Assembly: GCF_000188055.2 (NCBI RefSeq)
Contig: NZ_AEUZ02000001.1
Coordinates: forward strand, 1,254,001 to 1,318,000
Origin: Streptococcus urinalis 2285-97
GTDB lineage: Bacteria > Bacillota > Bacilli > Lactobacillales > Streptococcaceae
Direction: 5' to 3'
DNA length: 64,000 nucleotides
In this document: one piece after another, positions 1 through 64,000 of the stretch
Layout of the letters: each line of letters starts with the position of its first letter
How positions within the stretch are numbered: position 1 is the stretch's first letter
Program-made: the position numbers and the translations under genes
Notes under the pieces: model-generated
The model's input: the letters and a program-made list of their open reading frames with translations, nothing else
Told to the model about the DNA's origin: nothing
Database searches by the model: none

Positions 1-1057
1 GGGTATGGTCTGTTCCAGCATAGGTTGGATCATTTCCATGGTCAGCTGTTATTAAAAGAAGATCATTTTCACGCATACCATCAACAATTTCAGGTAGGCG
101 ACCATCAAATTCATGCAAACAATCACGGTATCCATGTGCATCACGACGGTGACCATATAATGCATCAAAGTCAACTAGATTTGTAAATGAGAATCCTTTT
201 TCAAATTCTGGTAAAGCAATTGTTTTGATCAAGGTGTCAATGCCATGACTGTTTGATTTGTTGTGACCCATATCATGGTTAATTCCAGATGTATTGAAAA
301 TATCACTAATTTTACCAACTGAATACGTATCAATGCCTGCTTCATCTAATTTATTTAGAACTGTTGGTTCAAAAGGAGATACTGCTAAATCACGTCTATT
401 AGCAGTACGTGTAAAGTTTCCAGGTTGACCAACATATGGGCGAGCAATAATTCGACCAAGTAGTGCAGGTCGCTTTAAAGTAATGGAACGTGCATATTCA
501 CAAATTTTGTAGAGTTCATCAAGTGGGATGATATCTTCATGAGCAGCAATTTGAAGAACAGGATCCGCAGAAGTATAGATAATTAATTCTCCTGTTTCCA
601 TTTGTCTTGGTCCAAAGTCTTCAATAACAGCAGTTCCTGAATAAGGTTTGTTAGCTTCACGAATGACTTTACGACCTGAAAAGTCTTCTATTTTCGTAAT
701 TATTTCTTCAGGAAAGCCATTCCAAAAGGTATCAAATGGTTCTGTAATATTCAATCCCATGATTTCCCAATGGCCAGTCATAGTATCTTTACCAAGAGAA
801 ACTTCCTGTAATTTTGTTGCATAACCACTTGGATTTTCTTCAGTTGGAACTGTTTTAATGGCTTGGGGACGAGGAATATTACCAAGACCAATTTTTGCCA
901 TGTTTGGCACATCTAAACCAACTGTTTTTGAAATATGACCTAATGTATCTGATGCTCCATCTGGTACTCCAGCATTAACAAAGTTATTGGCATCTGGAGC
1001 GGCTCCAATACCAACTGAGTCTAGGACGACTAGGTGAATACGATCAAATTTTGACAT
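1..1057 (-). CDS. deoB: Phosphopentomutase, C-terminal end cut by the window edge
   Basis: Interconverts ribose/deoxyribose 1- and 5-phosphates, linking nucleoside salvage to the pentose pathway; cytosolic, metal dependent, alkaline-phosphatase superfamily. The frame reads from the ATG at 1057 to the first base with no stop, giving about 352 of the roughly 400 residues usual for the family. The N-terminal [14 protein letters not shown] motif contains the first metal-binding Asp, and TADHGND near the visible end is the conserved metal site. It lies 51 bases downstream of rpiA on the same strand, so the two probably form one transcript that feeds nucleoside-derived ribose 5-phosphate into the pentose pathway. 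The C-terminus lies outside the window. Identification is secure. Confidence 0.95.
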
Positions 1058-1108
1058 GTGTTCTACTTTCTAGGGAGGTTACGGTTTGCTCCCAAAACCT
1101 GAATGTGA

Positions 1109-1783
1109 TTATTTTGCTTCCAAGACATTGACACCATCTTTTCCAGCGACAATGACTTTATTTACCATTTGATTGAAAAGTCCATGTTCAACAACACCAA
1201 CTGTATGATCAAGTTCATTTGCAAAAGCGATAGGATCTTCAATCTTTCCAAGATCTAAGTCAATAATATAATTATCCATGTCAGTGATAAAACGCTTATC
1301 ATCTTGTTCTCTAAATTGAGGCTTATAACCAGCTTTTTCAAATTGTCGATAAAGACGTTTTGCTCCATATTGAACCACTTCAACAGGTAATTTAAATGCT
1401 CCTAAATGCTCAACCATTTTAGACTCATCAACTACCCAAATATATTCTTTAGTTGGTGTAGCCACAATTTTTTCCATTAAAAGGGCTCCGCCACCACCTT
1501 TAATACCATTGAATGCTTTATCAACTTCATCTGCGCCATCAACTGTGACATCTATACTATCAATATCATCTACGGATTTCAAAGGAATTCCTAGACTTTT
1601 TGCTTGTCTAGTTGTACGACTAGAAGTGGTTACCCCCACAACTTCTAGTCCTTCTTCATTAACACGACGACCTATTTCCTCAACAAAATAGTAGGCCGTT
1701 GAACCAGTACCAAGACCAATGGTCATACCGTTTTTTACAAATTGCGCAGCTTTAACACCAGCAATTTTTTTTAGTTCTTCCAT
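1109..1783 (-). CDS. rpiA: Ribose-5-phosphate isomerase A
   Basis: Converts ribose 5-phosphate to ribulose 5-phosphate in the non-oxidative pentose phosphate pathway. The 224-residue product is full length. GTGST (25–29), DGADEVD (82–88) and [11 protein letters not shown] (95–105) are the phosphate-binding and catalytic motifs of the RpiA family. The start is supported by AAGGAAGGAG just upstream of ATG 1783. It leads the rpiA–deoB pair and diverges from mnmE; a strong promoter lies about 40 bases upstream. Nothing looks damaged. Confidence 0.97.
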
Positions 1784-1821
1784 GACTCTCCTTCCTTCTT
1801 TATGATAAGTGACAACAATTA

Positions 1822-1850
1822 ATTATAACATGAAAGCGCCCACTTGTTAA
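1822..1850 (-). promoter_or_regulatory. Promoter of rpiA–deoB
   Basis: On the minus strand TTAACA (1845–1850) and TATAAT (1822–1827) are separated by exactly 17 bases, a near-consensus sigma-A promoter about 40 bases upstream of the rpiA start. Confidence 0.8.
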
Positions 1851-1865
1851 TGCTAGTAGCCTGTT

Positions 1866-1895
1866 TTTCCAAGATTAATTAAGGATTCCTATAAT
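1866..1895 (+). promoter_or_regulatory. Probable promoter of mnmE
   Basis: TATAAT at 1890–1895 is a perfect -10, but the -35 (TTTCCA, 1866–1871, 18-base spacer) is weak. It lies 45 bases before the mnmE start in the divergent rpiA/mnmE gap. Confidence 0.5.
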
Positions 1896-1940
1896 GATAA
1901 AATCTTGCAATATTAGACGCCTTATCTTAAAATAGGAATT

Positions 1941-3317
1941 ATGAATATTACAAAAGAATTTGACACGATTACAGCCATTTCCACACCTCTTGGCGAAGGG
2001 GCTATTGGTATTGTTCGTCTCTCAGGAACAAATGCCTTAGACATTGCACAACGTGTCTTTAAAGGCAAAAATTTAAAAACAGTTGATTCACATACTATTA
2101 ATTATGGACATGTTATTGATCCAAAAACGAACGAAATTTTAGATGAAGTAATGGTTACTGTCATGTTGGCTCCCAAAACCTTTACAAGAGAAGATGTTAT
2201 TGAAATAAACACACATGGTGGAATTGCTGTTACCAACGAAATCCTTCAATTATTGATCAAAAATGGTGCTCGGATGGCTGAGCCTGGTGAATTTACTAAA
2301 AGAGCTTTTTTAAATGGCCGCGTTGACTTAACACAAGCTGAAGCTATCATGGATATTATTAGAGCAAAAACTGATAAAGCCATGAATGTCGCTGTTAAGC
2401 AATTGGATGGGTCACTATATCAACTTATAAATGACACTAGACAAGAGATTCTTAATACTTTAGCTCAAGTTGAAGTCAATATTGATTATCCTGAATATGA
2501 TGATGTCGAAGAAATGACAACTCAACTTCTAAAAGAAAAGACACTAGAATTTCAAAATCTACTTGAAAATCTTTTAAAAACAGCTAAAAGAGGAAAAATA
2601 TTACGAGAAGGACTCTCGACTGCTATTATTGGACGACCTAATGTCGGTAAATCCAGCCTCTTAAATAATCTTTTAAGAGAGGATAAAGCTATCGTCACTG
2701 ACATCGAAGGAACGACACGCGATGTCATAGAAGAATATGTCAATATCAAGGGAGTCCCACTAAAATTAGTTGATACTGCTGGTATTCGTGATACAGATGA
2801 CCTTGTTGAAAAAATTGGTGTCGAACGCTCTAAAAAAGCACTCATGGATGCAGATCTTGTATTATTAGTTTTAAACGCTTCTGAAAAATTGACAAAACAA
2901 GATAAAGAATTACTAGAACTAAGTAAAGACAGTAATCGCATTATCCTTTTGAATAAAACAGATCTTCCACAAGTTATTGAAAAAGAATTATTACCAGATG
3001 ATCTTATTCCAATATCAGTATTAAAAAATGAAAACATTAATCTGATAGAAGAGAACATTAACCAACTTTTCTTTGATAATGCAGAAATGATCGAAAAAGA
3101 TGCTACTTATCTTTCAAATGCAAGACATATTTCTCTCATTGAGCAAGCACTTGATAGTCTTTCAGCTGTTAATGAAGGCTTAGCGATGGGAATGCCAGTC
3201 GATCTCCTTCAGGTTGATTTAACGAGAACTTGGGAAATTTTAGGAGAAATTACTGGAGATGCTGCACCTGATGAATTAATCACCAAACTCTTTAGTCAAT
3301 TTTGTCTTGGAAAATAA
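1941..3317 (+). CDS. mnmE: tRNA uridine-5-carboxymethylaminomethyl modification GTPase MnmE
   Basis: With MnmG it modifies the wobble U34 of certain tRNAs. The 458-residue protein has the N-terminal TrmE fold, an inserted G domain with GRPNVGKS (P-loop, near residue 230), DTAG and NKTD motifs, and the C-terminal CLGK ending that carries the catalytic cysteine. The start ATG 1941 is preceded by TAGGAATT. It is a single-gene unit: divergent from rpiA and convergent with pepV, ending in a bidirectional terminator. Full length. Confidence 0.97.
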
Positions 3318-3345
3318 AAAACCTTGAAATTATCAAGGTTTTTTT
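3316..3345. terminator. Bidirectional terminator between mnmE and pepV
   Basis: AACCTTGA (3320–3327) pairs with TCAAGGTT (3333–3340), flanked by A's on the left and T's on the right, so it can end both convergent transcripts. Confidence 0.85.
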
Positions 3346-3346
3346 A

Positions 3347-4753
3347 TTATTTGATTAGTTCATAAATAGCTTCTGCATAAATAGCTGCTGAACGGAAGAT
3401 ATTATCAAGTGGCATGTATTCATTGGCTTGATGCATTGTGTTCTCATCTCCTGGGAACATCGCTCCAAAAGCAACTCCACGTTTTAATAGTCGACCAAAT
3501 GTGCCACCACCAATGATTTGTTCGTGGCCTTCTAAACCAGTTTGTTTTTCATAAACAGACAGTAATGTTTTAACCAGTTCATCTTCCATAGGCACATAAT
3601 GCGGTGTGTGTTCATGTTGAGAAAGGGTTACTTTTGTTAATCCATTAATCTTTTCCAAACCTGATTTAATTGTATCTGCATCTGTACCTTGAGGATATCT
3701 GAAATTCAATGCAATGGTATTATCATTAGACTCTTTGTCAAATTGGAATACCCCAGCATTCATGCTTAATGCACCCATTTTCGCATCTTCATAAGCGACA
3801 CCTAAGTTTTTACCAGCAAAGTCTTCATGAATAAGATTTCCAGCAGTGTTAAGATATTGTTTTGCTGGTCCACTAAAAGCAAATTGACTTAAGAACTTAG
3901 CTAAGAAAGTGGCACCATTGATACCTTCTTCTGGTGTTGAACCATGTGCTGATTTCCCATTGATTGTAATGGTAAATTGATCATTTTCAAAATTGACTTC
4001 ACTAGTCAAATGGTTTTGATTACAAAAATCTGTTAGTGCTTCTTGTAACTCTTTTAATTCAATCTGAGCCTTAATTACTGCTGTTGCAGATTCTGGAACC
4101 ATATTTTCACGAAGACCACCTTTAAATGATACTAATGTATATTGACCTTCATTTTTACCTTCAAAGTGTAAGTACTCTGTAATATTACCTTTTTCACCAT
4201 TAATAATTGGAAATTCTGCATCTGGTGAGAAACCAAAATCTGGATCTTTTAGACCATTATGTGCAAAATAATAGTCCATATCACCCCATCCAGATTCTTC
4301 ATCTGTTCCAACAATGAATCTTACTTTTTTAGAGACAGGCAATTCTAATTCTTTGATGATTTTCAAAGCATAGTAGCAGGCTAAAGTTGGTCCTTTATCA
4401 TCAGATGAACCTCGAGCATAAATTTTATTATCTTTGATTACGGGTTCGTAAGGATCTGTATCCCAACCACTTCCTGCAGGAACAACATCTAAATGCCCAA
4501 AAATACCTAGAACTTCATCACCTTGACCAAATTCAAAATCACCAGCATAATTTTCAATATTTCGTGTTTGATAGCCATCTCTTTTTGCCATCTCTAGGAA
4601 ATGTTCTAATGCTTTCACTGGACCAGGTCCAAAAGGATGTTCTTTATCTGCTTTTGAAGCATCTCTTTCAGAATTAATACGTAAAATACTTTTTAAATCT
4701 TCAAGTAAATCATCTTGTCTTTTGGCTACTTCTGCTTTAAAATCAATTGTCAT
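3347..4753 (-). CDS. pepV: Dipeptidase PepV (M20 family)
   Basis: Zinc-dependent aminopeptidase of the M20 family that splits dipeptides, including beta-Ala/Xaa-His types, in cytosolic peptide utilisation. The 468-residue product is full length. GHLDVVPAG (86–94) holds the first zinc ligand, DDKG (118–121) the bridging Asp, and DEESG (151–155) the catalytic Glu. Start ATG 4753 follows AAAAAGGAG. The nitroreductase gene ends only 13 bases upstream, so the two are probably cotranscribed. No damage seen. Confidence 0.95.
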   Translation of the reverse strand: MTIDFKAEVAKRQDDLLEDLKSILRINSERDASKADKEHPFGPGPVKALEHFLEMAKRDGYQTRNIENYAGDFEFGQGDEVLGIFGHLDVVPAGSGWDTDPYEPVIKDNKIYARGSSDDKGPTLACYYALKIIKELELPVSKKVRFIVGTDEESGWGDMDYYFAHNGLKDPDFGFSPDAEFPIINGEKGNITEYLHFEGKNEGQYTLVSFKGGLRENMVPESATAVIKAQIELKELQEALTDFCNQNHLTSEVNFENDQFTITINGKSAHGSTPEEGINGATFLAKFLSQFAFSGPAKQYLNTAGNLIHEDFAGKNLGVAYEDAKMGALSMNAGVFQFDKESNDNTIALNFRYPQGTDADTIKSGLEKINGLTKVTLSQHEHTPHYVPMEDELVKTLLSVYEKQTGLEGHEQIIGGGTFGRLLKRGVAFGAMFPGDENTMHQANEYMPLDNIFRSAAIYAEAIYELIK

Positions 4754-4766
4754 TTTTTTCTCCTTT

Positions 4767-5369
4767 TTATCTCAATTCAATAATATCATCAACAGGTAAT
4801 CGATAACTTGGTTCTGGTATATCATCAGAGTAACCAACTGTTATCAAGAGTTCTGGACGAAAACGCTCATCAATAGCTAAAACACTGTTTGGTTTTGACT
4901 TATCAAAGCTTAAAATAATATTGGAACTTATCTTTTGATCAGTCAAAGCTAGAACCAAATTCATAGCTACAATACCAGAATTAAGTGCCAAATACTCTCC
5001 TTTTGTTTGCTGATCAAAGGCAGCAAAACGTGGAGGTAGTGTCTCCATATAGTAGCCAATCAAATCATCTGGTAAAGACTTACTACCAATTCTTGCAATT
5101 TTTCGAGATCTTTGACTGAGATCTGTATCTGAAAAAAGAGCAATGACATACTGTGCTTTTTCAAGTTGCAACTTGTTTGAAGCTGGTAAGCCTTCAGAAA
5201 GTGCTTCTTTCTTATCTTTAACAATCACAAATTTCCAAGGTTGGATGTTATTGGCACTTGGAGCCAAAGTTGCAATTTCAATTGCTGTTCTAATATCTTT
5301 GATATCAACTTCTTTGTCATTAAAGTCTTTAACAGCATGTCTTTTTTTATTTAACTCTAGAAATTTCAT
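4767..5369 (-). CDS. Nitroreductase-family FMN oxidoreductase
   Basis: A 200-residue nitroreductase-fold protein: N-terminal KRHAVKDF (substitute for the usual RRS/RF FMN-contact motif) and APSANNIQPWKFVIV are typical of NfsB/NfnB-like enzymes that reduce nitro compounds or quinones with NAD(P)H. The substrate cannot be told from sequence. A TGG-TAAAAT extended -10 (complement of 5405–5413) lies about 35 bases upstream of the start, and AAGGAAG precedes ATG 5369. It is followed closely by pepV. Confidence 0.8.
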   Translation of the reverse strand: MKFLELNKKRHAVKDFNDKEVDIKDIRTAIEIATLAPSANNIQPWKFVIVKDKKEALSEGLPASNKLQLEKAQYVIALFSDTDLSQRSRKIARIGSKSLPDDLIGYYMETLPPRFAAFDQQTKGEYLALNSGIVAMNLVLALTDQKISSNIILSFDKSKPNSVLAIDERFRPELLITVGYSDDIPEPSYRLPVDDIIELR

Positions 5370-5486
5370 ATAAAACTTCCTTACTAAATTTTATTTACTT
5401 CTCTATTTTACCATAAAACAAATAAGTTATTAGCCTAGACCTTTAAGATATTTTAATTTTGAGACAATGTTAACTGCACTAACCTT

Positions 5487-6046
5487 CTAATTTGAATGAA
5501 TACGAAAAATAGGTCTTTCTGCTTCTTCAGCTATTTTCTCAAGATTAAACCATTTTTCAAATGCTTTTGTTAGATAAGATGATATTGAAAAAGCTATAAA
5601 AACCAAAATGAGAAATAGAATAACTTTTAGTATCATACTATGACCATTAAACAAAGGTAAAAAGTGACTATAAACCATTATTCCCATGGCAAATATAATC
5701 ATCTGGCAAATATAATCATCCAGTAACAAATCATCATAAGATAATAAAGAAACTGAAAAAGAATACTACGACTTTTATATAATTTCTTGTATTCTGGAGT
5801 TATTTTAGTAAAAAGAGGAAACATGATGACTTTTCCACCACCGCCAAATGATCCCATTCTAGGCAAAGCATGATAACCAAGTAACCGACATAACTCAAGA
5901 GCAAGCTGTCTGACTATCCAATATTGCGGTACGATTAATACTAACCACCAAACATTGTCAATACTTGGACCTGCAAAAATAAGTAACATACCAAAACAGT
6001 TAATGATTTGGAAGATAAGATACAAGATAAGTATCAAGAAAGACAT
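5487..6046 (-). pseudogene. Membrane protein gene broken by a 17-bp tandem duplication
   Basis: Two overlapping frames (start 6046, 115 codons; start 5729, 80 codons) are the halves of one protein. At 5687–5720 a 17-bp unit occurs twice head to tail; removing one copy joins the frames exactly, giving about 178 residues. The product would have two N-terminal hydrophobic segments, a soluble loop containing GSFGGGGKV, a third segment near YYLMMICYWMIIFA and a fourth before an acidic, charged tail. I do not recognise the family. It sits just downstream of uvrC. Because the lesion is a perfect tandem repeat, the gene could revert by slippage. Confidence 0.75.
5687..5720. repeat. Perfect 17-bp tandem duplication (2 copies)
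   Basis: TGGCAAATATAATCATC occupies 5687–5703 and again 5704–5720. Seventeen is not a multiple of three, so the extra copy shifts the frame of the membrane protein gene. Confidence 0.95.
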
Positions 6047-6050
6047 TAAT

Positions 6051-7847
6051 TTACTCCTTTATTTCAGTTGTTTTATGATTTAATACCGTAAGAACCTTTT
6101 GACCTACTTTTTCTGGAATACCTAAAGCTTTAATATCTTCAATACTTGCAGCTTGAATGGCAGGTATCGATTTGTAATGTCGCATTAAGGCTTGCTTGCG
6201 TTTTGGTCCTAAACCATCAATACCATCCAATTTTGAACTAAATGAATTTTTACTTCTTACTTGTCTATGAAAGGTAATGGCAAAGCGATGGACCTCATCT
6301 TGAATACGATGAAGCAAAAAGAATGCTTGTGAATTTCTAGCTAATTCGACAACTTCTAATGGGTCTCCAAATAATAACTCATGAGTTTGGTGTTTGTCAT
6401 TCTTTTGAAGCCCGGCAATAGGAATGGACAAGCCTAATTGTTTATGGATAACATCTTTTGCAATATTAACTTGACCAAGTCCACCATCAATGATAATTAA
6501 ATCAGGCGGTGTCAATTGGTCATTGATGACTCTGCTATACCTCCGATGAAGGACTTCTCGCATACTAGCATAATCATCTGGTCCGATAACTGTTTTTATT
6601 TTATATTTGCGATATTCTTTTTTATTGGGTTTCCCATTTTCAAAGACTACCATAGCAGCGACTGGACTTGTCCCTTGTATATTGGAGTTATCGAAAGCTT
6701 CAATTCTAACCGGTTTTTCAATGTCTAGGAATTGCCCAAGCTGATCAATGGCACCTTCTGTTTTGGCTATATCTTTTTCAAGGAGATCAAATTTTTGTTG
6801 CAAACTAACTCTAGCATTTTTAGTAGCCAGCGCAACCAATTGTTTCTTTTCCCCTCTCTGTGGTTTTACAATTTTACTGCTAACAAGTGCACTCATTAAG
6901 GATGCATCAATATCACTTGGAATAAATATTTCTTTTGGAATAAAATGCTTTGGATCTTGATAAAACTGTCCAACGTAAGTTAGAAAGTCTTCTTCTGCTT
7001 CATTATAATATGGAAATAAATTGACATCTCTTTGAATCAGCTTACCTTGTCTGACAAAAAAGACTTGAACACACATCCAACCCTTATCAACTGCATAACC
7101 GAAGATATCACGGTCACTCATATCTTGACTCATCACTCGTTGTTTGGTTCTTAAAGTTGAGATGGCTTCTAATAAGTCTCTGTATTCAGAAGCGCGCTCA
7201 AAGGCCATTTCTTCAGAAGCTTTATACATTTTTTCTTTTAATTCATTGATAATATGATTATCATGCCCATTTAAAAAATGTTTAACATCTTGAGCCATAT
7301 TGACAAAATAATCATGATCCACATGACAAATAGTGTGTGCTTTACATTGTCCTAAATGATAATAGAAACACACTTTATTTGCAGGATTTGTACACTTTTT
7401 AAATGGAAAGATACGGTCTAGTAGTTTTTTAATATCATTGGCAGCATAAACATCTGGATAAGGTCCAAAATACATGTTGCCATCTTTTTTGATTTGTCTA
7501 GTGATAAAAAGTCTTGGATAATGTTCTTTCGTTGTGATTTTGATAAAGGGGTAAGACTTATCATCTTTTAGCCTAATATTATACTTAGGCATATTTTTTT
7601 GAATCAGGTTAATTTCTAATAACAGTGCTTCTGTATTAGAACTTGTCACAATGAATTCAAAATCTTCGATTTCTGATACTAATAATTCTGTTTTGGTATC
7701 ATGGCTTCCTCTAAAATAACTTCTTACCCTATTCTTTAAATTTTTGGCTTTTCCAACATAGATAATCTTGCCGTTTTTATCTTTATGAAGATAACAACCA
7801 GGACTATCTGGAAGTAGCTCTAACTTATGTTTTATCAGTTCGTTCAT
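6051..7847 (-). CDS. uvrC: Excinuclease ABC subunit C
   Basis: Makes the two incisions of nucleotide excision repair in the UvrB–DNA complex. Domains in order: GIY-YIG nuclease ([11 protein letters not shown]…[11 protein letters not shown], residues about 14–40), a UVR UvrB-binding motif (near 195–230), the RNase H-like second nuclease ([11 protein letters not shown]) and C-terminal helix-hairpin-helix repeats (IDGLGPKRK). About 598 residues, normal length. I choose ATG 7847 (MNELIKHK) over the in-frame ATG 7853 because there is no Shine–Dalgarno and a TGG-TAAAAT -10 ends six bases before 7847, which suggests a leaderless mRNA starting there. The broken membrane gene follows directly. Confidence 0.96.
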
Positions 7848-7853
7848 AGTCAT

Positions 7854-7862
7854 ATTTTACCA
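7854..7862 (-). promoter_or_regulatory. Extended -10 promoter of uvrC, probably giving a leaderless mRNA
   Basis: Minus strand reads TGG-TAAAAT, and the uvrC ATG at 7847 begins seven bases after the last T, where transcription should start. No ribosome-binding site lies between. Confidence 0.6.
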
Positions 7863-7881
7863 AAAAATCTCTTTAGGATAC

Positions 7882-7907
7882 AAAAAGAACTATGACTAGT
7901 TCTTTTT
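7882..7907 (-). terminator. Terminator of the MFS carrier gene
   Basis: AAAAAGAACTA and TAGTTCTTTTT (7882–7892 and 7897–7907) form a perfect 11-bp stem overlapping the last codons of the carrier gene and lying just upstream of uvrC. Confidence 0.85.
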
Positions 7908-9062
7908 AACATGTATTTTAATCACCTTTTCATGCATAACAATCATTAGAATAAGAATAAATCCTAAATAATATGGAAAAATACTTAATGAAATAGCCTT
8001 CCCAAGAATCCCAAACAATGGAGGCATCAATGTTGTTCCCAGATAAGCACTTGCCATTTGAACCCCAATAATTGCTTGAGATTTATCTTTTCCAAAATGA
8101 TCAGGCGTTGAATGTATAATACAAGGATAGATGGGAGCACAGCCTAAACCAATCAATATTATGGAAACACTAACAAGTGATGTGAAATCTATTGGTATGA
8201 AAAGTCCGAGAATGCCAATAAATATTAAAATTTGACCCAGTCTAATTAATTGTGAATCATTAAAAGTCATGGCTAAAAAACCATTGATAGCTCTGCCAAT
8301 TGTAATTCCTAGATAAAATAAACTGGCTAGACCTGCCGCTTTTGTAATATTTAAGCCATGCTGACTAACAAGGTAACTACTCACCCAGAAACCTGTTGTT
8401 GATTCTAAGGCACAGTAACAAAAGAAACAAATCATTATTTCTTTAGCACCATTAATAGATAGGACTGATTTTAATAACAGTGACTGTGAGTTTTGAGTAT
8501 CTGTCTCTTCATGTTGATCATTATGCCATTGTGAAAGAGTGGAAAACAGTAAAATGGTCAACACGAGTTGAATCAATCCAACCAAAAGATAGCCAATTTG
8601 CCATTTATTTGTGAATCCTAAAGCAAAACTCATGACATATGGTCCTGCAGATGCACCAATACCCCACATGCAATGCAACCAACTCATATGTTTACTAGAA
8701 TAATGAAGAGCGACATAATTGTTTAATGCTGCATCAACACTACCAGCTCCTAATCCATAAGGTATGGCAAAAAGACATAACAAGACAAAATGATGGCTGA
8801 TAGCAAAACCAAATAAGGCAAAAGCTGTGAGTGCTACACTGTATGCTGTCACTTTACCTGTTCCAAAAGTTTTATTCAGTCTATCACTTTGTAAGCTTGA
8901 AATAATTGTTCCAACTGAGATAATTATTGTGATAATCCCCATATAAGAAATTGGAAGATTTAAGTCACCTCTTATAGCAGGCCAAGCAGAACCAAGCAAA
9001 CCATCTGGCAAACCCAAACTGATAAAAGCTAAATAGATAATGAGTAATAAAAACTGAAACAT
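7896..9062 (-). CDS. Major facilitator superfamily transporter, probable sugar-type carrier
   Basis: The 388-residue, highly hydrophobic product has about 12 predicted membrane segments and an MFS-type first loop (LGLPDGLLGSAWPAI), resembling FucP/YfkF-like carriers in Firmicutes. The substrate is not evident. A 15-bp-arm palindrome overlaps its promoter, and the adjacent ROK-family repressor gene, on the same strand upstream, is the likely controller; ROK proteins usually sense sugars, so a sugar or glycoside is the best guess. It has its own terminator overlapping the stop. The frame is intact. Confidence 0.8.
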   Translation of the reverse strand: MFQFLLLIIYLAFISLGLPDGLLGSAWPAIRGDLNLPISYMGIITIIISVGTIISSLQSDRLNKTFGTGKVTAYSVALTAFALFGFAISHHFVLLCLFAIPYGLGAGSVDAALNNYVALHYSSKHMSWLHCMWGIGASAGPYVMSFALGFTNKWQIGYLLVGLIQLVLTILLFSTLSQWHNDQHEETDTQNSQSLLLKSVLSINGAKEIMICFFCYCALESTTGFWVSSYLVSQHGLNITKAAGLASLFYLGITIGRAINGFLAMTFNDSQLIRLGQILIFIGILGLFIPIDFTSLVSVSIILIGLGCAPIYPCIIHSTPDHFGKDKSQAIIGVQMASAYLGTTLMPPLFGILGKAISLSIFPYYLGFILILMIVMHEKVIKIHVKKN

Positions 9063-9074
9063 AGCAATACCTCA

Positions 9075-9123
9075 AATTTATTTATTAAAAGTCATTTAAT
9101 AAATAAATTCTAAACTTTCTCAA
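9075..9123 (-). promoter_or_regulatory. MFS-carrier promoter with a ROK-type operator
   Basis: Arms at 9075–9089 (AATTTATTTATTAAA) and 9095–9109 are perfect inverted copies around a 5-base centre. The minus-strand promoter TTGAGA (9118–9123), 16-base spacer, TATTAA (9096–9101) has its -10 inside the operator, so binding would block transcription. ROK repressors of the XylR/NagC type bind AT-rich dyads of this shape. Confidence 0.65.
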
Positions 9124-9136
9124 TTTTTAAGTCAAC

Positions 9137-9170
9137 AAAAAGAGTAATAGTTATTAACTATTACTCTTTT
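9137..9170 (-). terminator. Terminator of the ROK regulator gene
   Basis: AAAAGAGTAATAGTT pairs with AACTATTACTCTTTT; a long perfect stem overlapping the stop codon of the ROK gene. Confidence 0.85.
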
Positions 9171-10158
9171 AAAAGGCAAACTGCATCCAATAAAAATGAG
9201 TTGCTGTAACAGCCATGCCTTTAAAATAATCATTTAGATATTCTTTTTTTAAAAACAGTTGAGGCATAAAGTTTGCTGGTAAATACTGATGACAAATTGA
9301 TTTTATCTTAATCAGATCCTTTTGATGTAATTGCTGACTCACTAAAACAACTTGGCTTGGATTCATTAAAGCTGACAAGCTGACAATGGTTTTAGCAATA
9401 ATATCTTCAGTATAGGTAACATTTTGACTTTTTAAGAAGTTAAAAAAGGGTAGGTAAATAACTTCTCCTGCAATTTGATTACGACCTTCTAATAATTTGC
9501 CGTTGATCACTGTACCACAACCCGGACCATCATGTTCTGGTAACCACATATAGGAAATATCTTCTTTTGAATCAAGCTGTTCGTAATAACCAAGTGCACA
9601 TAAATTCATATCATTTTTGACAATAATCGGAAGATTAAATAAGGCTTCAAACCATGTCTTAATAGATTTCCCTTTAAAAGCACTAATATCAGATTCGATA
9701 ACGCTATCTTCAGAGATGAGAGCTGGTAAACCAACAACAATCAGTTGAATGTCTGGATCATCCTTCAAAATAGGTAGCAGTTTCGTTTTAAGTGTTGATT
9801 CATCTAACTCAGTCATTTTTTGTTCATCTTGGAACAAACAGTCTGATTTTGCATTGTGAACTTCAATAGCGAGAAAATTTTCGGATTCTTTTTTATAAAA
9901 AATTAAATTCAGGTAATGAAAAAAATCTGGATTTAGTTGGTATTGAACTGTTGGACGTCCTTTTTGATTAAGCCGTTTACTTTTTTCTTTGATAATTTCT
10001 TTTTCACGAAAGACATTCAAAATAGTCCCGACAGTGGCAACAGTCAAATTGGTTTTTTCAGCAACCTGTTTTTTATCCACAATATTATCTTGTTGAATCA
10101 CTTCAATTACCTTTCGATAATTGTCAAGTCTCATTTGTCCTGTTCCAAGCTTACTCAA
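9169..10158 (-). CDS. ROK-family transcriptional repressor
   Basis: The 329-residue protein has an N-terminal winged HTH (MRLDNYRKVIEVIQQD…KKQVAEKTNLTVATVGTILNVF, residues about 9–50) followed by a ROK (repressor, ORF, kinase) sugar-binding fold with VKNDMNLCALG and GPGCGTVINGKLLEG. The zinc-binding cysteine cluster (CxCGxxGC) that normally follows GE[IV] is absent here; the segment reads GEVIYLPFFNFLK. The start is TTG 10158, seven bases after AAAGGAAG. It probably controls the downstream MFS gene through the 9075–9109 palindrome. The inducer is unknown. Confidence 0.85.
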   Translation of the reverse strand: MSKLGTGQMRLDNYRKVIEVIQQDNIVDKKQVAEKTNLTVATVGTILNVFREKEIIKEKSKRLNQKGRPTVQYQLNPDFFHYLNLIFYKKESENFLAIEVHNAKSDCLFQDEQKMTELDESTLKTKLLPILKDDPDIQLIVVGLPALISEDSVIESDISAFKGKSIKTWFEALFNLPIIVKNDMNLCALGYYEQLDSKEDISYMWLPEHDGPGCGTVINGKLLEGRNQIAGEVIYLPFFNFLKSQNVTYTEDIIAKTIVSLSALMNPSQVVLVSQQLHQKDLIKIKSICHQYLPANFMPQLFLKKEYLNDYFKGMAVTATHFYWMQFAF

Positions 10159-10185
10159 AGTGTCACTTCCTTTATTTTTGCTCTA

Positions 10186-10214
10186 ATTGTAATGAAGCAA
10201 ATTCTGTTTGTCAA
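10186..10214 (-). promoter_or_regulatory. Promoter of the ROK regulator
   Basis: Perfect TTGACA (10209–10214), a 17-base spacer, and TACAAT (10186–10191) on the minus strand, about 28 bases before the start codon. Confidence 0.8.
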
Positions 10215-10216
10215 GA

Positions 10217-10244
10217 AAAGAGAGAAATCTAAGATTCCTCTCTT
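10217..10244 (-). terminator. Terminator of gabD
   Basis: On the minus strand AAGAGAG-G-AATCT pairs with AGATT-T-CTCTCTT with one mismatch in the stem, followed by TTTTCTT. It lies immediately upstream of the -35 of the ROK promoter. Confidence 0.7.
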
Positions 10245-10261
10245 CTTATCATGGTCATTGT

Positions 10262-11632
10262 CTATTTTGGAGTGTATACAAGATGTTCATTCACAAATGC
10301 TGTGAAACCAAGTTCACTTAATTCACGTCCATAACCAGAATTTTTGATACCTCCAAATGGTAATTCTGGAAGACTTGCCCAACCTGAATTGATAAAGCTC
10401 ATTCCTGTTTCAACTTTAGCAGATACAGCTTCAGCATGTTCTGGATTACTACTAAAAACAGTACCACCTAAACCATAGTTAGAATTGTTAGCAAGTGCAA
10501 TTGCTTCTTCTTCAGAGGCTACTTTGTAAACAGAAGCGACAGGTCCAAAAATCTCTTGATGGAAAATAGGATTGTCTTCTTTAATGTCTGTTAAAATTGT
10601 TGGCATGACAAAATTACCTGGATGATCAATCGTTTCATTACCATAAACTAATCTTGCACCATTATCCAAAGCAAGTTGAATTTGATCTAAAATATCTTGT
10701 TTAGCTTGTGCTGATGATAAAGGTGCTAAGGTTGTTTCTGGATCCATAGGGTCACCCCATTTAGCTGTCTTAAAAATTTTGGTAATCAATTCTAAGAAAC
10801 GGTCATAATCTTTTTCAAGTACTATAAATCGTTTTGAAGAAGTACAAACTTGACCAGCATTGTATAATCTTGCGTAGAATAATACAGATTCTAATTTGTC
10901 CCAATCAGCATCATCCAAAATGATGAAAGCATCATTACCACCTAATTCAAGTGTCGTTTTTTTCAATTGTTTTCCGGCTTCTTGAGCGATGCTTGCGCCA
11001 CCACGTTCAGAACCAGTCAAACAAACGCCAGCAACACGTTTGTCAGCAATAACAGTTGATACTTGATCATAAGAAACAAACAAATTAGTGAATGCTCCTT
11101 TTTCAGCGCCTGCTTCTAAAACTAATTCTTCAAAAGCTTGTGCTGATGCTGGACAAATAGAAGCGTGTTTCAAGACCATTGGATTACCAACAATAAAGTT
11201 TGGCGCAAAGACACGCATGATTTGGTAATAAGGGAAATTCCATGGCTCAACAGCTAAGATAACACCAGTTGATTGTTTCAAATAATAGGCTTGTCCACTA
11301 TCCGTTTCTAGTGGAACTGATTTTAGGAATTTTTCAGCATTATCAGCATAATAATCTGCGATGTCTGCACATAAATCAACTTCGCCTTGGGCTTCTGTGA
11401 AGAGTTTTCCCATGTCTTTTGTCATCAGCTCTGCATATTTGTCACGGTCTCGTCTAAGTAGACTAGCTACTTGATGAAGTTGTTCTTGACGTTCTGCTAA
11501 GTGGTCTTCTTGACGCCATTTTTTATAGAGTTGGTGGCTAGCTTCTAATACTGTTTCTAATGTTTCATCTGAAGTATTTTCAAATTCGTGTAAGACTTCA
11601 TTCGTATAAGGGTAAATTGTTTTATAAGCCAT
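10262..11632 (-). CDS. gabD: NAD(P)-dependent succinate-semialdehyde dehydrogenase-like aldehyde dehydrogenase
   Basis: Oxidises an aldehyde, by family most likely succinate semialdehyde, to the acid. The 456-residue product is the length of bacterial class 10 SSADH proteins. It shows the oxyanion WNFP (131–134), TTLELGGND with general-base Glu229, NAGQVCTSSKR with nucleophile Cys263, and the C-terminal FGGIKNSGYGRE. Start ATG 11632 follows AAAGGAGG. It is transcribed alone from a promoter whose -35 region is covered by a perfect cre box, so carbon catabolite repression by CcpA is likely. True substrate in streptococci is uncertain. Confidence 0.85.
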   Translation of the reverse strand: MAYKTIYPYTNEVLHEFENTSDETLETVLEASHQLYKKWRQEDHLAERQEQLHQVASLLRRDRDKYAELMTKDMGKLFTEAQGEVDLCADIADYYADNAEKFLKSVPLETDSGQAYYLKQSTGVILAVEPWNFPYYQIMRVFAPNFIVGNPMVLKHASICPASAQAFEELVLEAGAEKGAFTNLFVSYDQVSTVIADKRVAGVCLTGSERGGASIAQEAGKQLKKTTLELGGNDAFIILDDADWDKLESVLFYARLYNAGQVCTSSKRFIVLEKDYDRFLELITKIFKTAKWGDPMDPETTLAPLSSAQAKQDILDQIQLALDNGARLVYGNETIDHPGNFVMPTILTDIKEDNPIFHQEIFGPVASVYKVASEEEAIALANNSNYGLGGTVFSSNPEHAEAVSAKVETGMSFINSGWASLPELPFGGIKNSGYGRELSELGFTAFVNEHLVYTPK

Positions 11633-11654
11633 ATTAAGCCTCCTTTATCTTGTA

Positions 11655-11688
11655 ATTATAGTTTACCACCTTTAGAAACCGATTACAA
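11655..11688 (-). promoter_or_regulatory. gabD promoter with catabolite-responsive element (cre)
   Basis: The minus-strand TTGTAATCGGTTTCT (11674–11688) fits the cre consensus WTGNAANCGNWNNCW at every position. The -10 is TATAAT at 11655–11660; the cre covers where the -35 should be, a typical CcpA repression layout. Confidence 0.65.
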
Positions 11689-11706
11689 AAAATCACTACA
11701 AAAAAA

Positions 11707-11730
11707 CTAATTTAACAATTGTTAAATTAG
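11707..11730 (-). terminator. Terminator of the HAD phosphatase gene
   Basis: A perfect 24-base palindrome (arms CTAATTTAACAA) followed on the minus strand by seven T's; it overlaps the stop codon. Confidence 0.85.
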
Positions 11731-12421
11731 CGTTCGACAATTTCAATTAATTCTTCAAAAGTAGAAAAAAGATAAGTTGGTTTTGCATTTGTTTTGTTCT
11801 CTTTTAATGTCGGATTATACCAAGCTGTATCAATTCCTGCATTATTTCCTCCAGCAATATCAGCCGTTAAACTATCTCCAATCATTAACGTTTCTTCTAA
11901 TGAGTAGTCTTCTATCTGTTGACCAATCCAGTCATAAAAAGCTTTATCGGGTTTTTGACTTCCTGATTGTTCAGAAATAAAGACTTTTTCAAAGTAAGGT
12001 TTGATTGGAGAAGCCTCAAGTCGTCCATTTTGGATTTCAGTGATCCCATTTTTAGCAGCAAACAGCCTAAACCCTTGATTTTTAAAATGGTCTAATAAAT
12101 CAACGACGCCTGGGTAAACTTGTCCTTGATGCTTAAGATGTTCTTGATAGCGTCCTGCCATGTATTGACCATCTACTTCAATGCCAAAATGATCAAATAA
12201 TTTTGCAAAACGTGTATTGACCAATTCTTGCTTACTAATTTTTTTTAATTCTAAATCACGCCACATTTGCTGATTCATAGGCTTGTAGTAGGCTTTATAG
12301 CCTTCAATATCAGACACTTTTTGTTCAATAAGTAACTCCGTTACGTTAAAGCTAATTCTTCTGCTAATTCAAAATCAAGAAGTGTGTGATCGAGGTCGAA
12401 TAATAGAAATTTGTATGACAT
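11727..12421 (-). pseudogene. HAD-superfamily (YjjG-like) hydrolase, frameshifted by a 5-bp duplication
   Basis: Reading from ATG 12421 (SD AAAGGAAAT) gives MSYKFLLFDLDHTLLDFELAEEL, the nucleophile motif DLDHTLLDF of YjjG/YfnB-type nucleotidases, but the frame stops after ALT. A second frame (from 12317 upward) supplies the remainder, including AKNG, KPDKAFY and MIGDSLTADI. The shift is explained by CGTTA repeated twice at 12339–12348; deleting one copy restores one protein of about 229 residues. The part translated from an internal start lacks the catalytic Asp, so it should be inactive. Confidence 0.85.
12339..12348. repeat. 5-bp tandem duplication that frameshifts the HAD gene
   Basis: CGTTACGTTA; removing one CGTTA restores the reading frame that continues ALTELLIEQKVSDIEGYK. 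Confidence 0.85.
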
Positions 12422-13064
12422 TTTGGAAGATTTCCTTTCTAGGGAGAGATTCAAGAGTTCAAAAAGGGGTGCATCTCTTGCACAGTGGCATGTTGAAAAA
12501 ACACTAAATTTTAGAAATGAACATTTAGAAGAAAAACAGTCAATTGCTCGTTATGCTATGCAAATGATAGAAGGTAATCACAGCCTCATTTTAGATAATG
12601 GAACCACTACTCTAGCTACTTGTAAGTATTTAAACACTATGCCATCTATGGATATCTTTACCACATCACTAGACATCACAAATCATCTTAATGGTGATTT
12701 ACATCAAGTTTTTTTGACTGGTGGTCGAAAAAGGGAAAAAAATATGGCAATGATTGGACATTGGACACAGCAAATTTTAAAATCCATACATGTTGATGTC
12801 TGTCTTTTAGGAACAACTGGTATACTTGATGCAAATGGTCCAACCTCACATTCATATCAGGAGTTAACCATTAAACAAACCATAATGGAGCAAAGTGATT
12901 TAGTTTATCTTTTAGCTGATAGCTCAAAGTTTCAAGAAAAAGGTTTACATGAATATGCTAAATGGAGTAATATTGATGCAATCATCACAGACCAGCAATT
13001 ACCTTCAGAAATTTACCAAAAATTAGTCCAAAAGGTCCCAATTTATATTGTAGGAGATATTTAA
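12411..13064 (+). pseudogene. DeoR-family regulator remnant lacking its HTH domain
   Basis: From about EKTLNFRNEHLEEKQSIARYA to the end the frame matches the DeoR C-terminal sugar-phosphate sensor: LDNGTTT phosphate loop, LTGGRKR and DVCLLGTTG. The family usually has 250 residues with an N-terminal winged HTH; here only about 30 unrelated residues precede the sensor, starting from TTG 12411 inside the antisense 5' end of the HAD gene. No HTH can be found upstream. An internal deletion apparently joined the HAD leader to the middle of the regulator. It could not bind DNA and its promoter is missing. Confidence 0.8.
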
Positions 13065-14196
13065 ATAATAATAGCTTATTAATAGACAGACAATCATTAA
13101 TAATGTTGTGACATAAAAGGGGGTTATCAATAATTCACTCTGTAAGCTAACTAATAATTTTGTTAAGATTAAAGGTGTCAAAATAACACCAATATTTCCT
13201 GCAGTTAATAGAATACTGGTTGCAAAATTAATAGCTTCTTGGTTTACTTTTTGTGAGATTAACCAAAAGCAAGCCGACATGATTCCCACAAAACTTATTC
13301 CTACTAGTATTGCAGCAAGTAAAAATAACAATACATGATAAGGTAAAGTCATTAAGAAACTTCCTAAAATCATCAATGCAATCATCACAATTAAAGTCCA
13401 ATTTTTGAACTGTTTCATCAAATAACCAAACAAAATTCCCGAGAAAATACCACTAAATGCTAAGAGTGTAAGTAATTTAGTGGCTACTTGAGCATCCAAG
13501 TGATATTTTTGCGTTAATAAAGTCGGCAGCTTGATCGTAACACCAATATAAGAAATACCAACTAGAAACGTAATAAAACTCAAAATAATGACATCCCTAG
13601 ACAAATGATAGGAGCATTTTGGTTTTTCGTGTTGTGTTTTTAGTTCAGGGATAGTTGTTTTAAATAGAAACAATATTGGAAGTGCTAGCAAATAAACCAA
13701 AAAAATAAATTTTATAGAATAACTGGCTAAAAATCCTGATAAAAGCGTCGTAAGAGCCTTACCTATATTAAGAGTTGCTGTTCGAAATCCTATTAAATTG
13801 GCTCTTTCTTGATTTTCATAAAAATCACTTATCATACTAATTGATAAAGCATTAAAAAGGCCAATACCAATACCGACTAAAATACTACTTATAAAAACCA
13901 CAGTATAAGCTGTGCTTATCATTGGTAATAAACCAGAGAAACCAATAAGACTTAATCCTAATAAAATGGTTTTTTTTCTTACCCAATGAAGAAACAAAAA
14001 GATTACTTATCAAAATGAAGATAGTTATGAATAGTGCAGGTATGGTAACTAAGGTTTCAATTTGTGCCAAACTAATAGTTGCTTGTTGATTATAAAAATC
14101 ATAAAGTTTTGGGATACTTGGCGCTATAGCCAAATGCGACATCAAGAATAAAGACACACTAAGTAAAGAAACTTTTCTGAGTGTATTAGATTTCAT
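13023..14196 (-). pseudogene. MFS transporter with a frameshift at an A8 tract
   Basis: Start ATG 14196 (MKSNTLRKVSLLSV) is preceded by AAAGGAGATGAT. The first frame has two membrane segments and runs into NLFVSSLGKKK, then loses register at eight A's (complement of 13970–13977). Removing one A gives SLGKKKTILLGLSLIGF, continuing in the second frame with the remaining ten or so membrane segments. Whole length would be about 390 residues, a normal MFS carrier of the YfmO/drug-efflux type. The 3' end overlaps the convergent DeoR remnant by 42 bases. Confidence 0.8.
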
Positions 14197-14253
14197 ATCA
14201 TCTCCTTTTCTACATTTTATCATTTTACACTAATCATATTAAAAGAACAAGAA

Positions 14254-14285
14254 AAATGAACAGCCCAATAGATGACTGTTCATTT
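14254..14285 (-). terminator. Terminator of the YkgJ-family gene
   Basis: AAATGAACAG (14254–14263) and CTGTTCATTT (14276–14285) form a perfect stem at the stop codon, followed by T's on the minus strand. Confidence 0.8.
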
Positions 14286-14784
14286 AACTTTCAAGCTTCT
14301 TTTGTAATTTTTCAACAAATAAATATGATGCTGGACAAAATAAAGTATTTTTAATTGTCAGATGGTTAATCTGGTAAATTTTTTTACGATCAGTATGTGG
14401 AAAAGCACGACAGGCTTTAGGTCTGATATCATATATAGAACAGAGGTTATCTTCTCCCAAAAAAGGACAAGGCATCGCTTTAAAAACTTTATCACCATCT
14501 TCATCCGTTTTTAGATACATCTCTTCAAATGCAGGTAATTTCATATGAAATTGTTTGGCTATTCTCGTGATGTCTGCTTCTGTAAAATCTGGTCCAAGAG
14601 TTCTACAACAATTAGCGCATTTGGTACAATCAATTTCTTGAAAAACGTCATGATGAATTTCTTGAACTATCTTATCCAATTGTTTAGGTGCTTTTTTCTT
14701 TAAACTTGCTAAAAATTTACGGTGTTCTTTTTGTTTTTGAAGAGCTAGTTGATGATAATGCTCAATATCTATTTCTTGTGTCAT
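14284..14784 (-). CDS. YkgJ-family zinc/iron-chelating cysteine cluster protein
   Basis: 166 residues with the UPF0153/YkgJ cysteine pattern: DCTKCANCCR, then CPFLGEDNLCSIYDIRPKACRAFP and a late Cys (FCPAS). The eight-cysteine arrangement is believed to bind a metal or Fe–S cluster; the cellular role of the family is not established. The N-terminal 50 residues are charged and helical. It is preceded by a GNAT gene 25 bases upstream and yeiH before that, all on the same strand, so a three-gene transcript is likely. Confidence 0.8.
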   Translation of the reverse strand: MTQEIDIEHYHQLALQKQKEHRKFLASLKKKAPKQLDKIVQEIHHDVFQEIDCTKCANCCRTLGPDFTEADITRIAKQFHMKLPAFEEMYLKTDEDGDKVFKAMPCPFLGEDNLCSIYDIRPKACRAFPHTDRKKIYQINHLTIKNTLFCPASYLFVEKLQKKLES

Positions 14785-14809
14785 AAAGTATCTTTCTTTG
14801 TTATAATGC

Positions 14810-15247
14810 TTAGGTATTCATTATCTTGATAAAACGTTTTTGTATTTTATCAGATTTGTAACCAATTGACTCATAGAAAGCATGAGCTTGTTTTCGATGA
14901 GATGCTGAATTCAGCCTAATGTAAGCAAAGGAAGATTCCTTTGCAATTCTTTCAAGTTCAGCCATGAGTTTTTTTCCAATACCTTTGCCTTGAGCTTCTT
15001 CTAAGACAGCTAAGCCTAGGATATTTAACCCTTTTTCACTGTATAGAGCTTGGTAGATTTCTGCTTCCACATAAGCTAGAACATCATTTGTATCATCGTC
15101 GACATAAACACGTATGATATGTGATTTATCATCTTTTAAATGTCTTATTTGATTTTCTATCAATTCAATAGAAACAGGATAGCCTAAGGACTTATCACTA
15201 ATAATCTGAATGCTTGAAGCATCTTCTACTCTAACTTCTCTAATCAT
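14810..15247 (-). CDS. GNAT-family N-acetyltransferase
   Basis: 145-residue single-domain GNAT protein. The acetyl-CoA binding motif A is visible as EEAQGKGIGKKLM, with beta-4 LGLAVL before it and HAFYESIGYK as motif B. The acceptor is unknown. The start follows a weak AGGAGC. It lies between yeiH (15 bases upstream) and the YkgJ-family gene (25 bases downstream), so it is probably cotranscribed with them. Confidence 0.85.
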   Translation of the reverse strand: MIREVRVEDASSIQIISDKSLGYPVSIELIENQIRHLKDDKSHIIRVYVDDDTNDVLAYVEAEIYQALYSEKGLNILGLAVLEEAQGKGIGKKLMAELERIAKESSFAYIRLNSASHRKQAHAFYESIGYKSDKIQKRFIKIMNT

Positions 15248-15262
15248 AAATTGCTCCTATTG

Positions 15263-16267
15263 TTACCAAATTCCTAAACATTTTTGAATCAATAAACTCA
15301 TTAGTGTAATACCAGCCCAGCAACTTGCACCAACTAATATGGCTTGTCCACCAGTTTTGATTAATCTAACAAAATTTGTATTGAGACCAATTGCTGCCAT
15401 TGCCATCACAATAAAAAATTTAGAGAGTTCTTTTAATTGGTCAAATATGCCTGGGTGTATGCCAAAAGCAGAAACTAGTGTTGTCACAATAGATGCTACT
15501 AAAAAATAGAAAATAAATTGTGGAAATGCTTTTTTAATTGAAAATTGATGACTACCATCTTGTTTACTTTTGGTTTGCTTATAAGATAAAAATAAGGTTA
15601 TTGGAATTATGGCCAAAGTCCTTGTTAATTTGACAATAGTCGCACCATTTAAAGTATTAGAATGATGAATGGCATCCCATGAAGCTGCAGTTGCAGTCAC
15701 TGAAGAAGTATCATTGACTGCCGTTCCAGCAAAAATTGCAAATCCGTGATTAGTCAGACCTAATAGTTGACCCAGAGTCGGAAAGAATAAAGCAGCTATG
15801 ATATTAAAAAGAAAAATAACTGAAATAGCTTTTGCGACTTCTTCATCTTTGGCATTTATGACTGGAGCTGTTGCTGCAATAGCTGACCCACCACAAATAG
15901 AAGAACCAACACCTACTAATGTTGTGGTATTAACATCAATTGTTAACCATTTATGTAAAAAGTAGGCAATAACTAATGAGATGGTTATGGTTGAAATGAT
16001 AACTGGTAGTGATTCTAAACCAACCTTAAAAACTTGACTCAAATTGAGACCAAAACCCAGCAAGACTACTGCTGTCTGCAAGATGTATTTAGATGTAAAT
16101 GCAATACCTGCTTGCCCTTTTTGTCTATCTTGGTAAAAATAGGCTATTAACATTCCAATAAAAATAGCAAATACTGGTGCACCAATTAATGGTAAACTTT
16201 TTCCTAAAAACCATGCTGGTAAAGAAATGATCAAACAGATGAGGATACCATGAACTTTTTTTAACAT
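15263..16267 (-). CDS. YeiH/UPF0324 family membrane protein (putative sulfate or sulfite exporter)
   Basis: 334 residues with about ten hydrophobic segments; the conserved UPF0324 signatures [18 protein letters not shown] and [15 protein letters not shown] are present. The family is annotated as putative sulfate exporters (YeiH/PSE) on limited evidence. Start ATG 16267 is preceded by AAAGGAG. It heads the yeiH–GNAT–ykgJ unit and is insulated upstream by a strong terminator. Intact. Confidence 0.85.
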
Positions 16268-16324
16268 AAAATCTCCTTTGCAATACTAATATTATAGCCC
16301 TTTTCAAAAGTCTTGTAAAACTAG

Positions 16325-16355
16325 AAAAAAAGACCTCAATTTGAGGTCTTTTTTT
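16325..16355 (-). terminator. Strong terminator closing the merR-region operon
   Basis: AAAAGACCTCAA and TTTGAGGTCTTTT form a perfect stem with long A and T runs on both sides; it overlaps the stop of the carboxymuconolactone decarboxylase-like gene. Confidence 0.9.
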
Positions 16356-16671
16356 ATTTCCAAATATCTTTTGCTTTATTAAATGCTGACCAAGCTTTTG
16401 GCCAACCCACATAGAAAGCTAAATGGGTAATAATATCAGCAACTTCCTCTTTTGTGACACCATTTTGTTTAGCAAATTGAAGATGATGATCTAGTTGTTC
16501 TAGATTCCCACCACTAATTAAAGAAGAAATGGTAACAATAGAACGTGTTTTATCAGTCAAATTATCTTCTTTTGCCTAAACTTCACCAAATAAAACATCA
16601 TCATTATATTTAGCAAATTCTGGTGCAAATTCTTCTAATTGACGACGTCCAGCTGTTTGTTTTTCTTTCAT
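16354..16671 (-). pseudogene. Carboxymuconolactone decarboxylase-like protein with an in-frame amber stop
   Basis: From ATG 16671 the frame gives MKEKQTAGRRQLEEFAPEF and reaches DVLFGEV, then TAG at codon 32 (complement of 16576–16578), and continues in the same frame as AKEDNLTDKTRSIVTISSL to the stop at 16354; total 106 codons. Homologues have Trp at this place (GEVWxxE), so TGG to TAG is the likely change. The family (AhpD-like/CMD) includes small peroxide-linked or lactone enzymes and is often next to cupins, as here. It closes the adh–merR–cupin unit. It could be expressed only by suppression or from an internal start. Confidence 0.85.
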
Positions 16672-16694
16672 AATGAATTCCTCCTTAGTTAAAT

Positions 16695-17090
16695 TTAACC
16701 TAGTTTTGAGTATTCTTCATCACTAACGGCTTCGTAAAATTCACTTTTGCCTGCTGTGATTGCAATATGAACAAACTCTGAATCTTTCTTAGCACCATGC
16801 CAATGTTTGATTCCTTTATCAGTTACAATCACGTCACCAGGCTCTAAAGAAACTGCTTCTTTACCTTCTTCTTGGTACCAGCCTGATCCTTCTGTGACAA
16901 GTAAGATTTGATAACCATCTAAATGAACATGCCAATTGTTACGACAACCTGGTTCAAAGGTAACATTACCAACTGAAACATTACCGTCTGGAGATTTTGC
17001 TAAGGCTGCTAGATAAGATTGGCCAATAAAGAATTCGCCATATGGATTTTTGTCACCTTTGGGAAAAATTGATGTTCTTGTTTCTTGCAT
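16695..17090 (-). CDS. Cupin-domain protein
   Basis: 131 residues with a single cupin barrel: motif 1 GCRNNWHVHLDGYQILLVTEG (His-x-His metal ligands) and motif 2 PGDVIVTDKGIKHWHGA. No other domain. Proteins like this are commonly paired with carboxymuconolactone decarboxylase-like genes and with aldehyde/quinone detoxification reductases. It lies 9 bases downstream of merR, in the same operon. The reaction is not known. Confidence 0.85.
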   Translation of the reverse strand: MQETRTSIFPKGDKNPYGEFFIGQSYLAALAKSPDGNVSVGNVTFEPGCRNNWHVHLDGYQILLVTEGSGWYQEEGKEAVSLEPGDVIVTDKGIKHWHGAKKDSEFVHIAITAGKSEFYEAVSDEEYSKLG

Positions 17091-17099
17091 ATTAATACC

Positions 17100-17489
17100 T
17101 CATTTCTTTGAAGGATCAAAAAGTTCTTGCTCTCTAGGAACAACTTTATTTTGATAGTTTTCTATTTTATGATTGAGTCGATCAAATGCTTCTTGAAGTC
17201 CTTGAACTCTTTCTTCAAGACTATCTCGTTCCTCCTTTAAGATATCTAATCTGGCTGTAATCGTAGCATCACCCTTTTCAACCAGATGAATATAATCAAT
17301 CAGACTCTCAACAGAAACACCTGCTTTTTTAAAATAACGAACAAATTCTAATATATCAATATCATTTTGTGTAAAGTCTCGAATACCAGACTCATTACGA
17401 TGAACAGGGGGGATGAGATGGATTCTTTCATAATACCTTATGGTATCGGCTGTAATGCCAGTCTTCTCACTAACTTCTTTGATATGCAT
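17100..17489 (-). CDS. MerR-family regulator (AdhR/NmlR-like) without cysteine
   Basis: 129 residues: N-terminal MerR HTH (MHIKEVSEKTGITADTIRYYER, residues 1–22, plus wing), then a long coiled-coil dimerisation helix (about 75–115). It resembles AdhR/NmlR, which respond to aldehydes or thiol stress through a conserved Cys, but this protein contains no cysteine at all. The two nearby promoters (adh and AKR) each have the 19-base spacer and CTT–AGT–AACT–AAG dyad expected of such regulators, so it very likely controls both and its own operon. It begins 11 bases after adh ends. Confidence 0.88.
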   Translation of the reverse strand: MHIKEVSEKTGITADTIRYYERIHLIPPVHRNESGIRDFTQNDIDILEFVRYFKKAGVSVESLIDYIHLVEKGDATITARLDILKEERDSLEERVQGLQEAFDRLNHKIENYQNKVVPREQELFDPSKK

Positions 17490-17500
17490 AATAACCTCTA

Positions 17501-18543
17501 TTATGATTCAACGATAACTAAAGATTTTATCGCTTCACGTTTATCCATTGCTTCATATGCCTTTTGAATATCATCTAAGGCAAAAGACTTAGTAAAAACA
17601 AGACCTGGATTAATCTCATGATTTAATACAGCTTCTAAGAGAACCGTTTTATCAAAAGTTGTAACTGATGCAACGCCTCCGCGAAGACCAATATTTTTCC
17701 AGAATAAATTATTAGTATTCATTTCTGGATTTTGAGGTATCCAAACACGTCCAACAACTGCACCAGGTCTAGCAATTTGAACAGCAGTTTCAACAGACTG
17801 CTCAGTACCAACACATTCTAAAATAGCGTCTGCTCCTGCTTGATTGGTTAAATCTAAAACACGTTTTACAGCTTCATCTCCACGTTCTTCTACAATATCT
17901 GTTGCACCAAAAGTTAAAGCTAATTCTTGTCTATCCTTATGACGACTCATAGCAATAATACGCTTAGCACCTAACATTTTAGCTGCAATAACGCCACAAA
18001 GACCAACTGCTCCATCACCCATGACAACTACAGCATCACCCTCTTTAACTTCTGCTGTTGAAGCAGCGTGGTAACCTGTCGCCATTACATCTGATAATGT
18101 GAGTAGAGAGTTTAGTGTCTCATCATCATATTCAGAAGGTTGACCAGGAATTTTGACTAAAGCCCAATTGGCATTAGTACAGCGAAGGTATTGACCTTGA
18201 TAGCCTACATTTTTCGCAGCTTGATGATTTTTGTACAATTACCATCAAACCCAGCCTTACAAGATGGGCATTGTCCGCAACCATGTGTAAAAGGAACAAT
18301 AACAAAGTCACCTTTTGAAACTTCAGTTACCTTAGAACCAACTTCTTCTACAATACCAATAGCTTCATGACCCGCGAAAGAACCACTTTCACGCTTTGAA
18401 ATACCACGATACCACCATAAATCTGAACCACAGACACAAGCTCTAACTATCTTGATAATAGCATCTGTTTCTTGCTCAATAACTGGCATCGGTGCATCAG
18501 TTATAACCATTTTTCCTGGTTCAATAAATGTAGCAACTTTCAT
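17501..18543 (-). pseudogene. Zinc-dependent alcohol dehydrogenase, frameshifted
   Basis: From ATG 18543 (MKVATFIEPGKM; SD AGAGG) the frame shows CGSDLWWYRG and GHEAIGIVEEVG catalytic zinc ligands and the structural zinc cysteines CGQCPSCKAGFDGNC, then loses register after about residue 107. The second frame from about 18235 continues NHQAAKNVGYQGQYLRC with the Rossmann motif GDGAVGLCGVIAAK. Adding one A to the A5 tract (complement of 18228–18232) restores a 347-residue enzyme. It heads the adh–merR–cupin–CMD unit behind a MerR-type promoter. Confidence 0.85.
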
Positions 18544-18568
18544 AACCATACCTCTTTTCTATAACTTT

Positions 18569-18599
18569 ATTATAACTCTTAGAGTTCACTTCAAGTCAA
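18569..18599 (-). promoter_or_regulatory. MerR-type promoter of the adh–merR operon
   Basis: TTGACT (18594–18599) and TATAAT (18569–18574) are 19 bases apart instead of 17. The spacer carries the dyad CTTGAAGTGAACTCTAAG. MerR-family activators require such overlong spacers and untwist them. Confidence 0.85.
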
Positions 18600-18657
18600 G
18601 AAAAAACTTAAAATTTTTGAAAATTAAACACTTACTAAAATTTAGGCAAAATGCTTA

Positions 18658-19512
18658 TTATTTTCCACTAAAAACTGGAAGATTAGAAAATTCACCATAA
18701 TCTTCGAATACAAGTGATTTTAGTGTTGACATGTCTTCATCACTAATAACAAAATCAAATTCTAAATTAGAATTTAAATGTTCTTTACTAGAAGCTTTTG
18801 GTAAAACAATCAAATCTAATTGGAGCAAATATTGAATGCATAACTGGGCAACACTGAATCCATATTTTTCAGCCATCTTTTGGATACCATCTGATTTCAA
18901 TGCTTGTCCATGTGCAATTGGTGAATAAGCTTCAACTTGGATATCCTTACTTTGGCAGTAGTCAATTAAGTCAAAAGGTGTGTTTCCGATATGAGCTAAA
19001 ATCTGATTAACAGCAGGCTTAACATGACCATTTTTCAAAATATTATCTAAGTCTTTTTCAAAAAAGTTTGAAACGCCAATCGATTTGACCTTTCCAGCTT
19101 TTTGTGCATCTTCTAAAGCTTTCCAAGCTTCTAGATTTCCTTGATCAAAATTTTTATCTGTTTCACGCCATTCATTCCATGGTTGTGGACTATGAATAAT
19201 CATTAAGTCAAGGTATTCAAGTCCTAAGTCTTCTAAAGATTGATCAATTGATTTTGCAGCACTTTCGTAATCTTTATGTTCAGCAGCAATTTTTGTCGTA
19301 ACAAATAATGACTCACGCGCAATACCAGATTCTTTGATACCCTTACCAACACCTTTTTCATTGCCATAAGCTTGTGCCGTATCAATATGACGATACCCCA
19401 ATTCGATAGCATCTTTGACAACTTGAACTACCTTATCATTATCAATCATCCATGTTCCCAAACCTAAAGTTGGTATTTTATGACTGTCATTTAAAGTTTT
19501 GATATCTGTCAT
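18658..19512 (-). CDS. Aldo/keto reductase
   Basis: 284-residue AKR with the full catalytic tetrad: Asp in HIDTAQAY, Tyr in AYGNE, Lys in VTTKI and His in MIIHSP; cofactor-binding LPKASS near the C-terminus. It resembles the 2,5-diketo-gluconate reductase/YvgN group of NADPH-dependent carbonyl reductases that detoxify methylglyoxal and other aldehydes. The start ATG 19512 follows AAGGAAAT. Its own promoter has the same MerR-type 19-base spacer as the adh promoter, so it belongs to the same regulon. Intact. Confidence 0.92.
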   Translation of the reverse strand: MTDIKTLNDSHKIPTLGLGTWMIDNDKVVQVVKDAIELGYRHIDTAQAYGNEKGVGKGIKESGIARESLFVTTKIAAEHKDYESAAKSIDQSLEDLGLEYLDLMIIHSPQPWNEWRETDKNFDQGNLEAWKALEDAQKAGKVKSIGVSNFFEKDLDNILKNGHVKPAVNQILAHIGNTPFDLIDYCQSKDIQVEAYSPIAHGQALKSDGIQKMAEKYGFSVAQLCIQYLLQLDLIVLPKASSKEHLNSNLEFDFVISDEDMSTLKSLVFEDYGEFSNLPVFSGK

Positions 19513-19544
19513 GATTATTTCCTTCTTTCATTAATACTAGCTTT

Positions 19545-19575
19545 ATCTTAACACTTAAAGTTAACTATAAGTCAA
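19545..19575 (-). promoter_or_regulatory. MerR-type promoter of the aldo/keto reductase
   Basis: TTGACT (19570–19575) and TAAGAT (19545–19550) with a 19-base spacer carrying CTTATAGTTAACTTTAAG, closely matching the dyad in the adh promoter. Confidence 0.85.
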
Positions 19576-19585
19576 GAAAAAAGTA

Positions 19586-19611
19586 AAAACTAACATTACT
19601 TTGTTAGTTTT
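19586..19611 (-). terminator. Terminator of the hydrolase pseudogene
   Basis: AAAACTAACA and TGTTAGTTTT form a 10-bp stem that overlaps the original (frameshift-corrected) stop codon at 19596–19598. Confidence 0.8.
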
Positions 19612-20740
19612 CGACGACTTTGAAATAATTTTTCTTTTAAACCTTGTAAACGACGTCCTGTAAAAGCAAACAGTAACTGTTGAAGACAATCTTTCATAAT
19701 AGCTTTTTTGACAGGTTCAATGTGGTTAAAAGAATAGATAATTCTCACTAATTTTAAATAGGAATCCTCATCGACATAAAAACCATTTAAAGAGGTAAGA
19801 CCACCTTTTTCTAGAACATCAAAAAAGTATCAACAATCAATTTTAATTCTTGTTTTGATAATACCTTTATCCACTCACTAAATGTGTACTCTAAATTCAA
19901 ACTAAGTGAAGATAATTGACTAGCTTTTGAAAAATAAGCATTTGTCGTCACTAACCAATTGGTCATGGCATGTTGCATAATTCCCGATGATAAAGAAGCA
20001 ACAATCTTTGGTGTCACATCATGATAGAGCATGACACCCACAATAGACTCTTGTGGTATATAACGGTATATTTTATGCCTTATTCGGAGATAAGCTTCGC
20101 TATGAATTGCTGTTTCACTTATCCCTGGTGAATCATATAAATAAAGTGATGAAATTTGGTTTTGCTCTGATTTACTTAAACGAGTCATAGTATATAAAGC
20201 AAGATTACCACCTTTTGAATGACCACTCAATACAAAATGAGAATTCGTCTCACTCGCGAGAATTGTTTTTACAAATCCTATTGCTGAGCGATGTGATGCA
20301 ATTTCTGTTTGATAGGTTAGCTGAAAATCTTCTTTCCAACCAATTATTGTATCGTCAGTTCCTCTAAATACAATTTGTTGATGTGATAGTCTAGGGATAC
20401 TGAAAACCATTGCAGCAAATTGTTTATCATATTCAGGATTTGTTTCACTGACATAGTGTGATAAGGTCAAATCTTCAAATCTAATTGAATCTCTAAACTG
20501 TTCTAATAAAATTTGCCTTTCTTTAGTCACTAGAAAGTGATTGGAAAATACCAATTGCTTATCCTGTGAGATAATTGCCTTTAAGGTAGTTGTAAAAGAG
20601 TCATTTAACCCTTCAATATTGAGTAACTCAAAAGGTATGTAGCCTAGTTCGTTTAAACAAGCGATATCTAATTCATTAAATCTTAACTCTGAGAACGATT
20701 TATGTTTATTCTCTTTAAGGTAATCTAAAATTGTTGCCAT
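19596..20740 (-). pseudogene. Mbeg1-like/DUF2974 alpha/beta hydrolase, frameshifted near the C-terminus
   Basis: The main frame (309 codons, start 20740) has the nucleophile elbow VLSGHSKGGNLALY and ends early at FLMF. Position 19821–19826 is a run of six T's in the gene; adding one T lets the reading continue as VDTFFDVLEKGGLTSLNG and run to TAA at 19596–19598, adding about 75 residues that end QSRRKLTK. The terminator sits exactly at that corrected stop, supporting the longer version as ancestral. The catalytic core is intact, so the truncated protein may still fold. Substrate unknown; family annotated as lipase-like. Confidence 0.75.
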
Positions 20741-20748
20741 ATCTTTTA

Positions 20749-21219
20749 TTAATCTTGAAGAAGCAATTCCATTTGTGTTTGCTGTGGTTTAAAACCTAAA
20801 TGATCATAAAAATCATAAGCCGAAGTATTATCATTCCAAACATTAAGAGTCAGTGAACTACATTCCCATTCTCTAGCAAGATTTTTAGCAAAATTACACA
20901 ATTGTTGTCCAATTCGTTGTCCTCTTGCTGAGCTATCAACACACAAATCTTCGATAAAGAGGCGCTTACTTGGATAGCGAACAGGACTATCTGATACTTT
21001 TATTAATAAGAAAAGATGCCCTAATACTTGGTCATTTTCATCGACATAAACATATATTGGCTCTTCTTGTTTGACAATTATTTCTTTTAATTCTTCATGT
21101 GTAAACTTAGTAGCATAATCTTTAAAGATATCAGGTCTAACTTGGTGATGGACATGACATACCTGTCTTAATAATTGCAAAATGGCTTTTGTATCTTTTT
21201 CTTGAGCTAAACGAATCAT
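20749..21219 (-). CDS. GNAT-family N-acetyltransferase
   Basis: 156 residues with GNAT core: FIEDLCVDSSARGQRIGQQL (beta-4 and acetyl-CoA pyrophosphate loop) and NVWNDNTSAYDFYDHLGFK. Target unknown. It sits 8 bases upstream of the hydrolase pseudogene and 13 bases downstream of the HD hydrolase gene, suggesting a transcript msrB-independent of lepA: HD–GNAT–hydrolase. Confidence 0.85.
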   Translation of the reverse strand: MIRLAQEKDTKAILQLLRQVCHVHHQVRPDIFKDYATKFTHEELKEIIVKQEEPIYVYVDENDQVLGHLFLLIKVSDSPVRYPSKRLFIEDLCVDSSARGQRIGQQLCNFAKNLAREWECSSLTLNVWNDNTSAYDFYDHLGFKPQQTQMELLLQD

Positions 21220-21232
21220 AATAGTATCACCT

Positions 21233-21883
21233 CTATTTTTTTCCTTCCCATTCTAAATAAAATTCTTCTAAATAGCTTTCCATAAATTGATGCCTACGAT
21301 TAGCTAATAACTTGGCATAGTCCGTGTTCATTAAATCTTTTAATTTAAGAAGTTTTTCATAAAAATGCATGATGGCAGTATCTTGACCATTACGATATTC
21401 CTCAAACGTCAGATTTTCACGAGCATGTTTTGTAGGGTCATGAATTAATCTCCCTTTATATCCAGAGTATGCCATACATCTTGCTATACCTATTGCACCA
21501 ATAGCATCTAATCTATCGGCATCTTGCACAACTTTTGATTCTAAGGAAGTTATCGGATTGCCATGACCTCCTTTGTAAGAAATGCTTGTGATTATAGATA
21601 TTATTGCATCTTCTTGATTTTTTTCAAGCTGACAAAGGCTTAGCCAATTCTTAACATCTTGAAGAGCTTGTGAAGTATCACTAACTAATTTATCATCAAT
21701 CATATCATGCAAAAGTGCAGCCATTTCACAAATAAATAAATCAGCGTCTTCCTTAATTGCAATTACCTTTGCTAATTTAGCAACTCGTTCAATATGAAAC
21801 CAATCATGTCCACTAGTGTCATTTGACAGTTCCTGTCTTACCCAGTTACTCGTTTTAGCAATAATCTCTTCTTGATTGTGCAT
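21233..21883 (-). CDS. HD-domain phosphohydrolase (YedJ/YpgQ-like)
   Basis: 216-residue HD protein. Metal ligands are seen in SGHDWFHIERV (first His), ALLHDMIDDK (the HD pair) and QDADRLDAIGAIGIARCM (distal Asp). This arrangement matches YedJ/YpgQ-type proteins, some of which are nucleotide pyrophosphohydrolases; the substrate here is not known. Downstream is a GNAT gene (13 bases); upstream is msrB (16 bases), all on the minus strand. Confidence 0.85.
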   Translation of the reverse strand: MHNQEEIIAKTSNWVRQELSNDTSGHDWFHIERVAKLAKVIAIKEDADLFICEMAALLHDMIDDKLVSDTSQALQDVKNWLSLCQLEKNQEDAIISIITSISYKGGHGNPITSLESKVVQDADRLDAIGAIGIARCMAYSGYKGRLIHDPTKHARENLTFEEYRNGQDTAIMHFYEKLLKLKDLMNTDYAKLLANRRHQFMESYLEEFYLEWEGKK

Positions 21884-21899
21884 TCGTCTCTACCCTCTT

Positions 21900-22331
21900 T
21901 TAATCAAATAATGTTAGATACTCTTGATACCCTTTTTCTGCCATTTCTTCATAAGGAACAAAGGTTAGAGCCGCAGAATTTATACAATAACGTAAACCAC
22001 CTTTATCACTTGGACCATCATTAAAAACATGACCTAAATGTGAGTCAGCTTGACGACTTCTTACTTCTACACGTCTCATACCATAGGAGCTATCATCATG
22101 ATTTGTGACCATTCGATTGTCAATGGGTTTTGTGAAAGCAGGCCATCCACATCCTGATTGAAATTTATCAATAGATGAAAACAATACTTCTCCACTCACT
22201 TTATCAACATAAATGCCTTTTTCAAAGAAATTGTCATATTGACCTGAAAACGCGGGTTCTGTTGCCGCATTTTGGGTTACTTGATAAGATAAATCACCAA
22301 TACGTTTTTTTAAATCTTCTTTTGATTCCAT
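21900..22331 (-). CDS. msrB: Peptide-methionine (R)-S-oxide reductase
   Basis: Repairs R-methionine sulfoxide in proteins. 143 residues; catalytic Cys in RYCINSAAL (C-terminal) and the substrate-binding [10 protein letters not shown] are visible. The zinc CxxC pairs found in many MsrB proteins are absent, as usual in streptococci. No MsrA domain is fused. It lies downstream of the lepA terminator and upstream of the HD gene, so it starts its own short operon. Confidence 0.93.
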
Positions 22332-22396
22332 CTTTTACTCCTTATTCTTTTTTCTTATTGTACCAAATTCTTTTTCAGAAGACAGAAAATGGCATA

Positions 22397-22429
22397 AAAA
22401 AAGAGCTTAGATTAGCTAAACTCTTTATT
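22397..22429 (-). terminator. Terminator of lepA
   Basis: On the minus strand AAAGAG-T-TTAG pairs with CTAA-G-CTCTTT, followed by seven T's; it overlaps the end of lepA. Confidence 0.8.
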
Positions 22430-24257
22430 TTTTAGGTTCCTCATCCATTGATAAAACACTTAAGAAAGCTTCTTGAGGAACTTCTACAGACCCAATGGCT
22501 TTCATTCGTTTCTTACCAGCTTTTTGTTTTTCAAGTAGCTTACGCTTACGTGATACATCACCACCATAACATTTTGCCAAAACATTTTTGCGTAAGGCTT
22601 TGATATCAGATCTGGCAACAATTTTTTGACCAATTGCTGCTTGTATTGGAACTTCAAATTGCTGACGTGGAATAATTTTTTTCAATTTATCGACAATTAA
22701 TTTTCCACGTTCATAGGCAAATTCCTTATGTACAATAAAACTCAAAGCATCAACTTTATCGCCATTTAATAGGATATCCATTTTAACTAATTGGGAACGA
22801 CGATACTCAGAGATTTCATAATCAAAGCTAGCATAACCTCTTGTTGATGATTTTAATTTATCGAAGAAATCAAAAACAATTTCAGCGAGTGGAATGTGAT
22901 AGATAACATTGACACGATTATCATCTATATAATCCATAGTGACAAAATCACCACGTTTGCGCTGTGCTAATTCCATAACAGCTCCCACAAATTCTTGAGG
23001 GACCATTATTTGAGCTTTAACATATGGTTCTTCAATATAATCAACTCTTGTTGGGTCTGGAAATTCAGATGGATTTGAGACTTCTAGCATCTCACCATCA
23101 GTTGTATTGACATGATAAACAACAGAAGGTGCTGTCATGATCAAGTCAATATTAAATTCACGCTCCAAACGTTCTTGGATAACATCCATGTGTAATAAGC
23201 CTAAAAAACCACATCTAAACCCAAAACCTAAAGCTTGTGATGTCTCAGGTTCAAACTGTAAGCTGGCATCATTTAATTGTAATTTTTCAAGAGCTTCTCT
23301 TAAATCATTGTATTTATTTGATTCAATTGGATATAGGCCAGCAAAAACCATAGGATTCATCTGCTTATAACCATCAAGTGCTTCTTTAGCAGGATTATCA
23401 GCCAGAGTGATTGTGTCACCAACACGAGTATCAGCAACGGTCTTGATTGAAGCAGCAATATAACCGACATCCCCTGTTGCTAAGAAATCACGTCCAATTG
23501 CTTTTGGAGTAAAAATACCAACTTCAGTGACAATAAATGTTTTACCATTTGACATCATTTGAATCGTATCACCAGGTTTGACCATACCATTTACGATACG
23601 AACTTGAAGAATAACACCACGATAAGCATCATAGACAGAGTCAAAAATCAATGCTTGTAATGGAGCATCAATGTCACCAGTTGGTGCCGGTACTTTTTCA
23701 ACAATCTGCTCTAAAATCTCTTCTATTCCGATACCCGCTTTAGCTGAAGCTAATACTGCTTCTGAGGCATCTAGACCGATAACATCTTCAACTTCAGTTC
23801 GAACACGTTCTGGATCTGCTGCTGGTAAATCAATCTTATTGATAACAGGAAGAATCTCTAAGTCATTATCTAAGGCTAAATAAACATTAGCTAGTGTTTG
23901 AGCTTCTATGCCCTGTGCAGCATCCACAACTAAAACAGCACCTTCACATGCGGCAAGTGAGCGAGATACCTCATAAGTAAAATCAACATGCCCTGGCGTG
24001 TCAATTAGATGAAAGATATAAGTTTCTCCATCTTTTGCTTTATAATTGAGTTCGATAGCATTAAGCTTGATTGTAATACCACGTTCTCTCTCAAGATCCA
24101 TAGAATCAAGTAATTGAGCCTGCATTTCACGACTTGAAACAGTTTCTGTTTTTTCTAAAATTCTGTCCGCCAAGGTTGATTTTCCGTGATCAATATGAGC
24201 AATAATGGAGAAATTTCTGATTTTCTCTTGGCGTTTTTTCAATTCTGCACTATTCAT
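22425..24257 (-). CDS. lepA: Elongation factor 4 (LepA)
   Basis: Ribosome-dependent GTPase thought to aid stalled or mispositioned ribosomes. 610 residues, full length. G domain [14 protein letters not shown] (near 19), RGITIK switch [15 protein letters not shown]; then domains II, III and V and the LepA-specific C-terminal domain ([21 protein letters not shown]). Promoter: TGA-TATAAT (complement of 24291–24299) about 35 bases upstream. Single-gene unit ended by its own terminator. Confidence 0.97.
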
Positions 24258-24290
24258 TAGTTTTTCCTATACTTTTTTGTCTTAGTTTTT

Positions 24291-24299
24291 ATTATATCA
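24291..24299 (-). promoter_or_regulatory. Extended -10 promoter of lepA
   Basis: Minus strand TGA-TATAAT, about 34 bases before the lepA start; a clear -35 is lacking, and the ndk terminator stem lies just upstream. Confidence 0.55.
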
Positions 24300-24322
24300 A
24301 AAAAAATAGGCCTTTGCCTATC
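24297..24322 (-). terminator. Terminator of ndk
   Basis: ATAGGC (24306–24311) pairs with GCCTAT (24316–24321) followed by eight T's on the minus strand. Confidence 0.8.
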
Positions 24323-24353
24323 TTTTCATTGATAAAATCAGCTAAATGCAAGC

Positions 24354-24806
24354 TTACTCTTGAGATTCCGTTTGATCTTTTTGGCTTTCTTCTTTACCAA
24401 ACCAAAGCTCTATCTCATTTTTGGCAGATTCTCTAGAATCCGAACCATGAACAATATTAAAGATACCACCAGTGTCACCAGGTGCTTGTCCAAAATCACC
24501 ACGGATAGTTCCTGGTAAAGCATCTTTAGGATTGGTAACGCCCATCATTGTTCTCCATGAATCAACCACACGATTACCTTTAATAATACCAATAACAACA
24601 GGTCCACTTGTCATATAAGCAACAAGTTCAGGGAAAAATGATTTTTTCACTAAAGCACTATAATGTTTTTTGAGCTGTTCTGGTGTAGCTTCTAACATAT
24701 CCAATTTCTCAATAGTAAAACCGCGTCTTTCTATACGATGGATCACTTCCCCAATAAGACCACGTTTAACACCATCAGGTTTTATCATAAAAAATGTACG
24801 TTCCAT
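24354..24806 (-). CDS. ndk: Nucleoside diphosphate kinase
   Basis: Transfers the gamma phosphate between nucleoside tri- and diphosphates by a phospho-histidine intermediate. 150 residues; ATP-binding [11 protein letters not shown] near the N-terminus and active His120 in NIVHGSDS. The loop between GTIRGDF and NIVHG ([11 protein letters not shown]) is a few residues longer than in E. coli Ndk, and the C-terminal 15 residues are a charged, Q/E-rich tail. Transcribed alone from an extended -10 promoter. Intact. Confidence 0.95.
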
Positions 24807-24831
24807 AAGTAAACCTCTCGTTTTTTCTTAC

Positions 24832-24840
24832 ATTATAGCA
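24832..24840 (-). promoter_or_regulatory. Extended -10 promoter of ndk
   Basis: Minus strand TGC-TATAAT, 26 bases before the ndk start, with AGAGGT as ribosome-binding site. Confidence 0.6.
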
Positions 24841-24881
24841 TTATTCAAAAATATTCTAATGAAAAAACCTTTAAAGTTAGT

Positions 24882-25508
24882 CTAAAACTTAACATTTTTC
24901 TTCTTTAAATAGGCTAAAAATCCAAAAATGATTTCATAAAAAAGGAAAAATAACATAAAGCAATGACTAAAGAATCTTTCAGGTAATATCCAAATAACAG
25001 GATCTTTTAAAGGATCAAATAACCAAGTGGAATCCCCAGGAAATAGGAATTGATGAAAAATAGTAAAAAATTGATCAAAACCAACTCCAAGTGCTATGAT
25101 TCCGATAACAATTGGAAGTAAAATTGCATACCACATTTCTTTCAAGCTTATATCAAAAAGAAATTGTTTTTTTAGTTTAAGTAACCAAGAAGTATTCATT
25201 ATGGTCAAGATAAGAAAAACTACCTGTGTTAAATGAAACAGATGTTTAACATCTTTAAAGTGTTTCAGTCCATTTGCTGAAGACTTAAAATTTGCCATTA
25301 TCAAGTATTGATGAAATGGATTAGTCAAATAGGACATCAATTGGTTAAAATTATACCCAATAGTGTCTTTTTCCAAGTAAACGACAGATTCTAACTTCAG
25401 AAAACTGATTTCAAAAGGATAGATTAGCCAAGCTAAATAAATGGTTAGCAAGATAGCTAAAGATAGACCCCACAACCATATACTTAGACCTTTAAAAATC
25501 TTTATCAT
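24882..25508 (-). CDS. TIGR01906-family integral membrane protein
   Basis: About 208 residues with an N-terminal membrane segment, a large extracytoplasmic region, and three more hydrophobic segments. The family is restricted largely to Firmicutes and has no known function. I take ATG 25508, which overlaps the stop of the upstream HAD gene by four bases (ATGA), rather than the GTG at 25517. It is the last gene of the hemW–thioesterase–HAD–TIGR01906 operon, a conserved streptococcal order. Confidence 0.75.
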
Positions 25509-26269
25509 AGTTGCCACTCATCTAAGCTAGCAATAACATGACTTGGCTTAATAGGTAAATTTGGAACTTCTTCAGGACTTGTAAAACCAGTTGTCACTAA
25601 GATAGTATCAATATCATTTTGAATTCCTGCCATTATATCTGTCAAATAGTTATCACCAACCATCACAGCTCTTTCTCTTTTGACATCTAATATTTCTAAA
25701 GATTTATTCATAATGATAGCATTAGGTTTTCCGATATAAACTGGCTTCACTCTAGTAGCTGCTTCTATTAATGCATTGATCGAACCAGCACCTGGAAGTA
25801 ACCCTCTTTCAGTTGGGATATTTAAATCTGGATTTGTCCCAATAAATAAAGCACCTTTTTGAATTGCTAGAGTCGCGATTGCAAGCATTTCATAAGTCAC
25901 TTGACTATCTAGTCCAACAACGACGTAAGCAGGTGATTCCGTATCTTCGACATAACCTGCTTCCATAATTGCTGATTTTAAACCTGTTTCTCCAATAACA
26001 TAAACTGTTTTTCCACGTTTCATATCATTCATGTAATCAACTGTTGCCATTGTCGCTGTATAAATCGTTTCTAACGGTGTTTCAATATTAAATTGATCAG
26101 AAAGCATGTCTTTTACCATTTTAGGTGTTCTCGTTGTATTATTTGTCACCAAAAGGTATGGTATGTTCGCTTTTTGTAATCTCTCAATAAATCGTTCGCC
26201 AGCTGGAATTCTATTTTTTCCCTTATAGATAGTTCCATCCAAATCAATTAAATATCCTGAATAGGTCAC
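25505..26269 (-). CDS. NagD-like HAD phosphatase (TIGR01457 family)
   Basis: 254-residue HAD-IIA phosphatase: motif [10 protein letters not shown] at residues 9–17, motif II VTNNTTR, and [13 protein letters not shown] as motif IV. The C2 cap of NagD/p-nitrophenylphosphatases is present. Physiological substrate unknown. It is translated with its neighbours: the acyl-ACP thioesterase ends just one base upstream, and the TIGR01906 gene overlaps its stop. Confidence 0.88.
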
Positions 26270-26270
26270 C

Positions 26271-27017
26271 TTATTCCTCGCTTTTTTCTATTTCTTGCCA
26301 CTTAATTAATGCTTGAGCATTGACTTGTCCATTAGAAATAATATCATGATGACTGACATTATCTTCAAATACACATCGTGATGTCACATCTCCACCTGGT
26401 GCTACTTCTTTGACATATTTTAAAGTAATTGATTTTGGAATATGATGACATAAAAAATCAAAATTCAAAACATCAAACATCCAATCTAAATATTTACTAT
26501 TATTAACATGACCATTATGATCAATATCATAATAGCGGACATGATAATCTTTTGTCATGATATCACCATTAAGAGCATGTAATTTAGGTGCTCTTTTGAT
26601 TTTTTTAACAAATTCTGATTGATAAGGTGCTACTAAGTCATCAGGAATTTGAGCTAACTTTCTCGATTCAGGATTTAATAGAGCAAAATAGGACAATATA
26701 GAGATTAATAATTCACTGTCTAAGTCTCTTATTTCAAATTGACGGTAACAAAAGAAACGATTGTAAGTCATTGCTTCAGTTTTTATCGTTACTTCTTCTT
26801 TGAATTTAGGTAGCCTATTAATTTCTATCTCATAATCTGTTACAATCCAAACCAAATGGTAATGATCAAAAAGATATTGATCAGAACGGCCTAACATTGT
26901 TGAATGTTTCCCAGAAATAGAAATACAATAGGAAATAAGCTGTGGTAAATTGACATCATGTTTGATATCACTTAGTTCAAATGGAATGATATAATTTTCT
27001 TGGTAACTCAAACCCAT
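26271..27017 (-). CDS. Acyl-ACP thioesterase (FatA/hotdog family)
   Basis: 248 residues with two hotdog repeats: the first ends around [15 protein letters not shown], the second contains [23 protein letters not shown], the conserved D-x-N-x-H-V-NN catalytic segment of acyl-ACP thioesterases. It releases fatty acids from acyl carrier protein. It lies between hemW (11 bases) and the HAD phosphatase in a conserved operon; the link to hemW is positional, not functional as far as known. Confidence 0.88.
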
Positions 27018-27028
27018 ATTTTTTTCCT

Positions 27029-28162
27029 CTAATCTAATATAAACTTCTCAGCAACCGTATCTCCTAAAAAGAGGCCTTTTTTGGTCATTCTAATATGCTG
27101 ATTTGTCATTTGTAACATATTATCTTTAATCAATGCATCCACAATTTTTCCATATCTCTCTTGAAAGGAAATTCCAAATTTTTCTTCAAAGCCTAGTATT
27201 GATACGCCTGATTTTTTTCGAAGACCTAAGAAAAATTCTTCTTCCATCATTTCTTTCTCAGTCAAAAATTCTTCTTGTAGTCTTGCATTATGATCTTCAT
27301 TAATCCCTTTTAAATAATGTTGAATTGGTCCTCTGTTGCGATAGCGCACACCATCCAAATATCCTGATGCACCAGCACCACAACCATAATAAGGAACGTT
27401 ATCCCAATACATCAAATTATGTTGACTTTCTTTACCTGGTTTTGAAAAATTTGAGATTTCATAGTGTTCAAAACCATTTTTCTCAAGTTCATTTATGATG
27501 TATTCAAACATTTCAGTTTCCAAATCTTCTGTAGGAAGATTAAGTTTTCCACGTCGCATCTTATTCATAAAGACAGTATGATGTTCGAGAATAAGACTGT
27601 ACAGACTTAAGTGTGGAATATCAAGAGATAACGCTTTGGCAACATTTTCTTCAACATCTTTCATTGTCTGACCAGGAAGTGCGTAAATAAGGTCAATCGA
27701 GATATTTTCAAATCCTGCTTCTTTCAATTGAGAAATTGACTCATAAATTTGTGCCTCATTATGGCTTCTCCCAATTTGTCTGAGATGTTTATCATTGAAA
27801 GTCTGAACACCTAAAGAGACACGATTGACAGCTGAGTTTTTTAAAACTTCAATTTTTTCAGGACTTAAATCACCAGGATTAGCTTCAATTGTAAATTCTT
27901 TTAATTGACTTAAATCTAAATTCTTTTGTAAATTTCTAAGTAAATAGTCTAATTGCGGGGCTGTAATTGCTGTTGGTGTTCCACCCCCGATATAAAGGGT
28001 ATTGAGACTTTTTATTTGATAGGAATCAAATTCTTTAATTAAAGCTTCTAAATAAGCATCAACTGGTTGATTTTTAATAAAAACCTTTGAAAAATCACAA
28101 TAGTAACATATTTGTGTGCAAAAGGGAATGTGAACATAGGCAGATCTTGGTTGATTAAACAT
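27029..28162 (-). CDS. hemW: Heme chaperone / radical SAM protein HemW
   Basis: 377-residue radical SAM protein of the HemN/HemW group. The cluster motif CTQICYYCDF (C-x3-C-x2-C, residues 16–23) and GGGTPTA are present; it lacks the N-terminal extension of true coproporphyrinogen dehydrogenases, so HemW is the better name. Streptococci lack heme synthesis, which makes its role open. The start ATG 28162 has no ribosome-binding site; a TGG-TATAAT promoter ends six bases before it, so the mRNA is probably leaderless. It leads a four-gene operon. Confidence 0.9.
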   Translation of the reverse strand: MFNQPRSAYVHIPFCTQICYYCDFSKVFIKNQPVDAYLEALIKEFDSYQIKSLNTLYIGGGTPTAITAPQLDYLLRNLQKNLDLSQLKEFTIEANPGDLSPEKIEVLKNSAVNRVSLGVQTFNDKHLRQIGRSHNEAQIYESISQLKEAGFENISIDLIYALPGQTMKDVEENVAKALSLDIPHLSLYSLILEHHTVFMNKMRRGKLNLPTEDLETEMFEYIINELEKNGFEHYEISNFSKPGKESQHNLMYWDNVPYYGCGAGASGYLDGVRYRNRGPIQHYLKGINEDHNARLQEEFLTEKEMMEEEFFLGLRKKSGVSILGFEEKFGISFQERYGKIVDALIKDNMLQMTNQHIRMTKKGLFLGDTVAEKFILD

Positions 28163-28168
28163 GTTTTT

Positions 28169-28177
28169 ATTATACCA
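28169..28177 (-). promoter_or_regulatory. Extended -10 promoter of the hemW operon; probable leaderless start
   Basis: Minus strand TGG-TATAAT then AAAAAC then ATG. The expected transcription start falls on the A of the initiation codon. Confidence 0.7.
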
Positions 28178-28193
28178 CTTTACCTTAAAAAAA

Positions 28194-28844
28194 TTATGAC
28201 TCTATTGCTTTTTTCATCTCTACTAAATGATAAGATTTACCAGAGATAATTTTCTCTGTTGTCGATTTTTCGGTATAGCCTAAATCTTTAAAAAGATGAA
28301 TAGCTTTTTCATCAAAAGAGAAAATACTGACAAACAATTCTAGAACGTCAAATTCAGAAACGACAAAATCTTCAATTGTCTTGATAAAATCTTTTCCTAG
28401 ACCTTTACCCATTTCACTTGTCTTCATTTGTAATTTAACTTTGACATGATTCTTATTTTTTTCCAACGAGGTCCATCCAAACAATGCACCATTCCGGATA
28501 ACTTGAAAATACTTACCTTCTCTTTGATCTTCATTCTTTATTTGCTCTTCTAATTTTAAGTTATCAGCAACATTGTAGAGATTAAATGGCTTTTGAAATT
28601 TCCAATTTTCAATAATGTCTAAAGCAGAATGTTGACTCATGGGCATGACATAAAAATAGGGGTTCCCCTCAAGTCGTCTAAAATTTTTTGCTAAATTTTT
28701 GATCCGTCTTTTTTGAATATCTTCTTTATCAGTTTGAAACACGTAGTTCAAATACCCTTCTTTATATTCGGGAATCATATTCAAAAAAATAGTTGAAGCA
28801 AGACTGTCCATTTCGTTTGCAATTGCTTTAATTGTTTTTTCCAT
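28194..28844 (-). CDS. GNAT-family acetyltransferase with extended N-terminus
   Basis: 216 residues: an N-terminal half of unknown type (about 100 residues, RRLEGNPYFYVMP) followed by a GNAT core with QMKTSEMGKGLGKDFIKTIEDF and KAIHLFKDLGYTEK. The substrate is unknown. Start ATG 28844 with a GAGGTT-like site. It lies between the glmM terminator and the hemW promoter, so it is transcribed alone. Confidence 0.75.
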   Translation of the reverse strand: MEKTIKAIANEMDSLASTIFLNMIPEYKEGYLNYVFQTDKEDIQKRRIKNLAKNFRRLEGNPYFYVMPMSQHSALDIIENWKFQKPFNLYNVADNLKLEEQIKNEDQREGKYFQVIRNGALFGWTSLEKNKNHVKVKLQMKTSEMGKGLGKDFIKTIEDFVVSEFDVLELFVSIFSFDEKAIHLFKDLGYTEKSTTEKIISGKSYHLVEMKKAIES

Positions 28845-28884
28845 AATAACCTCATACTTACTTTTTATTGTTATTTGTAATATT

Positions 28885-28910
28885 AAAAGTGCCGTAATTA
28901 CGACACTTTT
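28885..28910 (-). terminator. Terminator of the cdaA–cdaR–glmM operon
   Basis: AAAAGTG-C-CGTAATTACG-A-CACTTTT forms a long hairpin immediately after glmM. Confidence 0.75.
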
Positions 28911-28916
28911 TTGATA

Positions 28917-30269
28917 CTAATCTAATCCAATTTCATTTTTAACAACTTCAGCAATAGTATCTACATAGTAGTCAACTTGATCATGACTTGGTGCTTCTGC
29001 CATAACTCTCAACAATGGCTCTGTTCCACTTGGTCTTACAAGAATTCTTCCATTGCCTTCCATTTCCGCTTCCATTTTAGAAATGATTTGTGCTATAGCT
29101 GGAACTTCCATTGCTTTGTCTTTCATCGTATTTTCAACACGAATATTAACTAATTTTTGAGGGTAAATGGTCACTTCGCTAGCTAATTCAGAAAGACTCT
29201 TACCAGTTTCTTTCATTACTTTTGTTAATTGAATAGCTGTTAATTGACCGTCACCAGTAGTGTTGTAATCCATGATAATGACATGTCCTGATTGTTCTCC
29301 ACCAAGATTGTAACCCGATTTTCGCATTTCTTCCACTACATATCGGTCTCCAACTGCAGTTACCGATTTTTCAATGCCTTCACGCTCCAATGCTTTGTGA
29401 AAACCTAAATTTGACATAACAGTTGTAACAATCGTATTTTTGGCTAGATGTCCGTTTTCAGAAAGGTATTTACCTATGATATACATAATTTTATCACCAT
29501 CGACAATGTCACCATTCTCATCAACAGCAATTAGACGGTCACTATCACCATCAAAAGCTAGACCAATTTCGGCTTGTGTTTCTCTAACCTTCTCTTGTAA
29601 CTGTTCTGGATGAGTGGATCCGACACCGTCATTAATATTTAAACCATCTGGATTTTCTCCAATAACAGCAATATTAGCATTCAAATCTAAGAAAATATCA
29701 CGAGCAGAAACTGATGCCGCACCATTTGCGCAATCTAAAATAATATTCATTCCTTCAAGATCTAAGCCTGTCGAAACTAAGAATTTTTCATATTTACGAA
29801 GACCTTCAGGATAATCAACTAAATTTCCTAAACCTTCTGCACTTGGTCTTGGCAAATCATCATTTTCAGCATCTAAAAGTGCTTCAATTTCTAATTCCTG
29901 GTCATCGGCCAATTTAAAACCATCACTACCAAAAAACTTAATCCCATTATCAAGTGCAGGATTATGACTGGCAGAAATCATAACACCAGCACTTGCTTGT
30001 TCTGTCCGTACAAGGTAAGAAACACCCGGAGTGGCTAAAACACCTAAGTTATAGACTTCAATTCCTACTGATAAAAGACCAGCAATTAAAGCAGATTCAA
30101 GCATTTGTCCAGAAATTCTTGTATCTCTTGCAACAAAAACTTTAGGTTGACCTGTTTCGTGTTGGCTTAAAACATAGCCACCAAAACGTCCTAGTTTAAA
30201 AACTAATTCTGGTGTTAATTCAACATTAGCTTCACCTCTAACACCATCTGTTCCAAAATATTTACCCAT
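28917..30269 (-). CDS. glmM: Phosphoglucosamine mutase
   Basis: Converts glucosamine 6-phosphate to glucosamine 1-phosphate for UDP-GlcNAc and peptidoglycan. 450 residues, normal length; active Ser101 in MISASHNP, metal loop AFDGDSDR, and C-terminal phosphate-binding [12 protein letters not shown]. It ends the cdaA–cdaR–glmM operon, conserved in Firmicutes, in which GlmM binds and restrains the c-di-AMP synthase CdaA. Its Shine–Dalgarno (complement of 30291–30295) is 21 bases from the ATG but a small hairpin between them shortens the distance. Confidence 0.97.
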
Positions 30270-30278
30270 AATTAATTA

Positions 30279-30295
30279 GCGTTTCCGCTTCCTCC
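30279..30295 (-). promoter_or_regulatory. glmM ribosome-binding site with an intervening GNRA mini-hairpin
   Basis: On the mRNA GGAGG (30295–30291) is followed by GCGGAAACGC (30288–30279), a 3-bp stem with a GAAA tetraloop, then nine bases to the ATG. Folding of the hairpin would bring the SD to a normal 10–11 base spacing. Confidence 0.5.
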
Positions 30296-30303
30296 AATTT
30301 ATC

Positions 30304-31260
30304 TTAATTTTTCTTAGTTTTAATCTGTACAGTAACTGATGAAGGATCAACAGATACTTTATCAGCTTTCAAATTAACAGTCTTAGAAGTATTTTTTGTA
30401 ATATCAGAAATATCAACGTGAGCCACTACCTCATTGATGGCATTGACAGCAGATTGAGTTCCAGAAATAACGACTGAATCTTGACTCATTTTATATTCAA
30501 GATCACTAACTTTATCTGACATTTGGCCACTCGTTTCAATTCTGATAGGGACTGATTTTGTTATCTTTTTAACGGAAACTTCTAAAGTAGTTTTAGCAGG
30601 ATCAATAATACTTGCTAGAATTGTTCCATCTGAAGCAACTGCTTGCAAGGTAACTTGACCAGAATAATCCTTATTAATAATCTTATCATCAGGCAACTTA
30701 GCGACAACGTGATCAATTCTTTCGATAGTTGATTCATCACTAGTAACATCAGCTTGAGAAATTTCTGTAGATAGTTTTTTCAATTGATAACCTGAAGCAA
30801 TTTGACTTGAATCAACTCTACCTTGGATATTAAAAGTTTTAGTTACCTTCTTACCAATAGTTACCGAAATAGTACTTGGAACAACTGTTGCTGTTACTCC
30901 TGAAGGTAAATTCGTAACTTTTAATTTAGCATTTGTTGAGCCAACTGCCTTTGAACCTGATAAATCAGCAACTACTTTAAAATTTCTTGTGTCTGGATTG
31001 ATCTCTTTATCTAATTTTACACGGTTGGTGGAAGAAAGATAAACTTCAGCTTCGTATGAATAACCCGAAATAAAATATTTATCACTGTTATACTTAATAT
31101 CAATTGGAACATTACTCAACGTATGTGTATAAGTTTCAAGAGAACTGGTTGATTGCGTTGCATTTGAATAATTTGTTGATGCTGCAGTAATAAATAGAAT
31201 TAAAGCAAAGAATAGAGAGACGCAAATGGTCCAAAATTTACTGGTAAAAAATTTTTTCAT
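30304..31260 (-). CDS. cdaR: CdaR (YbbR-domain regulator of CdaA)
   Basis: 318 residues: an N-terminal membrane anchor (FWTICVSLFFALILFITAAS, about 9–28) and an extracytoplasmic region built of repeated YbbR domains. It partners with the diadenylate cyclase CdaA across the membrane and modulates c-di-AMP production. The start overlaps the cdaA stop by four bases (translational coupling), and glmM follows 34 bases on. Intact. Confidence 0.92.
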   Translation of the reverse strand: MKKFFTSKFWTICVSLFFALILFITAASTNYSNATQSTSSLETYTHTLSNVPIDIKYNSDKYFISGYSYEAEVYLSSTNRVKLDKEINPDTRNFKVVADLSGSKAVGSTNAKLKVTNLPSGVTATVVPSTISVTIGKKVTKTFNIQGRVDSSQIASGYQLKKLSTEISQADVTSDESTIERIDHVVAKLPDDKIINKDYSGQVTLQAVASDGTILASIIDPAKTTLEVSVKKITKSVPIRIETSGQMSDKVSDLEYKMSQDSVVISGTQSAVNAINEVVAHVDISDITKNTSKTVNLKADKVSVDPSSVTVQIKTKKN

Positions 31261-32108
31261 TCTTCTTTACCTCCCAAAAATCTCTTGTACCATGCTTTCT
31301 TTTGATCGTTTTCCGAAATAAGTTGTTTTCTAAGAAAATCTTCAAACTCCTCACTTGATAGGTCATGTAAAAAATGACTTTTAGAGGCAACTGACACAGC
31401 TCCTGTTTCTTCTGAAACAATAACAGTAATGGCATCTGATTTTTCAGATAATCCAATAGCTGCTCTATGCCTTGTCCCAAATTCTTTAGAAATATTTTGA
31501 GATTCTGATAATGGAAGATAAGCACAAGAGACAGCAATTTTATTTTCAGAAATAATAACGGCCCCATCATGCAAGGGAGTGTTAGGTATGAAAATATTAA
31601 TCAATAACTGATTTGAAATATCAGCATCTAATGGAATTCCAGTAGAAATATACTCTTGTAAGGTTTGTGTTTGCTCAATAGCAATGAGAGCACCAATTTT
31701 TCTGGGACTCATATAAGCTACTGATTTGACCAATGCATTAATCAAGATTTCTTCTGAACTCATTTTTTGTGGTTGTAAAAAAACCTGCGTTGTTCGTCCA
31801 AAACGCTCAAGTCCTGACCTAATTTCTGGTTCAAAAATAATAACTCCTGCAATGACACCATAGGTAATCACTTGGTTCATCAAAAATGAGATCGTAGTGA
31901 AACCAATCCATTCAGCAAAAAACTTAACCAGAACAAAGAGAATCACTCCTTGAACCAATGACATAATCTTGGTTCCAGCCAAAGATTTTATAAATTTATA
32001 AATTAACCATGTCACAATTAAAATATCAAGGATATGTACTATTATGAGCCATGGATTTTCAAAAAGACTTGCCAAAAATTTGGCATCTATACCTGTTAAA
32101 TTACCCAT
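31257..32108 (-). CDS. cdaA: Diadenylate cyclase CdaA
   Basis: Makes cyclic di-AMP from two ATP at the membrane. 283 residues: three N-terminal membrane segments (about 20–95) and a DAC domain with the catalytic DGA (181–183) and RHR (213–215) motifs. First gene of cdaA–cdaR–glmM, an arrangement that couples c-di-AMP to cell-wall precursor synthesis. A TGC-TATAAT promoter lies about 40 bases upstream, divergent from murT. Intact. Confidence 0.96.
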   Translation of the reverse strand: MGNLTGIDAKFLASLFENPWLIIVHILDILIVTWLIYKFIKSLAGTKIMSLVQGVILFVLVKFFAEWIGFTTISFLMNQVITYGVIAGVIIFEPEIRSGLERFGRTTQVFLQPQKMSSEEILINALVKSVAYMSPRKIGALIAIEQTQTLQEYISTGIPLDADISNQLLINIFIPNTPLHDGAVIISENKIAVSCAYLPLSESQNISKEFGTRHRAAIGLSEKSDAITVIVSEETGAVSVASKSHFLHDLSSEEFEDFLRKQLISENDQKKAWYKRFLGGKEE

Positions 32109-32147
32109 ACTATAAACTTTTTTTCACTTTCATTCACTATGTCTTCT

Positions 32148-32156
32148 ATTATAGCA
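32148..32156 (-). promoter_or_regulatory. Extended -10 promoter of cdaA–cdaR–glmM
   Basis: Minus strand TGC-TATAAT; no good -35, as expected for an extended -10 promoter. Confidence 0.6.
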
Positions 32157-32197
32157 TTTTTCTGAAAGATTTTCTGTATCTACATTTCATGTTTTTA

Positions 32198-32206
32198 TGA
32201 TAAAAT
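32198..32206 (+). promoter_or_regulatory. Extended -10 promoter of murT–gatD; probable leaderless start
   Basis: TGA-TAAAAT is followed by AAAATC and then ATG 32213. The transcript should begin at or next to the start codon, and no Shine–Dalgarno exists. Confidence 0.55.
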
Positions 32207-32212
32207 AAAATC

Positions 32213-33556
32213 ATGAAAATGAACACACTTATGGGTATTGCTGTTGGGAAAACAAGCCAATTTATTTTGCAGAAAATGGGTAGGGGGTCTACTTTACCTG
32301 GCAAATTAGCTTTAAAATGTGACCCACATTTATTAGATAGTTTAGCAAAAGATTATGAAATTATCGTTATTACAGGTACAAATGGAAAGACACTCACAAC
32401 TGCACTCACTGTCGGTATCTTAAAAGAAGCTTATGGTGAAGTGGTTACAAATACTAGTGGTGCTAATATGATTACTGGTATTACATCTACTTTTTTGTCA
32501 GCAAAGAAAACAAAATCAGGTAAAAAAATTGCTGTTTTAGAAATAGATGAAGCCAGTCTACCTAAAATTACTAAGTTTATTAAACCTAGTCTTTTTGTTT
32601 TCACAAATATCTTCAGAGACCAAATGGACCGTTATGGTGAGATCTACACCACTTACCAAATGATTTTAGATGGTGCAGCAAACGCACCCAAAGCAACGAT
32701 TTTAGCTAATGGAGACAGTCCATTATTTCATTCAAAAACCGTTATTAATCCAGTACAATATTATGGCTTTGCAACACCAAGCCATAAACCTGAACTTGCT
32801 CATTATAATACTGAGGGGGTTCTTTGTCCAAATTGTCAGAAGATCCTTACTTATCATTTAAATACCTATGCTAATTTAGGTGATTATGTTTGTCAAAATT
32901 GTGGTTTTAAACGACCTCCATTAGATTATAGTTTGACAGAACTAACTGAAATTACCAACACTTCATCCGAATTTACAATTGACGGACAAAGTTATCGCAT
33001 TAATGTTGGTGGCCTTTATAATATTTATAACGCATTAGCTGCCGTTTCTGTTGCATCTTATCTTGGTGTTAATCCAAGTCAGATTAAGGCTGGTTTTGAT
33101 AAGAGCAAAGCAGTTTTTGGTCGTCAAGAAACATTTAAGATTGGTGAAAAATCTTGCACTTTAGTCTTAATCAAAAATCCAGTAGGTGCTAGTCAAGCCT
33201 TAGAAATGATTAAACTTGCCGATTATCCTTTTAGTTTATCAGTTTTACTGAATGCTAATTATGCTGATGGTATTGATACTAGCTGGATATGGGATGCTGA
33301 TTTTGAATTAATCACAGACATGCCAATTACCAATATAAATGCTGGTGGTGTTCGTCATTCTGAGATTGCGAGACGACTCCGTGTTACTGGATTTGATGAT
33401 AAAGCAATTCGCCAGAATGAAAGTTTGGAAAGTATTTTTGAAGCCATTGAAACACAAGAGACTGAACATGCCTATATTTTGGCAACTTACACTGCTATGT
33501 TAGAATTCAGAGATATTTTAGCAAGTCATGGCGCTGTTAGAAAGGAGATGAACTAA
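32213..33556 (+). CDS. murT: Lipid II isoglutaminyl synthase, MurT subunit
   Basis: With GatD it amidates the glutamate of lipid II to isoglutamine. 447 residues: Mur ligase ATPase core (TGTNGKT, 54–60), an inserted zinc ribbon with two CxxC pairs (CPNCQK…CQNCGF), and the C-terminal DUF1727 domain. Start may be ATG 32213 or 32219; neither has a ribosome-binding site and both lie at the predicted transcript start. It shares one base (TAATG) with gatD. Intact. Confidence 0.95.
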
Positions 33557-34341
33557 TGACTTATACTTCACTACTTTCTAAAGAATCTACAGAATATCAA
33601 TTTGATATCAAAATAGCTCATCTATATGGTAATCTTATGAATACTTATGGTGATAATGGTAATGTCCTAATGTTAAAATATGTTGCCGAAAAATTAGGAG
33701 CAAAGGTACAAGTTGATATTGTTTCTATAGATGACCAATTAAATCCAGATGAGTATGACATTATCTTTTTCGGAGGTGGTCAAGACTTTGAGCAAACTGT
33801 CGTTGCCAAAGATTTACCTTCAAAAAAAGAGGCCATTGCACACTATATTGATGATCAAAAGGTTATCCTAGCTATTTGTGGTGGTTTTCAATTGCTTGGT
33901 CAGTATTATATCCAAGCTAATGGTGAAAAGATAAATGGGATTGGTGTGATGGGGCATTACACATTAAATCAAGATAATAATCGCTACATTGGTGATATTA
34001 AGATTCACAATAAAGAATTTAACGAAACCTATTATGGATTTGAAAATCACCAAGGAAGAACATTTTTATCATCTGATGAAAAACCATTAGGTAATGTTAT
34101 TTATGGAAATGGCAACAATAAAGAAGATCAAACTGAAGGCGTTCACTACAAAAATGTATTTGGCTCTTACTTTCATGGTCCAATTCTATCACGTAATGTC
34201 AATTTGGCATATAGACTTGTTACTACTGCTCTTCATCTTAAATATGGTGAAAATATTAAGCTTGCAGCTTACGAAGATATTCTCTCTCAAGAAAAACCTG
34301 AAGAATATCGTGATATTAAACAAAAGGCTGAATTTGAATAA
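33556..34341 (+). CDS. gatD: Lipid II isoglutaminyl synthase, glutaminase subunit GatD
   Basis: 261-residue class I glutamine amidotransferase supplying ammonia to MurT. Catalytic Cys108 in [11 protein letters not shown] and the partner His in YFHGP are present. The start is coupled to the murT stop (one-base overlap) with AAGGAG upstream. Terminated by the hairpin at 34344. In pneumococcus and staphylococci MurT/GatD is needed for normal peptidoglycan cross-linking. Confidence 0.95.
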
Positions 34342-34343
34342 TT

Positions 34344-34367
34344 AAAAGAAGCATCACTGCTTCTTTT
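34344..34367 (+). terminator. Terminator of murT–gatD
   Basis: AAAAGAAGCA (34344–34353) pairs with TGCTTCTTTT (34358–34367). Confidence 0.85.
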
Positions 34368-34423
34368 ATTACGTCATTTCACATCCATTAGATACAGGAA
34401 AAAAATCACAAAAGTGTAATAAT

Positions 34424-34503
34424 TTGACTGTAATAAGTGCAATTTTCTATAATTTTTTATAGAAATTCACTAAACTTGCACGATATTTCTATTATGTTAT
34501 AGT
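34424..34503 (+). promoter_or_regulatory. Two tandem promoters of dus around a long palindrome
   Basis: P1: TTGACT (34424–34429), 18-base spacer, TATAAT (34448–34453). P2: TTGCAC (34476–34481), 16-base spacer, TATAGT (34498–34503). Between them a dyad spans about 34436–34471: AGTG-C-AATTT-T-CTATAA against TTATAGAAATTCACT, covering the P1 -10. GTGCAA (34437–34442) and TTGCAC (34476–34481) are also inverted copies. The layout looks like an operator; no regulator is identified. Confidence 0.6.
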
Positions 34504-34551
34504 ATTTAAGCAAGCTATAGCATACTACTATTAAAAAAGGAGAAAAATCAA

Positions 34552-35517
34552 ATGCCGTCTGATAATTTCTGGCTAGATTTACCAAAACCATTTTTTATCT
34601 TAGCACCAATGGAAGATGTAACTGATGTTGCATTTAGACATGTGGTAGCAAAGGCAGGAAGACCTGATGTCTTCTTTACAGAATTTACAAATTCAGCATC
34701 TTATTGCCACCCTGATGGCAAAGAATCTGTAAAAGGCCGTTTAACCTTCACTGAAGATGAACAACCACTTGTCGCTCATATTTGGGGAGATGTTCCTGAA
34801 AATTTCGCTGAAATGGCAAAAGGAATGAAAGAAATGGGTTTTGTTGGTGTCGATATTAACATGGGTTGTCCAGCTCCAAATGTCTTTAAACATGGTCGTG
34901 GTTCAGGGCTCATTTTAAGACCTGAAGTTGCTGCTCAAATCATTCAAGCCACTAAAGAAGGTGGCCTACCCGTTTCAGTCAAAACACGACTTGGACATGC
35001 TAAACCTGAAGAATACAAGGTTTGGCTAAAACATGTCTTGGAACAAGGCATTGCTAATTTATCAATCCATCTTAGAACCAAAACTGAAATGTCTAAAGTT
35101 GATGCTCACTGGGAAATGATTGGTGATATTAAAGCCTTGCGCGATCGCATCGCTCCAGATACCCTATTAACAATTAATGGAGATATCCCAAATCGTCAAG
35201 TTGGTATGGAGTTAGTTGAAAAATATGGTGTTGATGGTGTCATGATTGGACGTGGTATTTTCCATGATCCATATGCATTTGAAAAAGAGCCTCGTGAACA
35301 CAGTCCAAAAGAACTTATTGAACTCTTTCGCTATCACTTAGACCAATTTGATAAATACCAGCTTCGTCCATTTCCATCAATGAAACGCTCCTTTAAAATC
35401 TACATTCGTGGTTTTAAAGGAGCAAATGATCTTCGAATTGCTTTAATGGATGCCAAAAATACAGATGACTGTCGACAATTATTAGATGAATTTGAAGCAG
35501 AACAATTAACAGATTAA
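34552..35517 (+). CDS. dus: tRNA-dihydrouridine synthase
   Basis: FMN-dependent reduction of uridines in tRNA. 321 residues; [13 protein letters not shown] at the N-terminus is the FMN-binding signature and NMGCPAPNV carries the catalytic Cys (near 107). VKTRLG and GDI/IGRGIF motifs follow. It is one of the two Dus paralogues common in streptococci (the one starting [11 protein letters not shown]), not linked to hslO here. SD AAAAAGGAG. Closed by its own terminator. Confidence 0.93.
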
Positions 35518-35520
35518 TAA

Positions 35521-35547
35521 AAAAAATCACTATAAAAGTGATTTTTT
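35521..35547. terminator. Terminator between dus and the response regulator
   Basis: AAAAAATCACT and AGTGATTTTTT form a stem with long A/T flanks and could stop both convergent transcripts. Confidence 0.8.
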
Positions 35548-35562
35548 TATTAATCTATCTCA

Positions 35563-36162
35563 TCACAACCAGCCTTTTAACTGTGCTTTATGAACTGCTT
35601 CAGTTCTATTATCTGCATCTAACTTCTGCATAATTTGACTCATATAATTACGAACAGTTCCGTTAGATAAGAAAAGTTGATTTGCTATCTCTTTATTACT
35701 AAAACCCTGACTGACTTTTTCTAAAATTCTTTCTTCTTGAGTACTTAATGGCGTTCCTTCATATATCATTTGCTCAATCAATTCAGGAGAATACTCTTTT
35801 TTTCCAGCTAGTACTTGATTTATAGTTTTCATTAATTCAGCTATCGATCGATCTTTTAAAACATATCCATCTACACCAGATTTAATAGCTCTACCAAAAT
35901 ACCCTGACCTTTTAAAAGTAGTAACAATAATCACTTTCGTTTCTAACTTCTCTTTTTTAATCCATTCTAAAATATCTAAACCTGAAAATTCCGGCATTTC
36001 AATGTCTAATATTGCTACATCAATAATTTCTTTTTTTAAAATTAATTGGGCTTCCTTACCATTTTCAGCTTGAAAGACATCAGTAACATCCTCTTGAAAT
36101 TGAAGTAATTGACATAAAGCATCACGTAGCATGCTCTGGTCTTCTGCTACTAAAAGTCTCAT
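35563..36162 (-). CDS. NarL/DesR-type response regulator
   Basis: 199 residues: receiver domain with phosphoacceptor Asp in [15 protein letters not shown], Lys in YVLKDRS, and a C-terminal LuxR-type HTH ([38 protein letters not shown]). The only undamaged gene of an operon ordered ABC ATPase–permease–kinase–regulator, like Bacillus yvfRSTU. It overlaps the kinase stop by four bases. With the kinase broken, its phosphorylation, if any, must come from elsewhere. Confidence 0.9.
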
Positions 36163-37250
36163 ATTTCAACCTCCATTGGAATTCTTATTTGAATATTTGT
36201 TGGATTTGACTTGGAAATAATAGTCATTTGTCCTTGGATTGGAATTAATCTCTCTTTTATAGAGTGCAACTCATGCCCATTGACTTCTTCAAAACCGACA
36301 CCATCATCTTCATAATCAATTAACAAGTCCGTTTTCTTTTTGTTAAAAATAATTTTGCAAGTCTCAGCATGACTATGCTTCACAATATTTGTAGCTAATT
36401 CCCGCAATATCATGGTTATTTTTGCTTGTAGACTAGATGGCAAATGCTGAATTAATTCATCATTTATGACATTAAATCTTATACCAGCTAGTTCCAACAT
36501 ATTCTTCAAAATGAGTAATTCTTCATTAAGATTATGATCTTTTAATGACTGAACAATCTGTCGAACATTGGCCATAGAATCTTTACTAATCATCTGAAGA
36601 TCTGTTATTTCTTTTTTAGCTGACTCAATTTGACCCATTTCTAAAAGAGTTTGTGCTAATTCTGTCTTTACAGTCATCATAGCAAAGACATGACCTAGAG
36701 TATCATGAAGATCTTGACCAATTCAATTGCGTTCATTTTCTGCCAAAAGAAGGTTAATAGATTCATTTTTTTCTAGTAACAGTTGTTTCTGACGATCACT
36801 TTCAGCTTCTTTACGCCAAAAATAAAGCATGGAAAAATTAAGTATTGGGACAAGAAATATCATCATCAGACTATCCATATTATCTGTCCAAATTATACCA
36901 TAAATGATCATAGCTATATTAAGTAAGATGAAAGTTTCCATTTTAAAAGAAAAAATTTTATCTTGAAAACGAAAAGCTAATAAATTAGTAATATAAAAGT
37001 TAAACCAAACCATACCACCATCAATTGAAAAAGTCATATAAAAAATATATACCAACATATACAACCAAGCTATATTGATTATTATTATTTTTTGTTCAAA
37101 ATGAAGAACATACAAATATGCAATTACATAAATAGTGGTTAAAATTAGGGTCCAAGCTGGATAATTAAAATAAAAAACTCCTAACACTGGAAAAGATATA
37201 AAAATTAGGGGTATATAATGAAGTGGATGTTGCCATTTTATCAAACGCAA
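36159..37250 (-). pseudogene. DesK-type sensor histidine kinase with an in-frame TGA
   Basis: From TTG 37250 (SD GAGG, directly after the permease stop) the frame encodes five or six membrane segments to NLLLAENERN, then TGA (complement of 36723–36725), and continues in the same frame as IGQDLHDTLGHVFAMMTVK, the HisKA_3 phosphoacceptor box, and an HATPase domain (ELATNIVKHSH, DDGVGF). Relatives have ERNRIGQDLHD, so CGA (Arg) to TGA is the probable change. The stop separates sensor from kinase. Total 363 codons, otherwise complete. Confidence 0.88.
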
Positions 37251-37982
37251 TTAAGAAACCTCGGATTTTTGTTTTATTAGTAGTGCAATAGTTAATACTA
37301 TTATGGCATAGCTAAGTATAATCATCAATGATTTTCCTAAAAAGTGACCATTACTGGCTAATTGTGTTATTAGTAAGTTCACATGATAACTTGGTGTTAC
37401 TTTTGAAATACTTTGAATCCATTTTGGAAACATACTGATGGGCCACCATGACCCACCAATAATAGCTAAGCCCATAAAGACTATATTAGCAACAATAGAC
37501 ATTGTTTGTAAATTCTTAATTTGAGCTATTAGAAGACCAAAAGCTAAGTAAGTAAAACTGCTTAGGATAAGAAAGAAAGCAGTTATCAACCATCTGTCCT
37601 AAACTAAATCTATGCCACGAAAAAAATGACCAACTGAAAAGACAACAATGATAGAGATAACAAAGTAAACCAACACACGAAAAATCTTAGCCATATAATA
37701 AGTCCAAACAGGCAAAGATGAGTGTTCAATAAAAGCTAAATAGTGATTCTCAAAGTCTTGTTTTAACATATTGGGAAAGGAAAATAGCGAAAAAGAAGAC
37801 ATGGAAAAAGAGGTCATGGTCACCATATAAGTTCTAATAAATTCTTTATTTCCACTAGCTGATCCTGTTTTGATAGTAGCGGAGAAAAAGAGAAAAAATA
37901 AGACAGGCATTAGGATAGCTAATATAAACATTTGCCAATTTCTCCAAATACGAATCCATTCAATTTTTAGCAATGCTCTCAT
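37251..37982 (-). pseudogene. ABC-2 type permease with an in-frame amber stop
   Basis: 243 codons from ATG 37982, which overlaps the ATPase stop by four bases. The frame reads through three or four membrane segments to FFRGIDLV, then TAG (complement of 37599–37601), then resumes in the same frame as DRWLITAFFLILSSFTYLAFG with three more segments. TGG to TAG is the likely change. The usual ABC-2 exporter has six segments, so the stop removes half the pore. It belongs to the YvfS-like family of two-component-controlled exporters. Confidence 0.85.
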
Positions 37983-38857
37983 TTTATTTCCTCCTTAGTA
38001 GTATCAAATAAAGAATCAAGTAGAGTCTTATTGCTTATTTCTATTTCTGATATCATACAACCTTGCTTTTGAAGATCTTGCCACACCTGATCAATAGCGT
38101 TAGTTTGAAATTGAATAGCATCGATTCTTTTTTTTACTTCAAAAATATTTGTTAAATTTTCAACATAGCTTTTATACTTAATTGGTAACGTGATTTGTTT
38201 ACTATTTTCTTCAAGTCGCATAGCATAAGGTGTTGTATCTCTAATTAGTTTTCCTTTATTCAAGACAATAATACGATCTGCTGTGTGTTCCACTTCTTCA
38301 ATATAATGACTAGAATAAATAATTGTTTTACCAGATTTTTTAAGATGACTGATAATCTCCCAAAAGCGTTGTCTAGTCGATGTATCCATTCCTGCTGTTG
38401 GTTCATCTAAAAATAATATTTCAGGTTTACTAATTAAACAAAGTGAAAAGGCAAATAAGCGTTTTTGTCCACCTGACAGTTTTCCAGCTAATTGATTGAG
38501 TTGTTCTTTCTTAAATCCTAATAAACTAACAACTTCCTTCAATGTTAAATGTTCTGAATAAATTCCTTGAAATAAGTTAATCAATTCTTTGACCTTTAGA
38601 TCCTCTGGAATTGTATTTTCTTGTTTTAAAAAAGCTATTATTTTCTTATTACAAGTAGCTTTTGGTGATTTCCCATTAATTAAAACTCTTCCACCAGATA
38701 AAGAATAATCCCTTTAAAGACTTAACATTAAGCTAGTTTTCCCAGCTCCATTAGGTCCAATAATGGCTAAACAATCACCTGGTTTTACTGAAAAATTAAT
38801 ATCATTCAGTATTTTTTGGTTATTGACAACTTTTGTGAGTTTTTCGACACTGATCAT
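37979..38857 (-). pseudogene. ABC transporter ATP-binding protein with an in-frame ochre stop
   Basis: From ATG 38857 the frame gives MISVEKLTKVVNNQKIL and the Walker A GPNGAGKTS (34–42), then TAA at codon 48 (complement of 38714–38716). The same frame continues through LSGGQKRLFAFSLCL (signature), EILFLDEPTAGMD (Walker B) and the H-loop SSHYIEEVEH. An internal start (38584) would make a protein lacking Walker A. It is first in the exporter–two-component operon and would be about 292 residues if intact. Confidence 0.88.
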
Positions 38858-38894
38858 TTTTTAACCTTTCATCTATATTAAATAGTATAGAAAT

Positions 38895-38958
38895 ATTATA
38901 GGTAAATAATGTTCTAGATAATAGTCACCAAAGTCATTTATCATTATGACATTTGTCA
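38895..38958 (-). promoter_or_regulatory. Promoter of the decayed ABC–two-component operon with TGAC repeats
   Basis: Minus-strand TATAAT (38895–38900) has no recognisable -35. Just upstream are TGACT-TTGG-TGACT (about 38923–38936) and the palindrome TGACAAATGTCA (38947–38958). This is the pattern of an activator-dependent promoter with response-regulator boxes. Confidence 0.5.
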
Positions 38959-38995
38959 CTTTATAAATTATTCATTTAATTTTTATAATACATTT

Positions 38996-39985
38996 TTAAG
39001 CAACAATTGCTTTTGCCACTTCTTCTTTTGTCATACCAGCAAAATAGTCACTTGTATCAACCGTAGAAAGTTTTTCTAAAATGTGTTGATAATCATATGG
39101 CACGCCAACTAGCATTTCTTCAATATCTGTTGCATCTTTAACACCAAAGAAATCTCCATATAACTTAATTGATTTGATGATAGATTTATCAACATTTGCA
39201 TAAGTAGTGATTTTTCCGGCTGGATATCTCATAAAACGAGAAATAGTGTATTCTGGTGATGAGCCAAATGTCCATTCCCAAGTACCAAATTGTGTATCTC
39301 TTGACTCTTGGATTGCTTTTAACTCTTCATCTGAGAAAACATATTCTGTCATATCAGGGTATGTTTTTTTCATGTGGTCTAATAGAGCATCTCTGAATTC
39401 AATAACTGTCATTTTTTCTGGCAATTCATCATTAATGTTCGTCACACGAGCACGAACTGATTTGATTCCTTTTGACTCAATCTTATCTTTGCTAACTTTT
39501 AAAGCATCTCCTAGGACTGTCATATCAACATCAAATAAAAGACAACCATGATGCATCATGCGACCCTTATAATATGCTTGGGCATTACCACAGAATTTTT
39601 TTCCGTCAATTTCTAAGTCATTTCGGCCAGTAAATTCTGCCTTTACTCCAAGGTCGGCTAATGTATCAATTACTGGTTGTGAAAATGTTTCAAAGTCAAA
39701 AGCACCTTCACTCGTTTTATTTGAAATAATAGTGTAGTTTAAATTATTCAAATCATGATAAACAGCACCACCACCAGATAGACGACGACAAATATGAATA
39801 CCATGAGCATCTGTATATTCTTTGTTAATTTCTTCAATTGCATTTTGATGACGTCCAATGATGATAGCAGGTTCATTAATCCAAAGAATGAAAATTTCAT
39901 CTTCTTGTGTTAATTCTCTAAAAGCATAGGCTTCTAATGCAATATTATAAGCTGGATCATTTGAGGTATTCACGATATATTTCAT
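38996..39985 (-). CDS. lplA: Lipoate–protein ligase
   Basis: Attaches lipoate to the lipoyl lysines of E2 and, here, the E3 of the pyruvate dehydrogenase complex. 329 residues: RRLSGGGAVYHD (67–78) binds lipoyl-AMP, the lysine in KKFCGNAQAYYKG is the catalytic Lys, and a C-terminal accessory domain follows. It lies immediately downstream of lpdA, its substrate, but behind the lpdA terminator with a separate promoter. Intact. Confidence 0.93.
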   Translation of the reverse strand: MKYIVNTSNDPAYNIALEAYAFRELTQEDEIFILWINEPAIIIGRHQNAIEEINKEYTDAHGIHICRRLSGGGAVYHDLNNLNYTIISNKTSEGAFDFETFSQPVIDTLADLGVKAEFTGRNDLEIDGKKFCGNAQAYYKGRMMHHGCLLFDVDMTVLGDALKVSKDKIESKGIKSVRARVTNINDELPEKMTVIEFRDALLDHMKKTYPDMTEYVFSDEELKAIQESRDTQFGTWEWTFGSSPEYTISRFMRYPAGKITTYANVDKSIIKSIKLYGDFFGVKDATDIEEMLVGVPYDYQHILEKLSTVDTSDYFAGMTKEEVAKAIVA

Positions 39986-40020
39986 TTTTTTCTCCTTTTA
40001 AATAGGTCTATAGTAAGTCC

Positions 40021-40049
40021 ATTATACCTATACAATCCTTAAAAAACAA
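40021..40049 (-). promoter_or_regulatory. Promoter of lplA, overlapping the lpdA terminator
   Basis: TATAAT (40021–40026) with TTGTTT (40044–40049) 17 bases upstream; the -35 is the descending arm and T-run of the lpdA terminator. Confidence 0.55.
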
Positions 40050-40067
40050 GCCGATTAAGGCTTGTTT
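40041..40067 (-). terminator. Terminator of the pdhABC–lpdA operon
   Basis: AAACAAGCC (40059–40067 complement) pairs with GGCTTGTTT and is followed by TTT; a strong stem about 35 bases after lpdA. Confidence 0.85.
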
Positions 40068-40100
40068 CCTAAGGATGTCACAACAAATGAATGTTGATCA

Positions 40101-41870
40101 TTATTTTTTGCGTTTTGGTGGATTATGAATAGCTTCACCTAAGACATCAGCAAATGCTTCATACATTACTTCTGAGAATGTTGGGTGTCCATGAATTGAA
40201 AGTAACAATTCATCAACTGTCAATTCTGTTTCCATGATTGTGGCAGCTTCGTTAATCATTTCTGCAGCAGCTGGACCAACAATATGAACACCAAGGATTT
40301 CATGGTATTTAGTATCTGCAATAACTTTTACAAAACCATGGGCTTCATTTGAAGCAATCGCACGACCATTACCTGAGAAACTATTTTTACCAATTAAGAT
40401 ATTATCGTATTTTTCACGTGCTTGCTCTTCAGTTAAACCAACCATTGCTACTTCAGGATGTGTGTAAACAGCAGCAGGTGTAAATCTTAAGTCTGCTTTG
40501 CGTACGTTACCCCAGATTGCATTTTCAGCGGCAACTTCACCCATACGGAAGGCAGCATGTGCAAGCATCTTAGTTCCATTCACATCACCAGGAGCGTAGA
40601 TACCAGGAATTGAAGTTTCTTGATATTCATTAACTTTGATACGGTTACGTTCCATTTCAAGGTTAAGATTTTCAAGACCACTCATTTGAGGTACACGACC
40701 AATTGAAAGTAATGCTTTTTCAGCAACTAATTCTTCACCATTATTAAGTTTCAAGGTTAATTGGTTGTTTGCTTCAACAATTTCAGAAACACCAACTGAA
40801 GTCATGATCTTCATACCTTTTTTAGTAAGAATTTTTTGAAGTTCAAGCGATATTTCTTTATCCATCGCAGGAATGATACGGTCTGCCATTTCAACTACCG
40901 TAACATCGACACCATAAGATGCCCAAACTAGACCTAGCTCGATTCCGACAACACCACCACCCATAACAACAAGTGATTTTGGCATTTCACGTAAATCTAA
41001 GATATCATCAGAAGTTAAAACAAGTTTAGAGTCAATACCAGGAATATTGATACGTGATACTTTAGAACCTGTTGCTAAGATAATGTTGCGACCTTTGATT
41101 GTTTCAGAACCAATTGTAACTGTTTTATCTGGATTTACAGTAGCAAGACCATTAAAGATCGTAACTTTGTTTGCACGCAAGAGACCTTTAACACCACCAG
41201 TCAATTGTTTAACAACTGAGTTTTTGAAATCAACTGTTTTATCCATATCGATAGTATAGTTAGTTGAAACTAAGTTAATACCACGACCAGCAGCAACTTT
41301 CAAACCATCAAGGATTTCAGCATTCTTGAGGTAAGTTTTAGTTGGGATACATCCAACATTTAAACATGTACCACCAAATTCAGATTTTTCAACAATGGCA
41401 ATTTTACCACCAAGTTGTGCAGCACGAATTGCAGAGTAATAACCAGCAGGTCCACCACCAACAACTACAATATCAAATTCATTGTCAGCAAGTGGTTCTT
41501 TATCAGCTTGTTTTGATTCTGCAGCTTGAGTTGGTTGACTTGGAACTTCTAAACCTGCAGCTTTTAAATCTTCAGTTGTGCGTTCTACTGTTGTGTCAGA
41601 AGCTGCACTTGAACCTTCTTCTACCACTTCACCAGCTTCACCAATGTATCCAATAACTTCTGTTACAGGTACCGTTTCACCAGCTTGACGAGTGATTTTA
41701 ATTAATGTACCTGAATCTTCAGCTTCAAGTTCCATGTTAGTTTTATCAGACATGATTTCAAGAAGGACATCACCTTCAGCAACAGTATCACCTTCTTGTT
41801 TTTTCCACTCGATGATTTCACCTTCTTGCATGTCAACACCAAGTTTAGGCATAATAATTTCAACAGCCAT
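40101..41870 (-). CDS. lpdA: Dihydrolipoamide dehydrogenase (E3) with N-terminal lipoyl domain
   Basis: Reoxidises dihydrolipoamide on E2 with NAD. 589 residues, longer than the usual 470 because of an N-terminal lipoyl domain (1–80, lipoyl Lys43 in SDKTN) and a flexible linker (about 81–128). The FAD GGGPAG motif (138–143), redox cysteines 169 and 174 (GGTCLNVGCIP), NAD-binding VVMGGGVVGIELG, and the C-terminal HGHPTFSE dimer-interface His-Glu are all present. The lipoyl domain is almost identical to that of pdhC. Last gene of the pdh operon. Confidence 0.96.
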   Translation of the reverse strand: MAVEIIMPKLGVDMQEGEIIEWKKQEGDTVAEGDVLLEIMSDKTNMELEAEDSGTLIKITRQAGETVPVTEVIGYIGEAGEVVEEGSSAASDTTVERTTEDLKAAGLEVPSQPTQAAESKQADKEPLADNEFDIVVVGGGPAGYYSAIRAAQLGGKIAIVEKSEFGGTCLNVGCIPTKTYLKNAEILDGLKVAAGRGINLVSTNYTIDMDKTVDFKNSVVKQLTGGVKGLLRANKVTIFNGLATVNPDKTVTIGSETIKGRNIILATGSKVSRINIPGIDSKLVLTSDDILDLREMPKSLVVMGGGVVGIELGLVWASYGVDVTVVEMADRIIPAMDKEISLELQKILTKKGMKIMTSVGVSEIVEANNQLTLKLNNGEELVAEKALLSIGRVPQMSGLENLNLEMERNRIKVNEYQETSIPGIYAPGDVNGTKMLAHAAFRMGEVAAENAIWGNVRKADLRFTPAAVYTHPEVAMVGLTEEQAREKYDNILIGKNSFSGNGRAIASNEAHGFVKVIADTKYHEILGVHIVGPAAAEMINEAATIMETELTVDELLLSIHGHPTFSEVMYEAFADVLGEAIHNPPKRKK

Positions 41871-41898
41871 TAGTTTCTCCTTTTAGCTAATTTCTGAA

Positions 41899-41920
41899 GG
41901 ATAAATAACGTTATCTATCC
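41899..41920 (-). other. Intercistronic hairpin between pdhC and lpdA
   Basis: GGATAGATAAC-GTTATTTATCC is a near-perfect 22-base dyad with no T-run, so it is not a normal terminator; it may be an mRNA processing or stability element. Confidence 0.5.
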
Positions 41921-41954
41921 CTCTTTAAAATACTTTCTACTCTTTTAGATTGGA

Positions 41955-43370
41955 TCAGATTAACAGTTCAAATGGATTTTCCATTAATTTCTTAAGGTCA
42001 ACCATAAACTTAGCACCGTTCATACCATCTACAAGACGATGGTCAATGGTTAAGCACATTGCCATAATTGGGCGAGCAACAATTTCACCATCCACAACTG
42101 TTGGTGTTGGAATAGTTGCACCAACCCCAAGAATAGCAGAGTTTGGTTGATTAATGATTGGATTAAATGTTTTTGTACCAAACATTCCTAAGTTAGTTAT
42201 TGAGAATGTTGAACCTGACATTTCAGCAGCTTTTAATTTTCCACCTTGAGCTTTTTTAATCACATCTTTTGATGCTAAGACAAAATCTGAAAGACTCATC
42301 TTATCAGCACCATGTACAACTGGTACCACAAGTCCATCATCTAGACCAACGGCAATACCTAAGTTGACGAAACGATGTAGTTCAATGTCATTTGCATCAT
42401 TAATAAGTGAAGCATTCATATACTCATGCTCAGGTTTCATCAATGTTTTAACAACTGCCATACCAATCAAATCAGTAAAGCTGACTTTAAGACCCGTTTT
42501 ATTCATAATTGGATCAATTAATTTCTTACGAAGGGCCATCATTTCAGTCATATCAATGTCATAATTGAGTGTGAAAGTTGGAGCTGTTAAGTATGAGTTT
42601 GTCATACCTTTTGAAATTGCCTTACGCATAGCAGACATTTTCTTAACTTCAACACCTTCTGGTAAGTCAACTTTTTCTTCTTTAAGAGTAGCAGCTTTAC
42701 TTGTTGATTCTTGAGCAGGTTTAGATGCAGCCATTGCAGCAAGAACATCTTCCTTCATAATCTTACCACGGAATCCTGTACCAGTTATTGATGCTAAATC
42801 AATTTCTTGGTCATGAGCAATCTTACGTGCAAGTGGAGAGGCTTTTGGTTGTGCCCCTTTGAAATCTTCAACATCTTCTTTATGAACACGCCCTTTTGGT
42901 CCAGTTCCAGGTACTTGACCTAAATCAATTCCTAATTCATTAGCAGTTTTTCGTGCTGCTGGAGTGGCACGAACTTTTTCGCCATCACCTTGTGGAATAG
43001 CCGTTTTAGCAACCTGTGGGCTTGGAGCATCTGTTTCAACTTTTTCAGCAACTTTAGGAGCCGCATCAGCTGAATTTGGTGCAGGAACTTCTGTTGCTTT
43101 TTCACTTGAAGCAATGTTATCAACAGATTCACCTTCTTCACCAATGTATCCAATGACTTCCGTTACTGGTACCGTATCACCAGCTTGACGAACAATCTTT
43201 AATAAGACTCCGGAATCTTCTGCTTCTAATTCCATATTTGTCTTATCTGACATAATTTCAAGAAGAACGTCACCTTCTGAAACAGTGTCACCTTCTTGTT
43301 TTTTCCACTCGATGATTTCGCCTTCTTGCATATCAACACCGAGTTTCGGCATAATAATTTCGACAGCCAT
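41955..43370 (-). CDS. pdhC: Pyruvate dehydrogenase E2, dihydrolipoamide acetyltransferase with two peripheral-binding domains
   Basis: 471 residues. N-terminal lipoyl domain (1–80, Lys43), then an Ala/Pro-rich linker, then two consecutive peripheral subunit-binding domains: ATPAARKTANELGIDL… (about 134–170) and ASPLARKIAHDQEIDL… (about 176–213). A short linker leads to the catalytic acetyltransferase (about 235–471) with DHRLVDGMNG carrying the His and Asp. Most E2 chains have one binding domain. Position in operon: pdhA, pdhB, pdhC, lpdA. Intact. Confidence 0.95.
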   Translation of the reverse strand: MAVEIIMPKLGVDMQEGEIIEWKKQEGDTVSEGDVLLEIMSDKTNMELEAEDSGVLLKIVRQAGDTVPVTEVIGYIGEEGESVDNIASSEKATEVPAPNSADAAPKVAEKVETDAPSPQVAKTAIPQGDGEKVRATPAARKTANELGIDLGQVPGTGPKGRVHKEDVEDFKGAQPKASPLARKIAHDQEIDLASITGTGFRGKIMKEDVLAAMAASKPAQESTSKAATLKEEKVDLPEGVEVKKMSAMRKAISKGMTNSYLTAPTFTLNYDIDMTEMMALRKKLIDPIMNKTGLKVSFTDLIGMAVVKTLMKPEHEYMNASLINDANDIELHRFVNLGIAVGLDDGLVVPVVHGADKMSLSDFVLASKDVIKKAQGGKLKAAEMSGSTFSITNLGMFGTKTFNPIINQPNSAILGVGATIPTPTVVDGEIVARPIMAMCLTIDHRLVDGMNGAKFMVDLKKLMENPFELLI

Positions 43371-43396
43371 ATTATTCCTTTCTTAGAATATAACGT

Positions 43397-43428
43397 GTAA
43401 AAAGAGTGGAAACTCCATCTCTTTTTAC
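43397..43428 (-). other. Terminator-like hairpin between pdhB and pdhC
   Basis: On the mRNA GTAAAAAGAG-A-TGGA, loop, TCCA-CTCTTTTTAC; a 14-bp stem whose T-run lies inside the stem. Possible partial terminator or processing site that would lower pdhC–lpdA relative to pdhAB. Confidence 0.5.
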
Positions 43429-43461
43429 TCTTTAACCTGTTCTTTTCAGATAAAGATTAAA

Positions 43462-44460
43462 TTAGTTACCTTTATTTGCCATTTTACGAATTGCTGTTTT
43501 AATTTTTTCAACATCTGGTAAGATAGCTTGCTCAAGAACACGTGCATATGGTACAGGAACATCTTCACTTGCTAAACGAACAATTGGATGATCTAAGTAA
43601 TCAAATGCTTCACTTTCAGTAATCATTGAAGCAATCTCTGCAGTATAACCACCTGTTTTATAGGCATCATTTACTAACATCACTTTACCTGTTTTCTTAA
43701 TTGAATCAATAATCAATTCTTTATCAAGTGGTACAAGTGTACGTGGGTCAACAACTTCAACTTTGATTCCTTCTTCAGCAACTTCATCAGCAGCTTGAAG
43801 TACACGTTCTAACATACGTCCATAAGAAACGATTGTCAAATCGCTACCTTCACGTTTAATTTCACCTTTACCAAGTGGAATATAGAAGTCTGGATCTTGA
43901 TTAACTTCTTCTTTTTTACCATAAAGTGCTTTTGGTTCCATAAAGACAACAATATTGTTATCTTGAATTGCTGATTTCAAAAGGCCTTTTGCATCATTTG
44001 CGTTTCCTGGTGCGACAACTTTAATACCTGGGATATGAGTCATCCAAGCTTCAAGTGATTGTGAGTGTTGCGCAGCAGAACCGATACCTGAACCTGATGC
44101 TACACGGAATGTAACAGGTGTTTTAAGTCCGCCACCAAACATATAGTTATTTTTTGCACCATTATTGACAATTGCATCCATCATGATTGTCAAGAAATCC
44201 ATGAAAGTAACGTCAACAATTGGACGAAGTCCTGTGATTGCAGAACCAATTGCTGCACCAGAGATAGCAGCTTCAGAAATTGGTGTGTCTCTAACACGTT
44301 TTGCACCAAATTCTTCAAACATACCTACAGAAGTACCGAAGTCACCACCATAAATACCTACATCTTCACCCATAAGGTAAATTTTGTCATCTTTGCGCAT
44401 TTCTTCAGTCATGGCAAGATTGACAGCTTCACGTAAAGCCATTAATTTTGTTTCAGTCAT
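43462..44460 (-). CDS. pdhB: Pyruvate dehydrogenase E1 component, beta subunit
   Basis: 332 residues of the E1-beta (transketolase-like) family: TLRE start, LMGEDVGIYGGDFGTS, and DVTFMDFLT, with the C-terminal transketolase domain (VVDPRTLVPLDKELI). With PdhA it decarboxylates pyruvate and acetylates the E2 lipoyl group. It follows pdhA by 65 bases in the operon. Related acetoin dehydrogenase E1 proteins are similar, but the neighbouring E2/E3 and the absence of other acetoin catabolism genes favour pyruvate. Confidence 0.93.
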   Translation of the reverse strand: MTETKLMALREAVNLAMTEEMRKDDKIYLMGEDVGIYGGDFGTSVGMFEEFGAKRVRDTPISEAAISGAAIGSAITGLRPIVDVTFMDFLTIMMDAIVNNGAKNNYMFGGGLKTPVTFRVASGSGIGSAAQHSQSLEAWMTHIPGIKVVAPGNANDAKGLLKSAIQDNNIVVFMEPKALYGKKEEVNQDPDFYIPLGKGEIKREGSDLTIVSYGRMLERVLQAADEVAEEGIKVEVVDPRTLVPLDKELIIDSIKKTGKVMLVNDAYKTGGYTAEIASMITESEAFDYLDHPIVRLASEDVPVPYARVLEQAILPDVEKIKTAIRKMANKGN

Positions 44461-44525
44461 TATTCTCTCCTAATTATAAATCGTAATTTTTGTCAGTGGA
44501 TAAGCTATAAAGTTTAAAAAACTTA

Positions 44526-45494
44526 TTAGTCAACCCACACATCTTCAAAAGCAACTGAAATATCAGGATCTGGACTATTTTGAGCAAATTCGTAAGCATC
44601 ATCAATTTCTTGTTTTACTTGTGCTTGAATGTTATCTAGCTCTTCATCAGTTGCAATTCCTTCTTCTGTAAGGAATTTACGATATTTGATAAGTGGATCT
44701 TTAGCTTTCCAAGAATCAACTTCCTCTTTTGAACGGTATTTACCAGCATCAGCTGTTGAATGACCAAACCAACGGTAAGATTCAACCTCAACAATAGCAG
44801 GTCCGTTACCACCACGTACATGTTCAACAGCTTTGTCCATTGTTTCATAAACGGCTAATACATCATTACCATCTTCACAGTAGAAACCAGGAATACCATA
44901 TGCTTCAGCACGAGTGTAAAGATGTGGCGTATTTGTTGCATGAGTGATATCCATTGAAATACCATATTTATTATTAATAATAAAGAAGATTACTGGTAAT
45001 TTCCATGTTGCAGCCATATTAACAGATTCGTGGAAAGAACCTTCATTTGTGGCACCATCACCAGAAAACGCAACAACAATGTTATTTGTTTCGTTATATT
45101 GTTGAGTTAATGCCGCACCAACAGCTAAAGCATAACCACCACCAACAATACCGTTAGTACCATAATTACCTTTTTCAAAATCAGCTAAGTGCATTGATCC
45201 ACCACGACCTTTAGAAACACCAGTCGCTTTACCAGCAAGCTCAGCCATCATTTTATTTAAGTCCATATCTTTGGCAATTGATTGTCCATGACCACGGTGA
45301 TTAGAAAAGATAATATCATCATATGTCAAGTGTGAAACAGCACCAACGTTAGCTGCTTCTTCTCCTACTGAAAAGTGAGTCATCCCTTGGACAAATCCAC
45401 GACGGACAAGTTTATTAATACGTGAATCAAATTCACGAATACGTTCCATTTTAAGGAACATATCTAAATGTTTTTCTTTAGAAACTGTAACCAT
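44526..45494 (-). CDS. pdhA: Pyruvate dehydrogenase E1 component, alpha subunit
   Basis: Thiamine-diphosphate-binding subunit: GDGATNEGSFHESVNMAATWKLPVIFFIINN is the classic GDG-x(25–30)-NN motif. 322 residues from ATG 45494, chosen because AATGGAGG lies just upstream; an ATG at 45506 is also in frame. The phosphorylation loop Ser/YRSKEE region is present. First gene of the operon, preceded by a good promoter with a TTGTGAAA motif in its spacer. Intact. Confidence 0.95.
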   Translation of the reverse strand: MVTVSKEKHLDMFLKMERIREFDSRINKLVRRGFVQGMTHFSVGEEAANVGAVSHLTYDDIIFSNHRGHGQSIAKDMDLNKMMAELAGKATGVSKGRGGSMHLADFEKGNYGTNGIVGGGYALAVGAALTQQYNETNNIVVAFSGDGATNEGSFHESVNMAATWKLPVIFFIINNKYGISMDITHATNTPHLYTRAEAYGIPGFYCEDGNDVLAVYETMDKAVEHVRGGNGPAIVEVESYRWFGHSTADAGKYRSKEEVDSWKAKDPLIKYRKFLTEEGIATDEELDNIQAQVKQEIDDAYEFAQNSPDPDISVAFEDVWVD

Positions 45495-45526
45495 TTTGGC
45501 CTCCATTAAATCATATTACACTATTC

Positions 45527-45555
45527 ATGATAGACCATTTTTTCACAAAGTGCAA
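45527..45555 (-). promoter_or_regulatory. Promoter of the pdh operon with TTGTGAAA motif
   Basis: TTGCAC (45550–45555), a 17-base spacer, TATCAT (45527–45532). The spacer contains TTTGTGAAAAAA (45538–45549), and a second TTGTGAAAT lies upstream at 45614–45622. Both resemble Rex half-sites. Confidence 0.6.
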
Positions 45556-45655
45556 GTTTTTTAACCGCTTTCCTATATTGATTTTATCGATTTTTACCTA
45601 AGATAAGTTAGTTATTTCACAAACTTATTTTAATATATTTTTCTGAAAAAATAAG

Positions 45656-45682
45656 AAAAACACCAATTGTCATTGATGTTTT
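45656..45682 (-). terminator. Terminator of the ABC-F gene
   Basis: Minus strand AAAACATCA, eight-base loop, TGGTGTTTTT with one G–U pair; overlaps the stop codon. Confidence 0.75.
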
Positions 45683-47591
45683 ATTCTTCAATTTGAAGTG
45701 ATAAACCTTCCCATTCTTCCATTAGAATTTCTTGTTCACCTTGTAAATGGTCCATTTCACTTTGAAGTTCAATCAATTGTGAGGCATCATTTGTTTGTAA
45801 CATAGCTGCTTCTTTTTCTGAAATCAGACCATCTATTTCCTCAACTTTTTGTTCGATTTCAGAAATACGACGTGTTAGTTTTCGATATTCTTTTTGATTC
45901 GCTTTTTGTTGTTGATAATCAGATGTCTCTTTTACTTGAGCTAAATCATGAGTTTCCTCTTGTTGATTTGCTATTTTGAGAGCTTCTAACTCAGCTTTTT
46001 TTTCCATAAAATAATCGTAATCACCAAGGTATAAAGTTGACCCATTTGGTTCAATTTCTATTACTTTTGTAGCAATTCTGTTAATAAAATACCGGTCATG
46101 ACTGACAAAAAGTAGCGTTCCATCAAAATCAATTAGGGTATTTTCGAGTACTTCTTTACTGTCAATATCTAAATGGTTTGTTGGCTCATCTAGCAGTAAA
46201 ACGTTGTTATTTTCAAAGGATAATTTTGCTAATAGAAGTCTTGCTTTTTCACCACCTGAAAGCATACTAACTGATTTTTTGACATCATCTCCTGAGAACA
46301 AGAAAGCACCCAATCGATTTCTGATTTCAAGTTCAGATGTCGTTGGAAAATCATTCCAAAGTTCATCTAAAACAGTATTTTTAGGATTCAAATCTTCTTG
46401 GGTTTGGTCGTAATAGCCAATTTCAACATTAGCACCAAAATGAAATTGACCATCAATAAGTGGAATTTCTTCCATTAGTGATTTTATTAATGTTGACTTG
46501 CCAACACCATTTGGTCCAACAATAGCAATTGCATCTAATCTTGAAACTTCTAAATTAACAGGACTGGATAATATTTGCCCGTCGTATCCGATAGCTAAGT
46601 CATTTGCTGTTAGCACAACATTTCCTGACGGTTTATTCGCTTTAAATGTCATATTAGCTGATTTTTCTGATGACACTGGTTTGTCTAATCGTGTTATTTT
46701 TTCAAGTTGTTTACGACGTGATTGAGCTCTTTTTGTTGTAGAAGCTCGAACAATATTTTTTTGAACAAAATCCTCTAGCTTAGCAATTTCTTTTTGTTGC
46801 TTATCATAATTTTTTTCTTCTTGTGCTATTTTGTCAGCTTTTTGTGTCATAAATTGAGAATAATTACCAACATAACGATCAAGTGAGTGTTGTCTCAAAT
46901 CATAAGTAACTGTTGCTACTTTATCCAAGAAATACCTATCATGACTGACAATAATAAGTGCTCCTTGATAATTTATCAAGTAATTTTCTAGCCAAGCAAT
47001 TGTTTCAATATCTAAATGGTTTGTGGGTTCATCAAGAACCAGTAAATCTGGCTTTTCTAACAACATTTTTGCCAAAGCTAATCGCGTATTTTGACCCCCA
47101 GACAAATCAGAAATAGGCATCTGCCACATGCTTTCATCAAATTTAAAACCATTTAAAATGGAACGAATATCTGATTCATAAGTAAATCCACCATTTTGTC
47201 TAAATTGTTCTGAAAGTCTATCATAATCAGTCATCAATTTTTCTAATTCTGCATCACTTTTATGACCCATTTCTTCTTCCATTTGCCGTAAAGTGACTTC
47301 GGTTTTGCGGAGATTGTCAAAAACATTTAACATTTCTTGATAGATTGTATTAGATGAATCAAAACGACTATTTTGTGCTAAATAAGACAAAGATAAATCT
47401 TTTTTAGTATTAATTTCACCATTTGTCGGTTCTTCTTCTCCGACAAGAATTTTTAATAAGGTAGACTTTCCTGCCCCATTTTTTCCTACTAAAGCAATTC
47501 TATCTTTTTCATCAACTTGAATTGTTATATTATCAAAAAGGACATCTCCAGAAAATGATCTTTCTATTTTATTTCCCTGAAGTATTATCAT
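45681..47591 (-). CDS. ABC-F family ATPase (YdiF/Uup-like)
   Basis: 636 residues with two ATPase domains and no membrane segments: GKNGAGKSTL and GPNGVGKSTL Walker A motifs, two LSGGQ/LSGGEK signatures, two DEPTNHLDI Walker B blocks, a linker (PtIM-like) between domains, and a C-terminal coiled coil (about 555–636) as in YdiF/Uup. ABC-F proteins of this housekeeping type act on the ribosome; a resistance role is not suggested. It is third in an estA–small membrane protein–ABC-F run. Confidence 0.9.
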   Translation of the reverse strand: MIILQGNKIERSFSGDVLFDNITIQVDEKDRIALVGKNGAGKSTLLKILVGEEEPTNGEINTKKDLSLSYLAQNSRFDSSNTIYQEMLNVFDNLRKTEVTLRQMEEEMGHKSDAELEKLMTDYDRLSEQFRQNGGFTYESDIRSILNGFKFDESMWQMPISDLSGGQNTRLALAKMLLEKPDLLVLDEPTNHLDIETIAWLENYLINYQGALIIVSHDRYFLDKVATVTYDLRQHSLDRYVGNYSQFMTQKADKIAQEEKNYDKQQKEIAKLEDFVQKNIVRASTTKRAQSRRKQLEKITRLDKPVSSEKSANMTFKANKPSGNVVLTANDLAIGYDGQILSSPVNLEVSRLDAIAIVGPNGVGKSTLIKSLMEEIPLIDGQFHFGANVEIGYYDQTQEDLNPKNTVLDELWNDFPTTSELEIRNRLGAFLFSGDDVKKSVSMLSGGEKARLLLAKLSFENNNVLLLDEPTNHLDIDSKEVLENTLIDFDGTLLFVSHDRYFINRIATKVIEIEPNGSTLYLGDYDYFMEKKAELEALKIANQQEETHDLAQVKETSDYQQQKANQKEYRKLTRRISEIEQKVEEIDGLISEKEAAMLQTNDASQLIELQSEMDHLQGEQEILMEEWEGLSLQIEE

Positions 47592-47616
47592 GATTTCCTA
47601 AATTATCTCCTATTTT

Positions 47617-47841
47617 TTACTGATTAAATGTATTTTCAAAATGAACTAGATTAATTACTGTTTGTTTGATATTTGAAATCGTGTTTGCAAATGGTGTCGA
47701 TGAATGATCTGCATAATATAACAACCCAAAAGCCAAAAGTCCAATAACAACAATAGTTTGTAAAAAGCCTAGAACAAACCGCCAAATAGCTCTAATGATA
47801 AATTTAGGTAACCATAAAATGGCTCTAAATAGTGATCTCAT
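47617..47841 (-). CDS. Small membrane protein of unknown function
   Basis: 74 residues from ATG 47841 ([14 protein letters not shown]), which shares one base with the esterase stop (TGATG). It has an amphipathic positively charged start, one clear membrane segment (FLQTIVVIGLLAFGLLYYA) and a short polar tail. I do not recognise a family. Its place between the esterase and the ABC-F gene suggests cotranscription only. Confidence 0.65.
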   Translation of the reverse strand: MRSLFRAILWLPKFIIRAIWRFVLGFLQTIVVIGLLAFGLLYYADHSSTPFANTISNIKQTVINLVHFENTFNQ

Positions 47842-48626
47842 CAAGATAGCCTTTCTTCTTTAATATACTCAATAGGTAACCATTCAAATAAAACGTCCAA
47901 TTGTTTATTCCAATAATACCATTCATGTTTACCGTGATCAGTTTTGTATTCAATGTCTAAGCCTAAAGCTTTTAAATCAGAAATAGCTTGCTCATTTGCA
48001 GAATATAGAAAGTCTTCATAGCCACACCATGCATAGAATTTTGTCTTTTTATCTGATTCACTGACCATATTTGTTAAAAAGTGTTTTTCAACATCTTTAT
48101 CATCAAGTGGGCCAAAGATACCTTCCCAATAAGATAGGCTTTCTTCATTGCCATTTACTAAAGATTCTTTTGAAAAACTTAAGGCTCCTGAAAATGAAGC
48201 GGCATATGAAAACTGATTTGATTTTAAGGCTAATTTAAATGCACCATAACCACCCATTGAGAGTCCGGCGATAAATGTATTTTCCCGTTTTGTTGTCATA
48301 TTTGGGAAAATACGATGCAAAACTTGCGGTAACTCCTCTATGATAGATGTATAATACTTCATACCATATGTGGTATTTGTATACCATCCTAAATCTGTAG
48401 ATGGCATAACAACAATAAGATTAGTATAACGTAGGAGTCTCTCTATGTTAGTTCGTTTTTGCCATGAATTCTCATTACCACCCATTCCATGTAATAAATA
48501 AAGAACCGGAATATCGTGGTCATCAATATCTTTTTTTGCAACTTCAAATCCATCAGGATAAATAATGTTGACGCTTCTTTCCATCTCTAAACAATCTGAT
48601 TGATATTCTATTTTTATTGTAGCCAT
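47841..48626 (-). CDS. estA: Esterase (EstA/tributyrin esterase, esterase D family)
   Basis: Alpha/beta hydrolase, 261 residues from ATG 48626, which follows AAGGGGG; longer upstream starts lack a ribosome-binding site. Oxyanion [12 protein letters not shown], nucleophile elbow GLSMGGYG, catalytic Asp near DFLYS and C-terminal His in KHEWYYW. It resembles the lactococcal tributyrin esterase that acts on short acyl esters; streptococcal homologues have been studied as acetyl/short-chain esterases. Cytosolic, no signal peptide. Confidence 0.85.
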
Positions 48627-48704
48627 GTGATTTCCCCCTTTGAAATGTTTATCATCATTATAACAAATATTCTTAAACTTCTTTAAACCCAACTGTTACT
48701 ACTT

Positions 48705-48727
48705 AAAAAGACTGGCTAATGCCAATC
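48705..48727 (-). terminator. Terminator of the RNase J2 gene
   Basis: Minus strand GATTGGC, loop ATTA, GCCAGTC, TTTTT; one G–U pair in a 7-bp stem. Confidence 0.8.
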
Positions 48728-48732
48728 TCAAA

Positions 48733-50391
48733 TTAACGAACTTCCATAACAACTGGTAAAATTGCAGGTCTGCGTTTTGTTTGTTCAAATAAAAATTTAT
48801 TTAATTCATCTCTAACGGAGCCTTTTAATTCACCCCAGTCAAATGTATCCTGAGCCAAATAATTTTCAACAGTGGTATTTACTAACTCAGCACTTTCACG
48901 TAAAATATCTCTACTTTTTTTGACATATACAAAGCCACGTGTGTTTACTTTTGCTTTAGAAACAATTTTTTTCTCTTTTTTATTAACAGTGATGGCAACT
49001 ATAAAGATGCCATCCTCAGAAAGTACTTTACGATCTCTTAAAACGATATTTCCAACATCACCAATAGCATTACCATCAATCATCACATCACTTGCTGGAA
49101 CTGCACCTTGATGGAAGAAACCATCTTTTTCAAAATGCATTATATCGCCGCGCTTCATAATATAGATATTTTCTGGAAGAATTCCGATTTCTTGAGCTAA
49201 TTCAGCATGGGCTGCTAATTCACGATATTCTCCTTGAACAGGGAAAAGATAACTTGGTTTTAAAAGATTCATTAGCAATTGTAAATCGCGACCATTGGCA
49301 TGTCCAGAGACACGAAGGTTTTGTGTTATCAGTTTAACAGAACCCCCTGCTTTGTAGATAAGATTTTCAACTCTGGCTACAACTGCTTCTTTAGCCACAC
49401 TTGGTGTTGTAACAATATAAACCAAATCACCATCTTTAATTTCAATATAACGATGTCGACCATTGGCCATTTTTTGCAAGCTATTAATAGGTTCGCCCAT
49501 ACGTCCAGCTTCTAAAATGATTAATTCGTGGTCTTCAAATTTTGACATGTCTTTTGGTTTGATAATTAAGCGCTCGTCAGATACGGTTAATTTTTTAAGT
49601 CTAATAGCAGTACGAACAATATTTTCCACATCGTAGCCAGTTAAAACAACACGTCGACCATGTTCTGCAGCTGAGTCAAATACTTGTTGAATGCGTACTA
49701 AGTTTGAAGCTACCGCAGCAACAATGACACGTCCTTCAGCATCTCCAATAACACTGTCCATTTCTAGACCAACTTCTGATTCACTAGCTACTTGTTTGGT
49801 ACTTGTTGCATTTGCTGAATCAGCTAATAAAGCTAAAACACCTTGACTGCCGATTTCAGCAAGCCTTGCTAAATCAGTTTGATAGAACTCACGCGCAGCT
49901 TGGTCGAATTTAAAGTCACCGGTATAAACAATTTGTCCTTGTTCAGTCTTGACAACAATACCTAAACTTTCCGGAATAGAATGTGTTGTTTTAAAGAAAG
50001 AAATTAATGCATCTTCAAATTCAATCTCTGTTTCGCTGTCAACCACATGAAAATTATTGAATTTTTTAGGACCATTTTTCTTAACAAATAATTTTGCCAA
50101 TTCAATCGTTAGCTCTGAACCAAATACTGGTGCTTTGACTTCTGAAATTAAATAAGGCAACGCACCAATAGCATCAGCATGTCCATGGGTAAGGAAAATA
50201 CCTTGAACACGATCTTTATTCTCAATTAGATAATCAAGATTTGGGATGACAACATCGACACCCAATTGTTCATTTTCTGGGTATTTTAAGCCGGTATCTA
50301 GGACAAAAATAGAGTCGTTTATTTCAACAATATAAAAGTTTTTCCCATTTTCACGAACTCCACCTAAGGCAATAATTTTTATATCACTCAT
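48733..50391 (-). CDS. rnjB: Ribonuclease J2
   Basis: Metallo-beta-lactamase/beta-CASP ribonuclease, 552 residues. The zinc motif is THGHADAIGA (68–77), the degenerate form of J2, where J1 has HGHEDHIGG; this is why J2 and not J1 is assigned. J2 pairs with J1 in 5'-exonucleolytic mRNA turnover and maturation. beta-CASP (VVLTGYDVENI) and the C-terminal domain (RDILRESAELVNTTVE) are complete. Promoter TGG-TATAAT about 95 bases upstream. Confidence 0.93.
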   Translation of the reverse strand: MSDIKIIALGGVRENGKNFYIVEINDSIFVLDTGLKYPENEQLGVDVVIPNLDYLIENKDRVQGIFLTHGHADAIGALPYLISEVKAPVFGSELTIELAKLFVKKNGPKKFNNFHVVDSETEIEFEDALISFFKTTHSIPESLGIVVKTEQGQIVYTGDFKFDQAAREFYQTDLARLAEIGSQGVLALLADSANATSTKQVASESEVGLEMDSVIGDAEGRVIVAAVASNLVRIQQVFDSAAEHGRRVVLTGYDVENIVRTAIRLKKLTVSDERLIIKPKDMSKFEDHELIILEAGRMGEPINSLQKMANGRHRYIEIKDGDLVYIVTTPSVAKEAVVARVENLIYKAGGSVKLITQNLRVSGHANGRDLQLLMNLLKPSYLFPVQGEYRELAAHAELAQEIGILPENIYIMKRGDIMHFEKDGFFHQGAVPASDVMIDGNAIGDVGNIVLRDRKVLSEDGIFIVAITVNKKEKKIVSKAKVNTRGFVYVKKSRDILRESAELVNTTVENYLAQDTFDWGELKGSVRDELNKFLFEQTKRRPAILPVVMEVR

Positions 50392-50485
50392 GATATTCCT
50401 CTTTTAATATTATTTTTATACATACGGTCCTTATCCATAGATAAGTCGAATTACTGTTTTTGTAGTCAAAAAACTACTCATCATT

Positions 50486-50514
50486 ATTATACCATAACTG
50501 TAGGTCTTTTTAAA
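50486..50514 (-). promoter_or_regulatory. Promoter of rnjB
   Basis: TGG-TATAAT (50486–50494) with a weak TTTAAA (50509–50514) -35, giving a leader of about 88 bases. Confidence 0.6.
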
Positions 50515-50540
50515 AAATGGACAATTTAAAAACAAACAAA

Positions 50541-50563
50541 AAACTTTCCAATATGGAAAGTTT
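50541..50563 (-). terminator. Terminator of the TrpX-type transporter operon
   Basis: AAACTTTCC and GGAAAGTTT with an AATAT loop, followed on the minus strand by T's. Confidence 0.85.
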
Positions 50564-50566
50564 GAC

Positions 50567-51331
50567 TCAATCAAAAAATTGATAATAATCAGCAATGGAC
50601 ATATTTTCTTTTGCTTCTTTATTTAAATCATTAATGATTTGCCCATTTTTCATGAGAATAACTCTGTTGCCATAAGTTAAAGCATCTTCCATATGATGTG
50701 TAATCATCAAAGCTGTCAATGCTTGTTTTGTAACAAACTCATCAGTTAGTTTCATTAAAGAAACACTTGTTTTAGGATCTAAAGCTGCTGTATGCTCATC
50801 AAGTAATAATAAATCTGGACGTTTCAAAGTTGCCATTAAAAGGCTCAATGATTGCCTCTGACCACCTGAGAGTAAACCAGTTGGTGTATTTAAGTGTGTT
50901 TCCAAACCATTTCCAACTCGTGAAATGAGAGACTTATATTCCCCTTCAAATTTTGTTAACTGTCTTGATTTAAACAGTCTTTTTTGACCTCTTTGTTGTG
51001 CAACTAATAAATTTTCAGCTACTGTCATTCGAGGAGCAGTTCCCATTTTAGGATCTTGAAAGACACTTGACAAATATTTAGCTCTTTTTTCAGCTGGTAG
51101 ATGAGTCACATCTTCACCTAAAATTTGGATAGTACCACTAGTCAATAGCAACGTACCAGAAATCACATTGAATAAAGTTGACTTCCCAGCTCCATTACCT
51201 CCTAGAATTGTAATAAAATCATGTTCATATATTGTTAAATTAACATGATCAAGAATTAATTTCACTTCATTATAGCCATTGTTGACAGCAACTGTTGCGT
51301 CAATGAGTTCTACTATTTTTTTCTTTGTCAT
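50567..51331 (-). CDS. ABC transporter ATP-binding protein (aromatic amino-acid importer)
   Basis: 254-residue ATPase: Walker A GGNGAGKST, Q-loop, LSGGQRQSLSLLMA signature, LLLDEHTAALDPK (Walker B with an EH in place of EP) and H-loop MITHHME. It energises the permease and binding protein encoded just upstream. Its start region (51329–51350) is duplicated: a 22-bp unit carrying the SD and ATG occurs twice, separating this gene from the permease stop. Intact coding sequence. Confidence 0.85.
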   Translation of the reverse strand: MTKKKIVELIDATVAVNNGYNEVKLILDHVNLTIYEHDFITILGGNGAGKSTLFNVISGTLLLTSGTIQILGEDVTHLPAEKRAKYLSSVFQDPKMGTAPRMTVAENLLVAQQRGQKRLFKSRQLTKFEGEYKSLISRVGNGLETHLNTPTGLLSGGQRQSLSLLMATLKRPDLLLLDEHTAALDPKTSVSLMKLTDEFVTKQALTALMITHHMEDALTYGNRVILMKNGQIINDLNKEAKENMSIADYYQFFD

Positions 51332-51372
51332 TTTGTTAATTGCACTCCTTCATTTTGTTAATTGCACTCCTT
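51329..51372. repeat. Perfect 22-bp tandem duplication at the transporter permease/ATPase junction
   Basis: A 22-base unit (51329–51350 and 51351–51372) begins CATTTTGTTAATTGC and contains the ribosome-binding site AAGGAG and the ATG on the minus strand. The upstream copy makes an ATG overlapping the permease stop (ATGA) that now opens a 5-codon mini-ORF. Confidence 0.9.
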
Positions 51373-52219
51373 TAAATATCTTTTTCTTAAAGACTGGTAC
51401 CATTAAGCAAATTGCTAAGACGATGGCACTGAACAATTTAAGGTAGTTGGTATTAAATCCTAAACTAATAACAGCTGTAATCAAGAATTGATATAATATT
51501 GAACCTACTACTATAGCAATAAGACGTTCAAGTAAAGTAAGATCAATTGAGTAAAGAACTTCACCAATAATAATACTAGCTAAACCAATGACGATAACAC
51601 CGATTCCTTTTGAAACATCAGCATAGCCATCTTGTTGACTAACTAATGCACCAGAAAGTGCAATTAAACCATTTGAAATAACAAGTCCCATAACTTCCAT
51701 CTTGTCCGTTGAAATCCCAAAACTTTTTGCCATATCGTGATTATCACCTGTTGCAATGTAAGCTTGTCCTAAATTTGTGTATAAGAAGAAAATAAGACTA
51801 GCTATGACAAGTACAACTACAATTAATCCAAGAATGAGTAAATTCAGATCAGATTGAAATGGGAAAAAGTCTTTTAATGTTTTAATATCAACCAGTCCTA
51901 AGTTTGGTCTTTTCATAACCATGAGCATAATCGAATTACAAGAAGTCATGACTAAAATTCCTGCCAAAATAGTTGGAATTTTTCCTTTGGTATAAAGTAA
52001 TCCTGTTACCAAACCAGCCAAACAACCAGAAAGCATACCAGCAATAGTTGCTAAAACTGGATTTATGCCATGATTCATCAGTGTCACAGCGACCGCACCA
52101 CCTAATGGGAAGGAGCCTTCCGTTGTTAAATCTGGGAAATTGAGGATTCTAAAAGTTAAGTATATCCCCAACCCTAAAATTCCCCATAATAAACCTTGTG
52201 ATACTGCAGAAATTACCAT
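51350..52219 (-). CDS. ABC transporter permease (aromatic amino-acid importer)
   Basis: 289 residues with about eight hydrophobic segments, of the branched-chain/LivH-type permease fold used with DUF534/TrpX binding proteins. The conserved EGSFPLGGAV and GLVISNGLIALSGALVSQQDG motifs are present. Only one permease gene is found, so it presumably acts as a homodimer. Sits 19 bases after the binding-protein gene; stop at 51350 overlaps the duplicated ATG of the ATPase leader. Intact. Confidence 0.85.
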   Translation of the reverse strand: MVISAVSQGLLWGILGLGIYLTFRILNFPDLTTEGSFPLGGAVAVTLMNHGINPVLATIAGMLSGCLAGLVTGLLYTKGKIPTILAGILVMTSCNSIMLMVMKRPNLGLVDIKTLKDFFPFQSDLNLLILGLIVVVLVIASLIFFLYTNLGQAYIATGDNHDMAKSFGISTDKMEVMGLVISNGLIALSGALVSQQDGYADVSKGIGVIVIGLASIIIGEVLYSIDLTLLERLIAIVVGSILYQFLITAVISLGFNTNYLKLFSAIVLAICLMVPVFKKKIFKGVQLTK

Positions 52220-52238
52220 TTTTTCTCCTCTTTCTATC

Positions 52239-53234
52239 CTACTTCACCGCAATATCAGCTTTTTTAGCTAATTTTTCAGGTATATCAATGCCTAATTCTC
52301 TAGCAACTTTTAGATTTAATGTTGGTGTCCCTCTGTCCACAACTTTTACAGGAACTTGAGAAACCTTTTTACCAGATAAGATTTTTATAGCGACTTTTGC
52401 GGTTTCAACACCTAATTGGTATTGATTTTGTGCGATTGAAGCAATGCTTCCTTCTTTAACCATGGTATCTACACTTGAATAGATAGGTATTGATTTTGCT
52501 TTAGCAGCTGTCACTACTGTCGAAAATGCACTAGCAATGGTATTATCCTGAGGAACAAAAACAGCATCCACGCGACTTGTCATGACTGACATGGTTGTTG
52601 CAATTTCATTTGTTGATGGAACTGCAAATTTTTCAACTTTTAAACCAACTGTTTTGGCTTCTTTTTCAAATTGTGCTACTTGAGATACAGAATTATCTTC
52701 ATTACTAGCATAGAGAACACCAACTGTTTTGACATTAGGTGTCAATTCTTGAATGAGAGAGACTTCTTGCTTTATAGGAAGTGAATTTGATAACCCTGTC
52801 ACATTACTGGTTGGTTTCTTCAAATTTTTGACAAGTTTTGCACCAATTGGATCCGAAACAGCTCCCATCACTACTGGAATATCTTTTGTAACAGATGCTA
52901 ACCCTTGAGCAGCTGGTGTTGCAATACCAATGAGTAAATCATTTTTATCTTGAACCAATTGTTTACTCATGGTTTGGATTTTACTTTGATCAGCTTGCGC
53001 ATTCATTAATGTCATTTTGACTTTTTTTCCAAAATAACCACCATCGGCCAAGCCATCTTCGACACCTTTTTTAATCTGGTCTAAAGCCTCGTGTGTCACA
53101 TACTGCAAAATACCGATTTTAACAACTTGATTTTTAGAACCTCTTTGGATTTGATTTTTATTTTCTGAAATAATTGATCCTATTACTAGAAGCGTTAATA
53201 CAATCAAAGTCCCAATTAAACTTTTATTTTTCAT
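52239..53234 (-). CDS. trpX: ABC transporter substrate-binding protein, TrpX type
   Basis: 331 residues of the DUF534/TrpX binding-protein family. N-terminal membrane anchor (SLIGTLIVLTLLVIGSIIS, no lipobox cysteine), two periplasmic-binding lobes (KIGILQYVTHEALDQIKKG…; VFVPQDNTIASAFS). Homologues in streptococci are described as binding tryptophan or other aromatic amino acids. The leader region encodes a Trp-containing peptide ahead of a terminator, which independently points to tryptophan. First structural gene of the trpX–permease–ATPase operon. Confidence 0.82.
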   Translation of the reverse strand: MKNKSLIGTLIVLTLLVIGSIISENKNQIQRGSKNQVVKIGILQYVTHEALDQIKKGVEDGLADGGYFGKKVKMTLMNAQADQSKIQTMSKQLVQDKNDLLIGIATPAAQGLASVTKDIPVVMGAVSDPIGAKLVKNLKKPTSNVTGLSNSLPIKQEVSLIQELTPNVKTVGVLYASNEDNSVSQVAQFEKEAKTVGLKVEKFAVPSTNEIATTMSVMTSRVDAVFVPQDNTIASAFSTVVTAAKAKSIPIYSSVDTMVKEGSIASIAQNQYQLGVETAKVAIKILSGKKVSQVPVKVVDRGTPTLNLKVARELGIDIPEKLAKKADIAVK

Positions 53235-53269
53235 GGATTTCCTTTACTCTTTTCTTTTAAAATTCATAC

Positions 53270-53300
53270 AAAAAAGCACCTAGTATTTCTACTACGCGCC
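53270..53300 (-). terminator. Leader (attenuator) terminator upstream of trpX
   Basis: On the mRNA GCGCGTAGTA (53299–53290) pairs with TACTAGGTGC (53285–53276) with one mismatch and one G–U, then six T's (53275–53270), 36 bases before the trpX start. Its 5' arm can instead pair with TATGCGC at 53329–53323. Confidence 0.8.
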
Positions 53301-53324
53301 TTTTTTTATTAACTAAGAAACTGC

Positions 53325-53367
53325 GCATAGATACTTTTTAGATGTACTCTAAAAGTCGTATCTATGC
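53325..53367 (-). promoter_or_regulatory. Long leader hairpin competing with the attenuator
   Basis: GCATAGATAC and GTATCTATGC (53367–53358 and 53334–53325) make a perfect 10-bp stem, extended by TTTTAGA/TCTAAAA around a 5-base loop. The 3' arm overlaps the TATGCGC that can pair with the terminator's 5' arm, and its GTATCTAT can also pair with TATAGATA at the end of the leader peptide frame. Confidence 0.7.
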
Positions 53368-53386
53368 AAAATTCATAAACACAACT

Positions 53387-53431
53387 TTATCTATACCAGC
53401 TTTGCCAAGATTGTAAGTGTTTTTGAGTCAT
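53387..53431 (-). CDS. Tryptophan leader peptide (14 residues)
   Basis: ATG 53431 to TAA 53387–53389 encodes MTQKHLQSWQSWYR, with two Trp codons near the end. A good ribosome-binding site, AAAGGAAG, precedes it by eight bases. It lies between the promoter and the attenuator hairpins of trpX. Trp is the rarest residue, so W-Q-S-W in a 14-residue frame at this position is strong evidence of a ribosome-stalling sensor for charged tRNA-Trp. No homologous T-box sequence is seen. Short, so translation needs direct testing. Confidence 0.75.
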   Translation of the reverse strand: MTQKHLQSWQSWYR

Positions 53432-53460
53432 TTCTTAGTCTTCCTTTCATTTTTTTAATT

Positions 53461-53488
53461 ATTATAAAATAAATTCAGAATATTGCAA
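53461..53488 (-). promoter_or_regulatory. Promoter of the trpX operon leader
   Basis: TTGCAA (53483–53488), 16-base spacer, TATAAT (53461–53466). Start expected near 53454, giving a leader of about 220 bases. Confidence 0.7.
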
Positions 53489-53519
53489 GTGTTTTTAAAA
53501 AATAATCTCAATTTTCTTA

Positions 53520-53528
53520 TGGTATAAT
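53520..53528 (+). promoter_or_regulatory. Extended -10 promoter of fbpA
   Basis: TGG-TATAAT 30 bases before the fbpA start; SD AGGAAGGAAG follows. Confidence 0.65.
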
Positions 53529-53558
53529 AGGTATTATTTACATAGGAAGGAAGAAACC

Positions 53559-55220
53559 ATGTCATTTGACGGATTTTTCTTGCACCACTTAACAAAAGAA
53601 CTTAAAGAAGCTTTACTTTATGGACGTATTCAAAAAGTCAACCAACCATTTGAGCAAGAATTAGTTCTCACTATAAGAAATAAGCGCAAAAATCATAAAT
53701 TACTATTATCAGCTCATCCAGTCTTTGGACGATTACAGCTAACAGAAACTGACTTTAAAAATCCACAATTTCCAAATACCTTTACGATGATTATGCGAAA
53801 ATATCTACAAGGTGCAACGATAGAACAAATCGAACAAATTGAAAATGATCGGATTATTGAATTTACTGTCTCCAATAAAAATGAAATTGGGGATGCTATC
53901 AAGGTTACCTTGATAGCTGAGATTATGGGGAAACATAGTAACATTATTTTGGTAGATAAAAATGAATCTAAAATCATAGAATCTATCAAACATGTTGGAT
54001 TTTCTCAAAACTCATACCGTACTATTTTGCCCGGTTCACTTTATATTTACCCACCAAAAACAAATGCGGTCAATCCATTTACAGTTTCTGAATCAAAATT
54101 ATTTGAAATACTACAAACTCAAGAATTGAGTCCCAAAAACCTTCAGCAACAATTTCAGGGATTAGGAAGGGATACTGCTACATTCTTGTCGTCCCAATTA
54201 ACCAATGATAAATTAAATCAATTTAATCAGTTTTTCCATCAGCAAACAAATCCCAATGTCACTGAAAAATCGTTTTCTTGTGTCTCATTTGGACAAGCAA
54301 AAAGATACTTTAACACATTATCAGAGCTTTTAGATTATTTTTACAAAGACAAGGCTGAGAGGGATAGGGTTAGTCAGCAAGCTAGTGATTTGATTCACCG
54401 TGTCCAAAATGAACTGGAAAAAAATAAAAATAAGCTCAAAAAACAAATAGCAGAATTAGAAGCAACTGAAAATGCTGAAGAATTTAGACAAAAAGGTGAG
54501 TTACTAACAACCTACCTGAATCAAGTCCCAAATAATCAAGATACGGTAACTTTAGATAATTATTATACAAATAAACCTCTAACCATTAAACTGGATTTAG
54601 CATTAACACCAAATCAAAATGCCCAACGTTATTTCAAACGCTATCAGAAATTGAAAGAGGCTGTAAAACATCTAAGTAGTTTGATTGAAGAGACAAAACA
54701 AGTCATTCAATACTTAGAAAGTGTTGATTACAATCTTTCTCAAGCAAATCTTGAAGAAATTGAAGAAATCAGGGAAGAATTAATTCAATCTGGTTTTATA
54801 AGACGTCGTTCTGGTGATAAACGCCAGAAACGTAAAAAGCCTGAATCCTATTTAGCCAGTGATGGTAAAACCATTATTATGGTTGGACGCAATAATCTTC
54901 AGAATGAAGAATTAACCTTTAAAATGGCCAAAAAAGGGGAACTTTGGTTTCATGCTAAAGACATACCAGGTAGTCATGTTATTATAAAAGATAATTTAGA
55001 CCCAAGTGATGAAGTTAAAACAGATGCGGCCGAGCTAGCTGCCTATTTTTCAAAAGCAAGACTATCAAATCTTGTCCAGGTCGATATGATAGAAGCTAAA
55101 AAACTTCATAAGCCTAGTGGTGCTAAACCTGGGTTTGTCACTTATACTGGGCAAAAAACATTAAGAGTAACTGCCAATAAAGAAAAAATTGATAGTATAA
55201 AAATTCAACTAAAAAAATAA
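53559..55220 (+). CDS. fbpA: Rqc2-homologue RqcH / fibronectin-binding protein FbpA (PavA family)
   Basis: 553 residues of the NFACT family: N-terminal NFACT-N domains (MSFDGFFLHHLTKELKEAL, helix-hairpin-helix), central coiled coil (about 280–410, ERDRVSQQ…LEKNKNKLKKQIAELEA), and C-terminal NFACT-R (about 440–540, LWFHAKDIPGSHVII). In Firmicutes such proteins tail stalled nascent chains with alanine (RqcH) and were earlier described as surface fibronectin-binding proteins (PavA/FbpS) in streptococci. No signal peptide or LPXTG. Transcribed divergently from the trpX operon. Confidence 0.92.
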   Translation: MSFDGFFLHHLTKELKEALLYGRIQKVNQPFEQELVLTIRNKRKNHKLLLSAHPVFGRLQLTETDFKNPQFPNTFTMIMRKYLQGATIEQIEQIENDRIIEFTVSNKNEIGDAIKVTLIAEIMGKHSNIILVDKNESKIIESIKHVGFSQNSYRTILPGSLYIYPPKTNAVNPFTVSESKLFEILQTQELSPKNLQQQFQGLGRDTATFLSSQLTNDKLNQFNQFFHQQTNPNVTEKSFSCVSFGQAKRYFNTLSELLDYFYKDKAERDRVSQQASDLIHRVQNELEKNKNKLKKQIAELEATENAEEFRQKGELLTTYLNQVPNNQDTVTLDNYYTNKPLTIKLDLALTPNQNAQRYFKRYQKLKEAVKHLSSLIEETKQVIQYLESVDYNLSQANLEEIEEIREELIQSGFIRRRSGDKRQKRKKPESYLASDGKTIIMVGRNNLQNEELTFKMAKKGELWFHAKDIPGSHVIIKDNLDPSDEVKTDAAELAAYFSKARLSNLVQVDMIEAKKLHKPSGAKPGFVTYTGQKTLRVTANKEKIDSIKIQLKK

Positions 55221-55246
55221 AACTGAGCTAACTCAGTTTTATTTTT
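55219..55246. terminator. Bidirectional terminator between fbpA and budA
   Basis: AAAACTGAG and CTCAGTTTT (55219–55227, 55232–55240) flanked by A and T runs. Confidence 0.85.
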
Positions 55247-55966
55247 TTATTCGACATTATTAATATCTTCTTTTAAAGCTTCAACATCAAATGAAGTTGC
55301 TTTAAAAATGTCATTATCACTGGGAAAATCTTGTTCTAAAGCATCTACTTGGCCAATTTCAGCTTGACCTTTTGTTAATACAAAGTCCATCACATGACCA
55401 CCAAAAGTATGATCATCTGAAAGAAAGTGAAGATGATACCCTGCAACTGTTACACCATGAAAGAGTTCAGGTGCCCAGAAACCAACTAATGTACCGGACA
55501 CTGACTCTTTTGTAAACTCAGGCTGACAACTTGCTACTTCTGCAAAACCCTTTCCAAGTGGTGATTTTGGTATCATGCGAATATGCATTTTTTCAAATTG
55601 ACCAGATACTTTTATAGACTGAAATAAATTAGCACTTGAAAAATGGGATTCTAGAAATCTCATTAAGTCAATGTCTGTCATTGACTGTTCAATTGCAACT
55701 TTTTGATCAGCATGATGGTTTAGAACGGCACCATAAGGAATCGTTTCATCTCCTTTGAGCTCAATAACTTCTGCTTCTTTTCCAGTACCAATGCATTGAT
55801 ATGCCTTATTATCTAAAACAATCAACTCACCATCGATACTATCCAAAGTTCCAATGCCAAAGTCCCCATGTGATAATAGTTCATTAATGGTCATTGTTCC
55901 TTGGTAAAGACCAGCCATCAAAGCTGCTAATGTATTATGTTGGTATAGAATTGTTTTATTTGACAT
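55247..55966 (-). CDS. budA: Alpha-acetolactate decarboxylase
   Basis: Converts alpha-acetolactate to acetoin, removing pyruvate-derived acid. 239 residues; zinc ligands H-x-H and distal His in YHLHFLSDDHTFGGHVMDF. The N-terminal TLAALMAGLYQGTMT is typical. It follows als by 11 bases, so both are made from one transcript. Streptococci use the pair to dispose of excess pyruvate and resist acidification. Confidence 0.95.
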   Translation of the reverse strand: MSNKTILYQHNTLAALMAGLYQGTMTINELLSHGDFGIGTLDSIDGELIVLDNKAYQCIGTGKEAEVIELKGDETIPYGAVLNHHADQKVAIEQSMTDIDLMRFLESHFSSANLFQSIKVSGQFEKMHIRMIPKSPLGKGFAEVASCQPEFTKESVSGTLVGFWAPELFHGVTVAGYHLHFLSDDHTFGGHVMDFVLTKGQAEIGQVDALEQDFPSDNDIFKATSFDVEALKEDINNVE

Positions 55967-55977
55967 ATGACACCTTC

Positions 55978-57654
55978 TTATTCAAATTCATCAGGTAAAA
56001 TAGTTTCACCTAATTTCACATTATCTTTATAATCAATTGGAACATCTATTAAAACAGGTCCATTTTGAGATTCTTGGATAGCCTTTCTTAGCGTTTCTTC
56101 AAATTCTTCTTTGCTATTAACTTGGTACCCTTTTGCTCCAAAAGCTTCTGCATATTTTGCAAAATTAACATCACCAAGTTGAATTCCTGCTGAACGACCA
56201 TATTTCATTTCTTCTTGGAACTCAACCATATTATAACGGCCATCATTCCAAATAATATGGACAATTGGTAATTTCAAGCGAACGGCTACTTCTAATTCTT
56301 GCGCAGTGAACAAGAAACCACCATCACCTGAAACAGAAATAACTGTTTTATTAGGTCTTACTAAAGCTGCAGAAATAGCCCATGGTAAAGCAACACCAAG
56401 TGTTTGCATACCATTTGAGAATAAGAGATGACGAGCTTCATAAGATTTGAAGTAACGAGCCATCCAAATGTAGTGACTACCAACATCAACCGTAACTGTC
56501 ATATCATCTTTTGTTTGTTCTTGAAGAATATCAATCACGTCAAGAGGATGAACCAATCCTTCAGCTGAATTACGATCAAACTTAATATCGCCATCCAGGT
56601 TTTTCTTTAGGTTTTGGAGATAATCAACTGAACCCTCTGGTAATTTATAACCGTTTACCGCAGGTAAAAGAAGGTCCATTGTATCTGAAATGGATCCAAT
56701 CAATTCGCGCTCTGGTTGGAAATAGGTGTCAATTTCAGCCTCAGCTACATCAATTACGATAATTCTAGCTGAAATTTCAGCATTCCAATTTCGAGCTTCA
56801 TACTCAATTGGATCATAACCTATTGCGATAACAAGATCAGCTTTTTTTAGTAGCATGTCCCCTGGTTGGTTACGGAATAAACCAACACGACCAAAGAAGG
56901 TTTCTTCTTCTAAATCTCTTGAAACGATACCAGCTCCTTGGAAGGTTTCAACAACTGGAATTTTCACTGAATCTAGTAAACGTCTGATAGAAGCAGTAAC
57001 TTTTTCTCCAGAAGCACCATTACCTAAAAGTAAAACAGGTAATACGGCATTACGTATAGCTTGTGCTAAATAATTGACATCTTCGACAGAAGCCGAACCT
57101 AATTTTGGTTCTGTAAGTGGTTTGATTGCATTTACGCTAACTGGGCTATCAGTAACATCTTGAGGAATTGAAATAAAGCTCGCACCTGGTTTCCCAGATT
57201 TTGATTTACGATAAGCATTTGCAATTGTTTCTGATAAGGTATTGGCATCATGAACTTCTGCTGAATATTTTGTAATGGGTTCTAGCATAGCAACATTATT
57301 CATTGATTGATGTGATCGTTTCAACAAATCCCCACGTTTGACTTGTCCACCAATAGCAAGAACTGGATCACCTTCTGCTGTTGCAGTTACAAGACCAGTT
57401 GCAAGGTTTGAAATACCAGGACCACTCGTTGCGATAACAACACCAGGTTCTCCAGTGATTCGTCCAATCCCTTGTGCCATAAAGGCAGCATTTTGTTCAT
57501 GTCTAGAGACAATCAGTTGTGGCCCTTTATCTTCTAAAGTATCAAAAATTCGGTCAATTTTTGCACCTGGAATACCAAATACATATTTGACATCATGATT
57601 AATGAGGCTATCTACTACTAAATCAGCCCCATATGTATTATTTGAATCTGTCAT
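55978..57654 (-). CDS. alsS: Acetolactate synthase, catabolic
   Basis: Condenses two pyruvates to acetolactate. About 558 residues from ATG 57654 ([20 protein letters not shown]). Thiamine-diphosphate enzyme: N-terminal [13 protein letters not shown] with the catalytic Glu, [29 protein letters not shown] as the GDG–NDG motif. No regulatory subunit gene (ilvN) and an adjacent budA show it is the catabolic, not the isoleucine–valine, enzyme. Promoter -10 TATAAT lies about 30 bases upstream, with TTGTGAAATT repeats over the -35. Confidence 0.94.
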
Positions 57655-57685
57655 TACATTTCCCCTCATATTAGAATACTCTTCT

Positions 57686-57754
57686 ATTATAGCACTAACT
57701 ATCTTAAACTTTGTGAAATTAAATTGTGAAATTTTTCATCAAAATTTCACAATT
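57686..57754 (-). promoter_or_regulatory. alsS promoter with three Rex-like TTGTGAAATT motifs
   Basis: -10 TGC-TATAAT (57686–57694). The motif TTGTGAAATT occurs at 57711–57720 (over the -35) and 57724–57733, and inverted at 57743–57752. The outer pair forms a perfect dyad, AATTGTGAAATTTT (57722–57735) and its complement (57741–57754). This resembles half-sites of the NADH sensor Rex (TTGTGA–TCACAA). The hairpin may also serve as a terminator for the TPR gene that ends at 57759. Confidence 0.6.
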
Positions 57755-57758
57755 GTTT

Positions 57759-58994
57759 TTATTCATCCAACTGATCAAGAAAGTCTTGCATATTGATGTC
57801 GTCAGGAACTATGCTTAAGTAATGTTGGATCATTTGTTTAGCTTCCTCTATATAACCATATTCTCTTAATAAGATAGCATATTCTTGAAGAAATTCTGGA
57901 TTATCTGCCAAATCATCTTTAATCGTTTGATATGCATTAAAAGCTTCTTCCTCTCGGTCTAATGCTTTAAAAGATTTAGCGATATTCCACTTTGTCAATA
58001 CAGTTTCGATCTCTTCAGTTTCTAGTTTGAGTACATCATCAAAACGTTCTTGCTCCACATAAAGATTGGTTAACCTCAACAGAACTTCTTCTTGATCCTC
58101 AGCAATTTCATAAGCCCTTAAAAGATATGTTTCTGAATCCTTTTTATGATGATTTTCATAACTCAATTGTGATGCTAACAAAAGTAATTGCAAGTCATAC
58201 TCATTTTTTCGGATACCTTGTTGCGTTACTTTGAGTGCATCTTCTATTTGATTATCAGCATGTAAAGAAAGTGCATAACCATACTCGTAACCTTCAAAAT
58301 CAGGATTCATAGTATCTAATTGTTTGAAATATAAGTTAGCTTTTTGATATGCTTCTTGTTCGTATAGGATAGTTGCTAATTCAAAAACTGTCTCATCATC
58401 ATAAGAAATGGTCAATGATTTTTCTAAAAACTCAATAGCTACTTCAAACTTTCCTAGTGCCGCATAGGCTCTTCCAATTCTTTGATAAGTTGAAATGCCT
58501 GTCTGGGCGAGTATTTCTCTATTGTCTAATTTTGCATATTCTTTGATAGCCTCATCGAAGTGACCTAAAGATAATTCAATCTCTGCTAAACCAAAAATGA
58601 CAATAGGATCCTGCGATAGTTGACTTGCCAAGATTAATTTTTCTCTAGCCACATCTGTTAAACCCTCAAGATCATATAAATCAGCCATAACTAATAATGC
58701 AGACAAATAAGAATCATCATCAGGAGCAATTTGATCTAAATATAAGAAGGCTTCCTCAATATTCCCATCTTCGGCAGCAATTTGAGCAAGATTAATGTTT
58801 ACATCTGGAAATAATTCTTTTTTAGACAAATAAATTTTTTTAGCGTGATCCAAAAAACCGATACCTTCTAAGTATTGAGCTAGTGATAACAAAACATCAT
58901 CAGGATCATTTTTCAGTGCTTTGAGAAAGTATTTCTCAGCATGCTCTAAATCTTGATTATCAATAGATGTAATCATTTTTTCACTATTTAACAT
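57759..58994 (-). CDS. Tetratricopeptide-repeat protein
   Basis: 411 residues made almost wholly of TPR helical hairpins, with repeats such as AEKYFLKALKNDPDDVLLSLAQYLEGIG and QRIGRAYAALGKFEVAIEFLEKSL. No signal peptide or membrane segment. It is an acidic scaffold, function unknown. Start ATG 58994 overlaps the stop of the exporter gene by 11 bases with GGAAG upstream, so the two are translationally linked. Confidence 0.85.
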   Translation of the reverse strand: MLNSEKMITSIDNQDLEHAEKYFLKALKNDPDDVLLSLAQYLEGIGFLDHAKKIYLSKKELFPDVNINLAQIAAEDGNIEEAFLYLDQIAPDDDSYLSALLVMADLYDLEGLTDVAREKLILASQLSQDPIVIFGLAEIELSLGHFDEAIKEYAKLDNREILAQTGISTYQRIGRAYAALGKFEVAIEFLEKSLTISYDDETVFELATILYEQEAYQKANLYFKQLDTMNPDFEGYEYGYALSLHADNQIEDALKVTQQGIRKNEYDLQLLLLASQLSYENHHKKDSETYLLRAYEIAEDQEEVLLRLTNLYVEQERFDDVLKLETEEIETVLTKWNIAKSFKALDREEEAFNAYQTIKDDLADNPEFLQEYAILLREYGYIEEAKQMIQHYLSIVPDDINMQDFLDQLDE

Positions 58995-60186
58995 CTAATT
59001 TTACTTCCTTTTTCTTTTCTTTTTTCTTTACAATGATTATTTTTTCCTCAGGGTAAAGACCACTAACTTTTTTATACCAATCAAATACTTCTTTGGCAAT
59101 TACTTTGATTGAAGCATAAATCGGAATGGCTAAAAATACTCCCCAAACACCAAACATAGAACCAGCTACTAAAAGTAAAAACATAATGGTAATCGGATGG
59201 ATTTTTAGTTTATTTCCAAGAACTAAAGGAGTAACAAACCGTCCTTCAATGGTCTGTTCAATCATAAAAATGAGTAAAACTTTTACAAGCATCAAAGGAC
59301 CTTGCACAATCCCCATTATGACAACAGGAACCATCGCTAAAAAGCTACCTAGATAAGGTACCATATTTAAGACACCTGCTATCACTCCAAATGTTACAGC
59401 ATAACGTAATCCAACAATACTAAACATAATGGAAAACATAATACCTACTAGGACAGCAACAGTTACTTGTCCCTGAACGTAACCTGATAATTGTTTATTA
59501 ATATCTCCTAAAACGCGAGCAATTGGTTGTCTCCATTTTGTTGGTAAAACAGCAACAAGACCATCTTTCATTCTGCCACTATCTCTTAAAAAGTAAAATA
59601 AAATAAATGGTGAAATAATAATAGCTATCGTAACACGTGCAATAGCACCTGCAAAATCACCTGCCCAAGTAATGGCATTTTTTGAAAAACTCTCTGCGTA
59701 ACTAATTGCTTTAGCACTGATATTATTAATCATTGATTGTACTTCTGATTTGTAATTTACCAGCCCATTATCTTTAAGAAATGCAGCCGTTTTTGTATTC
59801 ACTTTTTCAACATAATCTGGCAAATTTTTAACAAAAGTGGTTAATTGATTCTGAATGGTAGGAAATACTCCTGAAATTGCCCAAATTAAAAAAAGAACAA
59901 TTATGGCAAAAACAATTAGAATAGAAAGGGTTCTTTTAACACCACGAGATTCAATAAAATCTATTAAAGGTTTTGTTAAATAATATAAAATGGTAGAAAT
60001 CACCAAAGGTAACATGATAATTTCTAAGAATGTTAGAATGGGTTTAAATAGAAAAGCAATTTTCATAAAAACAAAAATCGTTAAAAAAACGAACAATGTT
60101 ATGATGATGGAAACCACTGCTTGATTATTTAAAATCCACTTATAAAATAATGTGTCTTTAAAAGAGGTCTTCTCTTTATCTGTCAT
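58984..60186 (-). CDS. AI-2E (PerM) family transporter
   Basis: Integral membrane protein, about 400 residues from ATG 60186 (MTDKEKTSFKDT; SD AAGGAG), with about eight membrane segments and the family's characteristic central loop (NNISAKAISYAESFSKNAITWAGDF). The C-terminus is a Lys-rich tail (KKKEKKKEVKLDVK). Family members export autoinducer-2 or act as Na+/H+-type carriers; the substrate here is not known. Couples to the TPR gene downstream. Confidence 0.85.
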   Translation of the reverse strand: MTDKEKTSFKDTLFYKWILNNQAVVSIIITLFVFLTIFVFMKIAFLFKPILTFLEIIMLPLVISTILYYLTKPLIDFIESRGVKRTLSILIVFAIIVLFLIWAISGVFPTIQNQLTTFVKNLPDYVEKVNTKTAAFLKDNGLVNYKSEVQSMINNISAKAISYAESFSKNAITWAGDFAGAIARVTIAIIISPFILFYFLRDSGRMKDGLVAVLPTKWRQPIARVLGDINKQLSGYVQGQVTVAVLVGIMFSIMFSIVGLRYAVTFGVIAGVLNMVPYLGSFLAMVPVVIMGIVQGPLMLVKVLLIFMIEQTIEGRFVTPLVLGNKLKIHPITIMFLLLVAGSMFGVWGVFLAIPIYASIKVIAKEVFDWYKKVSGLYPEEKIIIVKKKEKKKEVKLDVK

Positions 60187-60267
60187 TAACGACTCCTTTT
60201 CATTTTTAGTCAAAAAATAAGTATCTGGTTAATTATATCATCTTATATGGACAATTTCATATGAAAA

Positions 60268-60747
60268 CTAGAGAGAATCATTTGCTACCAGTTGAAAATG
60301 CTTAACCTGACCATTCCATTTTGGTAATTCTTCCGCTAAAAAATGAGGGGTGATTTTGACTTTTTCTAATTCATCAAGCGTGAACCAAACAATTTTTCTT
60401 TCTTTTAAATCATCACCAATCACTTTTTCAGCATGAATGTCCTCTGTTAAGGTAACAAAATAAAGAAACTCAATTTGATGAAAATTTCGACCATCAATAT
60501 TAAATTGATTCTCAAGAACATAAGCTAAATTCTTTACTTGACAAGTTACTCCCATCTCTTCTAATAGTTCTCTTTTAACACCATCTTGTGTTAATTCATT
60601 GACCAGAATAGCTCCTCCTGGCAAATAATAGTGATCAGCATACTCTGAAAAGTAGGTTAATAATTTATTATCTTTAATAATAATAGCTGATGCTCTGACA
60701 CCATATGTTTGTTGATCGTCAATAACTCTAAAATCCTGATTAGTCAT
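60268..60747 (-). CDS. NUDIX hydrolase
   Basis: 159 residues. NUDIX box: GGAILVNELTQDGVKRELLEEMGV (residues about 44–67) matches G-x5-E-x7-REUxEExGU. The substrate is not apparent. Overlaps the upstream mutX stop by eight bases, so both are cotranscribed. It probably cleans nucleotide derivatives. Confidence 0.85.
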   Translation of the reverse strand: MTNQDFRVIDDQQTYGVRASAIIIKDNKLLTYFSEYADHYYLPGGAILVNELTQDGVKRELLEEMGVTCQVKNLAYVLENQFNIDGRNFHQIEFLYFVTLTEDIHAEKVIGDDLKERKIVWFTLDELEKVKITPHFLAEELPKWNGQVKHFQLVANDSL

Positions 60748-61219
60748 AGAATGTCACATCCTTTTCAATTAATTCTTGATTGCTGTCATATGTGAATTTT
60801 GCTGAAAAAAATGGTTTATCTTCTAAAATCCATTTAAAGATTTCATAATCACCTTTCCAGGTAGGCTTGTTTAAAACTTGATTATAGGGCACCCACTCTA
60901 GTGTTCCTTCTCTTGATTCTTCATCAGAAATTAATTCCCCTTCAAAATCAGTTACTTTAAAAACATAGGTATACCAATCGTGACCCGGTGTGAATTCAGG
61001 AAACGTAATCACCCCCTTAAAATCCATTTTTTTGACCTTCAAGTGTGTTTCTTCGAATATTTCTCGAATAGCACACTGATCAGGAGTTTCACCAGCTTCA
61101 AGTTTTCCTCCAACGGAAATCCATTTGCCTTCATGCACGTCATTTTCTTTTTTATTACGGTGTAAAAGTAATAACGATTTTCCATTGTCTATGTAACAAA
61201 TCGTTGCTAATTTTGTCAT
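60740..61219 (-). CDS. mutX: MutX-like 8-oxo-dGTP diphosphatase (NUDIX)
   Basis: 159 residues. NUDIX box GGKLEAGETPDQCAIREIFEETHL (about 37–60) is canonical. Sequence start (MTKLATICYIDNGKSLLLLHRNKKEND) and length match streptococcal MutX, which removes 8-oxo-dGTP and lowers A·T to C·G errors. Start ATG 61219 with AAGGAG; -10 TGA-TATAAT (61244–61249). Divergent from the lactonase gene; their -10s lie 20 bases apart. Confidence 0.85.
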   Translation of the reverse strand: MTKLATICYIDNGKSLLLLHRNKKENDVHEGKWISVGGKLEAGETPDQCAIREIFEETHLKVKKMDFKGVITFPEFTPGHDWYTYVFKVTDFEGELISDEESREGTLEWVPYNQVLNKPTWKGDYEIFKWILEDKPFFSAKFTYDSNQELIEKDVTFYD

Positions 61220-61243
61220 GATTTATCTCCTTACTTTTTTTAT

Positions 61244-61269
61244 ATTATATCATGAAAAAGTGCTATAAT
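61244..61269. promoter_or_regulatory. Divergent extended -10 promoters of mutX and the lactonase gene
   Basis: Minus strand TGA-TATAAT (61244–61252) for mutX; plus strand TGC-TATAAT (61262–61269) for the lactonase. The two face away from each other with overlapping -35 regions. Confidence 0.65.
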
Positions 61270-61294
61270 TTCAGTAAAGACTTGGAGGATAAAA

Positions 61295-62308
61295 ATGTCA
61301 GAAAACTTATACTTTGGAACCTATACCAAACGAAAATCAAAAGGCGTTTATAAAGCACAATTTGATGCTAATAGTGAAAAATTTACTTCTATTGAACTTT
61401 TTTTTGAGTAAGAAAACCCTAGTTATCTTGCAGTATCAAAAGATGGAGATATCTTTACAGTATCCAATCAAGACGGTAAAGGAGGTATAGCATACTACAC
61501 TAATGATGGTAAACTCGTCAATAGAATTTTAGAAGACGGTCCAGGATTGTGTTACATTGGTTTCGATGCTGACCGCCAATTGGTCTTTGGTGCCAATTAT
61601 CATAAAGGTCAAGTATTAGCTTATCACTATTCTAAAACAAGTGGCCTTAGACTGACAGATAAAATACAATTTAAAGGAAGTGGTCCTCATCCAAACCAAG
61701 AAAAATCTCATTTGCACTTCTGTGATTTAACTCCAGATGCTTATCTGGTAACATGTGATTTAGGGACTGATATGGTTAGAACTTTCGATATCAGTAGTGG
61801 TGGAAAGTTAAAACAAATTGCTGAGTATCATGCACATAGTGGCTCTGGTAGTCGGCATATCGTTTTTCATCCTCATAATAACAAAGCCTATTTACTTGGT
61901 GAACTAGACGCCAGTGTTGAAGTTCTTGATTACTTAGGCAAAGGTCAGTTTCAACACTGTCAAACAATCTCAAGTCTTCCTCATGATTATTCTGGTTTTA
62001 ATGCTTCTGCTGCAATTCGTCTAACATCTGATGGCCGTTTTTTTTACGTTAGTAATCGTGGTCATGATTCAATTGCTTCCTTTGAAGTTGGAGAAAATGG
62101 AAAACTGACTTTATTAGCTATTTCCTCTAGTTTTGGTAAGACACCAAGAGATTTTAATTTCAGTATGAATGAAGATTATGTTATAGTCAGACATCAAGAT
62201 TCGGATAATGTTTCCATTTTTAAAAGAGATCAAACAAATGGAAAACTTGATTTAATTTCAAAAGAGACTATCATTCTCGAAGCCATTTGCGTAGCAAAAA
62301 GCCAATAA
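61295..62308 (+). pseudogene. Lactonase-family beta-propeller protein (Pgl-like) with an early in-frame stop
   Basis: From ATG 61295 (SD TTGGAGG) the frame gives MSENLYFGTYTKRKSKGVY, then TAA at codon 39 (61409–61411), and continues unchanged as ENPSYLAVSKDGDIFTVSNQDG to 62308. Total about 337 codons, the normal length of the YkgB/6-phosphogluconolactonase (PF10282) seven-bladed propeller. Motifs HPNQEKSHLHFCDLTPD and GSGSRHIVFHPHN are present. A CAA or GAA to TAA change is likely. Expression could resume only from an internal start such as TTG 61547, missing the first blade. Confidence 0.85.
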
Positions 62309-62366
62309 GTTGATTATAGATTTGCTTTGTGATTAAATAAAAGAAAAATGATAAGAGGTATTTCAA

Positions 62367-62558
62367 ATGAAACCACAAGAACTATTTGACCAAGTCAAAG
62401 AAATGATTGCAAAAAAAGACTTTTCATCAGCAAAAGATTTTATTGAAGACCATAAAGAAGACCTTGGTGAATACTTTGATAAAGCTAAAGACCTAGTTGA
62501 AAATTCTGATGCTGTTAGCGGAGTGATTGATAAGGTAAAAGGAATTTTCGGTAAATAA
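62367..62558 (+). CDS. Small acidic/amphipathic protein of unknown function
   Basis: 63 residues: MKPQELFDQVKEMIAKKDFSSAKDFIEDHKEDLGEYFDKAKDLVENSDAV… is fully helical with heptad-like spacing of hydrophobics and ends KVKGIFGK. It has an SD (AAGAGGT) and its own terminator, so it is likely real. It resembles small streptococcal 'hypothetical' proteins of the CsbD-like size class, but I do not assign a family. Sits after the lactonase. Confidence 0.6.
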   Translation: MKPQELFDQVKEMIAKKDFSSAKDFIEDHKEDLGEYFDKAKDLVENSDAVSGVIDKVKGIFGK

Positions 62559-62584
62559 AAAAACATACCAATTGGTATGTTTTT

Positions 62585-62586
<2 letters not shown>
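62557..62586. terminator. Bidirectional terminator between the small protein and rmlB
   Basis: AAAACATACCAATTGGTATGTTTT is a perfect palindrome with A/T flanks on both sides. Confidence 0.85.
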
Positions 62587-63643
<1,057 letters not shown>

Positions 63644-63675
63644 TTATCATTTTAATACTAAAAGTAAATTATAGT

Positions 63676-64000
63676 TTATAAGTCTTCTTTTTTCAATGGT
63701 TTTACATCTTTGAGTAATGGATGATTTTTATCAGCTTCAGAAACCTCAGCTTCTCCGAGATTTTCCCAAGTGATCCCTAGACTTGGATCAGCATAATTTA
63801 CAAAGGCATACTTTGGTTTTAACTCTAATGCCCAGTAATCATTTACTAGATAACTATAGGAAACTTTATCTGATAAAACTTGAAAACCATTAGCAACACC
63901 ACGGGGGACAAAAATACCCTTAGAAGCATCAATAATCGTTTGGTAAACTTGACCAAATGAATCTCCTTCACGAAGATCAACCCATGTTCCTAACACTTTT
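63676..64000 (-). CDS. rmlC: dTDP-4-dehydrorhamnose 3,5-epimerase, N-terminus beyond the window
   Basis: About 107 residues of the cupin-fold epimerase, read in frame to base 64000 with no stop: VLGTWVDLREGDSFGQVYQTII, IFVPRGVANGFQVLS, SYLVNDYWALELKPKYAF and a C-terminal tail (NHPLLKDVKPLKKEDL). The catalytic His and substrate loop lie in the missing part. Directly upstream of rmlB in the usual streptococcal rmlA–rmlC–rmlB order. Confidence 0.93.
   Translation of the reverse strand, partial: KVLGTWVDLREGDSFGQVYQTIIDASKGIFVPRGVANGFQVLSDKVSYSYLVNDYWALELKPKYAFVNYADPSLGITWENLGEAEVSEADKNHPLLKDVKPLKKEDL

Follow-up and report, generated by a model that had tools for sequence, protein, structure and literature searches.

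In the trp attenuator of Escherichia coli, a short leader peptide with Trp codons precedes alternative antiterminator and terminator structures, and the ribosome acts as the sensor. Among the Firmicutes, leader-peptide attenuation has experimental support for the Leu-rich ilv attenuator of Staphylococcus aureus, as described in the available part of the report (PMC5794164), and His leader peptides were predicted in 2010 and in 2022 (PMC2965389; PMC9413887), with Lutispora thermophila named in the accessible text of the latter. The trpXYZ genes of Streptococcus suis are controlled by a T-box, according to the available text of PMC9382623. Finally, the trpB motif (RF04312) comprises more than 900 RNAs in Firmicutes and Fusobacteria, most often positioned before an uncharacterized ABC transporter; the accessible part of its description files it as a strong orphan riboswitch candidate with structure covariation, places an antiterminator in the right shoulder of hairpin P1, gives no known ligand, and allows that a protein or conventional attenuation might be at work instead (Narunsky 2024, PMC11109978).

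The window analyzed here, a 64,000-nucleotide stretch of the Streptococcus urinalis 2285-97 genome, contains an element upstream of trpX that is very probably a transcription attenuator run by a ribosome on a 14-codon leader and sensing charged tRNA-Trp. It shares with the E. coli trp attenuator a Trp-codon leader, alternative structures, and a ribosomal sensor, but would have an extra step, in which the stalled ribosome leaves a first segment free to pair with a second and so frees a third for a fourth; unlike in E. coli, the leader codons themselves can also pair with the third segment. The likeness to the S. aureus ilv attenuator is one of mechanism, namely leader-peptide attenuation, as far as the available part of that report goes (PMC5794164). 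With the S. suis T-box, as described in the accessible text, our reading has in common the operon, the signal (uncharged tRNA-Trp), and transcription attenuation, but there the tRNA is bound directly by the RNA and no leader peptide is involved (PMC9382623). In the open-access literature, outside which most subscription papers lie, we found no report that unites the leaders described below, adds the stem formed by segments 1 and 2, or accounts for the trpB motif through a leader peptide; some of the His members were predicted earlier.

Organization of the trpX leader

The importer genes are transcribed from the minus strand. The trpX gene (52239 to 53234, with its ATG at 53234) codes for a substrate-binding protein that scores 462.3 bits against NF041285 (cut-off, 390), and it is followed by an ABC permease gene in the trpY position (51350 to 52219) and an ABC ATPase gene in the trpZ position (50567 to 51331); the permease matches permease models, all below their cut-offs, and the ATPase matches ATPase models, those shown also scoring below cut-offs. 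A megablast comparison with phage records gave no match for the trpX region.

The initial annotation described a leader frame, a hairpin, and a terminator before trpX, and all three are confirmed. The leader (MTQKHLQSWQSWYR plus a stop, 14 codons; 53387 to 53431, minus strand) begins with an ATG at 53431-53429, has UGG codons at 53407-53405 and 53398-53396 (W9 and W12), and ends with a stop at 53389-53387, and its coordinates were verified and the frame is kept in relatives. A Shine-Dalgarno AGGA at 53445-53442 on the same strand is separated from the leader start by ten bases, and the frame thus combines a ribosome-binding site with several codons of the regulated amino acid. A promoter had also been proposed, and promoter-like hexamers (TTGCAA-16-TATAAT; 53461 to 53488, minus strand) are indeed present and match at 10 of 12 positions, but they do not exceed chance (1 match found, 1.7 expected), which makes the promoter weak by itself.

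Hairpin P1 (53324 to 53368, minus strand) is that of RF04312, as shown by the Rfam match, folding, and covariation, and the U-tailed terminator (53270 to 53300, minus strand) is backed by the Rfam match and by folds, although a simple terminator scan reported none at the window leader. Together they match RF04312 from 53264 to 53368 on the minus strand with 75.1 bits (gathering threshold, 59), and the window leader folds far better than its shuffles (z, −6.54). The window element has P1, the terminator, and an antiterminator in the right P1 shoulder in common with the trpB motif as described in the available text (PMC11109978), but the RF04312 model starts 3' of the leader frame and segment 1, both of which the window element includes.

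Segment 1 (GUUGUGUUUAUG; 53374 to 53385, minus strand), which the initial annotation had missed, is a 12-pair complement of the P1 5' arm situated at and after the stop codon. It lies outside the Rfam model, and its pairing with segment 2 (CAUAGAUACGAC; 53355 to 53366, minus strand), the P1 5' arm identified by folding and covariation, is supported by duplex energy, covariation, and folding. Also missed was the ability of the leader codons to pair with the P1 3' arm; segment 0 (AAAGCUGGUAUAGAUAA; 53387 to 53403, minus strand), made up of the last leader codons and the stop, is an alternative partner of segment 3, although this pairing is less firmly supported. Segment 3 itself (GUAUCUAUGCGC; 53323 to 53334, minus strand) may pair with segment 0, 2, or 4, as suggested by duplex energy, covariation, and folding. 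Segment 4 (GGCGCGUAGUA; 53290 to 53300) forms the terminator 5' arm, and segment 5 with the U tract (53270 to 53285) forms its 3' side, both on the minus strand and both supported by covariation and folding.

In the window fold, the leader ribosome-binding site can additionally pair with the linker 3' of the hairpin (GACUAAGAAA with UUUCUUAGUU; 53311-53440, minus strand). As a general feature this pairing was rejected (mean z of −1.08 in 17 streptococcal clusters and −0.10 in 74 others), and it is possibly a local feature of the window fold, weakly supported in relatives.

Conservation of the leader frame and covariation of its segments

With an E-value limit of 0.001, RF04312 matches turned up in 32 of the 147 genomes searched from the genus, in 185 of 345 from the order, in 5 of 398 from the phylum, and in 9 of 196 from the class to which genome G504 belongs. 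Because the model begins after the leader frame, these matches permit a test of the frame. Trp occurs in the last 8 leader codons of 49 of the 50 fetched loci above the gathering threshold, and in the last 9 of the other (L053); nothing was dropped from this count, which is given because the lack of a leader was one ground for dropping weaker matches. Over the streptococci as a whole, a frame that follows a Shine-Dalgarno sequence and carries two or more Trp codons among its last 8 was called in 28 of 29 loci (0.0003 in shuffles; the shuffle rate for at least one Trp is 0.026), and in the 29th (L019) the frame was mis-called and WQNW is evident by eye. Such a frame is present in all 17 streptococcal loci above gathering, again with none dropped. 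Among the other Lactobacillales, a Shine-Dalgarno frame with one Trp or more in the last 8 codons was called in 71 of 79 loci (0.017 in shuffles). The remaining eight include four with Trp further from the stop (L053, L073, L077, and L079), one with Tyr/Phe codons (L104), one with Trp codons in an open frame that has no ATG, GTG, or TTG start (L109), and two that fail the Shine-Dalgarno rule (L099 and L101). The first UGG is identical in 46 of 46 aligned sequences, and W-Q-x-W-(H/R)-R-stop is common among Lactobacillales leaders. The initial annotation had named the absence of the Trp codons or the terminator from close relatives as evidence against attenuation; in the streptococci and other Lactobacillales both are kept.

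The counts for weaker matches follow removal of chance matches by eye, partly for the lack of a leader. Twelve matches with no fitting leader and segment 1 were set aside as chance (L028, L033, L034, L040, L041, L110, L171, L172, L176, L197, L221, and L222), among them the streptococcal L028, which is below gathering; 30 of the 32 streptococcal matches were fetched, and the order-level matches were fetched in part (25 by the search itself and 54 separately). Eleven duplicate loci were removed before counting, and L154, L155, L157, L161, L163, L205-L211 (refetched), L223, L224, and L266 (new) were left out of the counts. No locus was made for three matches from the family search with model R1 (described below), two from the R1 search of the window's class, and two from the genus RF04312 search.

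One copy with a Trp leader departs in its downstream gene. L042, the top-scoring RF04312 match of the order-level search (86.6 bits), has a reverse-transcriptase-like frame 439 bases on rather than trpX. This frame may belong to a group II intron inserted behind the leader.

The pairings were examined in 97 sequence clusters derived from 127 loci. The 1:2 duplex has a mean z of −3.66 over these clusters; in 60 of the 97 it is stronger than every one of 100 shuffles, and in 85 its start lies no more than 10 bases from the stop codon. When 45 sequences of all codon types are aligned, both sides change in 8 of the 12 pairs of the 1:2 stem, with a covariation score of 0.322 against 0.227 for shuffles (0 of 500 as high) and at most 0.131 for slid controls. 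The 2:3 (P1) and 4:5 (terminator) stems also covary above their controls, in line with the covarying stems anticipated by the initial annotation, and the 0:3 and 3:4 pairings are weaker. Both 3:4 and 0:3 surpass every shuffle in score and in cells, but in the number of pairs they are equaled or exceeded by 443 and 171 of 500 shuffles, respectively, and for 0:3 one slid control has more two-sided cells (13 versus 9). Their duplex energies have mean z values of −2.06 (0:3) and −1.94 (3:4), with all 100 shuffles beaten in 20 and 13 of the 97 clusters, respectively, and 0:3 is weak in the Asp type described below. When partners are swapped among 13 types (53 loci), the fraction as good as the native partner is 0.14 for 1:2, 0.18 for 0:3, and 0.24 for 3:4, and the native partner is the best of all in 21, 8, and 7 loci, respectively. 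Folding and covariation thus both point to mutually exclusive antiterminator and terminator structures, with covariation of 3:4 the weaker. Covariation in the Trp set alone was little informative because the arms are too conserved, and a 0:1 pairing that was tallied on the same alignment was set aside, the model having no need of it.

The strong conservation of the P1 arms is also what a metabolite riboswitch could display, with P1 or its surroundings binding an amino-acid-related ligand and thereby setting the terminator, and the trpB motif was published as a strong candidate with structure covariation, in the portion of the report available (PMC11109978). We nonetheless regard a riboswitch as unlikely. 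P1 is a simple hairpin, and its pairing with segments 0, 1, and 4 accounts for its conserved bases; it is preceded by a frame with matched codons, and these codons vary from gene to gene on an unchanged RNA core; the trpB motif authors themselves, in the same available text, did not exclude attenuation (PMC11109978).

Fold model of the proposed switch

In the proposed attenuator, segment 3 would have three alternative partners, namely the last codons of the leader (segment 0), the P1 5' arm (segment 2), and the terminator 5' arm (segment 4). When Trp is scarce, the ribosome would wait at W9 or W12, covering segment 0 and leaving segment 1 free; formation of 1:2 would then free segment 3 to pair with segment 4, no terminator would form, and trpXYZ would be transcribed. 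When Trp is plentiful, the ribosome would reach the stop codon and cover most of segment 1, such that 2:3 and 4:5 could form and transcription would stop. If no ribosome is present, segment 0 would hold segment 3, and 4:5 would terminate transcription. We infer from codons, pairings, and folds that ribosomes stall on the leader, that control is at the level of transcription, and that the operon responds to Trp in this direction.

This scheme was modeled by folding the RNA 3' of the ribosome up to segment 4, using equilibrium rather than cotranscriptional folding, with 79 of the clustered loci used for fold probabilities and 89 for footprints. For the window leader, the modeled probability of the antiterminator is 0.80-0.81 when a ribosome sits at either W9 or W12, 0.22 when it is at the stop, and 0.00 without a ribosome, and it falls between A-site codons 13 and 14. 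The minimum-energy fold 3' of a ribosome at W12 contains 1:2 (12 pairs) and 3:4 (8 pairs), plus two small stems. Over the 79 loci, the mean probability of 3:4 is 0.49 for a ribosome held on the first sensor codon, 0.21 for one at the stop, and 0.15 without a ribosome, and that of P1 (2:3) is 0.17, 0.76, and 0.51, respectively. Shuffling segment 1 changes the stall-stop gap from 0.285 to −0.047, and shuffling segment 0 changes the stall-none gap from 0.337 to 0.203; with the ribosome edge at +9, +12, or +15, the stall-stop gap is 0.200, 0.285, or 0.287.

The initial annotation envisaged Trp attenuation by a ribosome-sensing leader, and codon-gene matching, a split in the importer tree, and the fold model all support this; one correction is that by the assumed footprint a stalled ribosome does not reach the hairpin, and the switch therefore needs segment 1. 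With the same footprint, a ribosome at the first sensor codon leaves segment 1 free, covering no more than 2 of its bases, in 87 of 89 loci, and one at the last sensor codon does so in only 58 of 89, and at least 6 of its bases are covered in 84 of 89 with the ribosome at the stop. There are exceptions, with 13 of the 79 loci showing the opposite stall-stop change in the fold model and a further 13 lacking a clear one; the change is absent from L037 and L104, the Asp-type L127 reaches a 3:4 probability of 0.64 even without a ribosome, and in L035 and L160 the leader continues past the sensor codons into segment 1.

Most window ribosome positions before codon 14 give an antiterminator probability of 0.33-0.81, as might be expected if the leader sensed translation generally, through a slow ribosome or poor initiation, and the Trp codons were merely a bias. 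We consider general sensing quite unlikely, as the match between codons and genes is far above permutation and includes two differently coded copies in one genome.

Leader codons, downstream genes, and T-boxes

The same layout occurs with other codons. Six of the nine weak RF04312 matches in the class of G504 share it, with His, Tyr, or Phe codons. A scan of named genomes for the P1-arm pattern, which makes no use of the frame, gave 26 stretches, of which 16 are such leaders and ten were dropped for lack of a leader (L131, L135, L138, L140, L141, L144-L147, and L152). Twelve of the 16 have Asp codons (NRDDD, once NRDED; mostly in Lachnospiraceae), with an aspartyl-tRNA synthetase gene behind 11 and a contig that ends too soon in the twelfth, and four have HHH or HHHHH, including that of Lutispora thermophila. 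A model built from 45 sequences (R1), which extends over segment 1 and the final two or three codons of the leader, found 24 matches in 20 of the 291 genomes searched from the class of G504 (some of them in the training set), 34 in 23 of 59 genomes of one family, 32 in 18 of 180 genomes of the window's class, and matches in 4 of 299 genomes of the phylum. At the gathering threshold, RF04312 itself matches none of 39 non-Trp loci scanned, and the weak scores are illustrated by the Asp-type L137 (none at an E value of 1) and the Tyr/Phe-type L225 (24.7 bits).

The codons follow the genes. HHHHR precedes HisZ or HisRS, and His codons also precede hisD; FYFSYFR precedes TrpX paralogues and AroE; Trp leaders are found before TrpB too; genome G1088 carries both FFFSFFR and YYCNYYR leaders before sodium symporters; and LLLLAELL precedes a symporter-like gene (L175) in a genome that also has a Tyr copy (L038). 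Gene identities come from NCBIfam or Pfam for a subset and from similarity to those for the rest. Among 145 clusters, 33 have a gene of one clear amino acid (the TrpX, symporter, and permease classes being left out), and the codons match the gene in 28 of these, compared with a permuted mean of 6.0 and a maximum of 12 in 2,000 permutations. The five misses are L035 and L160, in which most of the His run falls outside the final ten codons, L165 and L195, where the frame was not called but His codons are seen by eye, and the Asn-rich L167 before AspRS. This supports the initial annotation as right in kind, with Trp being one of several specificities.

Several loci are less simply read. L167 and L168 have the leader MLNFQFIKLNNGYNI, with Asn in place of Asp codons before an aspartyl-tRNA synthetase gene, and perhaps sense tRNA-Asn. 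L173 has an HHHR leader and the RNA core, with no clear his gene directly behind. L216, L229, and L179 have Tyr/Phe leaders, with L229 before an aminotransferase gene; the gene behind L216 is presumably transketolase-like and that behind L179 we take to code for a BrnQ-like transporter. At these three loci the leader codons might predict substrates.

The diversity of codons also bears on nascent-peptide arrest, for which TnaC is the precedent: WQSW(H/R)R together with free Trp would arrest the ribosome at the stop, and the gene would respond to high Trp. Although the W-Q-x-W-(H/R)-R-stop ending is common in Lactobacillales leaders, other members have HHHH, DDD, YYCNYY, FFFSFF, or LLLLAN instead, and the leaders thus have no arrest peptide in common. 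The genes, which code for importers, synthetases, and biosynthesis enzymes, are moreover expected to be on when the amino acid is scarce, and the last-codon bases can be explained by the 0:3 pairing, and we judge arrest very improbable.

The window's own genome carries a second copy outside the window, found with R1 (L265; contig 1, 1963804-1963931; 60.7 bits; leader MVNHSTAQITNKRYYFSFFR). It precedes two TrpX paralogues (308 and 356 bits, below the NF041285 cut-off) and a permease gene (locus 1960500-1964600), and this operon is probably a Tyr/Phe importer. The five relatives with Tyr/Phe leaders that were scored fall below the cut-off of 390 (308, 319, 332, 352, and 384 bits). In a tree of 57 binding proteins (45 of the 96 with Trp leaders and all 12 with Tyr/Phe leaders), the two leader types split at one branch (support, 100/99), compared with 11.1 changes needed for shuffled labels.

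The same operon is controlled by a T-box in S. suis, as the available text describes (PMC9382623). Within the genus, 58 of 59 genomes have a TrpX locus above the cut-off, and in the 30 best-scoring loci, which were inspected, RF00230 is matched in 16, the attenuator is found in 5, both in none, and neither in 9, at the thresholds used. A T-box leader at the window locus, like that before trpXYZ in S. suis and S. pneumoniae, is extremely improbable: an Rfam covariance-model scan gave no RF00230 match in the window, as the initial annotation had read by eye, and the two elements never occur together in those 30 loci.

A second Rfam family is connected with the Tyr/Phe type. RF02863 (sRNA_2410) matches at gathering 5 of 20 scanned non-Trp loci (L227, L228, L231, L232, and L177), which are of the Tyr/Phe type and lie before aroE and a symporter-like gene, and L225 scores 49.5 bits, below the gathering threshold of 61. 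RF02863 is filed as an Enterococcus sRNA, but as judged from sequence it reads here as a leader, perhaps in its terminated form. The His members resemble the Firmicutes His attenuators reported earlier, with a His-codon run before his genes, and the Lutispora thermophila leader is our L142; the two reports, in their available portions, treat His alone (PMC2965389; PMC9413887), whereas here His, Trp, Asp, Tyr/Phe, and Leu occur on one RNA core. We found neither this unification nor the extra stem in the literature searched.

We favor, with fair but not high confidence, the interpretation that these leaders are one homologous RNA device spread through the Firmicutes, a ribosome-read counterpart of the T-box with a five-segment core. 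Its sensor codons would also serve as the strand keeping the switch off, its specificity would have changed repeatedly (Trp, Tyr/Phe, His, Asp, Leu, and perhaps Asn) by joint change of the codons and the complementary strand, and it would swap with T-boxes before the same operon; the trpB motif and sRNA_2410 would be pieces of this device. The codon swaps provide a natural test of switch reprogramming, and leader codons could help to assign transporter substrates, for example, of TrpX paralogues with Tyr/Phe leaders. If this interpretation is correct, leader-peptide attenuation in the Firmicutes would form a modular class that has five or more specificities and uses the same bases as codons and as pairing strand, and the function of an orphan riboswitch candidate with more than 900 representatives would be settled without a ligand, a warning against ligand hunting.
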